A stretch of 55,147 nt of DNA, taken from positions 1 through 55,147 of the forward strand of contig DUQQ01000051.1 of assembly GCA_012837705.1 (NCBI GenBank), read 5' to 3'. The position numbers and the translations under genes were made by a program. The first letter of the stretch is position 1; each line of letters opens with the position of its first letter. Positions 1 to 55,147 of this stretch are shown here, piece by piece. The notes under the pieces were generated by a model. That model was not told where the DNA came from, ran no database searches, and saw nothing but the letters and a program-made list of their open reading frames with translations. This DNA comes from Hydrogenispora sp. GTDB lineage: Bacteria; Bacillota; UBA4882; UBA10575.

Positions 1-49
1 CGATCGTCAAATCGATGACCCTCAGTTTATTCATTTCCTGTTGAGTCAT
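1..49 (-). mobile_element. 5' tip of an IS transposase gene, cut by the window edge
   Basis: Reading leftward from the ATG at 49-47 gives 16 residues starting MTQQEMNKLRVID, which resembles the N-terminus of ISNCY-type transposases (helix-turn-helix followed by an integrase core). A ribosome site (AGGAG) lies just upstream on the minus strand. The rest of the element is outside the window, so completeness cannot be judged. The family assignment rests on a short motif only. Confidence 0.5.
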
Positions 50-84
50 GTAAAATGTCTCCTCTCTCATGGGTGACATTTTAC
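50..84. repeat. Inverted repeat at the insertion-sequence end
   Basis: GTAAAATGTC at 50-59 and GACATTTTAC at 75-84 are perfect 10-base inverted copies separated by 15 bases. They lie immediately upstream of the transposase start. The position fits the terminal/transposase-binding repeat of the insertion sequence, with the element's right end near 84-90. The exact boundary and any target duplication cannot be seen. Confidence 0.45.
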
Positions 85-141
85 CAGAATAGATTCAACC
101 TGACATTATCACAGAATAACTACACATTGAAAGGATAGTAC

Positions 142-170
142 TTGACAACCGGATGGTAATTTGGTAATCT
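142..170 (+). promoter_or_regulatory. SigA-type promoter for the T-box leader
   Basis: TTGACA (142-147) and TAATCT (165-170) are separated by 17 bases, a near-consensus vegetative promoter. Transcription would start near 177, just before the T-box stem I at about 200. Confidence 0.7.
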
Positions 171-194
171 TAATGCGATTTTATCTAAAACTCA

Positions 195-506
195 AAATGC
201 GTTGAACGGGACCACACATAGCCAGATTGGTGGCGACAGAGAGCTGTTGGTTGCTGCGAAACAGCGCACCGTGGCGATGTGAACTCCCCCGGGAGCAGTC
301 ATCTGAAAGCCCGGTTCCAGTGGGAAACTGGGCAAGTAAGCGTGAACGGGTTTCTCGCCGTTATCAAGAGAGGACATTCATCTTTAAAGTTGTTGTTTGC
401 TTTAAAGATCGATGTTACAAAGTGGGTGTATCGATACCAAAAAGAGTGGTACCGCGGAAGTAAGACTTTCGTCTCTTGCAGTGATGCAAAGGCGAAAGTT
501 TTTTTT
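195..506 (+). promoter_or_regulatory. T-box leader (tRNA-sensing riboswitch) with terminator
   Basis: The leader carries AGAGAG (238-243), a GAAC specifier-loop signature (281-284), the CGTTATCAAGAGAGG segment (about 359-373) and the T-box sequence AGAGTGGTACCGCGG (443-457). It ends in a terminator hairpin (465-499) with eight T's (499-506). Lower stem I can pair CGGG 207-210 with CCCG 288-291. This places TCC (285-287, Ser) as the most likely specifier triplet; CTC (Leu) or CCC (Pro) in the same C-rich run cannot be excluded. Uncharged cognate tRNA should favour the antiterminator and read-through into the isomerase/ligase gene. Confidence 0.88.
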
Positions 507-523
507 ATGAGGAGGAGATGGGA

Positions 524-3037
524 ATGAAGATTGCCTTTTCGACTTTGGGTTGTCCTGATTTTGGCTGGATTGACATTTACGCAATGGCGAAGGATTTCGG
601 TTTTGATGGGATTGAGATCCGGGGTTTGGGGAAGGAGATCTTTGCCGTTAAGGCGCCGCCCTTTACCGAAAGCCAGCTTCCGGCGACGGTTGAACAACTG
701 GCCCGGCTGGATTTGGAGATCCCGTGTCTCTCTTCGGGCTGTTGTTTGAAATTCCTGGAGCAGGCGGAGGCCAATTACCAAGAGATCGTGGAGTATATCA
801 CGCTCGCCAGCAAACTGGGTACGCCTTATGTCCGGATCCTGGCCGACCAGGATCCCCACCCGGGGGATACGGTGGATGATGCGGTTGTTTTGGAGGCGCT
901 CCGCCGTCTTATTCCCGTGGCCGAGGCCAAGGGGGTGACCCTCCTTGTCGAGACGAACGGGGTATACGCCGATACCAACCGGTTGCGCAATCTTCTGGAC
1001 CAAGTGGGGAGCGATGCGGTGGGCGCTTTATGGGATCTGCACCATCCTTACCGTTTTGCTGGGGAAAAACCGGAGACCACCGTCCAAAACCTGGGCGCTT
1101 ATATCAAATATGTGCATATCAAGGACTCGGTGGTTGTAGACGGTGTGGTCAAGTATAAAATGATGGGCGAGGGCGATCTGCCGATCGACGCGATGATGCG
1201 GGCCCTGCGCTCGATTAACTATGAGGGCTATATTACCCTGGAGTGGGTGAAGCGTTGGGCCCCTGAGCTCAGCGATGCGGGGGTGGTCTTTCCCCATTAT
1301 GCCAACTTTATGGAGCGATATCTAGAGAAACAGACGGTCCGCGGGCGACTCTTTGATAACAAGACGAAGACCGGGAAGTACGTTTGGGAGAAAGATACGC
1401 TTATTGATCTAACCTTTCCCCAGGTGTTGGACCGGATGGTGGAGGAGTTTCCTCACCAGTACGCCTTCCGTTATACAACAATGGATTACACCCGAACTTA
1501 CGCCGAGTTCCGGGAGGATGTGGACACTTTTGCCCGTGCCCTCATTGCTTTGGGGGTGAAGCCCGGCGACCATGTGGCGATCTGGGCGACCAACGTTCCC
1601 CAGTGGTTCATTACTTTTTGGGCTACCACGAAGATCGGCGCGGTTTTGGTGACGGTGAATACCGCCTATAAAATCCACGAAGCCGAATACCTGTTGCGCC
1701 AGTCGGATACCCACACGTTGGTCATGATCGACGGGTATAAGGACTCGGACTATGTGGCGATCATGAGAGAACTCTGTCCCGAGCTGGAAACCGCGGAAGC
1801 GGGTCAACCCTTGTACACTAAGCGGTTACCCTTCTTACGGAATATCATCACCATCGAATCCAAACAGCCGGGTTGTTTGACGTGGGAGGAAGCCTTGGCC
1901 CTGGCGGAGCGGGTGCCCCGCGCGGAGGTTGAACGGCGGGCGATGGCTGTTGGGCGGCATGATGTCTGTAACATTCAGTATACTTCAGGGACGACCGGTT
2001 TTCCGAAAGGGGTCATGCTGACCCACTATAATGTGGTGAATAACGGGAAGTGCATCGGCGATTGCATGGACCTGTCCACCGCCGACCGGATGTTGGTGCA
2101 CGTTCCGATGTTCCACTGTTTCGGGATGGTCCTGGCGATGACGGCAGCGATGACCCACGGTGCCACCCTGGTTCCCTTGCCCTATTTCTCGCCGAAGCAG
2201 TCTCTGGCGGCGATCAACCAGGAGCAGATCACCTGTTGCCACGGGGTGCCCACCATGTTCATTGCCATGCTCGGGCATGAGGATTTTGCCAAGACTGACT
2301 TCTCCCACATGCGGACCGGGATCATGGCGGGGAGCCCTTGTCCGGTGAAGGTGATGCAGGACGTGGTGGATAAGATGAATATGCGCGAGATCACGATTGT
2401 GTATGGCCAGACTGAATCTTCGCCCGGTTGTACACAGAGCCGGGTTGATGACCCGATTGAACTGCGGGTGACCACGGTTGGACGCCCCTTGCCCGGGGTG
2501 GAGTGCAAGATCATTGACCCGCAAACCGGGGCCGATCTTCCCGACGGCGTGGATGGCGAATTTGTCGTCCGTGGTTATAATGTCATGAAAGGTTACTATA
2601 AGATGCCGGAGGCGACCGCGGCGGTGATTGATGAGGATGGTTGGTTGCATACGGGGGATCTGGCCCGCCGGGATGCCAACGGGTATTTCCAGATCACCGG
2701 ACGGATTAAGGATATGATCATCCGTGGCGGAGAGAACATCTACCCCAAGGAGATCGAAGACTTTATTTACACCCATCCGAAGGTGAAAGATGTGCAAGTG
2801 ATCGGCGTTCCGGATAAGGATTACGGGGAAGAGATTATGGCCTGTGTGATCCTGAAAGACGGGATGGAGATGAGCGCCGACGAACTCAAAGATTATGTCC
2901 GTTCTCATATGGCGAAGCATAAAACCCCGCGTTACGTTGAGTTTGTTCCCGCATTTCCGATGAACGCGGCCGGAAAGATTCTCAAGTACAAAATGCGGGA
3001 AGAAGCCGTCGAGAAACTTGGCCTGAGGCCAAGCTGA
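524..3037 (+). CDS. Fusion of xylose-isomerase-like TIM barrel and AMP-dependent acyl-CoA synthetase
   Basis: Residues 1-275 resemble sugar phosphate isomerase/epimerase TIM barrels, with likely metal ligands in VETNG, WDLHHP, HIKD and LEW segments. Residues about 285-837 form a FadD-like adenylate-forming ligase: YTSGTTGFPKG near 486, YGQTESSP near 625, HTGD near 710, GGENIYP near 737 and the C-terminal catalytic Lys in GKILK near 817. The ligase should activate a carboxylic acid through an acyl-adenylate to a CoA thioester; the substrate of either half is unknown. I chose ATG 524 because AGGAGG at 510-515 is 8 bases upstream, whereas ATG 518 abuts it. The gene stands alone behind a T-box leader and ends before a strong terminator. 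The reading frame is unbroken through the junction, so the fusion is real in this sequence. Confidence 0.88.
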   Translation: MKIAFSTLGCPDFGWIDIYAMAKDFGFDGIEIRGLGKEIFAVKAPPFTESQLPATVEQLARLDLEIPCLSSGCCLKFLEQAEANYQEIVEYITLASKLGTPYVRILADQDPHPGDTVDDAVVLEALRRLIPVAEAKGVTLLVETNGVYADTNRLRNLLDQVGSDAVGALWDLHHPYRFAGEKPETTVQNLGAYIKYVHIKDSVVVDGVVKYKMMGEGDLPIDAMMRALRSINYEGYITLEWVKRWAPELSDAGVVFPHYANFMERYLEKQTVRGRLFDNKTKTGKYVWEKDTLIDLTFPQVLDRMVEEFPHQYAFRYTTMDYTRTYAEFREDVDTFARALIALGVKPGDHVAIWATNVPQWFITFWATTKIGAVLVTVNTAYKIHEAEYLLRQSDTHTLVMIDGYKDSDYVAIMRELCPELETAEAGQPLYTKRLPFLRNIITIESKQPGCLTWEEALALAERVPRAEVERRAMAVGRHDVCNIQYTSGTTGFPKGVMLTHYNVVNNGKCIGDCMDLSTADRMLVHVPMFHCFGMVLAMTAAMTHGATLVPLPYFSPKQSLAAINQEQITCCHGVPTMFIAMLGHEDFAKTDFSHMRTGIMAGSPCPVKVMQDVVDKMNMREITIVYGQTESSPGCTQSRVDDPIELRVTTVGRPLPGVECKIIDPQTGADLPDGVDGEFVVRGYNVMKGYYKMPEATAAVIDEDGWLHTGDLARRDANGYFQITGRIKDMIIRGGENIYPKEIEDFIYTHPKVKDVQVIGVPDKDYGEEIMACVILKDGMEMSADELKDYVRSHMAKHKTPRYVEFVPAFPMNAAGKILKYKMREEAVEKLGLRPS

Positions 3038-3142
3038 CGTGGGGCGGCTTGAACTTCATCTCTTTAATGAAGATAAATGGTTATGAATAATGTGCTGGCG
3101 AAGAAGATTACCGAGAAGGTAATATTTAACAGAATTGTTCTA

Positions 3143-3183
3143 AAACCTGCCATCAAAGTCCGGAAGATTGGCAGGTTTTTTTT
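3143..3183 (+). terminator. Rho-independent terminator after the fusion gene
   Basis: AAACCTGCCA (3143-3152) pairs with TGGCAGGTTT (3169-3178), followed by a run of T's to 3183. Confidence 0.9.
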
Positions 3184-3236
3184 AAATTATGCCAAAGTAA
3201 TAAATTATTATTCGCAACAAGAAGGAGGTTGTGTTC

Positions 3237-5876
3237 ATGAAAAAAGCCGGTTTAATAACAGCAATCACGGTCTGTTTGCTACTGCTGCCCGCCGTTTGCC
3301 TTGGGGCAACCGACTGGCAGGTGCTGAAGACCGAATACTTTACCGTTTTTTATCCTTCGGACCTCGAGGAAGTCGCCCAGGAGATTCTGCAGACCCTCGA
3401 GTTTTACCGGCCGGAGGTCGAAAAGCTTACCGGTAACCGCAAGCATCATCTGCCGATTGTCGTTGATGACTTTGGGGTCTCCGCTAATGGCTTGGCCCAA
3501 CCCTTCTTCTATCATGTTCATCTCTTCTGGTACCCACCCAAGGCGGGGATGCTTGGGACGGTGGAAGATTGGTATACTTTGGTGGCGGTTCATGAATACA
3601 CCCACATTCTGCAAATGACGAATGTAGGGAAGGGGCCGAAGATCATGTGTAGTATTTTTGGGAATATCTTTTCCCCGAACGTTGCGGTCCCCGGCTGGGT
3701 GGTTGAAGGAATTACAGTCTATAGTGAATCGCGCCTTTCTAACTACCAGGGACGGCTTAATGACGGGAAATTTGACGCCTACATCGGAGCCCGGGTGGCA
3801 GCGGACCGTTTTCCTTCCATTTTGGATGCGACCTTTAGCCAGCATGAATTTCACCTGGAAGGGATCTATACCTACGGGGGCCTCTTCTTTAGCTTCCTGG
3901 CCCAGACTTACGGCGAGGAGAAGCTGGCGGAGTTCTTCACGGTACATGGTTCTTCGTCGGAGTCGTTGGATCGAAATGCGGAAGTAGTCTTTGGCAAATC
4001 TTTCCCTGAGTTATGGGAGGAATGGAAAGATTACGAGACAGAAAGGTTTAATGATTTTCGGATCGACGGGGAGCGGGTTACCGCCGATGGGTGGTACATC
4101 TCCAATCCGGTGGTGACCAAGGGCGAAGGGGGCGAAAGGATCCTCTATTATAAACGGGAAAAGCAGGTCAAGGCCGGACCGGACCGGATTTATTACCGCG
4201 CGGAGATCGTCGCCCGGAATCTTTCTACCCAGAAGGAAAGGGTGGCTGTTACCACTACGTCCTCGTTCAATCTCCCCTTAAAAGTGCGCGACCACAAACT
4301 ATATTATGGGGTGAATGAGATCAAGTCCGGTTATGACAATGCCCTTACCTACGGCTACGGTGTCTATGCTCAGCTGCGCGAGAAGGATTTACGGTCCGGA
4401 AAGGACCGGTTGGTGTTGGCCGGGGATCTCCGGGCGTACGAACTGCTCCCCGATGGTAGTGTTTTGTACGCCACCGCCATGAAGAACAGTTTTGGTTCAA
4501 GGATTTACCTCTATCATCCGGACACAGGGAGTAAACTCCTGTATGAGGTCCCCTATTTGATTGATGAAATGGCTGCTGATGCAGGACGGATCGTCTTTTC
4601 CGCCCGGAAAAACGGGGAGAATAATAATCTTTATCTTTTCGCGCTCGAAACTGGGGAGTTTACCCCGCTGGTGACCACCCCATATGGGGAGTATGGGATT
4701 GCTCTGGCCGGAGATCAGTTATTCTTCCATGCCAACTATCACCAGGTCTATGGGGTCTACTGTTATGACTTGGCGACCGCCCAAGTTTATAAGCTGACGA
4801 CCGGCAATTATGCGACGGAACCGGCCTATGACGAAGCGGGCGGCGATCTGTACTTTGTGGGCCTCCATGCGGATGGGTTTGACCTTTACCGCCAAAAGGC
4901 AACTTTCTCCCCCTATGAACTTCCTGCTGCCGCGCCGACCAAGTGGGCGCACCGGGAGGAAAAAGCGCTGGTGGTCGAGGCCCAACGGGGAGGATACGGG
5001 GATAATTTACGGACTTTAACCCCGAAAATAATGCTTCCCCTGTACTTACCTTCTGATGACGGTTATCAAGCGGGGGTGCTTCTTTTAGGCCATGATGCCA
5101 TCGGCCATTTCCCCGGGTATCAACTGGGTCTTTTATACGATTCGGAGGCTGGACGGTGGGGAACAGAATCATTGGTAACCCTCAATCTTTTCCCGCCTTT
5201 CCTCGTCGGCCTTGGCTATCAGTCCTTCGCGGACCGGCCGTTATATCTGGATTTTACTTATCCTTTCTACAACCGCTTGTCGCCGGGGCTTTCCGACATT
5301 ACGGTTGGTCTGGCTTGCTCCTATGGGGAGAAGCGGGGAACGGAATTGGTGCCTTACACCGCTTTTGGCTTCAACTATCCCCGGACCAAGCTTAACTTCG
5401 AATTAAGGACGCCGGTGGAAGAGCGGGATTATGCTGGGAAAGGCAAACGCATTGGTTATTATGGCAGGGTGGAAGCCAACCGCCTTTGGGGCAATGGTGA
5501 ACTCACTTTAAAGATGCAAGGCTTCATTGATCCCGACAATGAGGACGATGTTTTTCCGCGGATCCGCGGTTATAAGGAAAGCTTGCCGGCGAAGCAGGGT
5601 GGAATCGCGACACTGGAGTACTCCCATCCGCTCTTGCGGTTAAGGACCGGAAGTTGGCTGTTCTCTTTATACCTGGAGGATCTATACGGCGCGCTCTTTG
5701 TGGACGCTGCGGTTCCGGATGAAGGGGATTACCAACTCGCCTATGGTGTGGAACTTTATCAGGAGCTGAAAATAGATCTTGCCTGGCTTACCTTAACGCT
5801 GAGTCCTGGCGTCAGTTTTGGTTTTAATCGTGACGGAGAGAGTTATGTCACTTTTATCCTCAGAGGTCTGTTATAG
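3237..5876 (+). CDS. Secreted HExxH metalloprotease with beta-propeller and outer-membrane barrel
   Basis: The 879-residue product starts with a signal peptide (KK followed by a hydrophobic run, likely cut after CLGA near 24). A gluzincin-like peptidase domain follows, with HEYTH at 119-123 and a candidate third zinc ligand Glu157 in WVVEGI. Residues about 270-580 contain repeated short beta-rich blocks of the TolB/WD40-like propeller kind. The last ~300 residues alternate polar and hydrophobic positions and end in a block (LYGALFVDAA) resembling surface-antigen/Omp85 barrels. The likely location is the outer membrane with the protease domain on one face. ATG 3237 is preferred over GTG 3231 because AAGGAGG ends 8 bases before it. 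It is a single-gene unit between two terminators. Substrate unknown. Confidence 0.78.
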   Translation: MKKAGLITAITVCLLLLPAVCLGATDWQVLKTEYFTVFYPSDLEEVAQEILQTLEFYRPEVEKLTGNRKHHLPIVVDDFGVSANGLAQPFFYHVHLFWYPPKAGMLGTVEDWYTLVAVHEYTHILQMTNVGKGPKIMCSIFGNIFSPNVAVPGWVVEGITVYSESRLSNYQGRLNDGKFDAYIGARVAADRFPSILDATFSQHEFHLEGIYTYGGLFFSFLAQTYGEEKLAEFFTVHGSSSESLDRNAEVVFGKSFPELWEEWKDYETERFNDFRIDGERVTADGWYISNPVVTKGEGGERILYYKREKQVKAGPDRIYYRAEIVARNLSTQKERVAVTTTSSFNLPLKVRDHKLYYGVNEIKSGYDNALTYGYGVYAQLREKDLRSGKDRLVLAGDLRAYELLPDGSVLYATAMKNSFGSRIYLYHPDTGSKLLYEVPYLIDEMAADAGRIVFSARKNGENNNLYLFALETGEFTPLVTTPYGEYGIALAGDQLFFHANYHQVYGVYCYDLATAQVYKLTTGNYATEPAYDEAGGDLYFVGLHADGFDLYRQKATFSPYELPAAAPTKWAHREEKALVVEAQRGGYGDNLRTLTPKIMLPLYLPSDDGYQAGVLLLGHDAIGHFPGYQLGLLYDSEAGRWGTESLVTLNLFPPFLVGLGYQSFADRPLYLDFTYPFYNRLSPGLSDITVGLACSYGEKRGTELVPYTAFGFNYPRTKLNFELRTPVEERDYAGKGKRIGYYGRVEANRLWGNGELTLKMQGFIDPDNEDDVFPRIRGYKESLPAKQGGIATLEYSHPLLRLRTGSWLFSLYLEDLYGALFVDAAVPDEGDYQLAYGVELYQELKIDLAWLTLTLSPGVSFGFNRDGESYVTFILRGLL

Positions 5877-5904
5877 ATGGGTAGAAAGCCTTGATGGTAA
5901 AGGA

Positions 5905-5933
5905 GAAGGAGGAAATTACCTCCTTCTTTTTTT
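5905..5933 (+). terminator. Rho-independent terminator
   Basis: GAAGGAGG (5905-5912), a six-base loop, CCTCCTTC (5919-5926) and seven T's. Confidence 0.92.
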
Positions 5934-5944
5934 AATGCGGTGTC

Positions 5945-5972
5945 TTGACATTCGGTGGTCAGGGTTTATAAT
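5945..5972 (+). promoter_or_regulatory. Promoter of the umuDC-SRAP operon
   Basis: TTGACA (5945-5950) and TATAAT (5967-5972) with a 16-base spacer, both perfect hexamers. The LexA site lies just downstream, covering the start of the transcript. Confidence 0.85.
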
Positions 5973-5985
5973 ATAATTAAAAACC

Positions 5986-5999
5986 CGAACATATGTTCG
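5986..5999. promoter_or_regulatory. LexA (SOS) operator
   Basis: CGAACATATGTTCG is a perfect palindrome matching the Gram-positive LexA/DinR consensus CGAACNNNNGTTCG. It lies 14 bases after the -10 box, so LexA bound here would block transcription until DNA damage. Confidence 0.9.
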
Positions 6000-6019
6000 T
6001 AAAGGAAGGGCAAGACACC

Positions 6020-6442
6020 ATGAGCATTAAACTTTTTTATCCCGACCAAAGTTCGGGGCTGGCTTTACCGGCTGTCGGTCAGATCTCAGCCGGTTTTCCG
6101 TCTCCGGCCGCCGATTATCTGGAAGCAGTTCTTGATCTGAATGACGTGTTGATCAAGAACCCCAGTGCCACATTTTACGGGACAGTGCAGGGCAACTCCA
6201 TGACCGGCGCAGGGGTGGAGAACGGAGATCTACTGGTGATCGACAAAGCGGTACCCTACCGCCACGGCGCATTGGCCGTCTGTTATCTGGATGGCGAATT
6301 TACCTTAAAGCGCTTGAAGCGGGAAGGGGAAAATCTGTATCTGATGCCGGCCAACCCGAGTTACAAACCGATTATGGTGCGTGAAGGGAGCGATTTTGCC
6401 GTGTGGGGAATCGTCACCTATATTATAAAGAAGGTTTACTGA
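6020..6442 (+). CDS. umuD: UmuD-like SOS mutagenesis protein (S24 self-cleaving)
   Basis: The 140-residue protein keeps the E. coli UmuD numbering exactly: cleavage junction Ala24-Gly25 in SAGFPSPAADY, nucleophile Ser60 in GNSM and general base Lys97 in FTLK. That match fixes the start at ATG 6020 rather than the upstream ATG inside the LexA box; AAGGAAGGG lies about 9 bases before it. RecA-stimulated self-cleavage would give UmuD', the partner of the UmuC translesion polymerase. It is first gene of a LexA-controlled operon, and its TGA overlaps the umuC ATG by one base. UmuD-type genes are commoner in Proteobacteria than in Firmicutes. Confidence 0.95.
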   Translation: MSIKLFYPDQSSGLALPAVGQISAGFPSPAADYLEAVLDLNDVLIKNPSATFYGTVQGNSMTGAGVENGDLLVIDKAVPYRHGALAVCYLDGEFTLKRLKREGENLYLMPANPSYKPIMVREGSDFAVWGIVTYIIKKVY

Positions 6443-7701
6443 TGTTTGCCTTGGTGGACTGTAATAATTTCTACGTCTCTTGTGAGCGGGTTTTCCGGCC
6501 CGATCTCAATGGCCGGCCGGTGGTGGTCCTTAGCAATAACGATGGTTGTATCATCTCCCGGTCCGAAGAAGCGAAACAGTTAGGGATTAAAATGGGCGAG
6601 CCCGCCTTTAAAATTGCCGCTTTTCTCGACCGCAAACGGGTGACGGTCTTCTCCTCCAATTATGTGCTCTACGGGGATTTATCCCATCGGGTTATGCAGA
6701 CACTGGGCCAGTTCACACCGGAGCTAGAGGTTTACTCCATCGACGAAGCTTTTCTAAACCTCACCGGTTTACCCGTGGACTGGGCGGAGTATGCCCGGAA
6801 GATGCGGGAGACGGTCCGGCGCCATGTGGGGATCCCGGTCAGTATCGGGGTGGCCCCCACCAAGGTGCTGGCGAAAGTGGCCAACCACCGGGCGAAAAAA
6901 ATCCCGGCGCAAAAGGGGGTTTGTGTTTTAGATCATCCAAGAAAGATTGAAGAAGCGTTGAAAAACTTTGACGTCGGGGAAGTCTGGGGGATTGGGCGGC
7001 AGTATACAAAGTTGCTCCATTCAATCCGGATTTATACGGCGTGGGACTTTCTGCAGCTGGATGATGATTGGGTCCGCAACAACATGACCGTTGTCGGGTT
7101 GAGGATCAAAAAAGAACTGGCAGGAATCGCCTGTTTGAAGATGGAACTGATCCCACCAGCGAAGAAAGTAATCTGTACGTCCCGTTCGTTTGGGGAGGAC
7201 CAGACCGAACTGGTGCCGATCAATGAGGCAGTGGCCACTTACGCGGCCCGGTGCGCGGAGAAGCTCCGTCAGCAGCGCTCCTGTGCCGGGATGCTGATGG
7301 TTTTCCTCCATACCAACAGTTTTAAGCAGCATGAACCCCAGTACGCAAGGAATCTGGTCTGTAAATTACCGGTTCCGACGAACAGTACCATCGAGCTCAT
7401 CCACTATGCTTCGGCCGCGCTGCGGGCGATCTACCGCAAAGGTTACCGCTACAAAAAGGCCGGGGTGATTGTGATGGAGATCGGACCGGAGGATCGGATC
7501 CAAGGTTCGCTCTTCGACCGGGTGGACCGGGCGAAGCATGCGGCGGTGATGCGGAAGCTGGATGCGATCAATGCCAAATACGGGCGGGATACGATCAAAG
7601 TGGCGGCCCAGGGCTTGGGTGGGAAGTGGAAGCTGCGGCAGGAAAGATTGTCCCCGTGTTATACGACTCGCTGGGGGGATATTATTAAAGTGAGGGTGTA
7701 G
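6442..7701 (+). CDS. umuC: Y-family translesion DNA polymerase UmuC
   Basis: The 419-residue protein has the Y-family palm motifs: LVDCNNFYVSCE at the N-terminus (first catalytic Asp), YSIDEAF near 95-100 (catalytic Asp-Glu) and SIGVAPTKVLAKVANHRAK. Length and C-terminal region agree with UmuC (DUF4113-like tail). With cleaved UmuD it forms a lesion-bypass polymerase. ATG 6442 is chosen because it overlaps the umuD stop (TGATG), giving translational coupling; the longer frame upstream lies inside umuD. The next gene begins three bases after its stop. Confidence 0.96.
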   Translation: MFALVDCNNFYVSCERVFRPDLNGRPVVVLSNNDGCIISRSEEAKQLGIKMGEPAFKIAAFLDRKRVTVFSSNYVLYGDLSHRVMQTLGQFTPELEVYSIDEAFLNLTGLPVDWAEYARKMRETVRRHVGIPVSIGVAPTKVLAKVANHRAKKIPAQKGVCVLDHPRKIEEALKNFDVGEVWGIGRQYTKLLHSIRIYTAWDFLQLDDDWVRNNMTVVGLRIKKELAGIACLKMELIPPAKKVICTSRSFGEDQTELVPINEAVATYAARCAEKLRQQRSCAGMLMVFLHTNSFKQHEPQYARNLVCKLPVPTNSTIELIHYASAALRAIYRKGYRYKKAGVIVMEIGPEDRIQGSLFDRVDRAKHAAVMRKLDAINAKYGRDTIKVAAQGLGGKWKLRQERLSPCYTTRWGDIIKVRV

Positions 7702-7704
7702 CCC

Positions 7705-8442
7705 ATGTGTTTTTTCTATGCATTGAGTGTGACGGCGCAAAGGTTGGAAAACCGGTATCAGTTAAAGGAGGGGTTTGATTGGGAGTTGGGAGGGGGGCCA
7801 TGGACTCCCAAGTATTATGTCTCCGGCTTTGAGTTTCCGCAGATGCCGGTGCTCACCAACGAACAGCCCGACCGGCTCCAGGCTTTTACCTGGGGGCTGA
7901 TCCCGTTTTGGGTCAAAACCCCGGAGCAGGCCGCCCAGATCCGGGGTAAGACTTTGAACGCCCGGGCGGAGACGGTTTTGGAAAAACCCTCTTTCCGCCA
8001 GGCGATTCGGCAACGCCGCTGCCTGGTACCGGCCGCTGGTTTTTACGAATGGCGGGCTTTTCAGGGTAAAAAATATCCCTATTATATCTTCCTTAAGGAT
8101 AAAACGGTCTTTTCTTTCGCGGGGATCTGGGAAGAGTGGGTGGATCCGGCCACCGGTGAGCTTTTACGGACCTATAGTATTCTGACGACGGAGGCCAACC
8201 CGCTCTTGGCCAAGATCCATAACACGAAAAAACGGATGCCTGTGATCCTGCCGGAGGAGCAGGAGCGGGCGTGGCTGGCTGATGGGCTAAGTACAGCCGA
8301 GATCATCTCCTTGCTGCAACCGTTTCCCGCCGCGCAGATGGAAGCCTATACGATCAGCCGGCTGATCACGGCCCGGACGGCTAACCGTAATTGCCCGGAG
8401 GTACAAGCGCCTTTTGTTTATCCGGAACTCGGAGAAGGGTAG
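7705..8442 (+). CDS. SRAP family abasic-site DNA-protein crosslinking protein (YedK/HMCES-like)
   Basis: The 245-residue protein has Cys2 right after the initiator Met, the residue that forms a thiazolidine crosslink with abasic sites in single-stranded DNA. Other active-site residues are visible: Asn85 in NARAE, Glu115 in GFYEW and His172 in KIHNTKKRMPVIL. It should shield abasic sites at stalled forks. It directly follows umuC within the LexA-controlled unit, so the operon couples lesion bypass with abasic-site protection. The N-terminus MCFF differs from the MCGR of YedK but keeps the Cys. Confidence 0.95.
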   Translation: MCFFYALSVTAQRLENRYQLKEGFDWELGGGPWTPKYYVSGFEFPQMPVLTNEQPDRLQAFTWGLIPFWVKTPEQAAQIRGKTLNARAETVLEKPSFRQAIRQRRCLVPAAGFYEWRAFQGKKYPYYIFLKDKTVFSFAGIWEEWVDPATGELLRTYSILTTEANPLLAKIHNTKKRMPVILPEEQERAWLADGLSTAEIISLLQPFPAAQMEAYTISRLITARTANRNCPEVQAPFVYPELGEG

Positions 8443-8579
8443 GTAGTCGCCCGCTGGCAACCGCCAGCGCCCGGAGAGTTCTTTAGGTGGGCACCAAAGT
8501 GGATTAAACCGGTCTTTTATGGTAGAATAATCTTGGTTTTTGGTGGAAAAAGATTTGACCGGTAAGGGAGGAATGGGCA

Positions 8580-9346
8580 ATTCGCATCGGTTCTGCGCAG
8601 ATTTCAGGGTTGAATTTAATATTGTTCATTACCTTTTTGGTGATAATCGGCTATCTCACGCTTCAATATGGACCGGTCATTACCCAGCTGGTCAGTGAAC
8701 CGGAGGCTTTTCGTGAAGTAATTCAGTCCCACGGAGAGACTGGGGTTCTTGTTTTTATCGCCTTTCAAGTGCTTCAGATCGTGATTTCCGTTATTCCTGG
8801 CGAGGTCGTGCAGATTGCGGGGGGTATCTTTACGGCGTCTGGTTGGGTACGCTCTACCTGTTAATTGGTTTACTCATCGGTTCGGTGTTGGTCTTTTATA
8901 TAGCGCGGCTCCTCGGTTATCCGGTGCTTAGAGCTTTTATCCCCCAAGCTAAATTCGATAAGTTTCGGGTCTTGTTGAAGAGTAGAAAATTTGATCTTAT
9001 CGTTTTCCTTCTTTTTTTCTTGCCGGGCTTACCGAAGGATCTTTTGACCTATGTTGCCGGTTTAACCTATGTCCCGCCTTTGAAGTTCTTTCTGCTTGCC
9101 ACCGGAGCACGCCTTCCTGCTCTGTTTGGGTCCGTCATTATTGGTGCGAACATCCAGGAACAGGACTATCTGACGGCCGCCCTTTTAATGGCGGGCGCCT
9201 TATTCCTCTTCCTGGTCGGCTATTTTTATAAAGACCGGATTATTGACGGATTATATGAATGGAGTGCGGCCCGGGCGCGCGGAAGAAGCAAGAAAAAAGA
9301 GGGTAAGCGGGAATGCCTCAAGAAAAAACCGAAGGCTATTCCGTGA
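8580..9346 (+). pseudogene. VTT/TVP38 (DedA-like) membrane protein with a frameshift
   Basis: Two frames together encode one TVP38/TMEM64-type protein. The first frame (to 8864) ends shortly after VIPGEVVQIAGG; the second supplies the expected continuation YLYGVWLGTLYLLIG from about 8825. The break is at a run of six G's (8819-8824); one more G would give ...AGGYLYG... and restore a single protein of about 250 residues with several membrane segments. It may be a disrupted gene, slippage-controlled, or a sequencing error. The start is unclear: the only good ribosome site (AAGGGAGG 8564-8571) is 8 bases before an in-frame ATT (8580), while TTG 8610 has no clear site. Family members act in membrane lipid or small-molecule transport. 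Confidence 0.75.
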
Positions 9347-9383
9347 AGAAAGAAGCGCGAAGCGGAGAAAGGACGGGTGTTTG

Positions 9384-9602
9384 ATGGAGAAGGTCATTCA
9401 GATCGAAGGAATGAGTTGCCAACATTGTGTGGGCCATGTTGAAGCGGCCTTGGGACAAGTGGCAGGGGTGCGGAAAGTTCGGGTTGACTTGTCCCAGAAA
9501 AAAGCCACTGTAGAGCTGGACGGAACGGTGCCGGATGAAAAACTAAAAGCGGCGGTAGAAGACATGGGTTATGATGTTATTGCGATCCGGGAGAACGACT
9601 AA
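9384..9602 (+). CDS. Heavy-metal-associated (CopZ-like) chaperone
   Basis: The 72-residue protein is a single HMA domain with the metal-binding GMSCQHC loop (Cys12, Cys15) and the beta-alpha-beta-beta-alpha-beta layout. It probably binds Cu(I) for delivery to a P-type ATPase, none of which is in this window; mercury or other metal handling is possible. ATG 9384 starts at the domain edge; the longer upstream frame reads through the tail of the membrane-protein gene. GGAGAAAGGA upstream serves as ribosome site. Confidence 0.9.
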   Translation: MEKVIQIEGMSCQHCVGHVEAALGQVAGVRKVRVDLSQKKATVELDGTVPDEKLKAAVEDMGYDVIAIREND

Positions 9603-9815
9603 GAACGGTTCGAATTTCGCTGGGGACGATCCCGTAACGTTTTTGGAAATTTTCTTCGGGGAGCGGCGGCATTGCTTCTTCACTCCTTCCATTGTAGAGC
9701 CTTAACGGCCTTCCTCCGACGAGTTATTTTTTTAGAGAGGCCTTTGCTTTCTTTTTATTTTACGAACCGAGGTTGCTTCCCGGAACGCTTATTGCCTTTT
9801 TCGGGCCAGGGTGAT
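9603..9815. other. Intergenic stretch without a recognisable gene
   Basis: About 210 bases follow the copper chaperone. The stretch holds T-rich segments but no supported coding frame or clear terminator. A GGTTCGAAT string near 9608 resembles a tRNA T-arm, but no tRNA body surrounds it. Confidence 0.5.
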
Positions 9816-9844
9816 TTGCCAAAGAAAGTAATCTGTGTTATAGT
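9816..9844 (+). promoter_or_regulatory. Promoter of structured unit A
   Basis: TTGCCA (9816-9821), 17 bases, then TATAGT (9839-9844) with TGT just before it (extended -10). Transcription would begin near 9851, at the 5' side of the structured element. Confidence 0.6.
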
Positions 9845-9860
9845 GTGAAACATGGAAATT

Positions 9861-10030
9861 TCCTAGCAAGGGAAAGGGATAAGAAGTCAACCACGCTGGC
9901 GACCGACAGCACACGTGAAGTGATAAAATCCGAAGCCAGGTGGGTGACAGGCCTCGAAGGCGCACAGCAGCAGGTCTATCAGCGGCGCTTCTGGCGCCGG
10001 GAGAATGACCGACTAGTGTTTTCTTAAGGA
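9861..10030 (+). ncRNA. Candidate structured RNA element, copy A
   Basis: The segment has its own promoter and is followed by a terminator, the layout of a riboswitch leader or a short ncRNA. It aligns with copy B at 38409-38552 in the same block order: RTGAAG, a pairing arm, GGGTGAMAGG, CGAAGGCG, CAGCGGYGC hairpin, GGGARA, ACMGAC and TTTTCT. Stem 1 pairs CCAC-g-CTGGC (9891-9900) with GCCAGGTGG (9935-9943). The hairpin GGCGC/GCGCC (9984-9998) becomes GGTGC/GCACC in copy B, a compensatory change. I do not recognise the class. It precedes the glycine-betaine transporter genes. Confidence 0.5.
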
Positions 10031-10086
10031 ACCAGCCGGAGTGAACTGGGAATTTAGGTTTATAGAACTTATGCCTATACAAAATT

Positions 10087-10116
10087 AAATCACTTACCGA
10101 TGTAGGTGATTTTTTT
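10087..10116 (+). terminator. Terminator between element A and the betaine transporter
   Basis: AAATCACTTAC (10087-10097) pairs with GTAGGTGATTT (10102-10112), followed by T's to 10116. It could end a free RNA or act as the switchable terminator of a leader. Confidence 0.8.
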
Positions 10117-10244
10117 ATGGCACCGGGAAAATAACAGGCGATTATTTTCTTAAGTAGAAAGTCAGTTCCCCCTTGGGATTACCTGAAGGTGGGGGGAAAT
10201 AATATTAAAACCAAAAGGAAACTAAGAAAAGGGAGTGGTTAGTT

Positions 10245-12164
10245 ATCAGTTTTAAAGGGCGAAAAATTCTGTTTGGACTAGGAATGGTCCTCATTATCCT
10301 GGGGTTAGTTTCTAGCGGGGTAATGGCGGCCGACCAACGCGCGTCGGGACAGAAAGGGACGCTGGTTTTTGCCGACGCCGGTTGGGATAGTATTAGAATT
10401 CACAATGCGATTGCCGCGACGATCATCGAAAAGGGGTACGGATACAAAACGGAGGTGTTGACCGGTTCTTCACCCATTGTCATTCAGGGACTGCGGCAAG
10501 GGGATATTGATATTTGTATGGAAGCGTGGACGGATAACATTCTCGAACTGTACCAGGGGGGAATCGCAGAGGGCGAGATTATTGAGTTATCAGTCAACTT
10601 TGATGATAATGCCCAAGGGTTATATGTTCCGACCTATGTGATCAAAGGCGATCCGGAGCGGGGAATCCCGCCTTTAGCCCCCGATTTAAAGTCGATTAAG
10701 GATTTACCCCGGTACTGGCAAGTTTTCCAGGATCCCGACAACCCGGCGCAGGGACGGATTTATGGCTCACCGCCAGGATGGGCGGCGGATCAGATTCTCC
10801 GGACCAAAATGGAGACTTATAACTTGCACGAATGGTATGACTACTTTAACCCCGGTTCGGACACGGCCCTCAATACTTCACTGGTTTCCGCCTATGAAAA
10901 GGGGGAACCCTGGGTCGGATATTACTGGGATCCAACCTGGATTACGGGTAAATATGATCTGACCTTACTGGCCGATGAACCTTATACCATCGATAAATGG
11001 GAGGCGGGTTACGCTTGTGAATTTCCAGGAGTGAAGGTCACAGTGGCGGTTAATGCGCGTATGCCGGAAAAGGCTCCCGAAGTTATGGCGTTTTTGAAAA
11101 ATTACCGAACCAGTACGAAAATCACCAGCCAACTTCTGGCTTTTATGCAGGACCACGCGGGAGATATTGAAGCAACAACCCAGTGGTTTTTTGCGGAATA
11201 TGAAGACCTCTGGACGAGCTGGGTTACGCCCGAAGTGGCCGCGGCGGTGAAAGGAGAACGGCCTGCAGGTCCCGTCCGATTCCAAAGGGATTTCACGCGC
11301 TTTCCCGCGGGAATCCGTCTTAATTTAGGAATCTATGTGGAGAAAATGATCGCTTGGGTAACCGCGAATTTTCAAGGTCTCTTCGCTTGGTTGAAAGCCG
11401 GTGTTTTTGGGATCGTTTCCTTGATTAGAAGGATTTTCACTTTTATTCCCTGGTTTATCCTAATAATTCTGCTGTTCTTATTAGGATGGAAGCTGGATCA
11501 GTGGAAAACTGGCCTTTTATATGCTTCGATGATTTTTGTCGTTGGTGGGCTCGGGCTATGGGACGAGATGATTCTCACCCTTTCGATTGTTCTCACCGGG
11601 GTGCTCATTTCGGTGGTGATTGGGATTCCCATTGGGATTATTATGGCCTATAACAACAAAGTGGAGGCCTTTGTCAAGCCCTTACTTGATGGGGCTCAGA
11701 CGATGCCCAGTTTTGTTTATCTAATTCCGGCCATGATTTTCTTTGGTTTGGGAACAGTGCCGGCCGTGTTTGCGACGATTATCTACTCGGTTCCGCCTTG
11801 TATCCGCTTAACGAATTTAGGGATCAGGGGAGTACCAAGGGCGATGAAAGAGGCGGCTTATGCTTTCGGCTCCTCCCGCTGGCAAGTGTTGACCAAAGTT
11901 GAATTACCACAAGCCATCCCCACGATCATGGCGGGAATTAACCAAACAACGATGGCAGCCATGTCGATGGTGGTAATCTCCTCCATGATTGGGGCAAAGG
12001 GGCTGGGCGAAAACGTGTTAATTGCGATTAACCGTACGGATATTGCCATGGGTTTTGATGCGGGGATCAGCATCGTTTTTCTGGCGATTATCATCGACCG
12101 GATTACCCAGCGAATATCGAACAGCCCGCAGAGAACAAAAAGCGGAGAGGAGGTTAGATCATGA
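10245..12164 (+). CDS. Glycine betaine ABC transporter, fused binding protein and permease
   Basis: The N-terminal ~330 residues form a glycine-betaine/proline-betaine binding domain (FADAGWDSIRIHNAIAA; GDIDICMEAW); the C-terminal ~250 residues form a ProW/OpuAB-type permease with several membrane segments and an EAA-type loop near 540. The signal peptide needs the KGRK stretch encoded at 10254-10265, so translation probably begins at ATC 10245, about 10 bases after AAGGGAG; ATG 10284 would lack the positive N-region. Domain order is binding protein then permease, unlike the better-known permease-then-binding-protein fusions. The last codons overlap the ATPase gene by four bases. Expected role: uptake of osmoprotectants. 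Confidence 0.85.
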   Translation: MSFKGRKILFGLGMVLIILGLVSSGVMAADQRASGQKGTLVFADAGWDSIRIHNAIAATIIEKGYGYKTEVLTGSSPIVIQGLRQGDIDICMEAWTDNILELYQGGIAEGEIIELSVNFDDNAQGLYVPTYVIKGDPERGIPPLAPDLKSIKDLPRYWQVFQDPDNPAQGRIYGSPPGWAADQILRTKMETYNLHEWYDYFNPGSDTALNTSLVSAYEKGEPWVGYYWDPTWITGKYDLTLLADEPYTIDKWEAGYACEFPGVKVTVAVNARMPEKAPEVMAFLKNYRTSTKITSQLLAFMQDHAGDIEATTQWFFAEYEDLWTSWVTPEVAAAVKGERPAGPVRFQRDFTRFPAGIRLNLGIYVEKMIAWVTANFQGLFAWLKAGVFGIVSLIRRIFTFIPWFILIILLFLLGWKLDQWKTGLLYASMIFVVGGLGLWDEMILTLSIVLTGVLISVVIGIPIGIIMAYNNKVEAFVKPLLDGAQTMPSFVYLIPAMIFFGLGTVPAVFATIIYSVPPCIRLTNLGIRGVPRAMKEAAYAFGSSRWQVLTKVELPQAIPTIMAGINQTTMAAMSMVVISSMIGAKGLGENVLIAINRTDIAMGFDAGISIVFLAIIIDRITQRISNSPQRTKSGEEVRS

Positions 12165-13351
12165 CGGAGAAAATTGTAGTTAAAAACTTGACAAAGGTTT
12201 TTGGTTCAAGACCACGTTTAGCCTTGGACCGGCTTAAAAAGGGGTGGACGAAAAAGGCGATCTTGCAGAAAACCGGGCAAACCGTTGGGGTAAACAATGT
12301 TTCGTTCACGATTAATGAAGGTGAGTTCTTTGTCATTATGGGCCTCTCGGGGAGCGGCAAATCAACTTTAATTCGCTGCTTTAACCTGTTAAACAGGCCG
12401 ACCGCCGGGGAGATCCTGGTTGATGGGGAGAATATTGTTAAATATGATCAAAACCGGCTCCGCAAATTTCGCCAAGAGAAAGTGGCCATGGTCTTTCAGC
12501 AGTTTGGGCTTTTCACGCACCGTACGGTTTTAGGTAATATCGAGTATGGCTTGGAGATTAAAGGGGTTGAGAAAAACAAACGCCGGGAGATTGCCCTTAA
12601 AACCCTAGCGGAGGTCGGGCTTAAAGGTTGGGAGGATAAGATGCCCCAGGAGCTTAGTGGCGGGATGCAACAAAGGGTTGGTTTAGCCCGGGCTCTGGCC
12701 AATGACCCCGATATTTTATTGATGGATGAACCCTTTAGCGCCTTAGACCCTCTGATTCGCCGGGAAATGCAGTCGGAGCTTTTGGACTTACAAGCGAAGA
12801 TGAAGAAAACAATCATCTTTATCACCCATGATCTAAATGAAGCCTTCAAGTTGGGGGACCGCGTTGCGGTGATGAAGGACGGTTCCATTGTGCAGATTGG
12901 GACTCCAGAAGAGATCTTGAACCACCCTTCCAATGAATACATTGCCGAATTTGTTAAGGACATCGATCGAACAAAGATCGTGCGGGCGAAAGATATTATG
13001 CAACGGGCTAATGCTTTAGTCTCCCTCAAGGACGGGGTGCGGGGCGCGATCAAAGAGATGCAAGACAACGGGATTTCCAGTGTTTTTGTGGTCGATAAAG
13101 AGCGAAAACTGCGGGGAATTGTCACGATTGATGATTGTATCGCAGCAGTAAAGGATGGCCGTTCTTTAGAACAGATCTTGCGACATGATTACTATACGAC
13201 GGACGAAGAAGCTTCGATCCAAGATTTGCTTGATCAAGGGGTCAAGACGAAGTACCCGATTGTGGTTGTTAACGAAGAGCGGCGGATTTTAGGGATCATT
13301 GTGCGAACCTCTATTTTAGCTGGGTTATTAGGAAAGAACAATCAGGATTGA
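12161..13351 (+). CDS. Glycine betaine ABC transporter ATPase with CBS pair (OpuAA/ProV-like)
   Basis: The 396-residue protein has Walker A GLSGSGKST near 66, Q-loop, signature LSGGMQQR, Walker B ILLMDEPFSALD and the switch His in FITHDL. A C-terminal tandem CBS module (about 285-390) is the ionic-strength or nucleotide sensor of OpuA-type transporters. ATG 12161 overlaps the permease TGA (ATGA), with GGAGAGGAGG upstream, so the two are coupled. It powers betaine import by the fused binding protein/permease. Confidence 0.95.
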   Translation: MTEKIVVKNLTKVFGSRPRLALDRLKKGWTKKAILQKTGQTVGVNNVSFTINEGEFFVIMGLSGSGKSTLIRCFNLLNRPTAGEILVDGENIVKYDQNRLRKFRQEKVAMVFQQFGLFTHRTVLGNIEYGLEIKGVEKNKRREIALKTLAEVGLKGWEDKMPQELSGGMQQRVGLARALANDPDILLMDEPFSALDPLIRREMQSELLDLQAKMKKTIIFITHDLNEAFKLGDRVAVMKDGSIVQIGTPEEILNHPSNEYIAEFVKDIDRTKIVRAKDIMQRANALVSLKDGVRGAIKEMQDNGISSVFVVDKERKLRGIVTIDDCIAAVKDGRSLEQILRHDYYTTDEEASIQDLLDQGVKTKYPIVVVNEERRILGIIVRTSILAGLLGKNNQD

Positions 13352-13391
13352 TGGTGAAAAGTGGTGGAAAAACCACGGGGGAGGAGTAGCA

Positions 13392-14627
13392 ATGAAAAAA
13401 CCGGAACTATTGGTCCCGGCCGGGAATTTGGAGAAATTGCGGACGGCCATCCTTTATGGTGCCGATGCGGTTTATACCGGGGTGGAGGGACTGAGCCTCC
13501 GGGCCCAGCAGGCCGAGTTTACCATGGCGGAGTTGGAAGAAGGGGTACGCGTCGCGCACCAGCAGGGGGTAAAGGTATATGCGGCGATCAATATTTCAGC
13601 CTGGAATAGCGATCTGGAACAAGTCAGCGCAAAAACGGGTGAACTGGCGGAGATCGGGGTTGATGGTGTAATCCTAAGCGATCCGGGGGTGCTCGCGCTT
13701 GTCCGGCGGGTGGCCCCTACCATGCCGGTCCATCTCAGCACCCAGGCGAACACCACCAATACCGAGGCGGTGCGGTTTTGGCACGCACAAGGGGTCAGCC
13801 GCATTGTGTTGGCGCGGGAGCTGAACCTAGAAGAGATCGCCGCGATCGCGTCGGACGTTCCCGAGGTTGAACTGGAGATCTTTGTCCACGGCGCGATGTG
13901 CATGGCCTATTCGGGCCGGTGTTTACTCTCTTCCCATTTTACGGGACGGAGTGCAAACCGGGGCGAATGCACCCATCCGTGTCGTTGGGAGTATATGCTA
14001 ACGGAGCGTTCTCGGCCGGACGACCCCCTTATTGTTACGGAAGACGAGCGGTATAGTTATTTGCTGAGTTCAAAAGATCTGCGGATGATCGAGTATTTAT
14101 CAGAGATTCTGGCCGCGGGGGTTTCCAGTTTGAAGATTGAGGGGCGGATGAAGACCGTCTATTACGTTGCGGTGGTGACGCGGACTTACCGGTGGGCACT
14201 GGACGCGGCGCTAAAAGATCCGGAAGCGTACCGCTGTGCGCCCGAATGGCTGGCAGAACTGGATAAGGTTTCCCACCGGGGCTATACCACCGGGTTTTAT
14301 TTAAAAGACAAAGCAGAAGTGTTTGCCGGGCTTAATCCGGAAGAAAGTTACCGGCGGGCCTACGGCCTGGCGGGCACCGTCCTCCAGTATCTCCCGGAGG
14401 AGGGAAAGATTCTGGTCGAACTGCGGAACCAATTGACGGCGGGGGATGAGACCGAATTATTGCTGCCGGAGACGACCCTGACTATTGATTCCACGACCAT
14501 GACCGACGAGGATGGTAAGCCGCTGGCGACTGGGCACAATAGCTACCGCGTTTATTTCCAGGTCGACCGGCCGGTGCCGGCCGGGGCGGTCTTGCGCCGC
14601 CGTTTAACCCGCGCTCAAATTCTGTAA
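13392..14627 (+). CDS. U32 family peptidase-like protein (TrhP/RlhA-type RNA hydroxylation family)
   Basis: The 411-residue protein begins ELLVPAGNLEKLRTAILYGADAVY, typical of U32, and has the U32 signature EIFVHGAMCMAYSGRC with further Cys residues (GECTHPCRW) that can hold an Fe-S cluster. Family members TrhP and RlhA work in prephenate-dependent hydroxylation of tRNA or rRNA; older annotations call them collagenases. GGAGGAG lies 8 bases before ATG 13392. Its 3' end overlaps the convergent ABC-F gene by 24 bases. Confidence 0.9.
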   Translation: MKKPELLVPAGNLEKLRTAILYGADAVYTGVEGLSLRAQQAEFTMAELEEGVRVAHQQGVKVYAAINISAWNSDLEQVSAKTGELAEIGVDGVILSDPGVLALVRRVAPTMPVHLSTQANTTNTEAVRFWHAQGVSRIVLARELNLEEIAAIASDVPEVELEIFVHGAMCMAYSGRCLLSSHFTGRSANRGECTHPCRWEYMLTERSRPDDPLIVTEDERYSYLLSSKDLRMIEYLSEILAAGVSSLKIEGRMKTVYYVAVVTRTYRWALDAALKDPEAYRCAPEWLAELDKVSHRGYTTGFYLKDKAEVFAGLNPEESYRRAYGLAGTVLQYLPEEGKILVELRNQLTAGDETELLLPETTLTIDSTTMTDEDGKPLATGHNSYRVYFQVDRPVPAGAVLRRRLTRAQIL

Positions 14628-16475
14628 TTCGGCTTCAAAGGCGGCGGCGGCCCGTTCGTAGTCGTCGGTGACTTTAGCCAATTCGGTATAGAGTTTCTCC
14701 GTTTCCCCATTGATTTCGGCGTTGCGTTTGGCCAGTTCGGCGATGGTCTCTCCGCAGCCAGCGGTTGACGCCGTAATCAACTCCTCATTATTCTTCTGCA
14801 GCTCTTCTTCCAGGGCCAAAATGGCCTTTTCCAACTGATTGATCTTCGCGGCCAGCGGGGTTAACACCGCCGAACGGCGGTTGATGATCGCCGCTCTTTC
14901 CTGGCGGAGCGCCTTCCGGTGGTTGGTGGGTGCCGCCGCGGGGGCCCGTTCGTTTGTTGCCGATGGGGCATCATCCTGGTCTGCGGCCCACCCGATCTCA
15001 TCGAGGAAGCGTTGGTAATTACCGTCAAAAAGGAAGACCCGGTCACGGTCGAAGACGATTAGCTTGTTGACCAGTGCATGGAGGTACATCTCATTATGGG
15101 TAACCAGGATTACGGCCCCGTTGTAAGCATCCAGCGCTTCCATCAGTGAGTCGCAGGCCTCCATGTCTAGATGGTTGGTGGGTTCATCCAGGAGCAACAG
15201 GTTACTGGGGGTTAAAAGTAGTTTGCTCAGCAGGACGCGGCTTTTTTCGCCCCCGGAGAGAACGGCGATTTTTTTGAGGGCCAGGTCGCCGCTGAACATA
15301 AAGGCACCACTGATCTTGCGCGCTTGTTCTAGCGTACAAGCAGGAGAAGTGGCCAAGAGCTCTTCGAGAATGGTTTTATGCGGGTCAAGCCGCTCCACGT
15401 TGGTTTGGCCGAAAAAGCCGGTTTGGAGGGCGGGATGGCCGCTGAGGGAGCCTTTGGTCGGTTTGAGTTCCCCGGCTAAGAGCCGCAAGAGGGTGGTTTT
15501 CCCCTTCCCGTTCTGACCGATGATCCCGATCCGGTCGTTTTTACTGACAGTGAAACAGAGATCATCGATTAACAGCGGCCCGGTCGGCTGGTAGGCGAAG
15601 GAAAGGCCTTTGGCCTCCAAGATTAGCTTCCCCGGCATTGGTGCTTCCGGAAAAGAAAACGCCAATACTTCCGGGGCGGCGAGTTTTTCCAGGCGCTCCT
15701 GTTTTTCCAGCATTTTAATGCGAGACTGAACCCGGCTGCTCAAAGTGGCTTTGGCGCGGAAGCGGTTGATAAAAGTCTCGATCTCTTTTCGCCGCTTTTC
15801 CTCATTAATCCGGGTTTTTTCATAGATCTCTTCTTCTTTGGCGATCTGTTCATAGAATTTCGTGGTGTCGCCTGCCAGCTTGCGTAGTTTTTGGCGGTGG
15901 ATTCCCAAGGTATGGGTGATCACCTGGTCCATCAGATGCCGATCGTGGGTGATCAGGATCAGTTCATTCTTCCAGGCTTGTAAGAAACGGACTAACCACC
16001 GGATTGAAGTAATATCCAGGTAGTTGGAAGGTTCGTCGAGAAGGAGAAGGTTGGGCTCGGCCGCCAGAACTTTGGCCAAGTTAAGACGGACTTGAAAACC
16101 ACCGGAGAACTCTTCCGGTGGACGCGCGAAATCTTCTTTACTAAAACCCAGCCCGAACAGGATCTTTTCCACGCGCCAACTTTCATCTTGTTGGCCGGGG
16201 GGAAGACCTAGGCAGGCTTCTTCTAAAAGAGTGGGGCGGGTGAATTTTAAATGTTGCTTTAGGTAACCTACCGTGTAGTGTTTGGGAAAGGAGATGGAGC
16301 CTTGATCGGGCTCTTCCTCTCCGGTTATGAGACGGAGCAGGGTAGTTTTACCGTAACCGTTCCGGCCCACCAGGCCGATCCGTTCGCCCGGATTGATCCG
16401 GAAACTGGCCTCGGTAAAGAGGACCTGCTCGCCATAGGCTTTTGAAAGATTGTCCGCTGTAATCAATGGTATCAC
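14604..16475 (-). CDS. ABC-F family ATPase (ribosome-associated, YfmR/YdiF/Uup-like)
   Basis: Two ABC domains lie in tandem with no membrane segments: Walker A GRNGYGKTT and GQNGKGKTT, signatures FSGGFQ and LSGGEKSR, Walker B LLLDEPSNYLD and LLLDEPTNHLD. The linker between them carries the charged P-site tRNA-interaction helix. A C-terminal coiled coil (about 530-620) is present as in Uup/YdiF. Proteins of this group act on stalled ribosomes, some giving antibiotic resistance. GTG 16475 is embedded in an AGGTGA sequence; TTG 16466 may be the true start. It follows pflA by about 45 bases on the same strand. Confidence 0.93.
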   Translation of the reverse strand: MIPLITADNLSKAYGEQVLFTEASFRINPGERIGLVGRNGYGKTTLLRLITGEEEPDQGSISFPKHYTVGYLKQHLKFTRPTLLEEACLGLPPGQQDESWRVEKILFGLGFSKEDFARPPEEFSGGFQVRLNLAKVLAAEPNLLLLDEPSNYLDITSIRWLVRFLQAWKNELILITHDRHLMDQVITHTLGIHRQKLRKLAGDTTKFYEQIAKEEEIYEKTRINEEKRRKEIETFINRFRAKATLSSRVQSRIKMLEKQERLEKLAAPEVLAFSFPEAPMPGKLILEAKGLSFAYQPTGPLLIDDLCFTVSKNDRIGIIGQNGKGKTTLLRLLAGELKPTKGSLSGHPALQTGFFGQTNVERLDPHKTILEELLATSPACTLEQARKISGAFMFSGDLALKKIAVLSGGEKSRVLLSKLLLTPSNLLLLDEPTNHLDMEACDSLMEALDAYNGAVILVTHNEMYLHALVNKLIVFDRDRVFLFDGNYQRFLDEIGWAADQDDAPSATNERAPAAAPTNHRKALRQERAAIINRRSAVLTPLAAKINQLEKAILALEEELQKNNEELITASTAGCGETIAELAKRNAEINGETEKLYTELAKVTDDYERAAAAFEAELQNLSAG

Positions 16476-16520
16476 CTGAAGGAATTAATACTTTAAATTT
16501 ATATGTTGGGGGCTAAATAG

Positions 16521-17267
16521 TCAAGGGGCGTTTAAAGACGGAAAAAGGGATGTCGGCAGGCCTGCGCTTTCGCGGACGTGCTTTTCTGCTTGGCGCACTT
16601 CCTCTTCGGTTACGGTGATATTGCCTTCATGAAAAAGGGGACTGTCCCACTGTAATTTCTGCCAGTCGCTCTCCGCCAGGCTGTTGTAGGGGAAGATTTC
16701 GATCTTTTCCAGGGTGGGCAGGTCCCTGGCCAGTCGCCCAAGGGTGGTGAGGGCCGCAGGTGGATCGGTCCACCCTTTGATCAGGACATAGCGCAGCCAG
16801 ACGGGGGTCGTAAGGGTGGCCAGCAACTGCCAGTTGGTGAGCACCGAATCGGGATTAAGCTTTGAGAGCGCGTCGGGGTAGACCGGATGTTTGATGGAAA
16901 ACATGACTAGATCAACGGTTTGGATTAAATTGTGGAAAGGTTCGGTTGGTCCCCAGCCGCAGGTGTCAAGGGCCACGTGCCAGCCTTCCGCCCGGGCGAG
17001 TTTGGCGAGGGCCAGGGCAAAGGCGGGCTGATAGAGGGGTTCGCCGCCCGAGAGGGTTAAACCCGGCGGTTCTTGTAAAAAGGGGCGGAATCTTTCTAGC
17101 CGGAGAAGAAGCTCCTCCGGGGTGATCTCTTCCCCGCCTTGGGCGGCCCATGATTCGGGGTTGTGACAGAAGAGGCACGCCGCCGGACAACCCTGGAAGA
17201 AGACGACACTCCGGGTACCTGGACCGTCAAGGGTGGAGAAACTCTGGATCGATTGGATGCGGCCCAT
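16521..17267 (-). CDS. pflA: Pyruvate formate-lyase activating enzyme
   Basis: The 248-residue radical-SAM protein has the CxxxCxxC cluster motif in GCPAACLFCHNPE near 28-39 and the LSGGEPLYQP glycine-rich SAM motif. It generates the glycyl radical on PflB under anaerobic conditions, using S-adenosylmethionine and a [4Fe-4S] cluster. Length matches the family. It lies 36 bases downstream of pflB, on the same strand, with AAGGAGAG ahead of its ATG, so both are likely co-transcribed. Confidence 0.95.
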   Translation of the reverse strand: MGRIQSIQSFSTLDGPGTRSVVFFQGCPAACLFCHNPESWAAQGGEEITPEELLLRLERFRPFLQEPPGLTLSGGEPLYQPAFALALAKLARAEGWHVALDTCGWGPTEPFHNLIQTVDLVMFSIKHPVYPDALSKLNPDSVLTNWQLLATLTTPVWLRYVLIKGWTDPPAALTTLGRLARDLPTLEKIEIFPYNSLAESDWQKLQWDSPLFHEGNITVTEEEVRQAEKHVRESAGLPTSLFPSLNAP

Positions 17268-17303
17268 GGCGCTCTCCTTTCTGGTTCTATGGGCTCTTTA
17301 AGT

Positions 17304-19523
17304 TTACATTCGTTCGTAGATTGTTCGTTCGATCACTTCTAACTGTTGTTCCCGGCTGAGCTTCACGAAATGGACGGCGTAACCGGAGACCCGGATGGTC
17401 AGGTTGGGGTAGAGTTCCGGATGTTCCATCGCGTCGATTAAGGTTTCCCGGCTGTAGACATTGATGTTGATATGGTGGCCGTTGGCTCCGAAGTAGCCGT
17501 CGATCAGCCGCATCAGGTTTTGGGCCCGGTCGGCCGGGGTGGGACCAAGGGTGCGTGGCGTGATGGAAAAGGTATAGGAGATGCCGTCGAGACAGATTTC
17601 GTAAGGGAGTTTGGCCAGTGAACGCATGGCCGCCACGACGCCGGATTTTTCCCGCCCGTGCATGGGGTTGGCCCCGGGGGCAAAGGGCTGTCCTGCTTTT
17701 CGCCCGTCGGGCGTGGCGCCGGTTTTTTTGCCGTAAACCACGTTAGAGGTGATGGTCAGGATGGACATGGTTGGTTTGGCGTTGCGGTAAATGGGCTGTT
17801 GCGCCAGGGAAGAATAGAAGTAACGGATGACTTTGACCGCCAGTCCGTCGACGCGGTCGTCATCGTTGCCAAAACAGGGAAAGTCCCCTTCAACCTCAAA
17901 AGCGGTGGCAATACCCCGTTCATCCCGGAGTGCTTTGACCCTGGCGTAACGGATGGCGCTCAGGGAGTCGGCGACCACCGAGAGTCCGGCCACCCCGAAG
18001 GCCATGTGACGGCGGGGGTTTGAATCAATCAACGCCATTTGGATCCGCTCATAATTATACTTGTCATGCATATAATGGATGCAGTTCATCGTCCGGCTAT
18101 AAAGGACCGAAAGCCAGGTAAGAACCTGTTCATAGTTTTCCCAGACCTCCCGCCAATCCAGGTATTCGCCGCTTAGCGTGGGAACCTCTAAAACCTGTTC
18201 GCCCGTTTTTTCATCCCGCCCGCCGTTGATGGCCAGAAGGAGCGCTTTGGCTAGATTAACCCGGGCTCCGAAAAACTGCATGTCTTTGCCGAGGCTGGTG
18301 GCGGAGACGCAACAAGAAATCCCATAGTCATCACCGAAGATGGGGCGCATTAACTCATCGTTTTCGAACTGGAGCGCGGAGGTCTTGATGGCGAGGTCAA
18401 CCGCATAATTCCGAAAGGGTTGGGGGAGGCGTGGACTCCAGAGCACCGTGAGATTGGGTTCGGGTGACGGGCCCAGGTTGCGCAAGGTGTGTAGCCAGCG
18501 GTAGTCGGTCTTGGTCACCAGGGGTCGCCCGTCTTCGCCCATTCCGCCGATGGCTTCGGTGACCCAAAGCGGATCACCGGCAAAGAGTTCATCGTATTCG
18601 GGGGTGCGTAAATGCCGGACCAGACGGAGTTTGATCACCAGTTGATCGATTAATTCCTGGGCACCTTCCTCGTCAAGGGTGCCTTCCTCCAGATCCCGTT
18701 GGAGGTAGATATCAAGGAAGGGGCTGTTGTGGCCGAGGGACATGGCGGCACCGTTTTGTTCCTTAACCGCGCCCAAATAGGCGAAGTAAAGCCACTGGAA
18801 GGCTTCGTGCGCGTTCGCGGCCGGGCGGCTGAGGTCGAAGCCATAGGTCTTCGCCATTGCGCCTAAGCGTTCCAGGCCTTCGATCTGGTCGGCGATATCT
18901 TCCCGCAGGTGAATGCTGGCATCATCTACATTGTCTAAGGCATAAAGGTCCTTCTTTTTTTCCGCGATCAGGAAATCCAAACCGTAGAGGGGGACCCGTC
19001 GGTAGTCACCGATTAAACGCCCCCGTCCGTAAGCATCGGGCAGGCCGGTAATGATCCCCAGATGGCGCGCCTGGCGCATGGCCGGGGTATAAATCCGGAA
19101 GATCGCCTCATTTTGGGTCCGGCGGTAAGTGGTGAAGATTTTTTTCATGATCGGATCAGGGTCAATATTCCGGGCTTTACAGGCGGCTTCGACCATGCGC
19201 CAGCCGCCCCACGGATTGACTAAACGTTTTAGGGGTTTATCGGTTTGGAGGCCGACAATAACCTCGTTGTCCCGATCGATATACCCTGGCTCCCAGGCAG
19301 TGACTTCAGCTACTCTTTCGACATCAATTTCGAGAACACCGCCGGCCGCCCGCTCCTTTGCCATTAATTGTTGGCATTTTTCCCATAAGCGCTTGGTCCG
19401 GGGGGATGGGGGGCAAAGAAAGGTGGGTTCGGCGGTAAAAGGTTGGTAATTATGGCGGATGAAATCGGAAAGGTCGATCTTTTCCCGCCACAACTTTCCG
19501 CGGAAATTACGCCAAGGATCCAT
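17304..19523 (-). CDS. pflB: Formate acetyltransferase (pyruvate formate-lyase)
   Basis: The 739-residue glycyl-radical enzyme converts pyruvate and CoA to formate and acetyl-CoA. It has the adjacent active-site cysteines in ISCCVSA and the radical glycine in RVSGYAVHF about 25 residues from the C-terminus. The chosen start MDPWRNF (19523) has AAGGAGG about 8 bases upstream; the longer frame from 19544 would run over that site. The gene order pflB-pflA is conserved. It implies anaerobic sugar fermentation. Confidence 0.96.
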
Positions 19524-19619
19524 CGTTGATTCCTCCTTAAGCAAATATTAGTGCCGTTGGTCCGATTTGGAGGGGGGAAGTAGCATTGACGGCCTTTGTT
19601 TACTCTGTTATTATTAGTT

Positions 19620-19649
19620 TTGACGCAATTATTTATGGCAAATTAATTA
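19620..19649 (+). promoter_or_regulatory. Possible promoter for the Prc protease gene
   Basis: TTGACG (19620-19625), 18 bases, TAATTA (19644-19649). The match is moderate; it lies in the divergent pflB/prc spacer (19524-19717), which otherwise shows no gene. Confidence 0.4.
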
Positions 19650-19717
19650 AATTCCTTACTCCGTGAAAATATGGCAGGATCTTATTCTACGGGGTCAGTG
19701 AAGTAAGGAGATAAAAG

Positions 19718-21865
19718 ATGAGAAGGCTTTCTTTTCGTGCTTTACCCGTTATTATTGGTATTGTTCTAATTTTATTGGTGCTGACCGCTTCGTTGACCGG
19801 CCAGGAGCCAAGCCGGGAGCAAGTGCTGACCCAGCTGGTGATGGGTTCCCTTACGGCGTGGCATTACGCGTCCCCTGCCGATACGGATCTTTGGTCGGCA
19901 CAAGCCTTTGACCTTTACCTGAAGGCCCTCGATTATAATAAGCGCTTTTTTACGCAAGGCGATCTGAAATCCTTGGCGCCTTACCGGACTAGGATTGATG
20001 ATGAGGTCCGCCGGGGGACTAATGAATTTTACGATCTTTCCTGGACGCTCTTGAGCAAACGCATCCGGGAAGTGCAGGGTTATACCGACACTTTCCTTGC
20101 CGAACCGCTGGATTTTAAAACCCAAGAATATATTGAGCTTGATCCGAAGAAAAGAGACTATCCGAAGGATGCGGCGGCTTTAAAAGAATTATGGCGCAAA
20201 TTGGTTAAAGCCCAAACCCTCAACGTCTATCTGGATCTCTTGCTGGCGGAGGAGAGCGCTGCCGACACCTTGGCCGAGAAATTTGAGGCGATCAAGGATC
20301 GGGCCCTGCAACCGGAACTAGAGGAGCAAGCCCGGGCAAAGGTGCGAAATGATCTGAACCGGGTTTTCCAGCGGGTCCTTGAGGAAAAAGAGGAAGACCG
20401 TTATGCCCGGTACCTTAATGCGTTAACCCGCAGCTATGATCCGCACAGTAACTATCTGGCCCCCAAGGCGAAAGCGGATTTTGATATTGAGATGAGTGGC
20501 ACATTGGAGGGGATCGGTGCTACTTTACAAGAAGAAGGAGAATACATCAAAGTTGTCAGTATCGAGCCGGGCGGACCGTCCTGGCGGCAAGGGCAATTGA
20601 AAGCCGGCGATCTTATTCTCAAAGTGGCCCAAGGGGATGAGGAACCGGTTGATGTGACCAACATGCCCGTGGATGAGGCGGTGTTGTTGATCCGCGGGAA
20701 AAAAGGGACCGAAGTAAGATTGACCGTTAAGAAGCCGGATGGACAGATCGAGGTTATTTCGATCATCCGTGATGTGGTGAGTTTCGAAGGGAAGTACGCC
20801 CGGTCGATGGTGATTGAAACCGGGAAAACCGGTCCCAAAGTAGGTTATATTGCGCTTCCTTCGTTTTATCATGACTTTAATAACCCCAATGGTCGGACTT
20901 CCGCCGGTGATGTGCGGAAGGAATTGGAAAGGCTGAAAGCGGAACAGGTGGAAGGGGTCATTCTTGACCTCCGGGATAACCTGGGCGGTGCCTTGGATGA
21001 TGCGGTTAAGATGGCGGGGCTTTTTATCGAATCCGGTCCCATCGTGCAGTCGAAAAACAGAAATGGAGAGATCCGCGCCTTTAAGGATCCGGATCCGGCC
21101 GTGGTTTATGACGGACCATTGGTGGTGATGATCAATTCCATGAGTGCGTCCGCCTCGGAGATTGTGGCCGCTGCTTTGCAGGACTATGGCCGCGCGGTGA
21201 TTGTGGGTAGCCCCCAATCGTTCGGCAAGGGGACGGTTCAAGGGATGATCAGCCTTGACAACTTCCTGGATTATCTGTATCCACGGTACGCTTCGTATAA
21301 ACCCCTCGGTTCCTTAAAGTTTACGGAAGAGAAGTATTATCGGGTTAACGGTGGGGCGACCCAGTTGGAGGGGGTAAAAGCGGACGTGGTCTTACCCGAT
21401 CCCTATGCCTACCTGGAGATTGGCGAGCGGTACCATGAGTATGCGCTGCCTTGGGATCAGGTCGCACCTTTATCCTACGAGCGCTGGACCGGTCCCAACT
21501 GTAATTTGGCGGTGCTGAAAGCCAATAGTGCCCAGCGGATTGCCGCCCATCCGGGTTTTGCTTTGGTGCAAAAAAACATTGAGCAGGTCCGGAAGCAACA
21601 GGAAGAGACTCGACAGCCTTTACAGCTGACTGAATTTATCGAACAGGAGCGGAAGGTGCAGCTTGAAGCCGAAAGACAGAATGGGACGGCGCTGCCGACG
21701 ATCGGTGCGGACTGGAATTTCGTCGGCCGAAGAGCACAAGACGAGGGCCATGCTGCCCGGGAGCAAGAATGGTTGGAGCAGCTCCAGACCGATTTATATC
21801 TGGAAGAAGCGGTTAATGTTCTTTTGGATATCCTGAGTGCGAACAACCAAGCGGTGGCCGCTTAA
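19718..21865 (+). CDS. prc: Tail-specific C-terminal processing protease (Prc/Tsp-like, S41)
   Basis: The 715-residue protein starts with one signal/membrane segment (residues 7-28). It then has the long N-terminal domain of Prc/Tsp, a PDZ domain (about 235-320) and an S41 catalytic core with Ser in NSMSASASE and Lys in SFGKGTVQG. A charged C-terminal helical tail resembles that of E. coli Prc (682 residues) rather than the shorter CtpA/B of Bacillus. It should degrade or process periplasmic proteins, which suits a diderm cell. GTAAGGAG lies 8 bases upstream. Two terminators follow. Confidence 0.92.
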   Translation: MRRLSFRALPVIIGIVLILLVLTASLTGQEPSREQVLTQLVMGSLTAWHYASPADTDLWSAQAFDLYLKALDYNKRFFTQGDLKSLAPYRTRIDDEVRRGTNEFYDLSWTLLSKRIREVQGYTDTFLAEPLDFKTQEYIELDPKKRDYPKDAAALKELWRKLVKAQTLNVYLDLLLAEESAADTLAEKFEAIKDRALQPELEEQARAKVRNDLNRVFQRVLEEKEEDRYARYLNALTRSYDPHSNYLAPKAKADFDIEMSGTLEGIGATLQEEGEYIKVVSIEPGGPSWRQGQLKAGDLILKVAQGDEEPVDVTNMPVDEAVLLIRGKKGTEVRLTVKKPDGQIEVISIIRDVVSFEGKYARSMVIETGKTGPKVGYIALPSFYHDFNNPNGRTSAGDVRKELERLKAEQVEGVILDLRDNLGGALDDAVKMAGLFIESGPIVQSKNRNGEIRAFKDPDPAVVYDGPLVVMINSMSASASEIVAAALQDYGRAVIVGSPQSFGKGTVQGMISLDNFLDYLYPRYASYKPLGSLKFTEEKYYRVNGGATQLEGVKADVVLPDPYAYLEIGERYHEYALPWDQVAPLSYERWTGPNCNLAVLKANSAQRIAAHPGFALVQKNIEQVRKQQEETRQPLQLTEFIEQERKVQLEAERQNGTALPTIGADWNFVGRRAQDEGHAAREQEWLEQLQTDLYLEEAVNVLLDILSANNQAVAA

Positions 21866-21932
21866 CGTGCTTGACGTTGCGCGAAGTACCCGCGGTAATT
21901 TTCTTTACAATCTTGTCGGGAGTAATGCTTAG

Positions 21933-21957
21933 AGGGCGCGGCTTTATGCGCCCTTTT
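21933..21957 (+). terminator. Terminator 1 after prc
   Basis: AGGGCGC (21933-21939) pairs with GCGCCCT (21948-21954), followed by TTT. Confidence 0.75.
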
Positions 21958-21963
21958 CCTGTT

Positions 21964-21986
21964 CAGGCCCAACCGGGCCTGTTTTT
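21964..21986 (+). terminator. Terminator 2 after prc
   Basis: CAGGCCC (21964-21970), loop AACC, GGGCCTG (21975-21981) and five T's. It backs up the first terminator. Confidence 0.85.
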
Positions 21987-22086
21987 CATGGGGATACAGT
22001 AAAAAAACCGTTTTTTCCGGTGGCCGCTGGTTTTCGGATATACTATGATTACGGTGCCGGTGCCCACGGGAAAGCGCTAGTTTCCG

Positions 22087-22115
22087 TTGACCAGCAGGAA
22101 AAAGCAGAGTAGAAT
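22087..22115 (+). promoter_or_regulatory. Promoter for glnS
   Basis: TTGACC (22087-22092), 17 bases, TAGAAT (22110-22115), about 40 bases before the start codon. Confidence 0.65.
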
Positions 22116-22155
22116 AGAAACTTAGAAAGGATAATTTTGCAGGGGGAGATTTACA

Positions 22156-23841
22156 ATGAGTGTATCCGAATTCAATCTGGGTTCGAACTTTATCCGGAAT
22201 ATTATCAACGAAGACCTAAAGCAGAACAAGAACGACGGGGAGGTTATTACGCGGTTTCCCCCTGAGCCCAACGGTTATCTTCATATCGGACATGCGAAAT
22301 CAATCTGCCTTAACTTCACTTTGGCCGCGGAATACAACGGCCGCTGCCATCTCCGTTTTGATGACACCAATCCCAGCAAGGAAGAGGTGGAATATATCGA
22401 GTCGATCCAGGAGGATGTCCGCTGGCTTGGATTTGACTGGGGTGAGCACCTCTATTACGCTTCTGACTACTTTGAACAACTCTATGAGTATGCGGAGCTC
22501 CTGATCAAAGCGGGTAAGGCTTATGTTTGTGATTTGAGTCCTGAGGAGATCCGGGCTTACCGGGGAACATTGACCGAACCGGGGAAAAACAGTCCCTACC
22601 GGGAACGGTCGGCCGAGGAAAACTTGGATCTTTTCCGTCGGATGCGGGCTGGGGAGTTTCCCGATGGTTCACGGGTCTTGCGGGCCAAGATTGACATGGC
22701 TTCGCCCAACCTGAATATGCGTGACCCGGTGATTTACCGGATTTTGCGAGTACCGCACCACCGGACCGGTGACAAATGGTGCATCTACCCGATGTATGAT
22801 TTTGCCCATCCGCTTTCTGATGCGTTGGAAAAGATCACCCATTCCATCTGTACTTTGGAATTTGAGGACCACCGTCCATTATACGACTGGTTTATTGAGC
22901 AGCTCCCTGTCCCCCGCGCACCGCAGCAGATTGAGTTTGCGCGTCTAAACCTCACTTACACGATGATGAGTAAGCGCAAACTTTTACAGCTGGTCGAACG
23001 GGGAATCGTCCAGGGTTGGGATGACCCCAGGATGCCGACCATTGCCGGACTACGCCGCCGTGGTTATACGCCAGCGGCGATCCGGGACTTCTGCGAACGC
23101 ATCGGTGTGGCGAAGAGCAACAGTATGGTGGATATTGCCTTACTGGAGCATTGTTTGCGGGAGGATCTGAATAAACATGCCCCGCGGGTTATGGGTGTCT
23201 TGCGGCCGCTTAAAGTCGTCATCGAAAACTACCCGGAGGGTCAGGTGGAAGAGATGGAAGCGGTCAATAACCCGGAAGATCCAACGATGGGGGTTCGGAA
23301 AGTACCCTTCTCTAAAGTTCTCTATATTGAAGAAGACGATTTTATGGAAGATCCGCCCAAGAAGTTTTACCGTTTGGCACCAGGACGGGAAGTCCGTTTA
23401 CGGTACGGATACTTCATTAAATGCACGGACGTCATTAAAGACGAGGCGGGGAAGATCGTCGAGCTCCGTTGCACTTACGATCCGGAGACGAAAGGGGGTT
23501 CCGCCCCGGACGGACGGAAAGTCAAAGCAACACTGCACTGGGTTTCCGCCGCCCACGCGGTGCCGGCGGAGGTTCGCCTGTATGAACACCTCTTTACCGT
23601 GGAGGATCCGGGTGCGGCTGAGGATTTCACGGAATGTCTCAACCCCCGTTCGCTTGAGGTTTTATCCTCCGCGATGGTTGAACCCATTCTCCGCGAGGCG
23701 ACACCGGGAAGCAGCTACCAGTTTGAGCGGCTGGGTTATTTCTGTGTTGATCCCGATTCCACCGCTGAGAAACTGGTGTTTAACCGGACGGTCTCGCTCC
23801 GTGATACTTGGGCGAAGATTCAAAAGAAACAAAACAAGTAG
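22156..23841 (+). CDS. glnS: Glutamine--tRNA ligase
   Basis: The 561-residue class I synthetase charges tRNA-Gln directly. It has the HIGH-type motif [15 protein letters not shown] at about 35-49, the KMSKS equivalent MMSKR near 270, and a C-terminal anticodon-binding beta-barrel region. Length matches E. coli GlnS (554). Most Firmicutes instead use GatCAB transamidation, so this gene is probably an old transfer from a Gram-negative lineage. GGGGGAG lies 8-9 bases before the ATG. It is transcribed alone. Confidence 0.96.
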
Positions 23842-24163
23842 TTCAAGCTGGTCAACGCTCGCACACGTGAAGCGAAGAAAGTTATTCTCGATACAATCTC
23901 TGCCGGGGCTAAATGGTATTTCCTTCTTCCGGAGAATTTCTTGGCGTATTCTAAAGTTCAGCTCCGTTTGAAAGCAGGCAACCGCTTTATGGTTCCTCCC
24001 GAACCAAAAGCGGCTCGCGACTTCCATGTCGCTCGACCCGCTTTCAACCTCCGCTTCACAAGAAGACTAGGCCAAGAAATTCAAGGCAGCGGAGAACACC
24101 ATTCGGCCCAGCAAGGGTTTGCTGAGGGGCATGAGTGATAAGTTACGGGGAACCAGGATACGA
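23842..24163. other. Non-coding stretch with alternative palindromes
   Basis: No convincing gene is present. CCGCTTT at 23982-23988 and again at 24038-24044 flank a single AAAGCGG at 24007-24013. The middle copy can pair with either side, enclosing GGTTC/GAACC (23991-24005) or GCGAC/GTCGC (24017-24032). This is a mutually exclusive two-hairpin arrangement. Near 23860 the string GCACACGTGAAG also occurs in element A (9909-9920). The orientation of any transcript is unknown. Confidence 0.5.
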
Positions 24164-24199
24164 TAAAAAACTGGCGCGGGGTCGAGGGTCCCCGCGCCG
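24164..24199 (-). terminator. Terminator of the YjcZ-like gene
   Basis: GGCGCGGGG (24173-24181) pairs with CCCCGCGCC (24190-24198). Read on the minus strand the stem is followed by six T's (24170-24165). Confidence 0.85.
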
Positions 24200-24255
24200 G
24201 TAAGGATAACCAGCGGTTAACTGCTAAACGCAGCAAAAAACTTTTAAAGCGTGGG

Positions 24256-24342
24256 CTAGCAAAAGCCCAGAAGAAGCATGAAGATGATTATGAAGACAAT
24301 CAACATCAAGACCGAATCATACCCGCCTTTAAAAGAACCCAT
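24256..24342 (-). CDS. Tiny hydrophobic YjcZ-like sporulation protein
   Basis: This 28-residue frame starts MGSFKGGYDSV and continues with one hydrophobic segment to the C-terminal Cys. It has a strong ribosome site (GGAGGGTG) 7 bases before the ATG and its own terminator downstream. The glycine-rich start followed by a single membrane helix resembles the YjcZ/YhdX group of small sporulation proteins. The assignment rests on size and composition. It sits divergently from a small-RNA candidate with a forespore-like promoter, in keeping with that role. Confidence 0.6.
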   Translation of the reverse strand: MGSFKGGYDSVLMLIVFIIIFMLLLGFC

Positions 24343-24502
24343 TCTTTCACCCTCCAAAAATGAATTTTACAAAGCGTTGCCAGTTGTGGCCGGCGTTGGT
24401 TACAATAATCTGGCAAAGTGAAAAAGCCCTGCTTTTTGTCTTATAATATGCTTAGGAACGGTAAGAAGGAACATGGCTTTTGGAATAAGATTAAAATTCT
24501 AT

Positions 24503-24530
24503 GCATAAACGGGAAGGAAAGTGGATATAA
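24503..24530 (+). promoter_or_regulatory. Possible forespore (SigF/SigG-like) promoter
   Basis: GCATA (24503-24507), 14 bases, then GGATATAAT (24522-24530). The -35 GCATA and the GG before the -10 resemble SigF/SigG promoters. The TATAAT also fits SigA but has no TTGACA at the proper distance. Confidence 0.4.
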
Positions 24531-24538
24531 TCTTAATG

Positions 24539-24682
24539 CAGTTGGATGAACGGGCGCCAAAAGTCTGAGCATCCTGATGAGGGTGAGTACTGCCCTTAAC
24601 CTGTGAGTGCCGGGATGTTGGCTTTTCATTCAAATCCAGCTGCGCCTAAAAGATGACTAAAGTGCGCGCCATGTCATCTTTT
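24539..24682 (+). ncRNA. Small structured RNA candidate (CsfG-like?)
   Basis: A long imperfect hairpin starts about 9 bases after the -10: CAGTTGGAT (24539-24547) pairs with ATCCAGCTG (24634-24642), and GCATCC (24569-24574) with GGATGT (24613-24618). An inner AGGG/CCCT stem holds the central loop. A terminator hairpin AAAAGATGAC/GTCATCTTTT (24648-24682) follows, so a transcript of about 145 bases is expected. No reading frame is supported. Size and forespore-like promoter recall CsfG, a sporulation RNA of endospore formers; I cannot confirm the family by sequence. Confidence 0.5.
24648..24682. terminator. Bidirectional terminator
   Basis: AAAAGATGAC (24648-24657) and GTCATCTTTT (24673-24682) form a stem usable on both strands. 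It ends the small RNA on the plus strand and lies just past the tcdA stop on the minus strand. Confidence 0.75.
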
Positions 24683-24695
24683 GAGGGGGGTCTGA

Positions 24696-25508
24696 TTACC
24701 CCCCTTTTTCTGATCCTTGTGTTAGACCGAGCAGATCACGGATGACTTCGGCGGCAACGACCAGTCCCATCACGGAGGGCATGTAGGAGATGGTCCCTGG
24801 TGTGGAGCGCCGGCGGGGGCAGCCGCATGTTCCCGCGGCCTGTTGGGGGCAGGAACCACAGCCGGTGTTAGCAGGGGACGCTGCCTTATTCTCTGCCTGG
24901 AACCGGACGGTCGGTTCGGTGGAGAAGACCGTTTTGACACCGGTTGTGATCCCACGGTCGCGTAGTCCTTGACGGACCGCTTTTGCTAAAGGACAGGTAT
25001 GGGTTTTGCTGATATCGGCGACTTTAAGAGCTAAAGGGTCCAATTTGTTCCCGGCACCCATCGCGGAGATCACGGGAATCTCCCGTTCTAGCGCATACTG
25101 GATAAGAGCAATTTTAGCCGTGACTGTATCAATGGCATCGACAATGTAAGTAAGGTCGCCGTGGAGGACAGATGGGAGGTTTTCCTTGCCGACAAAGATC
25201 TGCCACGGAACGACGATAATCTCGGGATTAATCGCTTTAACGCGTTCGGCCATCACCTCGACTTTCGGGCGTCCGTAATTTCCGGTTAAAGCGGGAAGTT
25301 GGCGGTTGGTATTGGAAAGCTCGATCTGATCATGGTCAACCAACACCAACCAGCCGACGCCTGCGCGGGCCAGAGCTTCTACCACGAAAGAACCAACCCC
25401 ACCGACACCAACCACCGCGATCCGCGCCTGTCGTAGGGTGTTTACCCCGTCCGCACCGATCAATTTCTCCATGCGACCGAAACGTAATTGAAAATCATTT
25501 CCTGTCAT
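24696..25508 (-). CDS. tcdA: tRNA threonylcarbamoyladenosine dehydratase (TcdA/CsdL)
   Basis: The 270-residue E1-like enzyme has the nucleotide-binding GVGGVGSFVVEAL motif, LVDHDQIELSNTNRQ and the YIVDAIDTVTAK strand. TcdA cyclises the t6A base at position 37 of ANN-decoding tRNAs to ct6A. Between about 205 and 240 it carries a Cys-rich insert (CGSC, CGCP) that could bind a metal. The gene stands alone on the minus strand. MtaB, which also acts on t6A, is encoded near 43.4 kb. Confidence 0.92.
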   Translation of the reverse strand: MTGNDFQLRFGRMEKLIGADGVNTLRQARIAVVGVGGVGSFVVEALARAGVGWLVLVDHDQIELSNTNRQLPALTGNYGRPKVEVMAERVKAINPEIIVVPWQIFVGKENLPSVLHGDLTYIVDAIDTVTAKIALIQYALEREIPVISAMGAGNKLDPLALKVADISKTHTCPLAKAVRQGLRDRGITTGVKTVFSTEPTVRFQAENKAASPANTGCGSCPQQAAGTCGCPRRRSTPGTISYMPSVMGLVVAAEVIRDLLGLTQGSEKGG

Positions 25509-25836
25509 GACCAGTCCTCCATTCCAGCAATTTCTGGTTTCTCCCTCACGTAGCAGGATATTAACATTTTTACTTATTCCGACCGAAGTTAATGACTATC
25601 CCTAGGGAAGCAGGGAAGCCTTTGCGGCAACCCTCTTTTTTATTTCGGATCCAACAGAAAAGACTTAACCAGTTTTATTCTTCCCTGTTGTGATTTTCTC
25701 TTCCTGCTTTGGGCTTTTTCCGGAAAAAGCTTGCAGGATATTGGGGGGCTAAAAAGAATATAAACCGAACGGAGTTATATCTTGATGGTGTCTTAATATA
25801 CTTTGATCATGATGAAATTGCCGCTTAGGAAGTTTT
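25509..25836. other. Spacer between tcdA and the S55-domain gene, with a palindrome
   Basis: No gene is seen. GCTTTTTCCGGAAAAAGC (25713-25730) is an 18-base perfect palindrome nested inside TCCTGC (25702-25707) and GCAGGA (25733-25738). It could be an operator or a hairpin. The A/T-rich run at 25750-25800 may hold the promoter of the downstream cluster, but no clear boxes stand out. Confidence 0.5.
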
Positions 25837-25847
25837 AAAGGAGAAAA

Positions 25848-25874
25848 ATGATTTTAGGAGCGTTTTATGGATGA
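25848..25874 (+). CDS. Eight-codon leader ORF overlapping the S55-domain gene
   Basis: ATG 25848 has an excellent ribosome site (AAAGGAG 25837-25843). It encodes MILGAFYG and stops with TGA at 25872-25874, overlapping the next gene's ATG (25871) by four bases. It probably couples translation of the large gene. Confidence 0.4.
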   Translation: MILGAFYG

Positions 25875-27742
25875 AAGATCGAATCGGGCTGCAAAAAGCC
25901 ATCCTTGTTGTCTTATTCCTTCTTGTTTTCGGGACGCAGGTTACGGCCAATGACCCGTTTCTCCCTTTATCCGCATTGCACCCGGGGATGACTGGTCACG
26001 GATTTACCGTGTTTACGGGTACAAAGGTGGAAGCCTTTCCGGTTGAAATTGTTGGCATCATGGAAGGAAGCGGCTCCGTGGCACATCTGATCCTGATCAA
26101 AATAACCGGCGGGCAGACTTTGGCGGCCGGGATGAGCGGAAGCCCGATCTTTGTCGGGGGTAAATTGGTTGGTGCTATTGGCTATGGTTTCCAAAATGCC
26201 GATCATCGCTACGCCATAGTGACGCCGATTGAAGAGATGCTTACTTTGTGGTCAAGAAAAGAACCGGAGACCTATGATTTTATTGAGGGTGGGCTCCCCG
26301 AGTTTGAAGGGCTAACCTTTGGAGAAGAACCGGCCGACGGGAACTGGCTCCGGGCGTTTCCGGTGGCCACCCCCTTATTTCTTTCCGGCTACGGCCCCCG
26401 GGCGGGCCACTATTTGCTTGATGTCCTTGCCCAAAAAGGCACCTTTACGTTAAGTCAGGGAAGAGGAGGGGCCTATCCTGGATTGTCCCCTACCTTCCTC
26501 CCGTTGGCGACGGCGGTAAAAAAAGCGGATACGCCAGTAGTAAACCCGTCGTTGCAACCGGGAAGTGCCATTACGATCAGTCTCGTTGAGGGCGATTATA
26601 CGGTTACGGCCTTAGGGACTTTAACCTGGCTGGATGGGCAGAAGTTTCTTGGCTTTGGCCATTCTTTTTTAAATCGCGGAAGGGTCGATTTCGGGGTAGG
26701 TGGCGCCGAAATTCTGCACGTTATTGACAATCAAGACCTCCCTTTTAAGTTAGGGGCAGCTCTCCCTTGCGTCGGTCGGATTACGCAAGACCGGGGGGCG
26801 GGCGTGGCCGGAGAGCTTGGTGTTTTACCGAGGATGGTGGAAGTGACCACAGAAGTAACCGATGAAGAATCAGGTCTGGTTCGCAATTATACTTTTGCCG
26901 TGGTTAATGAGGAAGACCTTCTCCCCGGCTTAGTACTGGCTGGGGTGATCGATACGATCGACCGGACTTTGGACCGGATCGGTCCCGGCACCGCCAACGT
27001 CTATTTTGAACTAAACGGGGATAATTTCCCCCTCTTTCAGCGGGAAAATCTTTTCTGCGGACCGGATGTGGCGGCGGCCGCTTTGCAGGAACTAGGGGAG
27101 ATCCTCCGGGTGATTACCGGAAACGAGTATGTCCACCCGGAACTGACTAACGTTAATGTTCAGGTAAAGATCAAACCGGAGCAGCTCAAGGCGAAGATTG
27201 TTCAGGTTGATCTCCCGAAGCAAGAGTTTGCACCGGGCGAAAAGGCGACCCTCACCGTCCATCTCCTTCCGTTCCGCGGGGAAGTGGTCCAGACGGCATT
27301 TGAAGTTCAGCTTCCGACCACCCCGGGCCAATGGCTTTTGGTGGTTTATGGGAATGAGTATAGTTACGTCCCGGGGGAACAAGGGAATAACGAAGAAGAA
27401 CTGTATAACACGGAACTATACCAATCCGCTTCTAGCCTGGAAGAGCGGTTGGCGGATTACCGCACCAGGCTTCAGAACAACCAGTTGGTGGCGGAATTTC
27501 TGCCCGCAGAAGGGGTGCGGCCGCCGGAATTGCCAGAAACCCGGGACGCGGAGTGGGTGGAGGCTGGGGAGGAAGCGGCGGAGGATGATGTTATTACTCA
27601 CGACTATCAAACCATGAACACTCCCTACTTGATTATCGGCGAAAAACAGTTCAATGTGGAAGTTTTACCGGCCCCTGGGAAAGAAACTCCAGTATGGTTA
27701 AGGTATGAGGCCGAAGGTAGTATTAAAAATAACGAGTTATGA
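25871..27742 (+). CDS. S55 (SpoIVB-type) peptidase-domain protein, exported
   Basis: The 623-residue protein has an N-terminal signal segment (residues 9-26) and a domain of about 240 residues with the SpoIVB S55 signature GMSGSPIFVGGKLVGAIGYG, whose Ser is the expected nucleophile. The later GFGHSFLNRG block is a conserved part of the same family. It lacks the PDZ layout and length (about 430) of true SpoIVB and has a long C-terminal beta-rich extension. It directly precedes TamB and BamA, so a role in envelope assembly or quality control seems likelier than SigK activation. Confidence 0.75.
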   Translation: MKDRIGLQKAILVVLFLLVFGTQVTANDPFLPLSALHPGMTGHGFTVFTGTKVEAFPVEIVGIMEGSGSVAHLILIKITGGQTLAAGMSGSPIFVGGKLVGAIGYGFQNADHRYAIVTPIEEMLTLWSRKEPETYDFIEGGLPEFEGLTFGEEPADGNWLRAFPVATPLFLSGYGPRAGHYLLDVLAQKGTFTLSQGRGGAYPGLSPTFLPLATAVKKADTPVVNPSLQPGSAITISLVEGDYTVTALGTLTWLDGQKFLGFGHSFLNRGRVDFGVGGAEILHVIDNQDLPFKLGAALPCVGRITQDRGAGVAGELGVLPRMVEVTTEVTDEESGLVRNYTFAVVNEEDLLPGLVLAGVIDTIDRTLDRIGPGTANVYFELNGDNFPLFQRENLFCGPDVAAAALQELGEILRVITGNEYVHPELTNVNVQVKIKPEQLKAKIVQVDLPKQEFAPGEKATLTVHLLPFRGEVVQTAFEVQLPTTPGQWLLVVYGNEYSYVPGEQGNNEEELYNTELYQSASSLEERLADYRTRLQNNQLVAEFLPAEGVRPPELPETRDAEWVEAGEEAAEDDVITHDYQTMNTPYLIIGEKQFNVEVLPAPGKETPVWLRYEAEGSIKNNEL

Positions 27743-27884
27743 TGTTTTCAAAAATGATGGGAACCAGACAACGTAATGCTTCGTTTCTATATGATGAATA
27801 TAGCATGTGTAAATTCTCCGTTACAACCGGGGAGCGGACAACGTAAACGCCGAACTAACGACAGAAAGAAGGAGGGAACAGGGT

Positions 27885-30800
27885 TTGCGGTTGAGAACAA
27901 GTAAAATCCAGTTCCTTCTTGTCTTCTTTTTTCTCTTGGTTGGTATCGCCTTTGTTTGGGGGGTCAAGGTTTTTCCCTCCACTGCGCTGGCAGGGCGGAT
28001 TAAACATTTGGTGGAGAACGAGATGTCCCGTTTTTTCTCCGCTGAAGTGCAGATCAACGAGGTTGGTCTGTTCTTTTTCGCCCCGGAGTTTCGGGAGGTT
28101 AAGATCCGTACCGCCGAGGGAACCCCGGTTTTAACGGCGGGAAAGATCCGTGTGGGGTTGGACTGGTTTAAGCTGTTGACCACCAGGTCTTTAGATAAAG
28201 GCATACGTAATCTGGATCTAATGACAACAACGGTCTGGTTTTGGGAGACCCTCAACCTTTTCGGTTCTGGCCGTGGTGGAGGCGGTGAAGGTGGGGGCGG
28301 GGCTGGTGTTCCGCCGTTTACAGTTGGGCTCTATGATTGTCGCTTGATCATGGAAGAAGCCGGGCGCAACTGGGATTGGGGTAATTTCGAGCAATTGAAT
28401 GGTCGTGTAGACCTACGTACTTTCCCCCAAATTCGGGTTACCGCCGAAGGGAAAAGCACGCTGGACCCGGATGCCGCGGCGGCAGTGGAAGTGGCCTACG
28501 CCGTTCAGCATAACCACGGAAAGCTGGGGATTAAGGCCAGCGCTGCTTCGGCACCGTTGTGGACCGAGAAGGTCTTTCGCCTTCTTGGGTACGAGCAAGA
28601 GTTTAAAGTGGTGGCCGGGAAGGTCAGTTCCGAGGTGGCGTTGCTCCTCCAAGACGGGGAGGTGCAGGTGGATACGGCCCGCATGGCTTTCAGCGATTCC
28701 CGGTGGGAGCTCACGGCTTTACCATATCCCTTGGAAAACTTGAACGCCGATGTGACGGTCTCGTCAACCGGGATTACGGTGCAAAGCTTTAAGGGCGGTT
28801 ACCAAGGAGGACTGGTAAGCCTTAAAGGAAACCTGGCGACCACTTCCCTTGATCTTGACGTCGATCTTTATGCGACCGGTTTGAATCTGGCGGATTGGAC
28901 AAGCGTCATTCCCCAGTTTAAAACACTGGAACTAGCCGGACTGGTCGATTTGAAGCTGCAAATTGGTGGTAAACTCAGTGCGCCGCAGCTCACCGGGGAA
29001 GTACGCATGATGGATGGCCGGTTGGCAATTCCAGGCTACCCCGCCGTCCTAAACCAGCTGGGGTTGCTGGCGCGGCTCTCCGGTGACGGGCTTCACCTTT
29101 CTTATCTGCAGGGACGTATCGGCGCGGCCCCCTTTTTCCTGCATGGGCAGATTCTTGATCTTTCCGATCCGACTTTGGATTTAAAAGGCGAAGTTAGATC
29201 TTTTCCCCTCGAAACCCTTGTTTTCGAGGAGTTGCCATTGGCTGGTGGCGATATTGACGCCACGCTCCATGTGCGAGGTCCGCTAGTGGCACCGGAGATT
29301 AAAGGCGATCTGTCCGCCCGGCAGCTAAAGATGGCTGGGACCACCGTACCGTCTCTAAATCTGACTGGGATCTACCACTGGGCGAACGACCACCTTCAGA
29401 TTGACCGGTTGACGGTGCGAGCTTGGGGTGGCCAAGCGGTCGCCCGCGGTGAGTTGGGCCAATTGACCAGTGCCCCTCTTCTACGGCTGGCTGTGCAGGC
29501 GCAAGCGGTTGCCCTGGATCAACTGCCGTTGTCGTTATGGGGCGAGGAAATCCCCGCGCTGACCGGGACGGCCGATCTTAACCTGCGTTTAGACGGTGAA
29601 TTTTCGGCGCTGGCGGGTGAGGCGGAGCTGGAGGTTACTGCTGGTAGCGTAGACCGTTTCTGTTATGATCAGCTTCAGCTTTTGTTGCGTAGCGACGGGG
29701 AACGCCTGGCGGTGCGCGCAACCCTTAAAGAAAACGGCGGAACAGTGATTGCCACCGGTTCTCTGCAGTCGGGGACCGGCAATTTTCAGGGAGACCTCCT
29801 CCTGCGTGGGTTTAAACCGGATGATCGGTTATTGTCCCCACCCTTTAATGTTTGGGGAGACCTTAATGGATTGTTACAGGTGGAGGGGAACTGGAGCGAC
29901 CTCGGGCGGCTCAAGGGCGAGGGCTGGCTAGAGATCTATGATTTAACCTATAACGGTCAGGAGCTTGGTGTTTTGAAGCTTAAGGGCGAGGCGGAACACG
30001 GGCGAATGACCTTAAACGATTCCTTTCTCTTAACTCCGGCCGGTGAAATTAAGCTGACCGGGTTGGTGGAATGGGAAGATCAGCCCTTCTATGCTTTAGA
30101 AGCCAATGGTGAAGACCTGTTAATTGAAGATTTGACCGCCCTCTTCCCGGAGTTTTCCCTTGTTACCCTGGAGGGCTTGACCGACTTTCGGCTCCAGGTC
30201 AAGGGGTGGGAAGAACCGCTTGTTTCCGGCGAAGTCACCGGGGCAATGCTGGCGCTGAATGGTTATTATTTTGGCGATGGGGCGCTTGCTTTCCGCTGGC
30301 AGGAGGGGGAACTTCTTCTTGACCATCTCTTGTTCGGTTCCGAGGAGATGGGTCTGCGGAGCCAAGGGAAGATCAGCGCCGATCAGCAACTGGATCTGAA
30401 CGTGGCGGCCGATAATTTCTCCTTATCAGCCCTCGACCAGCTCCTCGGGGACTATTTGCAAAACCCGGATTTGCTGAAGAAAATTTCCGGTACGCTGACG
30501 GGAGAAGGAAGGTTGCGGGGGACTTTAGAAGATCCGGTCTTTGCGGGGGAACTGAGCATAACCGAACTGATCTTTGCCGGTTTTGCTTTGGACTGGATCG
30601 GGGGCGAACTCTCCTGGGCCGACCGGAAGCTCTCCTGCGACGAATTACGGGTGAGCCGGGGCGCAGAGGAATTGACCGTTTACGGTCAGGTTGATTGGTC
30701 GGGAGGAGTACCCTATTTTGACCTGGGGCTAAAAATGGACGAGGCTAAGCTGGCCGATTTGTTGCTTGTGGCTGGTCGGGCCCCGAACCTTCGGCTTAAT

Positions 30801-32609
30801 GCCGAATTGACGGGTTATTTACGCCTCTTCGGCCCTTTGGAACAGCCCCAAATCCGCCTGATAACCCAGATTGAAAACGGGGAGCTCAATGGGTTTACCC
30901 CTTTAAGCGGAGAGCTTGACTTACAGATTTATGATTCGAAGGTCACGGTTAACCGTTTGTTGCTTGATGATGGTAGCGGGGAGTTGTTTGCCTCTATAGC
31001 TTACACCCCCGGTGCCCAACTGGATATCACCGCTCGTACCAAAGATTTTTCGATTAAACCATTGATTGCATTGACCGGGCGGGCCGATCTACCGGCGGAG
31101 GGCCGTTTTGACCTGGAGCTGACGCTTACGACGACGGAGGAAGGGATGCAGGGGGAGTTTGACGCCTTACTGCAAGATGTCGTTTGGAGAAGTATAGTCG
31201 TGGATTCGTTAGGGCTTTGTGGTCGGATCAACGACGACCTGGTGTTTCTGGAAGCGCAGGATCTGGGGACCCAACGTCTTTCGATGCAAGGAACTCTTCC
31301 GTTGAACCCGGAGTGGTTTGGCCCCTTACAGTTACCGACGGCTTGGCCCCACCGCTATAGCCAGATTGATCTGGGGCTTTCCGCGGAGAAAATGGAAGCC
31401 AGCGTCCTGAACACGTTCTTCACCGGAACAAGGTTCACCGGGGGAACAATCGACGGCCTGATTTCGTTGAACGGGACATGGCGGAAACCTTATTTGGTGG
31501 GCCAAATGGGGATTACCGGTGGACGGGGGTCGATTGCCGGCTTATCCCAGGAACTGAAAGATCTCAATGGGCTCCTTTCCTTCTCCAACAAAGGGTTGGA
31601 GTTTAGGGGTTTGAACAACCGCGAAGGAAGTTACCTGGAAGGGCGGTTAGGCCGGGGGCGTTTCCGTTTAGGGGGAAGAGTGATTATGGATGGCCTTCGG
31701 TTGGAAGCTTTTGCACTTCGTTTGAACGGTGATAACCTTCATTTATCTCCTTCTTTCTTTGACGGGTTAGTCAGCGGGGAATTGACGCTGGTCGGTCCCG
31801 CGGCCCAACCGACGCTTCAAGGAAAGGCGGCCGTGCGGAAGGCCCGGATTGAACTGCCGGAGGCGACGGGCGGCGCATTTCCCTTTGATGTGAACTTGGA
31901 TCTCCAATGTGAGGCCTTGGACGATGTTTATTTCCGGATGTACGGTATGGCCTATGTTCCCTTCAACGGGCAGCTGCACGTTGGGGGTACGCTCCGGAAA
32001 CCGGAGCTCAACGGGGAGCTTGTTTCAAGCCGCGGTTGGGTGAATGTACTTGGAGACACGTTCCGGCTCAAAAGCTTGCGGGCCGAATTCCGTCCTGATT
32101 ATAAGCTCTATCCCTATCTAGAGCTGGAAGCCACCCGTTTTCTGGCCGGGACGGAAGTAACGCTGACTACGGCCGGGTGGTCCGGGGATTTAGACAGTTT
32201 AGTGATCAACCCCAGCTCTAATCCGCCGATGAGCAGAGAAGAAATATTGAAGCTCCTGAATTGGCCAGAAAAGATCGAGGACGGTAACCTCACCTTCGCC
32301 AATATGTTTCAGGAGAACATTAATATGGTAGGGGACCTTTTTATCGGGCGTTTCCTTGACGAATTCCGGAGTATCATGCCCATTGATTTTCTCACCTTAG
32401 AGCAGGACCGGCAGGAAGGGACTTTCTGGATGAATATGGGTAAGTCCTTAAGTGAAGATTTATACCTTTCCTACAGCAGGAGTCTTACCTCCCTCTCCGA
32501 ACAGGTTTGGAATCTGGAATGGAAGATTCTGCCTAACTTTTCCTTGCTTGGGGATTATTCGGCTGCGGAAGGGCTGCGGTGGCAATTTCAGTATAATTTA
32601 CGTTTTTAA
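27885..32609 (+). CDS. TamB-like translocation and assembly protein (AsmA family)
   Basis: The 1574-residue protein has one N-terminal membrane anchor (residues 10-30), then a very long repetitive beta region typical of AsmA/TamB bridge proteins. The C-terminal ~300 residues form a TamB (DUF490) domain ending in the strand LRWQFQYNLRF. Such proteins span the periplasm and are linked to phospholipid transport or outer-membrane protein assembly. The start is TTG 27885, with AAGGAGGG 8 bases upstream. A Gly-rich low-complexity linker lies near residues 127-142. BamA follows, as in other diderm Firmicutes. Confidence 0.93.
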   Translation: MRLRTSKIQFLLVFFFLLVGIAFVWGVKVFPSTALAGRIKHLVENEMSRFFSAEVQINEVGLFFFAPEFREVKIRTAEGTPVLTAGKIRVGLDWFKLLTTRSLDKGIRNLDLMTTTVWFWETLNLFGSGRGGGGEGGGGAGVPPFTVGLYDCRLIMEEAGRNWDWGNFEQLNGRVDLRTFPQIRVTAEGKSTLDPDAAAAVEVAYAVQHNHGKLGIKASAASAPLWTEKVFRLLGYEQEFKVVAGKVSSEVALLLQDGEVQVDTARMAFSDSRWELTALPYPLENLNADVTVSSTGITVQSFKGGYQGGLVSLKGNLATTSLDLDVDLYATGLNLADWTSVIPQFKTLELAGLVDLKLQIGGKLSAPQLTGEVRMMDGRLAIPGYPAVLNQLGLLARLSGDGLHLSYLQGRIGAAPFFLHGQILDLSDPTLDLKGEVRSFPLETLVFEELPLAGGDIDATLHVRGPLVAPEIKGDLSARQLKMAGTTVPSLNLTGIYHWANDHLQIDRLTVRAWGGQAVARGELGQLTSAPLLRLAVQAQAVALDQLPLSLWGEEIPALTGTADLNLRLDGEFSALAGEAELEVTAGSVDRFCYDQLQLLLRSDGERLAVRATLKENGGTVIATGSLQSGTGNFQGDLLLRGFKPDDRLLSPPFNVWGDLNGLLQVEGNWSDLGRLKGEGWLEIYDLTYNGQELGVLKLKGEAEHGRMTLNDSFLLTPAGEIKLTGLVEWEDQPFYALEANGEDLLIEDLTALFPEFSLVTLEGLTDFRLQVKGWEEPLVSGEVTGAMLALNGYYFGDGALAFRWQEGELLLDHLLFGSEEMGLRSQGKISADQQLDLNVAADNFSLSALDQLLGDYLQNPDLLKKISGTLTGEGRLRGTLEDPVFAGELSITELIFAGFALDWIGGELSWADRKLSCDELRVSRGAEELTVYGQVDWSGGVPYFDLGLKMDEAKLADLLLVAGRAPNLRLNAELTGYLRLFGPLEQPQIRLITQIENGELNGFTPLSGELDLQIYDSKVTVNRLLLDDGSGELFASIAYTPGAQLDITARTKDFSIKPLIALTGRADLPAEGRFDLELTLTTTEEGMQGEFDALLQDVVWRSIVVDSLGLCGRINDDLVFLEAQDLGTQRLSMQGTLPLNPEWFGPLQLPTAWPHRYSQIDLGLSAEKMEASVLNTFFTGTRFTGGTIDGLISLNGTWRKPYLVGQMGITGGRGSIAGLSQELKDLNGLLSFSNKGLEFRGLNNREGSYLEGRLGRGRFRLGGRVIMDGLRLEAFALRLNGDNLHLSPSFFDGLVSGELTLVGPAAQPTLQGKAAVRKARIELPEATGGAFPFDVNLDLQCEALDDVYFRMYGMAYVPFNGQLHVGGTLRKPELNGELVSSRGWVNVLGDTFRLKSLRAEFRPDYKLYPYLELEATRFLAGTEVTLTTAGWSGDLDSLVINPSSNPPMSREEILKLLNWPEKIEDGNLTFANMFQENINMVGDLFIGRFLDEFRSIMPIDFLTLEQDRQEGTFWMNMGKSLSEDLYLSYSRSLTSLSEQVWNLEWKILPNFSLLGDYSAAEGLRWQFQYNLRF

Positions 32610-32846
32610 TGTACGGTTCGTTATTTCCACCATATTTACCGGAAATCTTTATCTGAAGCAAGAAGGGAAAGAAGTGTCCGATCACGAACTTCTCTTAATG
32701 ACCAGAGTTCCCTAGATTGCTTTCCCAGTCGGGCTTTTTGCGTTGTTTTCTGTGGCGGCCATCTGGCTGAAAGTAGAAACTTTGCTCTTTGCTGATGCTG
32801 GCGGCGTAAAAAGCTTTAGTCCAAATAAAAAAAGGAGGCCAATTCG
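32610..32846. other. Spacer between tamB and bamA
   Basis: This 237-base gap holds a weak hairpin (AGAAGT near 32671 with ACTTCT near 32689) and a short CCC/GGG hairpin before five T's near 32740. Either could attenuate transcription. No gene and no clear promoter are seen. Confidence 0.4.
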
Positions 32847-34688
32847 GTGAAGAGGGTCTTAAAAATCCCAGTGCTACTTTGCGTTACACTTATCTTGCTT
32901 ATGGTGTTTACGGGTTCGGTTTTGGCGGTAGGAGAGATTGTTCTGTCGGTCGAGATTACCGGTAACGAACAGGTGAAAGAGGAGCAAATTCTCCAGGCCG
33001 TAACCAATACACGTTTGGGTGAACCCCTTGATCGGCAAGCGGTGATCAAGGATCAACAAGCGATTATGAATCTTGGTTATTTTGCGATGGTGGAACCCTA
33101 TGCCGAAGAGTTCCTCGGCGGAATTAAACTGGTCTTCCGCGTGGTGGAAAACCCAAAGATTGCCCGTTATGAGATTCAAGGGCTCGAGCGGATACCGGCG
33201 GAAGAGATTTTGCCGTTTTTCCGCCAAAAACCGGGGGATGTTTTCAACTACGCAACGATGATGAGCGACCTGGTGATGGCGCAACAGTTTTTTAATGAGG
33301 AACGCGGGCTGCTCATCCCGCCCTTCAGTGGTAGTGCCGAAGAGGTCAGTGACCTAATGCGCATCGATGAGGACGGGGTAGTCCATCTTCATCTCTACGA
33401 AGCCCGCTTAGGTCGCATTCGGTACCAGGGGTTGGAGAAAACGAAGGAATTTGTCGTTGCGCGGGAGATGACGTTGGAAGAAGGAGACATCCTGGACCTT
33501 AATGTGTTACGGGAAGACACCCAACAGCTGGCGCGATTGCAGTTGTTTAACGATATTGCTCCTCGTCTCCAACCCACCAGTGAGCCGGGGGTAATGGATC
33601 TGATTATGGAGTTTAAAGAGGGCGACAACCGCAATTTTGTTATGGGTGTCTCTTATACACCGGTTGACAATACACTCCTGGGGAGCATTGGGGTCATGGA
33701 TCCGAACCTCTTGGGCCTTGGACAGAAGCTCTCGTTTAACATGGAGTTTAACCCGAACAATGTTTTTAACTTTAACTTTGAGTTCCAGGAACCATGGCTG
33801 GATGCGAACCAGACTTCTTTAGGCCTCAAACTCTATTCCAACCATACGCTCTCCTTATCCTCGCGGAGTTTAGACGGCGGTGTTTTCTCCGGTGTAGAGC
33901 GGCCCGAAAACAAGTACACCTACAGCTATAATGAGAAGGCGACCGGACTCAACTTGACGCTAGGCCGGCCGTTGAACCGCCATTTACGGGTGAGTACTTC
34001 TTTCCGGATGGAACGGGTGACGATTGAACCGCAGGAGTGGGTGGCGGACCGCAAAAACAAGTATGTAATCGAAGATGCGGAAGGGAAGGAACAGACCATA
34101 ACAAAAGAGAACGACTACCCCGCTCTTCAATTACCATCGTTTCACCAAGAGTACTGGGATAACAGTCTGGGCTTGGGGCTGAATTACAACCGTTTGCTTT
34201 ATACCGGCGTTTATACCACCGGCGGTTACCACGCCAGTCTCGGCTTTAACCTTCACGGCGGAATCTTTGGGGGCGAATACGATTATCAGCGTCTCTATGG
34301 GGAGTTTAAGCAGTTTTATTCGCCATTGTCCCATACCACCCTTGGTTACCGGGTGATGGGCAGTAAGATTATGGGGGAAACGCCCAACGCTTCAAAGTTG
34401 TATCTTGGCGGCGAGTTATCCCTCCGGGGGTACGACGTCAGACATGTCTCCGGGGACCAACAAGTGTTGGCCAATTTCGAGGTAAGACAGCGGATTCCAA
34501 ATGCTGAAAACCTGGAAGCTGTCCTCTTTTACGATGTTGGGACGGTTGATTTTGAAGAATATTACCACAGCTATGGGGTGGGTTTCCGCTATAACATCCC
34601 GGTCTTGGGGCAACTCCGTTTTGATTTTGCCTGGACGCCGGAAGGTGGTAAACCTAAGTTCAACTTTTTCTTCGGAGAGATGTTTTAG
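32847..34688 (+). CDS. bamA: Outer membrane protein assembly factor BamA
   Basis: The 613-residue Omp85 protein has a signal peptide cut near GSVLA, about three POTRA domains (residues 28-265: ITGNEQVKEEQIL, YEIQGLERIPAEEIL, IRYQGLEKTKEF) and a 16-strand barrel. The barrel keeps the LRGYD motif of the conserved L6 loop near 530 and a terminal Phe as last residue, the outer-membrane insertion signal. It inserts barrels such as LptD. The start is GTG 32847 with AAAGGAGG 8 bases upstream. Skp follows 33 bases later. Confidence 0.95.
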   Translation: MKRVLKIPVLLCVTLILLMVFTGSVLAVGEIVLSVEITGNEQVKEEQILQAVTNTRLGEPLDRQAVIKDQQAIMNLGYFAMVEPYAEEFLGGIKLVFRVVENPKIARYEIQGLERIPAEEILPFFRQKPGDVFNYATMMSDLVMAQQFFNEERGLLIPPFSGSAEEVSDLMRIDEDGVVHLHLYEARLGRIRYQGLEKTKEFVVAREMTLEEGDILDLNVLREDTQQLARLQLFNDIAPRLQPTSEPGVMDLIMEFKEGDNRNFVMGVSYTPVDNTLLGSIGVMDPNLLGLGQKLSFNMEFNPNNVFNFNFEFQEPWLDANQTSLGLKLYSNHTLSLSSRSLDGGVFSGVERPENKYTYSYNEKATGLNLTLGRPLNRHLRVSTSFRMERVTIEPQEWVADRKNKYVIEDAEGKEQTITKENDYPALQLPSFHQEYWDNSLGLGLNYNRLLYTGVYTTGGYHASLGFNLHGGIFGGEYDYQRLYGEFKQFYSPLSHTTLGYRVMGSKIMGETPNASKLYLGGELSLRGYDVRHVSGDQQVLANFEVRQRIPNAENLEAVLFYDVGTVDFEEYYHSYGVGFRYNIPVLGQLRFDFAWTPEGGKPKFNFFFGEMF

Positions 34689-34721
34689 ACAGAGAAACTA
34701 GAATAAAGGAGAGGTTTTTCG

Positions 34722-35264
34722 ATGAAATTGAAGGTTACAAAGAAACTAGTCCCCATGGTGTTGGTGATTGGGTTAGTATTTGCCATAACCGGGCTTGTTA
34801 CCGCCAAAGGCGGATCAACGGTTGGGTATGTTGATATGCAACGGTTGCAGAATGAACTGCCTCTTTTCCAAGATTTGCAGGAACTGTTACAGCAGAAAAA
34901 TGCCGAGTTTAACAGCTTTGGGACCTATCTACAAACGCAACAAAACAACGAATTTAACGCTTTGGAAAAGCAGAAAGAAGCGGAGCTGAAAGGGAAATCA
35001 GAAGCGGAACGGAAAGAAATTGAGGCTAAATACCAGGAGAAGGCGCTTCAGATCGTTAGAAACTATCAACAGAAATTAGAAGCAGAAAATGCCCGTTTAT
35101 CCGGGGAAGTACAAGCTAAACACGACGAAATTATGGAGAAAATCGAAAAGACCCTGGAAGAGATCGCCGGAAAAGAAGGTTATGCGATCATTCTGGAGAA
35201 GAGCGTTGTTTTTTATGGGGGCGTCGATATAACCGAGCAAGTAATCGCGGCTTTGCAGAAGTAA
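34722..35264 (+). CDS. OmpH/Skp-like periplasmic chaperone
   Basis: The 180-residue protein has a signal peptide (cut near TAKG), then VGYVDMQRLQNELPLFQ, the Skp start motif. A long charged coiled coil (residues 50-140) follows and it ends in a short helix/strand returning to the body. Skp trimers escort unfolded outer-membrane proteins to BamA. AAAGGAGAGG lies 8 bases before the ATG. It sits between bamA and a second coiled-coil protein, as in bamA-skp-lpxD clusters. Confidence 0.93.
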   Translation: MKLKVTKKLVPMVLVIGLVFAITGLVTAKGGSTVGYVDMQRLQNELPLFQDLQELLQQKNAEFNSFGTYLQTQQNNEFNALEKQKEAELKGKSEAERKEIEAKYQEKALQIVRNYQQKLEAENARLSGEVQAKHDEIMEKIEKTLEEIAGKEGYAIILEKSVVFYGGVDITEQVIAALQK

Positions 35265-35307
35265 TTACAAAGGGGATTTTCAGTAGACATGATCCCCAGA
35301 AACTACG

Positions 35308-36156
35308 GTGAACAGGAGCATGAATAAGAAAACCAACCGCGCTTTCCTGAATTTCTTCGTCTTGATGCTCATTGTCAGCATTGGGGTTGGATTTTGGTCT
35401 TACCAGCGTAAATCCAAGCTTGCGACCATAGAAACAGAGATTATTCTTTTACCGGAGCTGAAATGGGGGTCCTATCGCCAGATTACGCAGGCAATACAGA
35501 GTTTACCCCGGAAACTATGCTGGCAGTTGGAACGGCCGGGTCGGAAGGCCAGTGTTCTTTCCCCAGTCGAAAATGGGCTTCTGGAAGATGCGGTGGACGC
35601 GGCTTTGCGCATAGAGTTGGCCCAACGGGAAGCGTTGCTTGCCGAGGAGCTTCAGCTGCGGCGTCGGCTGATCGAAATGAAGATCGACCGTTTGGTTTAC
35701 CAGAAAAGGAACCAAACGGATTACCTCATCAGACAAGCCTTGACGGAAAAGCGGCAAGAACAAGCCGCCGAATTGGCTGATTTTCGTCGGCAAAAAGAGA
35801 AAGAATATTCATCGAGACTAGCTACTTTACACTTTAAAATGGAAATGCCGGATTTATCACCGGAAGTAAAGGCCCGTTTGGCCGCAGAAGTTGCCGCCCT
35901 CCAGGAGGAGTTGAGGGCGGAAATCGACCAAAAAGCCACGGCTTTAGAGGAGGCGCTGGTTGACATCGCGGCGGCGCAGCAAGAAAAGGCCGCGCGCGAA
36001 CTGGAAATTTATCGGCAGAGCTTGGAAGCGGAGAAAGCTCAAGAGTATCTCCAGGAAAAAGCAGAGTTGGTAGCGGAGTTTTGGGCTTGGGTTCGTGAAA
36101 ATGAGGGAGTCGAGCGCTTTTTGCCGGAGGATTTGGAATATAAGGGGATCTATTAA
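35308..36156 (+). CDS. Membrane-anchored coiled-coil protein, possibly a second Skp/OmpH-like factor
   Basis: The 282-residue protein has one membrane segment (about 15-32) and then a highly charged Glu/Lys/Gln/Arg-rich coiled coil (about 95-260). A few hydrophobic residues near the C-terminus could fold back. It lies between skp and lpxD, where diderm Firmicutes often have a second OmpH-like gene, but there is no clear Skp start motif, so that name is an inference. The start is uncertain: GTG 35308 lacks a good ribosome site and ATG 35320 is crowded by AGGAG. Confidence 0.7.
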   Translation: MNRSMNKKTNRAFLNFFVLMLIVSIGVGFWSYQRKSKLATIETEIILLPELKWGSYRQITQAIQSLPRKLCWQLERPGRKASVLSPVENGLLEDAVDAALRIELAQREALLAEELQLRRRLIEMKIDRLVYQKRNQTDYLIRQALTEKRQEQAAELADFRRQKEKEYSSRLATLHFKMEMPDLSPEVKARLAAEVAALQEELRAEIDQKATALEEALVDIAAAQQEKAARELEIYRQSLEAEKAQEYLQEKAELVAEFWAWVRENEGVERFLPEDLEYKGIY

Positions 36157-36170
36157 GGAGGAGATGCTAG

Positions 36171-37199
36171 ATGGCGACTTTAGAAGAATTAGCGTCGCTG
36201 GTTAAAGGAAAAGTGGTCGGAGACGGTGGTTTGGAGTTGACCGGGGTTTCCGGTTTGGATACGGCCCAGCCGGGCGAGATTTCGTTGATCGCTTCGGCGA
36301 AAGCGATTCCTGCTGCCCGCCAGAGTAAAGCGTCGGCCTTTATTTTCCCTTCGAATTTAAGAGAGTTTGATTTTAAAGGTATTGAGATAGATCATCCGCG
36401 GATGGCTTTTGCCCAAATATTGTGGTATTTCCATCCCAAAAAAGAATACGCGGAAGGGATTCATCCCTCGGCAGTGGTCGGCGAAGGATTTCAGCATGGT
36501 CCGGGCTGCCATATCGCACCTTTAGTCGCTATTGGTGACCGTGTAAAGCTGGGCAAGGGGGTTGTTATCCATCCTGGCGCAGTGATCCAGGATGATGTGG
36601 AGATTGATGATGATTCGGAGATCATGCCCAATGTGGTTTTATGTCACGGGACCAAGGTTGGCAAACGGGTGATTATCCACCCGGGGACCGTGATCGGCGG
36701 CGACGGGTTTGGGTTTGAAAAGAATAGTGAAGGGAAACACTTTAAAGTGCCGCAGGTGGGCTGTGTTGTCATCGAAGATGATGTGGAGATCGGGTCTAAT
36801 GTGACGATTGACCGGGCGACAACTGGCCAGACCTTGATCGGCGCTGGGACCAAGATCGACAACCTGGTTCAGATTGGTCACAATGTCCAAGTTGGCCGGG
36901 ATAATATTATGGTCGCGATGACCGGAGTTGCCGGGAGCACGAAGATCGGCGACCGGGTTACTCTGGCCGGGCAGTCGGGGATTAATGGCCATATTACCAT
37001 CGGCGATGATACGGTTGTCTTCGCGCGGGGGATGGTGATTAGTAGTCTCCCGGCGAACTCGATTGTTTCTGGTCAACCGGCCCGGCCCCACGGTGAAGAT
37101 ATGCGGATTCAGGCAGCCGCTGGTAAACTACCAGAACTACTTAAGACCATCCGGCAACTGGAAAAACGCGTCGCCGAACTGGAAGGCAAGCTCAACTAA
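36171..37199 (+). CDS. lpxD: UDP-3-O-acylglucosamine N-acyltransferase
   Basis: The 342-residue protein has the small N-terminal uridine-binding domain, a left-handed beta-helix of hexapeptide repeats (about 105-310) and a C-terminal helix. The catalytic His is in QIGHNV near 243. It adds the second 3-hydroxyacyl chain in lipid A synthesis from acyl carrier protein, which implies this organism makes lipopolysaccharide. AAGGAGG is 9-10 bases before ATG 36171. Other lpx genes are not in the window. Confidence 0.96.
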
Positions 37200-37291
37200 G
37201 TAGCAAGAGTCAGTTTTTTGGAACCCGGGCGGTTTTGTGCGTGTAACGTAGAAAACTTAACGGGTTTTCTGTTTGAAGGGGTTTAGAGGGC

Positions 37292-38365
37292 ATGAGAATC
37301 GTCCACCGATATCTACTCCGTGAATACCTCACCAATTATCTCTATTGTAGTGTTGGTTTTTTGGTTTTACTGGTCGGTAACTTTTTATTTGAGATCTCCA
37401 ATTTTCTAGTGGATAAAAGGGCTTCTTTGTCGGTGATCTGCTTACTTGTCTATTACCAGATTCCCTACTTACTGATGGATGTCTTCCCGGCGGCAGTCCT
37501 TTTCGGGGTGTTTCTGGGTCTAGGGCGGTTGGCGCGGGACCGGGAACTGGATGTGATCAGGACTTCCGGATGGAGTTTTCCAGCCCTGACTGCCCCGCTT
37601 TTACTGGTCACACTGTTGCTTTGTATGGGGGCATTTTATTTTAACGACCGGGTGGTGCCGGCGGCTAATTTCCGTTACGAACAAGAAATTAGGAAAATAA
37701 TACATAGAGACTTTATCCCTTTTATCCAGGAGAATGTGGTTTTTAAGGGTCCTGACGACCGGTTTTTTTATTTACGACGTGTAAACGAGCGGCACAAAAC
37801 TGTCGAGGGGATTTTGATTTACCAAAGCGAAGGCCAGCGTTTTCCCCGTTTGATTGCGGCGGCTTCGGGCCGGATTGAAGAACAGTTTTGGCACTTAAAA
37901 CAGGGTAATTATTACGAACTGGACCAGGAAGGAAACATCACCACCGTAACCGCCTTTGAGGAACTGGTGGAAGATGTGGGGGAAGACCTCAGTATTTTTC
38001 TGGGGCAAAGTAAAGGGGTGGATGAGATGAGCCGCGCTGAGTTGAAGCGTTACATGACGATCTATGCCAAAAGCGGCCTTGACATTAGCTCCTTTGCGGT
38101 GAACTATCATCTTAAGGTGGCGTTGCCCTTTGCCGGTTTGATCCTGGCTTTTCTTGGCTTGCCTTTTGCCACCATGTTTCCGAAGAGCGGACGTGCGATC
38201 GGGCTCGCCGTTAGTCTGCTTCTGATCATGGTCTATTTTTTTACCACGGTTCTCTTTCGGGAGATGGGGGTCTCCGGGTTGGTCTCTCCGTTTTGGGCGG
38301 CTTGGTTGCCCAATGTTTTCTTTCTCGCGTTGGGGATCGTTCTGTTGTTCCTCGTGATCAAATAG
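37292..38365 (+). CDS. LptF/LptG family LPS export permease
   Basis: The 357-residue YjgP/YjgQ-family protein has six membrane segments (three N-terminal, three C-terminal) around a periplasmic beta-jellyroll domain (about 130-265). It extracts LPS from the inner membrane with the LptB ATPase and passes it to LptC. Only one such gene is present here, where Proteobacteria have an lptF-lptG pair. GAAGGGGTTTAGAG lies before ATG 37292. A 236-base structured gap separates it from lptD. Confidence 0.92.
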   Translation: MRIVHRYLLREYLTNYLYCSVGFLVLLVGNFLFEISNFLVDKRASLSVICLLVYYQIPYLLMDVFPAAVLFGVFLGLGRLARDRELDVIRTSGWSFPALTAPLLLVTLLLCMGAFYFNDRVVPAANFRYEQEIRKIIHRDFIPFIQENVVFKGPDDRFFYLRRVNERHKTVEGILIYQSEGQRFPRLIAAASGRIEEQFWHLKQGNYYELDQEGNITTVTAFEELVEDVGEDLSIFLGQSKGVDEMSRAELKRYMTIYAKSGLDISSFAVNYHLKVALPFAGLILAFLGLPFATMFPKSGRAIGLAVSLLLIMVYFFTTVLFREMGVSGLVSPFWAAWLPNVFFLALGIVLLFLVIK

Positions 38366-38408
38366 GGGTCTTGCGCAGGTATAGATCCTCGCGCCTTGCC
38401 CTATTTGC

Positions 38409-38552
38409 TCCTAGCGCCGCGAGTCAAATTCGAGGAAGTTACATGAAGATGTGGAAATTAAAGCTAGGAGGGTGAAAGGACCGAAGGCGGACCGCAACTG
38501 GTCATTCGCAGCGGTGCCCTTAGCACCGGGAAAGGACAGACTGCTATTTTCT
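38409..38552 (+). ncRNA. Candidate structured RNA element, copy B
   Basis: Homologous to copy A near 9.9 kb. ATGAAG (38443-38448), GCTAGG (38463-38468) and GGGTGAAAGG (38470-38479) are spaced exactly as in A. Stem 1 pairs CTCCTAGC (38408-38415) with GCTAGGAG (38463-38470). The hairpin GGTGC-CCTTA-GCACC (38513-38527) replaces GGCGC/GCGCC, with the same five-base loop. The block ends with GACAGAC and TATTTTCT. Here it lies inside the LPS-export operon before lptD, with no obvious promoter or terminator. Class not recognised. Confidence 0.5.
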
Positions 38553-38601
38553 GAGTGAAAAGGCTATGGAGATACAGGCGAAGGGATGGTAAGGTAAAGT
38601 C

Positions 38602-40809
38602 TTGCATTATAAAACCTGGATGCTGGTGCTACTACTCTTCATAGGTGGGGGTTTGTTTGCCCCTGCTGTCCTGGCCGACCAGGGCGTTATCATCGCCGAT
38701 GAACTATTTGCTGACTATGAAAACGAGATCCTGGTGGCCCGGGGGAATGTGGTTTTTACATACCGGGATTATAAGGTACGGGGCGAGGAGTTTTACTTTG
38801 ACCTGGCAAATGAGCGGTTGACCGTTCCCGGGTGGGTCGAGGTGGAAACGGAAGAACGGACGGTTCAGGGAAAAAACCTGGCCTTTTTCTTGCCTGACGA
38901 ACATGGTACCCTTGAGGAATTTCTTCTCCTTGGGGAAGCAGAAACCGGCGAACCGATTGTAATCCAAGGGGAGAAAGGCGAGATTAGCGGCGAAGACCTG
39001 TTATGTACCAATTCGTCCTTTACCGGCTGTGACGCGGAAGAACCCCATTACCATCTTACTGCGAAACGGACGGTTTATTATCCGGAAGACCGGATCGAAT
39101 TTTATTCGGCATCTTACTGGGAAGGAAAGTTTAAATTTCCCGCCTTCCCCAAACTGGTCTTTTCCCTGCAGGAAGGGAAGAATGATTTTGACGATTCAGT
39201 CTTTGGGTACAACGTGGAGGATGGTTTCTTCTTGAAGATGGTCTACCGTTATTCTTTCACAGGAGGCGATCACCACGGAAAATTGCTTTTTGATCTGATT
39301 CAAGGGCAAGGGGTCGGGCAAGGGATTAAACACTGGATTCCGGTGGGTGCGAACCGTGAGTTTTCGGTCAGTATTTACCATATGGAGAACATATACGACG
39401 AACGCCATGATTATCAGGTGCAATCGGCGTGGTTCGAAAAGAAAGGGAACCTCACCTATGATTTGGGCGGAAAGTATCATGAACAAGGCTATCCCGAGTA
39501 CGCGCTGCGTGGCAACTTAAATTACCGGTCGGATAAACTGCCCACCAGTTTTCAGGTGGAGACCGGACAGACTGGTCTGAATCCCCAGTTTTATCTCTAT
39601 CCATGCCGTCTGAATATCAGTTGGCGGCCCGGTCCCCGGACCCGGCTGACTTACCGTAACAACCTCTATTACCGGGAAGATCTGACGACCGCCGAGGTGA
39701 TTACCAAGAAGTACCAGAACAACTTCGAGTTTGTGCAATCTTGGGACCTTTTTTCTCTGCGCGGTTTTCAGCTTACGGTGCGGGTGAAGCAGGATTACAA
39801 CTATAGTGATCGTTACCAAACGCAATTCTATCACGATCTACCCGCTGTCTCTTTTCAAACTCCCGCGATTTATCTGGGTTGGCCCGGATATTACCAAGGG
39901 AATGTGGATTATCTCCGGTTGGTTGCGATCAAAGGAGAGTCCGAAAAGATTGGAACCCGGACCGATTTGCAGTTGGCGCGCCGTTCGTTGGGGCCAAGCC
40001 TGTGGCAGCGTGGGGGATTCACCCTTGATCTGGCCAATAATAATCGTTACCAAATATACCAGGTGGCGGGGGTAGAATATCGACGTAGCGCTGTATCTCT
40101 GGGGTTGACTGGTACGCAGCGGTTTACGCCAAGTTTAACCTGGACCAACACTTTAAGTTGGGTAGAAGCGCAGGGTGAAGCACCTACCACCGAGTTCCCG
40201 CGTCTGGTGACTTCTTCGCATCTATTTAGGCCCGGCGGTCACCTCTCCAGTGCTTGGCGGTACAATAGCCAGCTGGTTAGTGCGAACCTTTCGGGTGGTT
40301 ACAACTTCAGCCAGGTCGAACACCCATGGTATCCGGTGCAAGGCACGGTGACGGTAACCCCCTTGCCCAATAGCAGGATTCGTTTGAATGCCACATATAA
40401 CCTCAACACCCAGGAGTATACCAATCTTTATCTAACGACGCGGCTAAGATACAATTCTGAACAAGGGAATAACTTGTATTTAGATGCGGATTACGATTTC
40501 CTGGATCGGCGGTGGGAGACTTTGGAAGTGGAAGCGGCGCTAAAAAATCAGCTTACTGCGACGCTCCAAAGTGATCTTAACCTCCGGTATAGTTTTTTCG
40601 GGGACGGTTTTGAACGTGTCCGGTTGGGCCTCACTTATGATTGGCACTGCCGGGAGTTGTTCTTCGGGTACGATCTCCTCCGCCAAGAGTATGTTGTACA
40701 GTGTCAGTATAAGATCTTTAAAGAGGCAGGTTTTGGGTATGGCTCCGGAGAACAAGGTTTTATGTGGACAGGAGCCGACCTGTGGGGAGGAGAAAATGAG
40801 TTCTGGTAA
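38602..40809 (+). CDS. lptD: LPS assembly protein LptD (OstA/Imp)
   Basis: The 735-residue protein has a signal peptide (cut near AVLA), an N-terminal OstA-type beta-jellyroll (GVIIADELFADYENEILVA; residues 26-200) and a long C-terminal beta-barrel (about 210-735) ending in Trp. It forms the outer-membrane LPS translocon that receives LPS from LptA; the plug lipoprotein LptE is not apparent. The start is TTG 38602 with a weak AAGG upstream. The 3' end overlaps lptC by 14 bases. Confidence 0.93.
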   Translation: MHYKTWMLVLLLFIGGGLFAPAVLADQGVIIADELFADYENEILVARGNVVFTYRDYKVRGEEFYFDLANERLTVPGWVEVETEERTVQGKNLAFFLPDEHGTLEEFLLLGEAETGEPIVIQGEKGEISGEDLLCTNSSFTGCDAEEPHYHLTAKRTVYYPEDRIEFYSASYWEGKFKFPAFPKLVFSLQEGKNDFDDSVFGYNVEDGFFLKMVYRYSFTGGDHHGKLLFDLIQGQGVGQGIKHWIPVGANREFSVSIYHMENIYDERHDYQVQSAWFEKKGNLTYDLGGKYHEQGYPEYALRGNLNYRSDKLPTSFQVETGQTGLNPQFYLYPCRLNISWRPGPRTRLTYRNNLYYREDLTTAEVITKKYQNNFEFVQSWDLFSLRGFQLTVRVKQDYNYSDRYQTQFYHDLPAVSFQTPAIYLGWPGYYQGNVDYLRLVAIKGESEKIGTRTDLQLARRSLGPSLWQRGGFTLDLANNNRYQIYQVAGVEYRRSAVSLGLTGTQRFTPSLTWTNTLSWVEAQGEAPTTEFPRLVTSSHLFRPGGHLSSAWRYNSQLVSANLSGGYNFSQVEHPWYPVQGTVTVTPLPNSRIRLNATYNLNTQEYTNLYLTTRLRYNSEQGNNLYLDADYDFLDRRWETLEVEAALKNQLTATLQSDLNLRYSFFGDGFERVRLGLTYDWHCRELFFGYDLLRQEYVVQCQYKIFKEAGFGYGSGEQGFMWTGADLWGGENEFW

Positions 40810-41431
40810 GAAAAGAGGGCGACCACTCGTTATGTTCCTTTTTGGGCTGGTGGTCGCGGTTCTCCTCTATTTGAGTTGGCGACCAGATATGACCCTGGTT
40901 ACCCCCCAGAAACCAGCGGCGGAGCAAGGTGTGACCTTATTCAACAGCCGTTATGAAGGCTGGGAAGGCGCAAAACGGGTTTGGACCTTGGAGGCCACAG
41001 AGATCTTTCGGACGGCCGACGGGGAGATGGTTAATTTTCGCGGGATTGAGAACATCCGCCTTTATCAGGAAGATGACCGTATTCTAGTCATAAATGCGGA
41101 TACGGCCCGGCTTGATTTGAAGCAAAAGGTGTTAATCCTCACCGGAGTACAGGGGGAGATTAACGGGGGCCGGCTCCATACTGCGGGGTTAAAACTGGAT
41201 TTAGAACGGAAGCAGATTGAGTCTTCTCACCCGCTCTCCTTCAAGAAAGAAGGATTAGAGCTGCAAGCCAACCAGATGGAAGGGAACTTTGAAACCGAGG
41301 AATATCTTTTCTCTGGCGATCTGGAAGTGGTGCAAGGGAAGCAGCGGTCGCGGGGTCAAATTTTCACCTATTATGCTAAAGACGACCGCTTTGAACTAAA
41401 AGGCGATGTGGAGGTTGAACTGGAATTATGA
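40796..41431 (+). CDS. lptC: LPS export protein LptC
   Basis: The 211-residue bitopic protein has one N-terminal membrane segment (residues 10-28) and an LptC/OstA-like jellyroll of repeated strands (for instance RVWTLEATEIFRT and LILTGVQGEINGG). LptC links the inner-membrane complex to LptA. ATG 40796 has GGGGAGGAG 3-4 bases upstream and overlaps the lptD end by 14 bases; the longer frame upstream is only lptD read out of frame. It overlaps lptA by four bases. Confidence 0.9.
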   Translation: MSSGKKRGRPLVMFLFGLVVAVLLYLSWRPDMTLVTPQKPAAEQGVTLFNSRYEGWEGAKRVWTLEATEIFRTADGEMVNFRGIENIRLYQEDDRILVINADTARLDLKQKVLILTGVQGEINGGRLHTAGLKLDLERKQIESSHPLSFKKEGLELQANQMEGNFETEEYLFSGDLEVVQGKQRSRGQIFTYYAKDDRFELKGDVEVELEL

Positions 41432-42150
41432 GCAGCCGCAGGTTTTCCATAGTCACCGGCTTGCTGGTGTTGATACTTGTGACCGGTGCCAGCCGGGTAG
41501 TTATGGCGGCGGATAAAGGATTCTTTAAAGGAATTGAGCGGTTTTATGGTGATACCGATGGGAAGCGCTTGTTTATGGAGGGCGCTAATCTCGAGTATTT
41601 CCAGGGGGAGACCCACTTGCGGTTTAAAGCAGCGGAGATTCGGGAAAAGGCTGATGGCGCGCGGGAGATCATCTTTCGGCAGGAGGTTTTTTTGACCTAC
41701 GAAGATCTGAAGGTCACTGGTGATCAGTTCTGTTTTGATACCGCAGAGGAGAGCGGGACCTTTTCCGGACATGTAGTTTTAGAACGGGAAGAAAGCCGCG
41801 ACGAACAAGGGGAAGTGGTTAAAGAGGGGATCCGGCTGGTTTGCGGTAATTTGTATTTACAGACAAAAGAGAAGGCCTTTATTGCCACCGAAGCTCCCCA
41901 GATCGAACACGCCGACTTTAGCGGTAACGGTGAAACCATTAGGTACCGTGATGAGGAAGAAAAATTAACGATCAGTGGTGGTTTTCATCTGCTGATGGAC
42001 GGGGATGAACTGTTGGGAGAAGAGATCTGTTTTGATCTAAAGCAAAAGACCTTTGAAGCACAGCGGGGAGCGCTTCCCCTCGAGGTGCGGATTGAACTCA
42101 AGGAGAAGGAAGAAACGCCGCAGGAAGAACCGGGGACGGAAGGCCAATGA
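41428..42150 (+). CDS. lptA: LptA-like periplasmic LPS bridge protein (OstA domain)
   Basis: The 240-residue protein has a signal peptide (cut near VVMAA) and an OstA-like beta-jellyroll with the usual repeats of the type LTYEDLKVTGDQFCFD and ETIRYRDEEEKLTISGG. The C-terminal ~20 residues are acidic and Pro-rich. It should polymerise into the bridge between LptC and LptD. It overlaps lptC (ATGA). The gene order lptD-lptC-lptA is unlike the lptC-lptA-lptB order of Enterobacteria; no lptB follows. Confidence 0.88.
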   Translation: MSSRRFSIVTGLLVLILVTGASRVVMAADKGFFKGIERFYGDTDGKRLFMEGANLEYFQGETHLRFKAAEIREKADGAREIIFRQEVFLTYEDLKVTGDQFCFDTAEESGTFSGHVVLEREESRDEQGEVVKEGIRLVCGNLYLQTKEKAFIATEAPQIEHADFSGNGETIRYRDEEEKLTISGGFHLLMDGDELLGEEICFDLKQKTFEAQRGALPLEVRIELKEKEETPQEEPGTEGQ

Positions 42151-42188
42151 CCTCCGGGGCGAGCAGGCGGAAAATTGGAGGTTAGACG

Positions 42189-43193
42189 ATGGAGGTTAAG
42201 GAAATAGTAAAAGAGGGAAGCATTTCCGGAACCTATCTTGTATTAGATAGCCAATGGCGGGTTGCGCGCAACGGGAGTCCGTTTGCGGCCCTTAAGGTCG
42301 GGGACCGTAGCGGGGAGATTGCCCTGAAGGTTTGGGAGATCTCAGAATCGGCTTTTAACCAATTACAAAAGGGGCAAGTGATCCGGCTGGAGGCGGTAGC
42401 CAAGAATTTTAACGGTACCCTCCAATTGGAAGCGAACGGGCGTGAACCGTTCTTCCAGGTCTGCCAGGAAGGCGAGTATGATCCGGCTGTTTTTGTGCCG
42501 GGAATCTCCGGCCCGCATCTGGAGAAGTTGTGGGCTGTTGTTGATGAAACGCGGAATGGATTACGGCAGAACGCCTATCGTTTGCTCTTGGATCATCTTT
42601 TTGGCGCTGCGGAGTTTCGACAGCGGTTTTCGTCGGCGCCTGGGGCCATACGGATTCACCATGCTTACCGGGGAGGTCTTTTGGAACATACCGTTGGCGT
42701 GGTTACCCTCTGCCAAGCCGCGGCTGATTTATATCCCGAGGCGAACCGGGATCTGTTGCTGACGGGCGCTTTATTACATGATATCGGGAAATTAGAATCG
42801 TATACCGGCGCTCTGACGATCGAGGGAACGGACGAAGGGAAGCTCATCGGCCATCTCGTATTGGGTGTACAGATGGTGGAAACAGCGATCGCCACAATTC
42901 AGGCGGAGAAAGGGGAAGCAGCTTTTCCCCCGGCTTTGCAAATGCCCCTTATTCATCTGATCCTGAGTCACCACGGTGAATTAGAGTGGGGTTCCCCAGT
43001 TCAACCGGTGCTCCTGGAAGCCTGTTTGCTCCATCATGCTGACCATATGGATGCGGAGGCGGCCAAGTTTCGGGAAGCTCTCCGCCAACATTCGGGCAAA
43101 GGTGGGAACTGGACTGCTTATAACCCGGTGCTTAAACGGTCGGTGTATCTAATGGATTTGGAGGCAGAGGAGAGCGCGGAGCAGACAAGTTAA
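42189..43193 (+). CDS. 3'-5' exoribonuclease YhaM-like (OB-fold plus HD domain)
   Basis: The 334-residue protein has an N-terminal OB-fold (about 5-90) for nucleic-acid binding and an HD phosphohydrolase domain: GGLLEHTVGV near 163, LLHDIGK near 195, and downstream SHHGELEWGS and HHADHMDA. Metal-dependent YhaM trims RNA and single-stranded DNA from the 3' end. GGAGG lies about 7 bases before ATG 42189. It follows lptA by 38 bases and may be co-transcribed with the LPS-export genes. Confidence 0.92.
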   Translation: MEVKEIVKEGSISGTYLVLDSQWRVARNGSPFAALKVGDRSGEIALKVWEISESAFNQLQKGQVIRLEAVAKNFNGTLQLEANGREPFFQVCQEGEYDPAVFVPGISGPHLEKLWAVVDETRNGLRQNAYRLLLDHLFGAAEFRQRFSSAPGAIRIHHAYRGGLLEHTVGVVTLCQAAADLYPEANRDLLLTGALLHDIGKLESYTGALTIEGTDEGKLIGHLVLGVQMVETAIATIQAEKGEAAFPPALQMPLIHLILSHHGELEWGSPVQPVLLEACLLHHADHMDAEAAKFREALRQHSGKGGNWTAYNPVLKRSVYLMDLEAEESAEQTS

Positions 43194-43425
43194 GTGTTGG
43201 CCCACGCTGGCAAGTTAGCGAGCATGAAGGCTGAAAAGGGAGGAGCGTGTTTTCTTTGCCGGATTATTGGCAGGCGGGGTGGTAAGTGGCGCATAGGTGC
43301 TCTCCCTGCGGGCGGTGCTCGGTATACACGAGTATGGTCTGTGTTTTTTTAATTAATGTTTATGCAAAATGGTAAAAGCCCATAGGAACGGGGAAAGATT
43401 GGGCCGGCGGAGGGGAAAATAGATT
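43194..43425. other. Spacer with possible third copy (C) of the structured element
   Basis: CACGCT (43203-43208) pairs with AGCGTG (about 43245-43250), enclosing a loop with ATGAAG placed as in copies A and B. CACGCTGGC is shared with A. Downstream the match weakens: a GCC/GGC hairpin, a GCGGTGCTC segment and GTTTTTTT near 43342-43350. Membership is unproven. No gene is seen. Confidence 0.35.
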
Positions 43426-44781
43426 ATGGCCATGAACGGGATAAAGGGAGAAAAAGCAGAACACGAAGGTCTACGATCCGCGACGAAGATTGCCTTCTTT
43501 ACATTGGGGTGTAAGGTTAATCAGTTTGACACCGAGGGTTTAATCACGGAAAGTCGGGAACACGGCTATGAGGTAGTGGATTTTAACGGGCCAGCGGACA
43601 TTTATGTGCTCAATACCTGTACCGTAACGAAGGAAGCGGAACGGAAAGCAAGGCAACTGATGAGAAGGGTAAAACGGAAATATCCCGACGCCTATCTGGT
43701 GGTGACCGGTTGTTTTGCGCAGACCAGTGCGGAAGTGTTGACCGCGCTGCCGGAGGTGGATTTGGTCATCGGCGTGGCGGGACGAGGCCGTCTTTTTCAG
43801 ATTTTAGAGGAAGAGCTACCGCTTCACAGCAAGAATCAGGTCCTTCCTTGGACGAAAGCGGATGGGTTTGAGCTTTTTGCCCCGGAATTTTCCGGCCAAA
43901 CCCGTGCTTTTCTGAAGATACAGGATGGTTGTCAATCCTACTGTAGTTATTGTCGGATTCCCTTCGCCCGCGGGCCGGTTCGTAGCCTCCCTTCGGCGCA
44001 GGTGCTAAAGGAGATTGAACGGCTCCTGGCTTTCGGTTATAAGGAGATCGTCTTGGTGGGGATTCACTTGGGCCATTATGGAATTGATCTTGGAACGGAT
44101 TTGGCTTCTTTATTAGAGCAGATTGAACAGAAGTGGGGTGGGGCGGACGCAAATTGGCGTTTGCGGCTAGGATCGGTTGACCCCACCGATTTTACCCCCC
44201 AGTTGATGGAGGTATTCTTTTCTTCGACGCTGCTCTGTAACCATCTGCATATTCCCCTGCAAAGCGGCAGTGGGAAGGTGCTTTCCTTGATGAACAGGCA
44301 TTACTCTCCTGATGATTACGCTGGTCTTGTCTCCTTGTTGCGGAATGGCCGACCCCGTTTGGCATTGACCACCGATTTGATGGTTGGATTTCCCGGGGAG
44401 ACCGAAGCGGATTTTATCGAGACGTTAAACTTTATCCAGGCCGTGGGCTTTTCGCGGATCCACATTTTCCCCTATTCCCTGCGGCAAGGGACGAAAGCGG
44501 CACAGATGCATGGTCATCTCCCGCGGCCGGTAAAGGAAGAGCGGGTGAAAAGAGCGGAAGCGATCGCCCGTGAACTGGCCCAAGCCTACCGGGAGCGCCT
44601 TCTCGACCAGGTCGTGGAGGTGTTAATTGAAGAGACCAATCGGGACGGCTATGGGGAAGGGTTTGCCCAGGAGTATCTCCGGGTTCAGGTGAAAGAGGTA
44701 CAAGAACCGAACACTTTGTTTAACGCCCGGATCGTGCAGGCCGACCGGGAGCCGTTGACCGGGGTAGTTGTTGCACTGTGA
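43426..44781 (+). CDS. mtaB: tRNA t6A37 methylthiotransferase
   Basis: The 451-residue radical-SAM enzyme has the N-terminal methylthiotransferase domain with cluster Cys in TLGCKVNQ and NTCTV, the radical-SAM CxxxCxxC in GCQSYCSYC near 169-176, and a C-terminal TRAM-like RNA-binding domain. It converts t6A to ms2t6A at position 37 of tRNAs reading ANN codons. GGAGGGG lies about 11 bases before ATG 43426. The order mtaB-HIT-rpsU-nfeD-floA resembles the Bacillus yqeV-rpsU-yqeY-yqeZ-yqfA region. Confidence 0.95.
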   Translation: MAMNGIKGEKAEHEGLRSATKIAFFTLGCKVNQFDTEGLITESREHGYEVVDFNGPADIYVLNTCTVTKEAERKARQLMRRVKRKYPDAYLVVTGCFAQTSAEVLTALPEVDLVIGVAGRGRLFQILEEELPLHSKNQVLPWTKADGFELFAPEFSGQTRAFLKIQDGCQSYCSYCRIPFARGPVRSLPSAQVLKEIERLLAFGYKEIVLVGIHLGHYGIDLGTDLASLLEQIEQKWGGADANWRLRLGSVDPTDFTPQLMEVFFSSTLLCNHLHIPLQSGSGKVLSLMNRHYSPDDYAGLVSLLRNGRPRLALTTDLMVGFPGETEADFIETLNFIQAVGFSRIHIFPYSLRQGTKAAQMHGHLPRPVKEERVKRAEAIARELAQAYRERLLDQVVEVLIEETNRDGYGEGFAQEYLRVQVKEVQEPNTLFNARIVQADREPLTGVVVAL

Positions 44782-44869
44782 ACCAGGTTTAGCTGATGAA
44801 ATAATCTGTTGGAAAAAAGGATATTTCTTCTGCTTGTCGAACTTGAACATGGGGAAGGGAGGTTGAAAG

Positions 44870-45214
44870 GTGAGCGACTGTGTTTTTTGCCAAATCGTTA
44901 GAAAAGAAATCCCCGCTCAGATTCTTTTAGAAACGGAAGAAGTTTTAGCGTTTAAGGATATTAACCCGGTGGCCCCTCGACATATTCTGTTAATTCCGAA
45001 GAAACACATCAGTAGTGTGATGGATCCACAGCTCCCCACATCGCCGCAATTGGCCGCAGAACTTTTTTCCGCGATTCAGCAGCTTATGGGAGAAGCGGAT
45101 GCAAAAGATGGTTTTCGCGTGGTGATCAACCGCGGTGCGCATGCAGGAGAAACTGTCCCCCATCTTCATCTTCATTTACTGAGCGGTCGGGAGCTGGCGT
45201 GGCCTCCCGGTTGA
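44870..45214 (+). CDS. HIT family nucleotide-binding protein (HinT-like)
   Basis: The 114-residue protein has two zinc Cys (CVFCQI), FKDINPVAPRHILLIPKKH and the catalytic histidine triad HLHLHLL. HinT-type proteins hydrolyse purine nucleoside phosphoramidates; the cellular target is unknown. The start is GTG 44870 with GGGAGGTTGAAAGG upstream. It lies between mtaB and rpsU, a common Firmicute position. Confidence 0.95.
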   Translation: MSDCVFCQIVRKEIPAQILLETEEVLAFKDINPVAPRHILLIPKKHISSVMDPQLPTSPQLAAELFSAIQQLMGEADAKDGFRVVINRGAHAGETVPHLHLHLLSGRELAWPPG

Positions 45215-45243
45215 TTGACGTATTGGTAAAAATATAGTATAAT
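45215..45243 (+). promoter_or_regulatory. Promoter of rpsU
   Basis: TTGACG (45215-45220), 17 bases, TATAAT (45238-45243). The -35 begins right after the HIT stop codon. Confidence 0.88.
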
Positions 45244-45319
45244 AACAACTTAACATGTTTGTTGTTGGATTCTATGTGCCTGTGGATTTATGTGGGCAGC
45301 GAGGGGAGGGAAGTAGATC

Positions 45320-45502
45320 GTGGCCGAAGTCAAGATCGGGAAAAACGAATCCCTAGATAGTGCCCTGCGCCGGTTTAAGCGACAGTGTCAGCGCTCAGGG
45401 ATCCTGGCGGAAGTTAGAAGACGTGAGCATTATGATAAGCCTAGCGTACGACGGAAAAAGAAATCGGAAGCCGCCCGAAAGAAAAGCAAGCGATTTTCCT
45501 AA
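45320..45502 (+). CDS. rpsU: 30S ribosomal protein S21
   Basis: The 60-residue protein starts [20 protein letters not shown] and ends in an Arg/Lys-rich tail, as usual for bS21. S21 assists initiation on the small subunit near the anti-Shine-Dalgarno region. The start is GTG 45320 behind GGGGAGGGAAG. It has its own promoter and terminator, so it can be expressed apart from mtaB and nfeD. Confidence 0.97.
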
Positions 45503-45511
45503 TGGTCTCTC

Positions 45512-45542
45512 AAGGTTCACCCGTAATAAGGTGAACCTTTTT
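45512..45542 (+). terminator. Terminator of rpsU
   Basis: AAGGTTCACC (45512-45521) pairs with GGTGAACCTT (45530-45539), followed by T's. Confidence 0.9.
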
Positions 45543-45676
45543 GCTGTTTCATAAATATAACTTAAAACAGGAAACTAATCTGCGGTTTACCGCGTTTAAG
45601 CAAAGTGTATATCTGTTTTCAACAGGCTAACTGCTGTTCATATTGGGTAAAGGTAAAAGATGAGGGGGGTTGTGGG

Positions 45677-47032
45677 GTGAAGCGGAAAAAATTCATAAAA
45701 ATTAGTCCATTTACCGTTATTCTCTTGATTATTGCTTTGGTGGTTACGGTCTTCTCTTATCGAAACGCCGGTGATGAGGAGGCGGATTTACTTTATATCA
45801 TCCCTTTGGAAGGGAATATCTCTGGGGGGACGGCCGATTTTATCCTACGGGCTTTGGCCGAAGCCCAGCAGCGACAGGCGGATGGAATTATATTAGTGCT
45901 AAAAACCTTTGGCGGCTATGCCGATTCGATGACGGAAATTGGCGATGCGATCAGCAAGTCGAAGATTCCGGTGGATGTCTTTGTTGAAGGGCGTGCGATC
46001 TCGGCCGGGGCCTACATTGCCTTGTGCGGTAACCGGATTGTAATCTCTCCCGATGGCGTCCTTGGTGCTTCGCAACCCTTAGTGACCGATGGTACGCCCG
46101 CTCCGGAAAAAACGATTGCGGCCTTTCGGAAGATGTTCCGTGCGGTTGCGGAAGCGCGCGCCCAGCGTAAGGGGATCGACCTTGATCCGCGTATCGCCGA
46201 GGCGATGGTCGATCCAGCGGTCGAAGTCGAGGGGGTCGTGGCAAAAGGGGAGATTCTTGCACTTACCGCCCGCGAGGCTTTAGATTATAACTATGCCGAT
46301 TTGATGGCGGATAATCTAAATGAAGCCATTATTGCCTTGGGATTTGAAGATTTGGCGACGGTCTATGTCAAACAGACTCCCGTGGAGAGTTTGGTGCGGT
46401 TTTTAACCGATCCGGTGATCAGTCCGCTCTTGTTGACCATTGGTTTTACCGCCTTGATGATCGAAGTTTTTACCGCTGGGTTCGGAGTAGCCGGGATTAT
46501 CGGTATTATCTCTCTGTTCTTATTTTTTGGGGCGCGTATGTTTTCGGGGTTGGCTGGAATGGAAGTGATCTTTCTCTTCTTTCTGGGCCTGATCTTACTG
46601 GTGGTGGAAGCCTTTTTCGTACCAGGTTTCGGTTTTGCCGGGATTTTCGGTTTAATTTCGATGGGAGGAAGCATCATTTTATCCTACGCTTCCAGTGGGC
46701 AAGGGGTTGCCGCCTTGGCGATCGCTCTCACCTGGTCTTTCTTCCTGGTTTCCCTGATTTTTCAGTATCTTAAGAGCAGTTCCTTTATGAGTCGCATTGT
46801 TTTAAAGACGGCCGCGGAAAAGGAAAAGGGCTATTCGGCGGTTCCCACCTATCAGCAATACCTAGGGGAAGTGGGGGTCGTCGTTCATCCGCTGCGCCCG
46901 TCGGGTGTGATTGAGATGGCCGACGGGAAGCGGTTGGATGTGGTTTCGGAGGGGGCCTTTATTCCGGCCGGCCAAAAGGTTAAAGTGGTCGCGATTGAAG
47001 GCAGGAGAATATTAGTGCGTAGCGAAGGGTAA
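45677..47032 (+). CDS. NfeD family membrane protease (ClpP-class, YqeZ-like)
   Basis: The 451-residue protein has one N-terminal membrane segment and a ClpP/S49-type domain with oxyanion KTFGGYADS and a Ser in GRAISAGAYIAL near 118. Five or so membrane helices follow (about 240-380), then a C-terminal OB-fold NfeD domain. NfeD proteins act with flotillin/stomatin partners, and floA follows directly. The start is GTG 45677 behind a GGGGGG ribosome site; the 24 residues ahead in the longer frame lack one. Confidence 0.92.
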   Translation: MKRKKFIKISPFTVILLIIALVVTVFSYRNAGDEEADLLYIIPLEGNISGGTADFILRALAEAQQRQADGIILVLKTFGGYADSMTEIGDAISKSKIPVDVFVEGRAISAGAYIALCGNRIVISPDGVLGASQPLVTDGTPAPEKTIAAFRKMFRAVAEARAQRKGIDLDPRIAEAMVDPAVEVEGVVAKGEILALTAREALDYNYADLMADNLNEAIIALGFEDLATVYVKQTPVESLVRFLTDPVISPLLLTIGFTALMIEVFTAGFGVAGIIGIISLFLFFGARMFSGLAGMEVIFLFFLGLILLVVEAFFVPGFGFAGIFGLISMGGSIILSYASSGQGVAALAIALTWSFFLVSLIFQYLKSSSFMSRIVLKTAAEKEKGYSAVPTYQQYLGEVGVVVHPLRPSGVIEMADGKRLDVVSEGAFIPAGQKVKVVAIEGRRILVRSEG

Positions 47033-47053
47033 AATTACCAACAGGCTGGTTAT

Positions 47054-47164
47054 AGAGACGGCATAATTTATGATTGCAGATATATCTCTGCTTTAAACAG
47101 TGAAGCGCTTTTGCCGAATTATAGTGTTTAAGGGTGGTTCCGTGGGGGTAATTGTGCCGTCTCT
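47054..47164. repeat. Multi-branched inverted repeat before floA
   Basis: AGAGACGGCA (47054-47063) and TGCCGTCTCT (47155-47164) are perfect inverted copies 91 bases apart. Between them lie GCAGA/TCTGC (near 47075-47091) and CTTTAAAC/GTTTAAGG (near 47092 and 47126), giving a closed junction of about 111 bases. It may be a cis-acting RNA for floA or a small mobile repeat. Class not recognised. Confidence 0.45.
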
Positions 47165-47194
47165 GAAGATAAATAAGGAACGGGGTGTTGTTAA

Positions 47195-48184
47195 ATGGAG
47201 TTGTTTTCCATCTTTGGGTTCGCATTGGTGATCGTTTTTGTGCTTCTCTTCTTCAACTTTATTCCGGTCGGCTTATGGATTTCTGCCCTAGCGGCCGGGG
47301 TTAGCATCCGGATCTGGACCCTCTTTGCCATGCGTTTAAGACGGGTTCCGCCCTCCCGGATTGTTTTGCCGATGATTAAGGCGGAGAAAGCGGGATTGGA
47401 GATCACCGTGGATAAACTGGAAGCCCACTATTTAGCCGGCGGTAATGTGGACCGGGTGATCGATGCTTTGATCGCGGCCCAACGGGCGGAGATCAATTTG
47501 ACCTTTGAACGGGCGGCGGCTATTGATCTGGCTGGACGAAATGTACTGGAAGCGGTACAGATGAGTGTTAACCCGCGGGTAATCGAGACCCCGGAGATCT
47601 CGGCGGTGGCGAAAGACGGTATTGAACTGAAGGCGAAAGCCCGGGTTACTGTCCGCGCCAATATTGACCGCCTTGTTGGTGGTGCCGGTGAAGCCACGAT
47701 CATTGCCCGCGTGGGCGAGGGGATTGTTACGACCGTGGGCTCATCGGAGAGTCATAAAGATGTTCTCGAGAATCCGGACCGGATCTCCCAAACCGTATTG
47801 GAAAAGGGACTGGATGCTGGAACTGCCTTTGAGATCCTCTCCATTGATATTGCCGACGTGGATGTGGGCCGGAATATCGGGGCCAAACTCCAGATCGACC
47901 AAGCGGAGGCCGATAAGAACATTGCGCAGGCGAAAGCGTCGGAACGGCGGTTTGCGGCGCTTGCGCGGGAGCAAGAGATGAAAGCGCAGGTTCAAGAGAT
48001 GCGGGCCCGCGTAGTGGAAGCCGAGGCCGAGGTACCACGGGCTTTAGCGGAAGCGCTACGGTCAGGAAAGATTGGGGTAATGGATTACTACCAGCTCCAG
48101 AATATTCAGGCCGATACGGCGATGCGCGATGCCATCGGTAAGGGACCAAAGGTGAACGAGTCCACCGATGACATTAAGAAATAG
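47195..48184 (+). CDS. floA: Flotillin-like protein FloA
   Basis: The 329-residue protein has an N-terminal membrane hairpin (residues 3-42), then a SPFH/band-7 like region with [37 protein letters not shown], the FloA hallmark. A coiled Ala/Glu-rich segment (about 235-290) precedes the conserved [15 protein letters not shown]. It organises membrane microdomains. AAGGAACGGGG lies before the ATG. It is downstream of nfeD, the usual yqeZ-floA pair. Confidence 0.96.
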
Positions 48185-48195
48185 GAGTGGATTGG

Positions 48196-48699
48196 ATGGG
48201 TTGGATCTGGGTTATATTCGTGTTGTTTTCCGTTCTGAGTAATATCCTGGAAAAGTTGATGGCCGAACAAAAAGCCTCGAGACCGGTTAAACCCCGCAAA
48301 GAAGGGGGCCAGCCGCTTCCGCCCGCTCTACCCTTTCCTCCTTTTCTGATGGATGAGGTGGAAGCGGAAAGGGAGCCGATTGAAGCCTTACCAAAAGCGA
48401 AGACAGATTTGCCGTCGACTTCTGATGGAAAGATGGCCCCTGCTAACCTTTGGGGACATCCACAGGAACAGGAGAAGAAGATGGCAGATGAGGAGTGGGA
48501 CCGCCTCTTTAACCAGGAGAATGGGTTTGAGGAGGAAGATCTTGGGGCCGTCTATTATACAGACGCCGATGAAGCCGTGAAGTTAGAAGACCCCGCCGGG
48601 CGGGAGATTGACAATACCAGGTTTTACGATGCCCTTATCTTGGCGCATGTCTTGCCCCGGCCGGATTTTCGGAGCGCTCCTTGGCGGCGTCGTTTGTGA
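48196..48699 (+). CDS. Membrane-anchored acidic protein of unknown function
   Basis: The 167-residue protein has one N-terminal membrane segment (residues 2-18), then Pro-rich and acidic stretches, and ends in PWRRRL. No family is recognised. It occupies the place of yqfB after floA in Firmicutes. ATG 48196 is 8 bases from AGGAG (48183-48187); the GTG at 48187 overlaps that site. It is probably last in the nfeD-floA unit, with a terminator downstream. Confidence 0.75.
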   Translation: MGWIWVIFVLFSVLSNILEKLMAEQKASRPVKPRKEGGQPLPPALPFPPFLMDEVEAEREPIEALPKAKTDLPSTSDGKMAPANLWGHPQEQEKKMADEEWDRLFNQENGFEEEDLGAVYYTDADEAVKLEDPAGREIDNTRFYDALILAHVLPRPDFRSAPWRRRL

Positions 48700-48742
48700 G
48701 ATGAAAAGATTGATCGGTCTGCGGGATGAAGAGCGGGAAGCC

Positions 48743-48776
48743 AAAAGTTGGTTGCGAAGATGCAACCAACTTTTTT
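48743..48776 (+). terminator. Terminator of the nfeD-floA unit
   Basis: AAAAGTTGGTTGC (48743-48755) pairs with GCAACCAACTTTT (48762-48774), followed by T's to 48776. Confidence 0.92.
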
Positions 48777-48912
48777 GCAATAATTAGGGGGAAAAATAGG
48801 GTTAGCACTGATGTATACTTAATACTTAGCAAGGTTTAGGGATTTATGACGGAAAAGATGATATAATCGATAGAAAGTTTTTTCTTATTAATTTAGCCTC
48901 GGAGGTGACCAA

Positions 48913-50310
48913 ATGCTGGAGTTTAACGAAAGAAGCAATACGTTGGAGCAATCGGCTTATAAATATACGTTGCAGGATGTTAAAAAACCCAATCTGTACC
49001 GGCATTTATACAACTATGATGAAGTGCCGAAGATTCCATTTAACCACCGGCATGTGCCAATGCGCCCCCCGAAGGAGATTTGGATTACAGACACGACTTT
49101 TCGGGATGGGCAGCAAGCGCGCGAACCTTATACGGTTGAGCAGATTGTGCACCTATACAAGTTGTTACACAAATTAGGCGGCCCGAAGGGAATTATCCGC
49201 CAGTCCGAATTCTTCCTCTACAGTAAGAAGGATCAAGAAGCGGTTGAACGCTGTATGGACTTGGGCTACGAATATCCCCAGATTACCAGTTGGATCCGGG
49301 CGGTGAAGGAAGACTTTCAACTGGTTAAAAATATGGGGATTAAAGAAACGGGGATTCTGGCTAGCGCTTCCGATTATCACATCTTTAACAAACTGAAGAT
49401 GACTCGAAAACAAGCCATGGAACAGTATCTTTCTATTGTCAAATCTGCGCTGGAGATTGGGATCATTCCCCGGGTTCACCTGGAAGATATCACACGGGCT
49501 GATTTTTACGGCTTTGTTGTTCCCTTTGCGATTGAGCTTAACAAGCTATCTGAAGAAAGTGGTATTCCCATTAAGATCCGGGCTTGTGACACGATGGGCT
49601 TTGGGGTTAGTTATCCTGGGGTCGCCCTCCCCCGCAGTGTACCGGGGATCATTTACGGCTTGTGGCATCATGCCGGTTTCCCCAGTGAGCAATTGGAGTG
49701 GCATGGCCATAACGATTTTTACCGGGCGGTGGCCAATGCCGGAACGGCATGGCTTTACGGTTGTTCCGGGGTGAACTGCACCTTGTTGGGAATTGGCGAA
49801 AGAACAGGAAATTGCCCCCTGGAAGCGATGGTTTTTGAGTATGCCGCGCTCCGCGGTACTTTAGACGGGATGGACCCGACGGTGATTACTGAGATTGCCG
49901 AGTATTATACCAAGGAATTAAACTACCGGATTCCACCGATGACGCCGTTTGTCGGGCGCTATTTCAATTTTACCCGGGCGGGGATCCACGCCGATGGTCT
50001 CCTGAAAGATGAGGAGATCTATAACATCTTCAACACCGAAAAACTTTTGAACCGTCCAGTAGTGGTGGCCCTCAACCAAACTTCGGGGGCGGCGGGGATT
50101 GTCTTCTGGATTAACCAGCGTTTTAACCTGAAAGGGGATCAACGCCTTGACAAAAGGGACCCCCGCATCCAAAAGATTAAAGAGTGGATTGACCGGGAAT
50201 ACGCGGAAGGGCGTAACACCGTGATTGGCGACGAAGAAATGGAAGAAGTGATTAAAACTGAAACCCCTGACCTCTGGAAAGAGTTGGCGGCGCATGACCC
50301 CTATTGTTAG
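48913..50310 (+). CDS. Probable Re-citrate synthase (isopropylmalate/homocitrate synthase family)
   Basis: The 465-residue HMGL-like TIM-barrel protein has ITDTTFRDGQQAR (catalytic Arg-Asp, metal Asp), HLEDITRAD and the metal-binding HGHNDF with the later NCTLLGIGERTGNCPLE. It ends without the LeuA regulatory domain. This layout, with SEFFLYS and IRACDTMGFGVSYPG, fits the group that includes the Re-face citrate synthase of anaerobes, which condenses oxaloacetate and acetyl-CoA. Homocitrate, citramalate or isopropylmalate synthase remain possible. GGAGGTGA lies about 5 bases before ATG 48913. It is a single-gene unit with TATAAT at about 48861-48866. Confidence 0.8.
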   Translation: MLEFNERSNTLEQSAYKYTLQDVKKPNLYRHLYNYDEVPKIPFNHRHVPMRPPKEIWITDTTFRDGQQAREPYTVEQIVHLYKLLHKLGGPKGIIRQSEFFLYSKKDQEAVERCMDLGYEYPQITSWIRAVKEDFQLVKNMGIKETGILASASDYHIFNKLKMTRKQAMEQYLSIVKSALEIGIIPRVHLEDITRADFYGFVVPFAIELNKLSEESGIPIKIRACDTMGFGVSYPGVALPRSVPGIIYGLWHHAGFPSEQLEWHGHNDFYRAVANAGTAWLYGCSGVNCTLLGIGERTGNCPLEAMVFEYAALRGTLDGMDPTVITEIAEYYTKELNYRIPPMTPFVGRYFNFTRAGIHADGLLKDEEIYNIFNTEKLLNRPVVVALNQTSGAAGIVFWINQRFNLKGDQRLDKRDPRIQKIKEWIDREYAEGRNTVIGDEEMEEVIKTETPDLWKELAAHDPYC

Positions 50311-50334
50311 GGGATAATACAGGTGTTACCTTAT

Positions 50335-50367
50335 AGAGCCACGTTTGATACGGGTGGCTCTTTTTTT
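50335..50367 (+). terminator. Terminator
   Basis: AGAGCCAC (50335-50342) pairs with GTGGCTCT (50354-50361), followed by a run of T's. Confidence 0.92.
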
Positions 50368-50489
50368 ATATAATTATTACTAAAAGGTAAATTTATTAGA
50401 AATAGTTAGCAAAAAGACGAAAAGCAAAGATAACATGTAAAAATACGTCCTATTTCGCAACTAGGGATTTAGGAGATTGTAACAAAACG

Positions 50490-50498
50490 TGCTATAAT
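50490..50498 (+). promoter_or_regulatory. Extended -10 promoter for the sugar ABC transporter
   Basis: TGC followed by TATAAT (50493-50498) forms an extended -10; no good -35 lies 17 bases upstream. The start codon is about 46 bases downstream. Confidence 0.55.
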
Positions 50499-50544
50499 GA
50501 CATCGATGACACACGAGTTATAGCTTTAAGGAGGAGGAAGAAAC

Positions 50545-51456
50545 GTGGGCATGTTAAGCAAGGCCAAGGGGACGAGAAGAGCCTATTGGTTTATTCTACC
50601 GGCCGCTTTATGTATGTTGTTTGTTCACTTCATTCCAATTATCTGGGGGGCCTACATTAGTTTATTGGACCTTGATGTTTATACGCTAACCCAATGGACT
50701 TCGGCTCCCTTTGTTAAATTAGGAAATTATATTAAACTTTTTAGTGGCAAGTTTGCCGTTGGTCAGAGATTTTTGCGTTCGGTATATAACGTATTCGTTT
50801 ATGGACTGGTAACCATTCCCACCGGGTATATCATCGGATTATTAGTGGCACTTCTTTTAAACCGGAACTTTGTTGGTCGGACTTTTGTACGGGGTATAAT
50901 TTTGCTGCCATACATCACTCCCGACTCGGTGGCCTACAATGTATGGCGGTTTATCTTTCAGGCCCGGATTGGTCTAGTTAATAAATATCTTCTTAAATTT
51001 GGACTAATCCAGGAACCCTTGGTTTGGTTGGTGGGGAAACGTGCCTTAACTGCTGTAATTATCGCTAGTATCTGGAAGGGATGGCCCTTTGCCTGTCTTA
51101 TTTTACTAGCTGGTTTACAAGGAATTCCTGCTGAATTATACGAAGCGGCAAAGATTGATGGGGCTTCCGTTTGGCAACAGTTTAAGATGATTACCTTGCC
51201 GATGTTAGCTCCAGTGACCAAAACTTTGTTGCTGCTCAATGTAATCTGGAATTTCCACGCTTATAACCAGTTCTATATTTTACTTGGGGGTAGCGTTGGT
51301 GAAGCCCATGTTCCTTCTACTTTCATTATGCAGGAAGCCTTTACTAATCTCCACTATGGAATGGGTTCGGCAATGTCTGTTGTTTTAATGATACTGATCG
51401 TGATATTAATTGCTATTTTACTAAGGAGTAAGAGGAGGGCTAGCTATGAAAGCTGA
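50545..51456 (+). CDS. Sugar ABC transporter permease (MalF/LacF-like)
   Basis: The 303-residue protein has six membrane segments and the permease EAA loop ELYEAAKIDGASVWQQFKMITLPML near 190-215. It forms the channel with the next permease for a CUT1-type sugar importer. The start is GTG 50545 behind AAGGAGGAGG. No ATPase gene is in the cluster, so a shared MsiK-type ATPase encoded elsewhere is likely. The neighbouring cellobiose phosphorylase suggests cellobiose or cellodextrin as substrate. Confidence 0.92.
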   Translation: MGMLSKAKGTRRAYWFILPAALCMLFVHFIPIIWGAYISLLDLDVYTLTQWTSAPFVKLGNYIKLFSGKFAVGQRFLRSVYNVFVYGLVTIPTGYIIGLLVALLLNRNFVGRTFVRGIILLPYITPDSVAYNVWRFIFQARIGLVNKYLLKFGLIQEPLVWLVGKRALTAVIIASIWKGWPFACLILLAGLQGIPAELYEAAKIDGASVWQQFKMITLPMLAPVTKTLLLLNVIWNFHAYNQFYILLGGSVGEAHVPSTFIMQEAFTNLHYGMGSAMSVVLMILIVILIAILLRSKRRASYES

Positions 51457-52375
51457 AATGCAACAGTCATCGAGATTCACTCTTAATGAAATATCAAGGA
51501 AAAAGCTGTTTACGAAAGAAGTAGTGTTGCGGATTCTACTATATCTTGGTGTATTTCTCGTTTTGGTGATAGTGTTAGCTCCTTACCTCTGGATGGTTTC
51601 CGGTTCGTTTAAAACCTCGTTGGAGATTCAGGCGGCTGATGTAACCCGTCCGGACTTAGAACCGCGGTGGATTCCACGGACATTTACCTTAGAAAATTAC
51701 GCTAAGATCAATAAAACTGTGCCGATGCTTGATTATTTCCGGAACAGTATCATAATTAGCCTTGGGACAATGTTCTTTTCGATTATAATCAGTATTACCG
51801 CGGCTTATGCCCTCTCTCGGTACAATTTCAAGGGCAAAACGGCCGTCACTTTAGGAGTCGCCTCCACCCAGCTGTTTCCGGGAATCGCCTTTCTTATTCC
51901 CTACTTTATTCTGTTCACCCTTATCAACCGGTATTTCGGGATCCAGTTAAGGAATACCTACCCGGGAATGATCCTGACCTATACTACATTTGCCATTCCT
52001 TTTAGTATTTTGATGCTTCGGAATTTTTTAGATACGGTCCCTCGGGAGATTGATGAACAAGCCCAAATTGATGGCTGTTCTCCTTTGGGTGCTCTTTTTC
52101 GGGTGATTATTCCGCTTTCGGCACCGGGGATTGTTGCCGTTGGGATCTACTCCTTCATTATGGCTTGGAATGAAGTCCTTTTTGCTTCAATTTTGACGGG
52201 GAGAGCGACCAAGACGGTGGCTGTTGGAATTTTAGAGTATATTACTCAACAGCAGTCGAGGTGGTCCCAGATGATGGCTGCTTGTATTATCATCTCGATT
52301 CCGGTATTGCTTCTCTTCACATTTATGCAAAGGTATATAGTCGAAGGTATAGTTAGTGGTGCAACTAAAGGCTGA
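51446..52375 (+). CDS. Sugar ABC transporter permease (MalG-like)
   Basis: The 309-residue second permease has an N-terminal cytoplasmic tail, six membrane segments and the EAA loop EIDEQAQIDGCSPLGALFRVIIPL near 205-225. It overlaps the first permease gene by 11 bases, so the pair is coupled. AGGAGGG lies 7-8 bases before the ATG. Order permease-permease-binding protein is reversed relative to many CUT1 operons. Confidence 0.93.
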   Translation: MKAEMQQSSRFTLNEISRKKLFTKEVVLRILLYLGVFLVLVIVLAPYLWMVSGSFKTSLEIQAADVTRPDLEPRWIPRTFTLENYAKINKTVPMLDYFRNSIIISLGTMFFSIIISITAAYALSRYNFKGKTAVTLGVASTQLFPGIAFLIPYFILFTLINRYFGIQLRNTYPGMILTYTTFAIPFSILMLRNFLDTVPREIDEQAQIDGCSPLGALFRVIIPLSAPGIVAVGIYSFIMAWNEVLFASILTGRATKTVAVGILEYITQQQSRWSQMMAACIIISIPVLLLFTFMQRYIVEGIVSGATKG

Positions 52376-52484
52376 ATCAGAGAACTGATTCGGATAGTAA
52401 AGGGGGGATTTATGGTTTCTGACGGGCTAACCACCTCAAAGTACTCAAAATAGTTAATAATGAAATTTTAGGAGGGAAATTTTT

Positions 52485-53756
52485 ATGTCGAAACGGGTAA
52501 GAACTGTATTTTTGGGGATCGTTTTAAGCTTAGTTCTTTTGACATCGTTGGCAGTCAGCGGGCAATCGAAGTCGATTACCTTCTGGTTGATGCCGAATGC
52601 TCCCGATGACACCCATATTCCTTGGTTGGAGCAGAAGGCTGCGGCTTTCCAAGCGAAAACCGGTGTGAAAGTTAACGTTGAGATTATCGGATGGGATGTA
52701 GCTTGGCAGCGGATTACTACCGCCATTGCCACTGGGGAAGGTGCGGATGTTTTCCAGGTTGGAACCACTTGGAACCCGCAGTTAGCTGCGACTGGTGGGC
52801 TTGAAGAGATCAAAATTAACGAGTTCGGCGGGAAAAATGCGTTCATGAACGCCAACTATGTATCGACCACCTATAAAAACAAAAGCTATGGTGTACCCTG
52901 GTTTGCTGAGACCCGTGCGCTCTTCTATAATGTGGATATGTTTAAAAAGGCTGGAGTACAACCGCCGAAGACCCATGATGAGCTCTACAAAGTAGCGGAG
53001 AAAATTGTGGCGACCTATGGTGAAGGTAGTGCGATCGCTTTAGCAGGGACCAATGCCCATGACATTTTACATAACTGGACGATTATTCTCTGGGCCAATG
53101 GTGGCGATCTATTAACAAAAGATAATAAGATGGCCATGTTCAATAACGATGCTGGTGTTAAAGCCATGCAATGGTACGTGGATTTAGTTCGGAGAGGTTA
53201 TGCGTCCAAGGCTTGTGCCGAGTATGATCAGAACCAAGCCGATGCGGCTTTCATCAACGGTAACGTTGCCATGTGTTACATGGGGCCCTGGAATATTGCT
53301 GGTATTGAACAACAGAACCCGGGTTTGAACTATGGTGTGGTTGAACCACCAGCAGGTCCCAAAGGAAAAGCTTCCTTCTCCGGTGGTAGTAACCTAGTGG
53401 TATTGAAAGCTAGCCGGAATAAGGCTGCCGCTAAAGAGTGGATCAAATTCCTCCTGGAGAAAGACAATATGGTCGAATACACCAAGAATCTGACCCACAT
53501 GCTGCCGGCACAGGTGGAAGTCTTTGCAGACCCCTACTATGATTCTGGTGTTTGGAAGACCTTCAAGACCACTCTGGAGTATTCCACTGCTTATCCGCCG
53601 TTGGCAACCTGGGGCGACATCGAGAACATCGTTAAGCAAGAGTTCGTTAACGTGTTGTCTGAGTATGTCGATGGTACCTACAACGACAATACGGTTAAAA
53701 AACATTTAGATGCGGCCGCCGATCGAGTCAACGATGTCTTAAAACGGGAAAGGTAA
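52485..53756 (+). CDS. Extracellular sugar-binding protein (family 1), non-lipidated
   Basis: The 423-residue protein has a signal peptide ending near LAVSG and the two-lobed family 1 fold: ITFWLMPNAPDD, AFQAKTGVKVNVE, GEGADVFQVGTTWNPQL and AFINGNVAMCYMGPWNIAG. There is no lipobox Cys at the signal end, so it should be a free periplasmic protein, as in Gram-negatives, not a lipoprotein as in monoderm Firmicutes. GGAGGG lies about 8 bases before the ATG. It follows the permeases by 109 bases and delivers substrate to them. Confidence 0.92.
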   Translation: MSKRVRTVFLGIVLSLVLLTSLAVSGQSKSITFWLMPNAPDDTHIPWLEQKAAAFQAKTGVKVNVEIIGWDVAWQRITTAIATGEGADVFQVGTTWNPQLAATGGLEEIKINEFGGKNAFMNANYVSTTYKNKSYGVPWFAETRALFYNVDMFKKAGVQPPKTHDELYKVAEKIVATYGEGSAIALAGTNAHDILHNWTIILWANGGDLLTKDNKMAMFNNDAGVKAMQWYVDLVRRGYASKACAEYDQNQADAAFINGNVAMCYMGPWNIAGIEQQNPGLNYGVVEPPAGPKGKASFSGGSNLVVLKASRNKAAAKEWIKFLLEKDNMVEYTKNLTHMLPAQVEVFADPYYDSGVWKTFKTTLEYSTAYPPLATWGDIENIVKQEFVNVLSEYVDGTYNDNTVKKHLDAAADRVNDVLKRER

Positions 53757-53771
53757 GGAGATGGCGTGCCG

Positions 53772-53801
53772 GGGAAGAGCGGAAACGCTCTTCCCTTTTT
53801 C
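53772..53801 (+). terminator. Terminator after the binding protein
   Basis: GGGAAGAGCG (53772-53781), loop GAAA, CGCTCTTCCC (53786-53795) and T's. The GNRA-type loop makes it very stable; it separates the transporter from the phosphorylase gene. Confidence 0.92.
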
Positions 53802-53882
53802 CTTCAAAATATGGATACTCGTAAAGGCATTTTCTAGGTGGGACGGTGTTTTCTTATAAAGTAGGAACGGAGGTCCAAGAGG

Positions 53883-55147
53883 TTGAAATTTGGATATTTC
53901 GATGACCAAAAAAGAGAATATGTAATTAATACGCCGCAGACTCCCTACCCCTGGATTAATTATCTTGGGACGAAGGAATTTTTCGGTTTAATCTCTAATA
54001 CCGGCGGTGGCTATTGCTTTTATAAGGATGCTAGATTAAGACGAATCACTAGATATCGCTATAATAACATCCCTCTTGATACCGGAGGGCGTTATTTCTA
54101 CCTTAAAGACGGAGCGACAGTTTGGGCACCCACTTGGCAACCGGTGCAGACACCGTTAGATCATTATGAATGTCGCCATGGTTTAGGTTATACCCAGATT
54201 ACCGGGGCGAAAAACGGGTTAACGGCGGAGGTTCTTTATTTCGTTCCTTTGGATGAAAATTGTGAAATTCATCGTCTGCTCCTCCGTAATACGACAGCAG
54301 CGGAGAAACAGATCCGTCTTTTCTCCTTCATCGAGTTTTGCCTCTGGAACGCCTATGATGATATGACGAATTTTCAGCGAAATTATAACACAGGCGAAGT
54401 CGAAGTGGAGGACAGCGTAATCTACCATAAGACCGAATACCGGGAACGCCGTAACCACTATGCCTTTTATGGGGTTAATCATCCTTTGGCTGGCTTTGAT
54501 ACGGACCGGGAGGAATTTCTCGGCCTTTACCATGGTTTGCACAACCCCCAGACGGTAATGGACGGTGAACCGAAAAACTCGCTTGCCTGTGGGTGGGCAC
54601 CGATTGCTTCCCACTGTCTCGACATCCGGCTTGCGCCCGGTGAAGAGAAAGAATTGATCTTTGTCCTTGGTTATATCGAAAACGATCCGGCGATGAAGTT
54701 TGCGGAAACAGGGATCATCAATAAAGAACCGGCCCAGAAAATACTGGGTAAATTTGCGACTGGCCCGGCGGTGGCGAGGGCTCTTACGGAGTTAAAAGAG
54801 TATTGGGTACAGACATTAAGTGGTTATCAGGTGGAAAGTAACGATTCGAAACTAAACCGGATGGTGAACATCTGGAATCCGTATCAATGTATGACTACCT
54901 TTAACCTATCGCGGAGCGCCTCTTATTTTGAGTCCGGGATTGGCCGCGGGATCGGTTTTCGCGACTCGAATCAGGACATTTTGGGTTTTGTGCGTATGGT
55001 ACCGGACCGGGCACGACAACGTATTATCGACCTGGCGGCGACGCAGTTCAGTGACGGTGGGGCCTATCATCAGTATCAACCGTTAACCAAAAAGGGGAAT
55101 GCGGAGATCGGCGGCGGCTTTAATGATGATCCCCTCTGGTTGTTATA
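53883..55147 (+). CDS. Cellobiose phosphorylase (GH94), N-terminal half
   Basis: The frame runs open to the window end (421 of an expected ~810 residues). It begins with TTG 53883, with GGAGGT (53869-53874) 8 bases upstream. The start [14 protein letters not shown], then [12 protein letters not shown]-like, [26 protein letters not shown] and the later RDSNQD and [11 protein letters not shown] blocks follow clostridial cellobiose phosphorylases closely, more so than chitobiose phosphorylase. The enzyme splits cellobiose with phosphate into glucose-1-phosphate and glucose in the cytoplasm, saving ATP. The catalytic Asp lies beyond the window end. It completes a cellodextrin uptake and use module with the ABC genes. 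Confidence 0.93.

Follow-up and report, generated by a model that had tools for sequence, protein, structure and literature searches.

A probable mobile repeat with a covarying two-module fold in one family of diderm Bacillota

In the HUH/Y1 single-strand transposition of IS200/IS605 and REP systems, substrates are folded and carry extrahelical bases and a GTAG-like foot. Among the small dispersed repeats of bacteria, GTAG REPs are mobilised by RAYT Y1 transposases, the upstream gene often ends in a TAG stop codon that belongs to their tag, and head-to-tail order of their modules is absent or under-represented (Di Nocera et al. 2013, PMC3733652). Terminal inverted repeats and target duplications are described for BOX elements of Streptococcus pneumoniae (PMC3049150). 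The window analysed here is the whole 55,147-nt stretch of contig DUQQ01000051.1 of Hydrogenispora sp. (GCA_012837705.1), in which a preliminary description had reported two homologous structured elements, copies A and B, before unrelated genes. Copies A and B very probably go back to separate insertions of a mobile repeat that is non-coding, non-autonomous and limited to one family of diderm Bacillota.

Copy A was placed at positions 9885 to 10024 (left end AGTC, right end TGTTTTCT; model match 144 bits, E 4e-35) and copy B at 38403 to 38552 (98.6 bits), both on the + strand and with model borders differing slightly from those proposed before. The reported homology was borne out, with a local alignment score of 84 for A against B (mean 19 and maximum 32 in 500 shuffles of B), and the double changes from A to B were present as described (CTGGC/GCCAG to CTAGC/GCTAG, the adjacent CAC/GTG to CTC/GAG, and GGCGC/GCGCC to GGTGC/GCACC). 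The identical spacing claimed for the first half did not reach its 5' end; the 5' part of copy B contains additional sequence, and a clean alignment begins about 28 nt inside A. The gene after A was confirmed as a betaine transporter gene (OpuAC). The lptD identity given to the gene after B (38602 to 40809) is unproven, its protein having no Pfam or NCBIfam match; this gene follows LpxD and LptF/LptG genes, LptF/LptG being its upstream neighbour. Elsewhere, the window carries a T-box leader (193 to 479; RF00230, 95 bits).

A BLAST search of the 2.4-Mb genome of origin (G000) with copy A gave 18 matches, and a covariance model built from 12 copies gave 38 at E ≤ 1e-3 and 51 at E ≤ 1. Congeners carried 2 (G004), 5 (G002), 6 (G003), 29 (G006 and G007) or 37 (G001 and G005) copies, and other genera of the family 0 to 62, some of them 54 to 62. 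Further homologs were found by the covariance model at tens of copies per genome, both in the genome of origin and in relatives. Class-wide (29 genomes), matches at E ≤ 1e-5 occurred in this family alone, in 12 of its 16 genomes, and one weak match outside the family (G022) appeared at E ≤ 1e-3. A degenerate core pattern, searched in 84,980 genomes among which the window's own is possibly missing, occurred in the MAGs UBA5388, UBA5486 and UBA11021 and in one 'Peptococcaceae' bin, and in no others. The same pattern was absent from 2.9 million viral contigs, on which ground viral carriage was rejected. Comparison with Rfam gave no family and no curated covariance model matching the repeat, and in the open-access literature no repeat of this kind was found described for the lineage; judged from these two sources, the family is apparently novel. 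Contig ends of several relatives fall in these repeats, which thus fragment assemblies.

The whole element, about 140 to 165 bp, begins on the left with an end of GTAG type, continues with the bulged stem P1 of 14 bp, the linker hairpin and a second module related to the first, and ends in TATTTTCT. The left end is (ARGT)AGTCGCYCACGCTGGC, its consensus being ARGT followed by AGTCGC, and the GTAG tag stands at the foot of the palindromic unit, before the stem. In copy A, the 5' arm of P1 in module 1 (AGTCAACCACGCTGGC, with a bulged G; 9885 to 9900, + strand) pairs with the 3' arm (GCCAGGTGGGTGAC; 9935 to 9948, + strand). In the family the 3' arm, GCCAGGTGRG(T)CGAC, closes the stem, and P1 has a bulged G on its 5' side, to which many copies add a bulged T on the 3' side. 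In copy B, P1 has the inner 5' arm TCCTAGC (38409 to 38415, + strand), which pairs with GCTAGGA at 38463 to 38469. A small hairpin, its loop commonly GAA, lies inside P1; the module spans about 64 nt and its structured loop about 35 nt. The linker hairpin (GCC..GAAGGC) follows P1 and precedes the second module; in copy A it reads GGCCTCGAAGGC (9950 to 9961, + strand), and 83% of its cells are paired across 63 copies. The second module of copy A is a GC-rich hairpin, GGCGC/GCGCC (9973 to 10009, + strand), and in G001, G011 and G012 module 1 is clearly repeated, in direct orientation and with divergence, as the second module (GTTGTTCACGCCGAC...GTCGGGTGAATCAAC). The right end, TATTTTCT and then an ARGTAG motif, is near-invariant across copies (right terminus of copy A at 10017 to 10024, + strand). 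Terminal inverted repeats were not found in the end consensus, AGTCGC and TATTTTCT not being inverted. Tandem copies have one ARGTAG in common. The family is mosaic, because truncated and tandem copies occur together with copies bearing a third type of right half. The third type, in G011 and G012 (L079, L104, L105 and L108), has ACGAGC-like hexamers in runs (e.g. CGACGAGCTACGAG) ahead of TATTTTCT.

The fold was evaluated with a sequence-only alignment of 63 first modules and a named structure of 22 pairs, in which 82.7% of cells were paired. Changes on both sides occurred in 18 of the 22 pairs (10.7 in shuffled alignments; 0 of 500 shuffles as high), and there were 95 double-change cells (34.7 when shuffled, 27 to 38 when the structure was slid). 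The main stem was 91% paired and 11 of its 14 pairs covaried among the 63 copies, values that lean slightly towards the stem through the choice of copies by a stem-including model, a lean partly covered by the slid controls. Covariation far above both kinds of control agrees with the earlier proposal of a selected fold, not chance. The main stem was also recovered in single-sequence folds of A and two relatives. With all 63 module copies as input, RNAalifold returned no more than 5 pairs of the stem, a yield probably lowered by the diluting effect of degenerate copies, and the pair count on the named structure was used in place of that result. On the sense strand, the main stem had 55 G-U pairs against 26 A-C mispairs and the inner hairpin 40 against 8, and the linker hairpin had no G-U excess (9:13); cells from related copies are not independent in these counts. 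The G-U excess suggests that sense-strand RNA, or single-stranded DNA tolerant of G-T, is the form under selection.

Gene context was scanned at 107 matches, a few places having been fetched twice, with genes called by a simple codon-usage script. None of the 107 copies lay inside a gene. Flanking genes were oriented ++ in 47 cases, -- in 19, +- in 13 and -+ in 13, and in G000 ++ in 22 and -- in 2. Copies also lay between convergent genes and downstream of genes, some of them having no co-directional downstream gene. The downstream genes were unrelated and formed no consistent class, and the expectation that varied downstream genes would point to a non-coding RNA or a mobile repeat proved right. 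In many copies the stop codon of the upstream gene ended 6 nt or less before the start of the element, and in about 10 copies the TAG of the left junction was itself that stop codon. The sense bias may come from insertion at stop codons, from selection on mRNA, or from both. Agreement between left and right flanks of 51 copies was not clearly beyond their shared consensus, and target duplications of 4 to 7 bp in several registers reached at best p of about 0.05, uncorrected. Flanks agreed at one locus (AAGC/AAGC, L093) and differed at another (AGGT/AAAC, L149). Target-site duplication is not claimed, because the left and right motifs differ at L149 and agreement is near the shared consensus; joining at a short, site-specific core would also agree with the flank data.

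Joined-flank searches for empty sites in sister species revealed insertion polymorphism at orthologous sites. The site of copy A was empty in G005 (94% identical over the site) and in G004. At the site of copy B, G003 and G004 had the same two genes and no element, and G002 and G007 aligned contiguously. Four further loci of G000 (L033, L051, L053 and L064) were empty in most or all congeners; at L051, a single TAGGT in G003 corresponds to TAAGT at both flanks of the element in G000. The element inserts at these sites. Element copies at one locus differed between species. Comparison of the L058, L057 and copy B loci with G005 and G002 (L179, L173, L172 and L223) gave other element sequences or inserts at the same site, which suggests target-site reuse or module exchange in place.

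The preliminary description had also given copy A its own promoter and terminator. Both exist, the sigma-70-like promoter (TTGCCA-17-TATAGT) at 9816 to 9844 and the intrinsic terminator at 10087 to 10112 (both + strand), but they lie outside the repeat and do not belong to it. They are present in G005 and recognisable in G004, where the element is missing, and thus pre-date the insertion as parts of the native leader of the OpuAC betaine-transporter operon. The short leader enclosed upstream of the OpuAC gene (9816 to 10116) matched no Rfam family; it is possibly a native attenuator interrupted by copy A. Just after the terminator lies the 3' end of a truncated copy (10118 to 10150, + strand; consensus 3'-end BLAST, E 1e-4 in the window), present in G000 and G005 and absent in G004, and therefore an older insertion.

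The Y1_Tnp domain (PF01797) was absent in 10 of the 12 genomes tested, G000 included, and a resident RAYT system was rejected as the mobiliser for most of the genomes. G012 has the only clear Y1 gene, which was broken and belonged to an unrelated IS, with the nearest element about 3 kb off. An origin as a TnpB/omega-RNA derivative (PATE, guide RNA) was rejected for lack of TnpB (PF07282; 0 of 12 genomes). An integron-like or tyrosine recombinase mobiliser was likewise rejected, as G000 has only two tyrosine recombinases, neither of them distinctive. As to the mode of movement, we infer that a trans-acting recombinase or transposase would take the folded modules as its substrate and would join the element ends at short ARGT(AG)-like targets. 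Both TAG and TAA stops fit such a target, which would explain why many copies start at the end of the upstream gene. The mobiliser may have been lost, may be supplied horizontally or may be of another kind. The narrower proposal that the two homologous head-to-tail modules are read as folded RNA or single-stranded DNA by an enzyme outside the known Y1, TnpB and RT families, with insertion at ARGT(AG), stop codons included, and no strict duplication, is tentative and has a minor chance of being right. Within an operon, an inserted repeat would be transcribed and would form its RNA fold between cistrons of the mRNA, with possible effects on processing or stability. Any such effect would be a by-product of location, and the repeat would not serve the betaine transporter or the gene after B as a dedicated switch.

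A riboswitch of unknown class, or another cis-regulatory RNA in the 5' leaders of unrelated genes, would account for the covarying fold, for the sense bias in G000 and for the position of copy A, which has a good promoter before it, a terminator after it and a transporter gene downstream. It is nevertheless very improbable: the same element stands beside dozens of unrelated genes, also between convergent genes and downstream of genes, matches nothing in Rfam and varies from 2 to 37 copies among congeners. It is moreover missing from orthologous sites in sister species although the promoter and terminator persist there. A multicopy family of trans-acting small RNA genes is equally hard to accept; in its favour are the structure of the repeat and a putative short transcript that includes copy A, but the promoter and terminator around A are outside the repeat, most copies are intercistronic, many of them 0 to 60 nt from genes, and many are truncated or mosaic.

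A mobile origin followed by retention as an mRNA processing or stability element, like REP, ERIC or bcr3, is a more serious alternative, though still an unlikely one. The sense bias (47:19 overall, 22:2 in G000), the RNA-like G-U excess in the main stem and inner hairpin, and the correlation of bcr3 with mRNA decay in B. cereus (PMC3446304) speak for it. The ARGT/TAG target by itself could, however, account for placement after stop codons, species differ in the copies they carry at one locus, and the linker hairpin lacks the G-U excess. Replicative, SINE-like passage through RNA and a reverse transcriptase would suit the RNA-like covariation, the G-U excess and the absence of terminal inverted repeats. 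RVT_1 was nonetheless found in 1 of 12 genomes and was absent from G000 and the high-copy congeners, and reverse-transcriptase-driven spread was rejected as a candidate; even with loss of the enzyme being possible, dispersal of this kind has very little probability. Read as insertion of a mobile repeat, the riboswitch-like signal of copy A indicates that covarying leaders in MAGs can be repeats. The apparently undescribed family also offers clean pairs of empty and filled sites for studying intercistronic hairpin insertion and the missing mobiliser.

Compared with known systems, the repeat has in common with GTAG REPs a GTAG (or GGAG-like) motif at the foot of the palindrome, a bulged and covarying stem with G-T pairs, and dimers, and it is likewise intergenic, near the 3' end of the upstream gene, with the tag often being the TAG stop. 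It differs from them in size (about 140 to 165 bp, against 20 to 40 bp), in its structured loop of about 35 nt instead of a short one, in the head-to-tail order of its modules and in the conserved TATTTTCT end; 10 of the 12 genomes have no Y1 transposase, and a RAYT flanked by repeats was not found. Since neither its unit size and loop nor a RAYT association agrees with that class, the repeat is not assigned to the REPs. The absence of terminal inverted repeats from the end consensus also separates it from a DDE-type MITE. By its features it is like BOX (PMC3049150) in being modular, dispersed, intergenic and confined to few species, with a predicted RNA structure and variable module composition among copies. 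Inverted ends and target duplications are not evident in the repeat, unlike in BOX, and it is not filed there because inverted ends were not found. With bcr1-bcr3 of the Bacillus cereus group (PMC3446304), again by features, it shares a Bacillota host, restriction to a lineage, MITE-like character and frequent location in UTRs or operon intergenic regions, but it belongs to a different lineage and has no demonstrated target duplication. In having folded modules, extrahelical bases and a GTAG-like foot, it is like the substrates of HUH/Y1 transposition. By resemblance, the repeat belongs among the small mobile structured repeats represented by GTAG REPs, BOX and bcr1.
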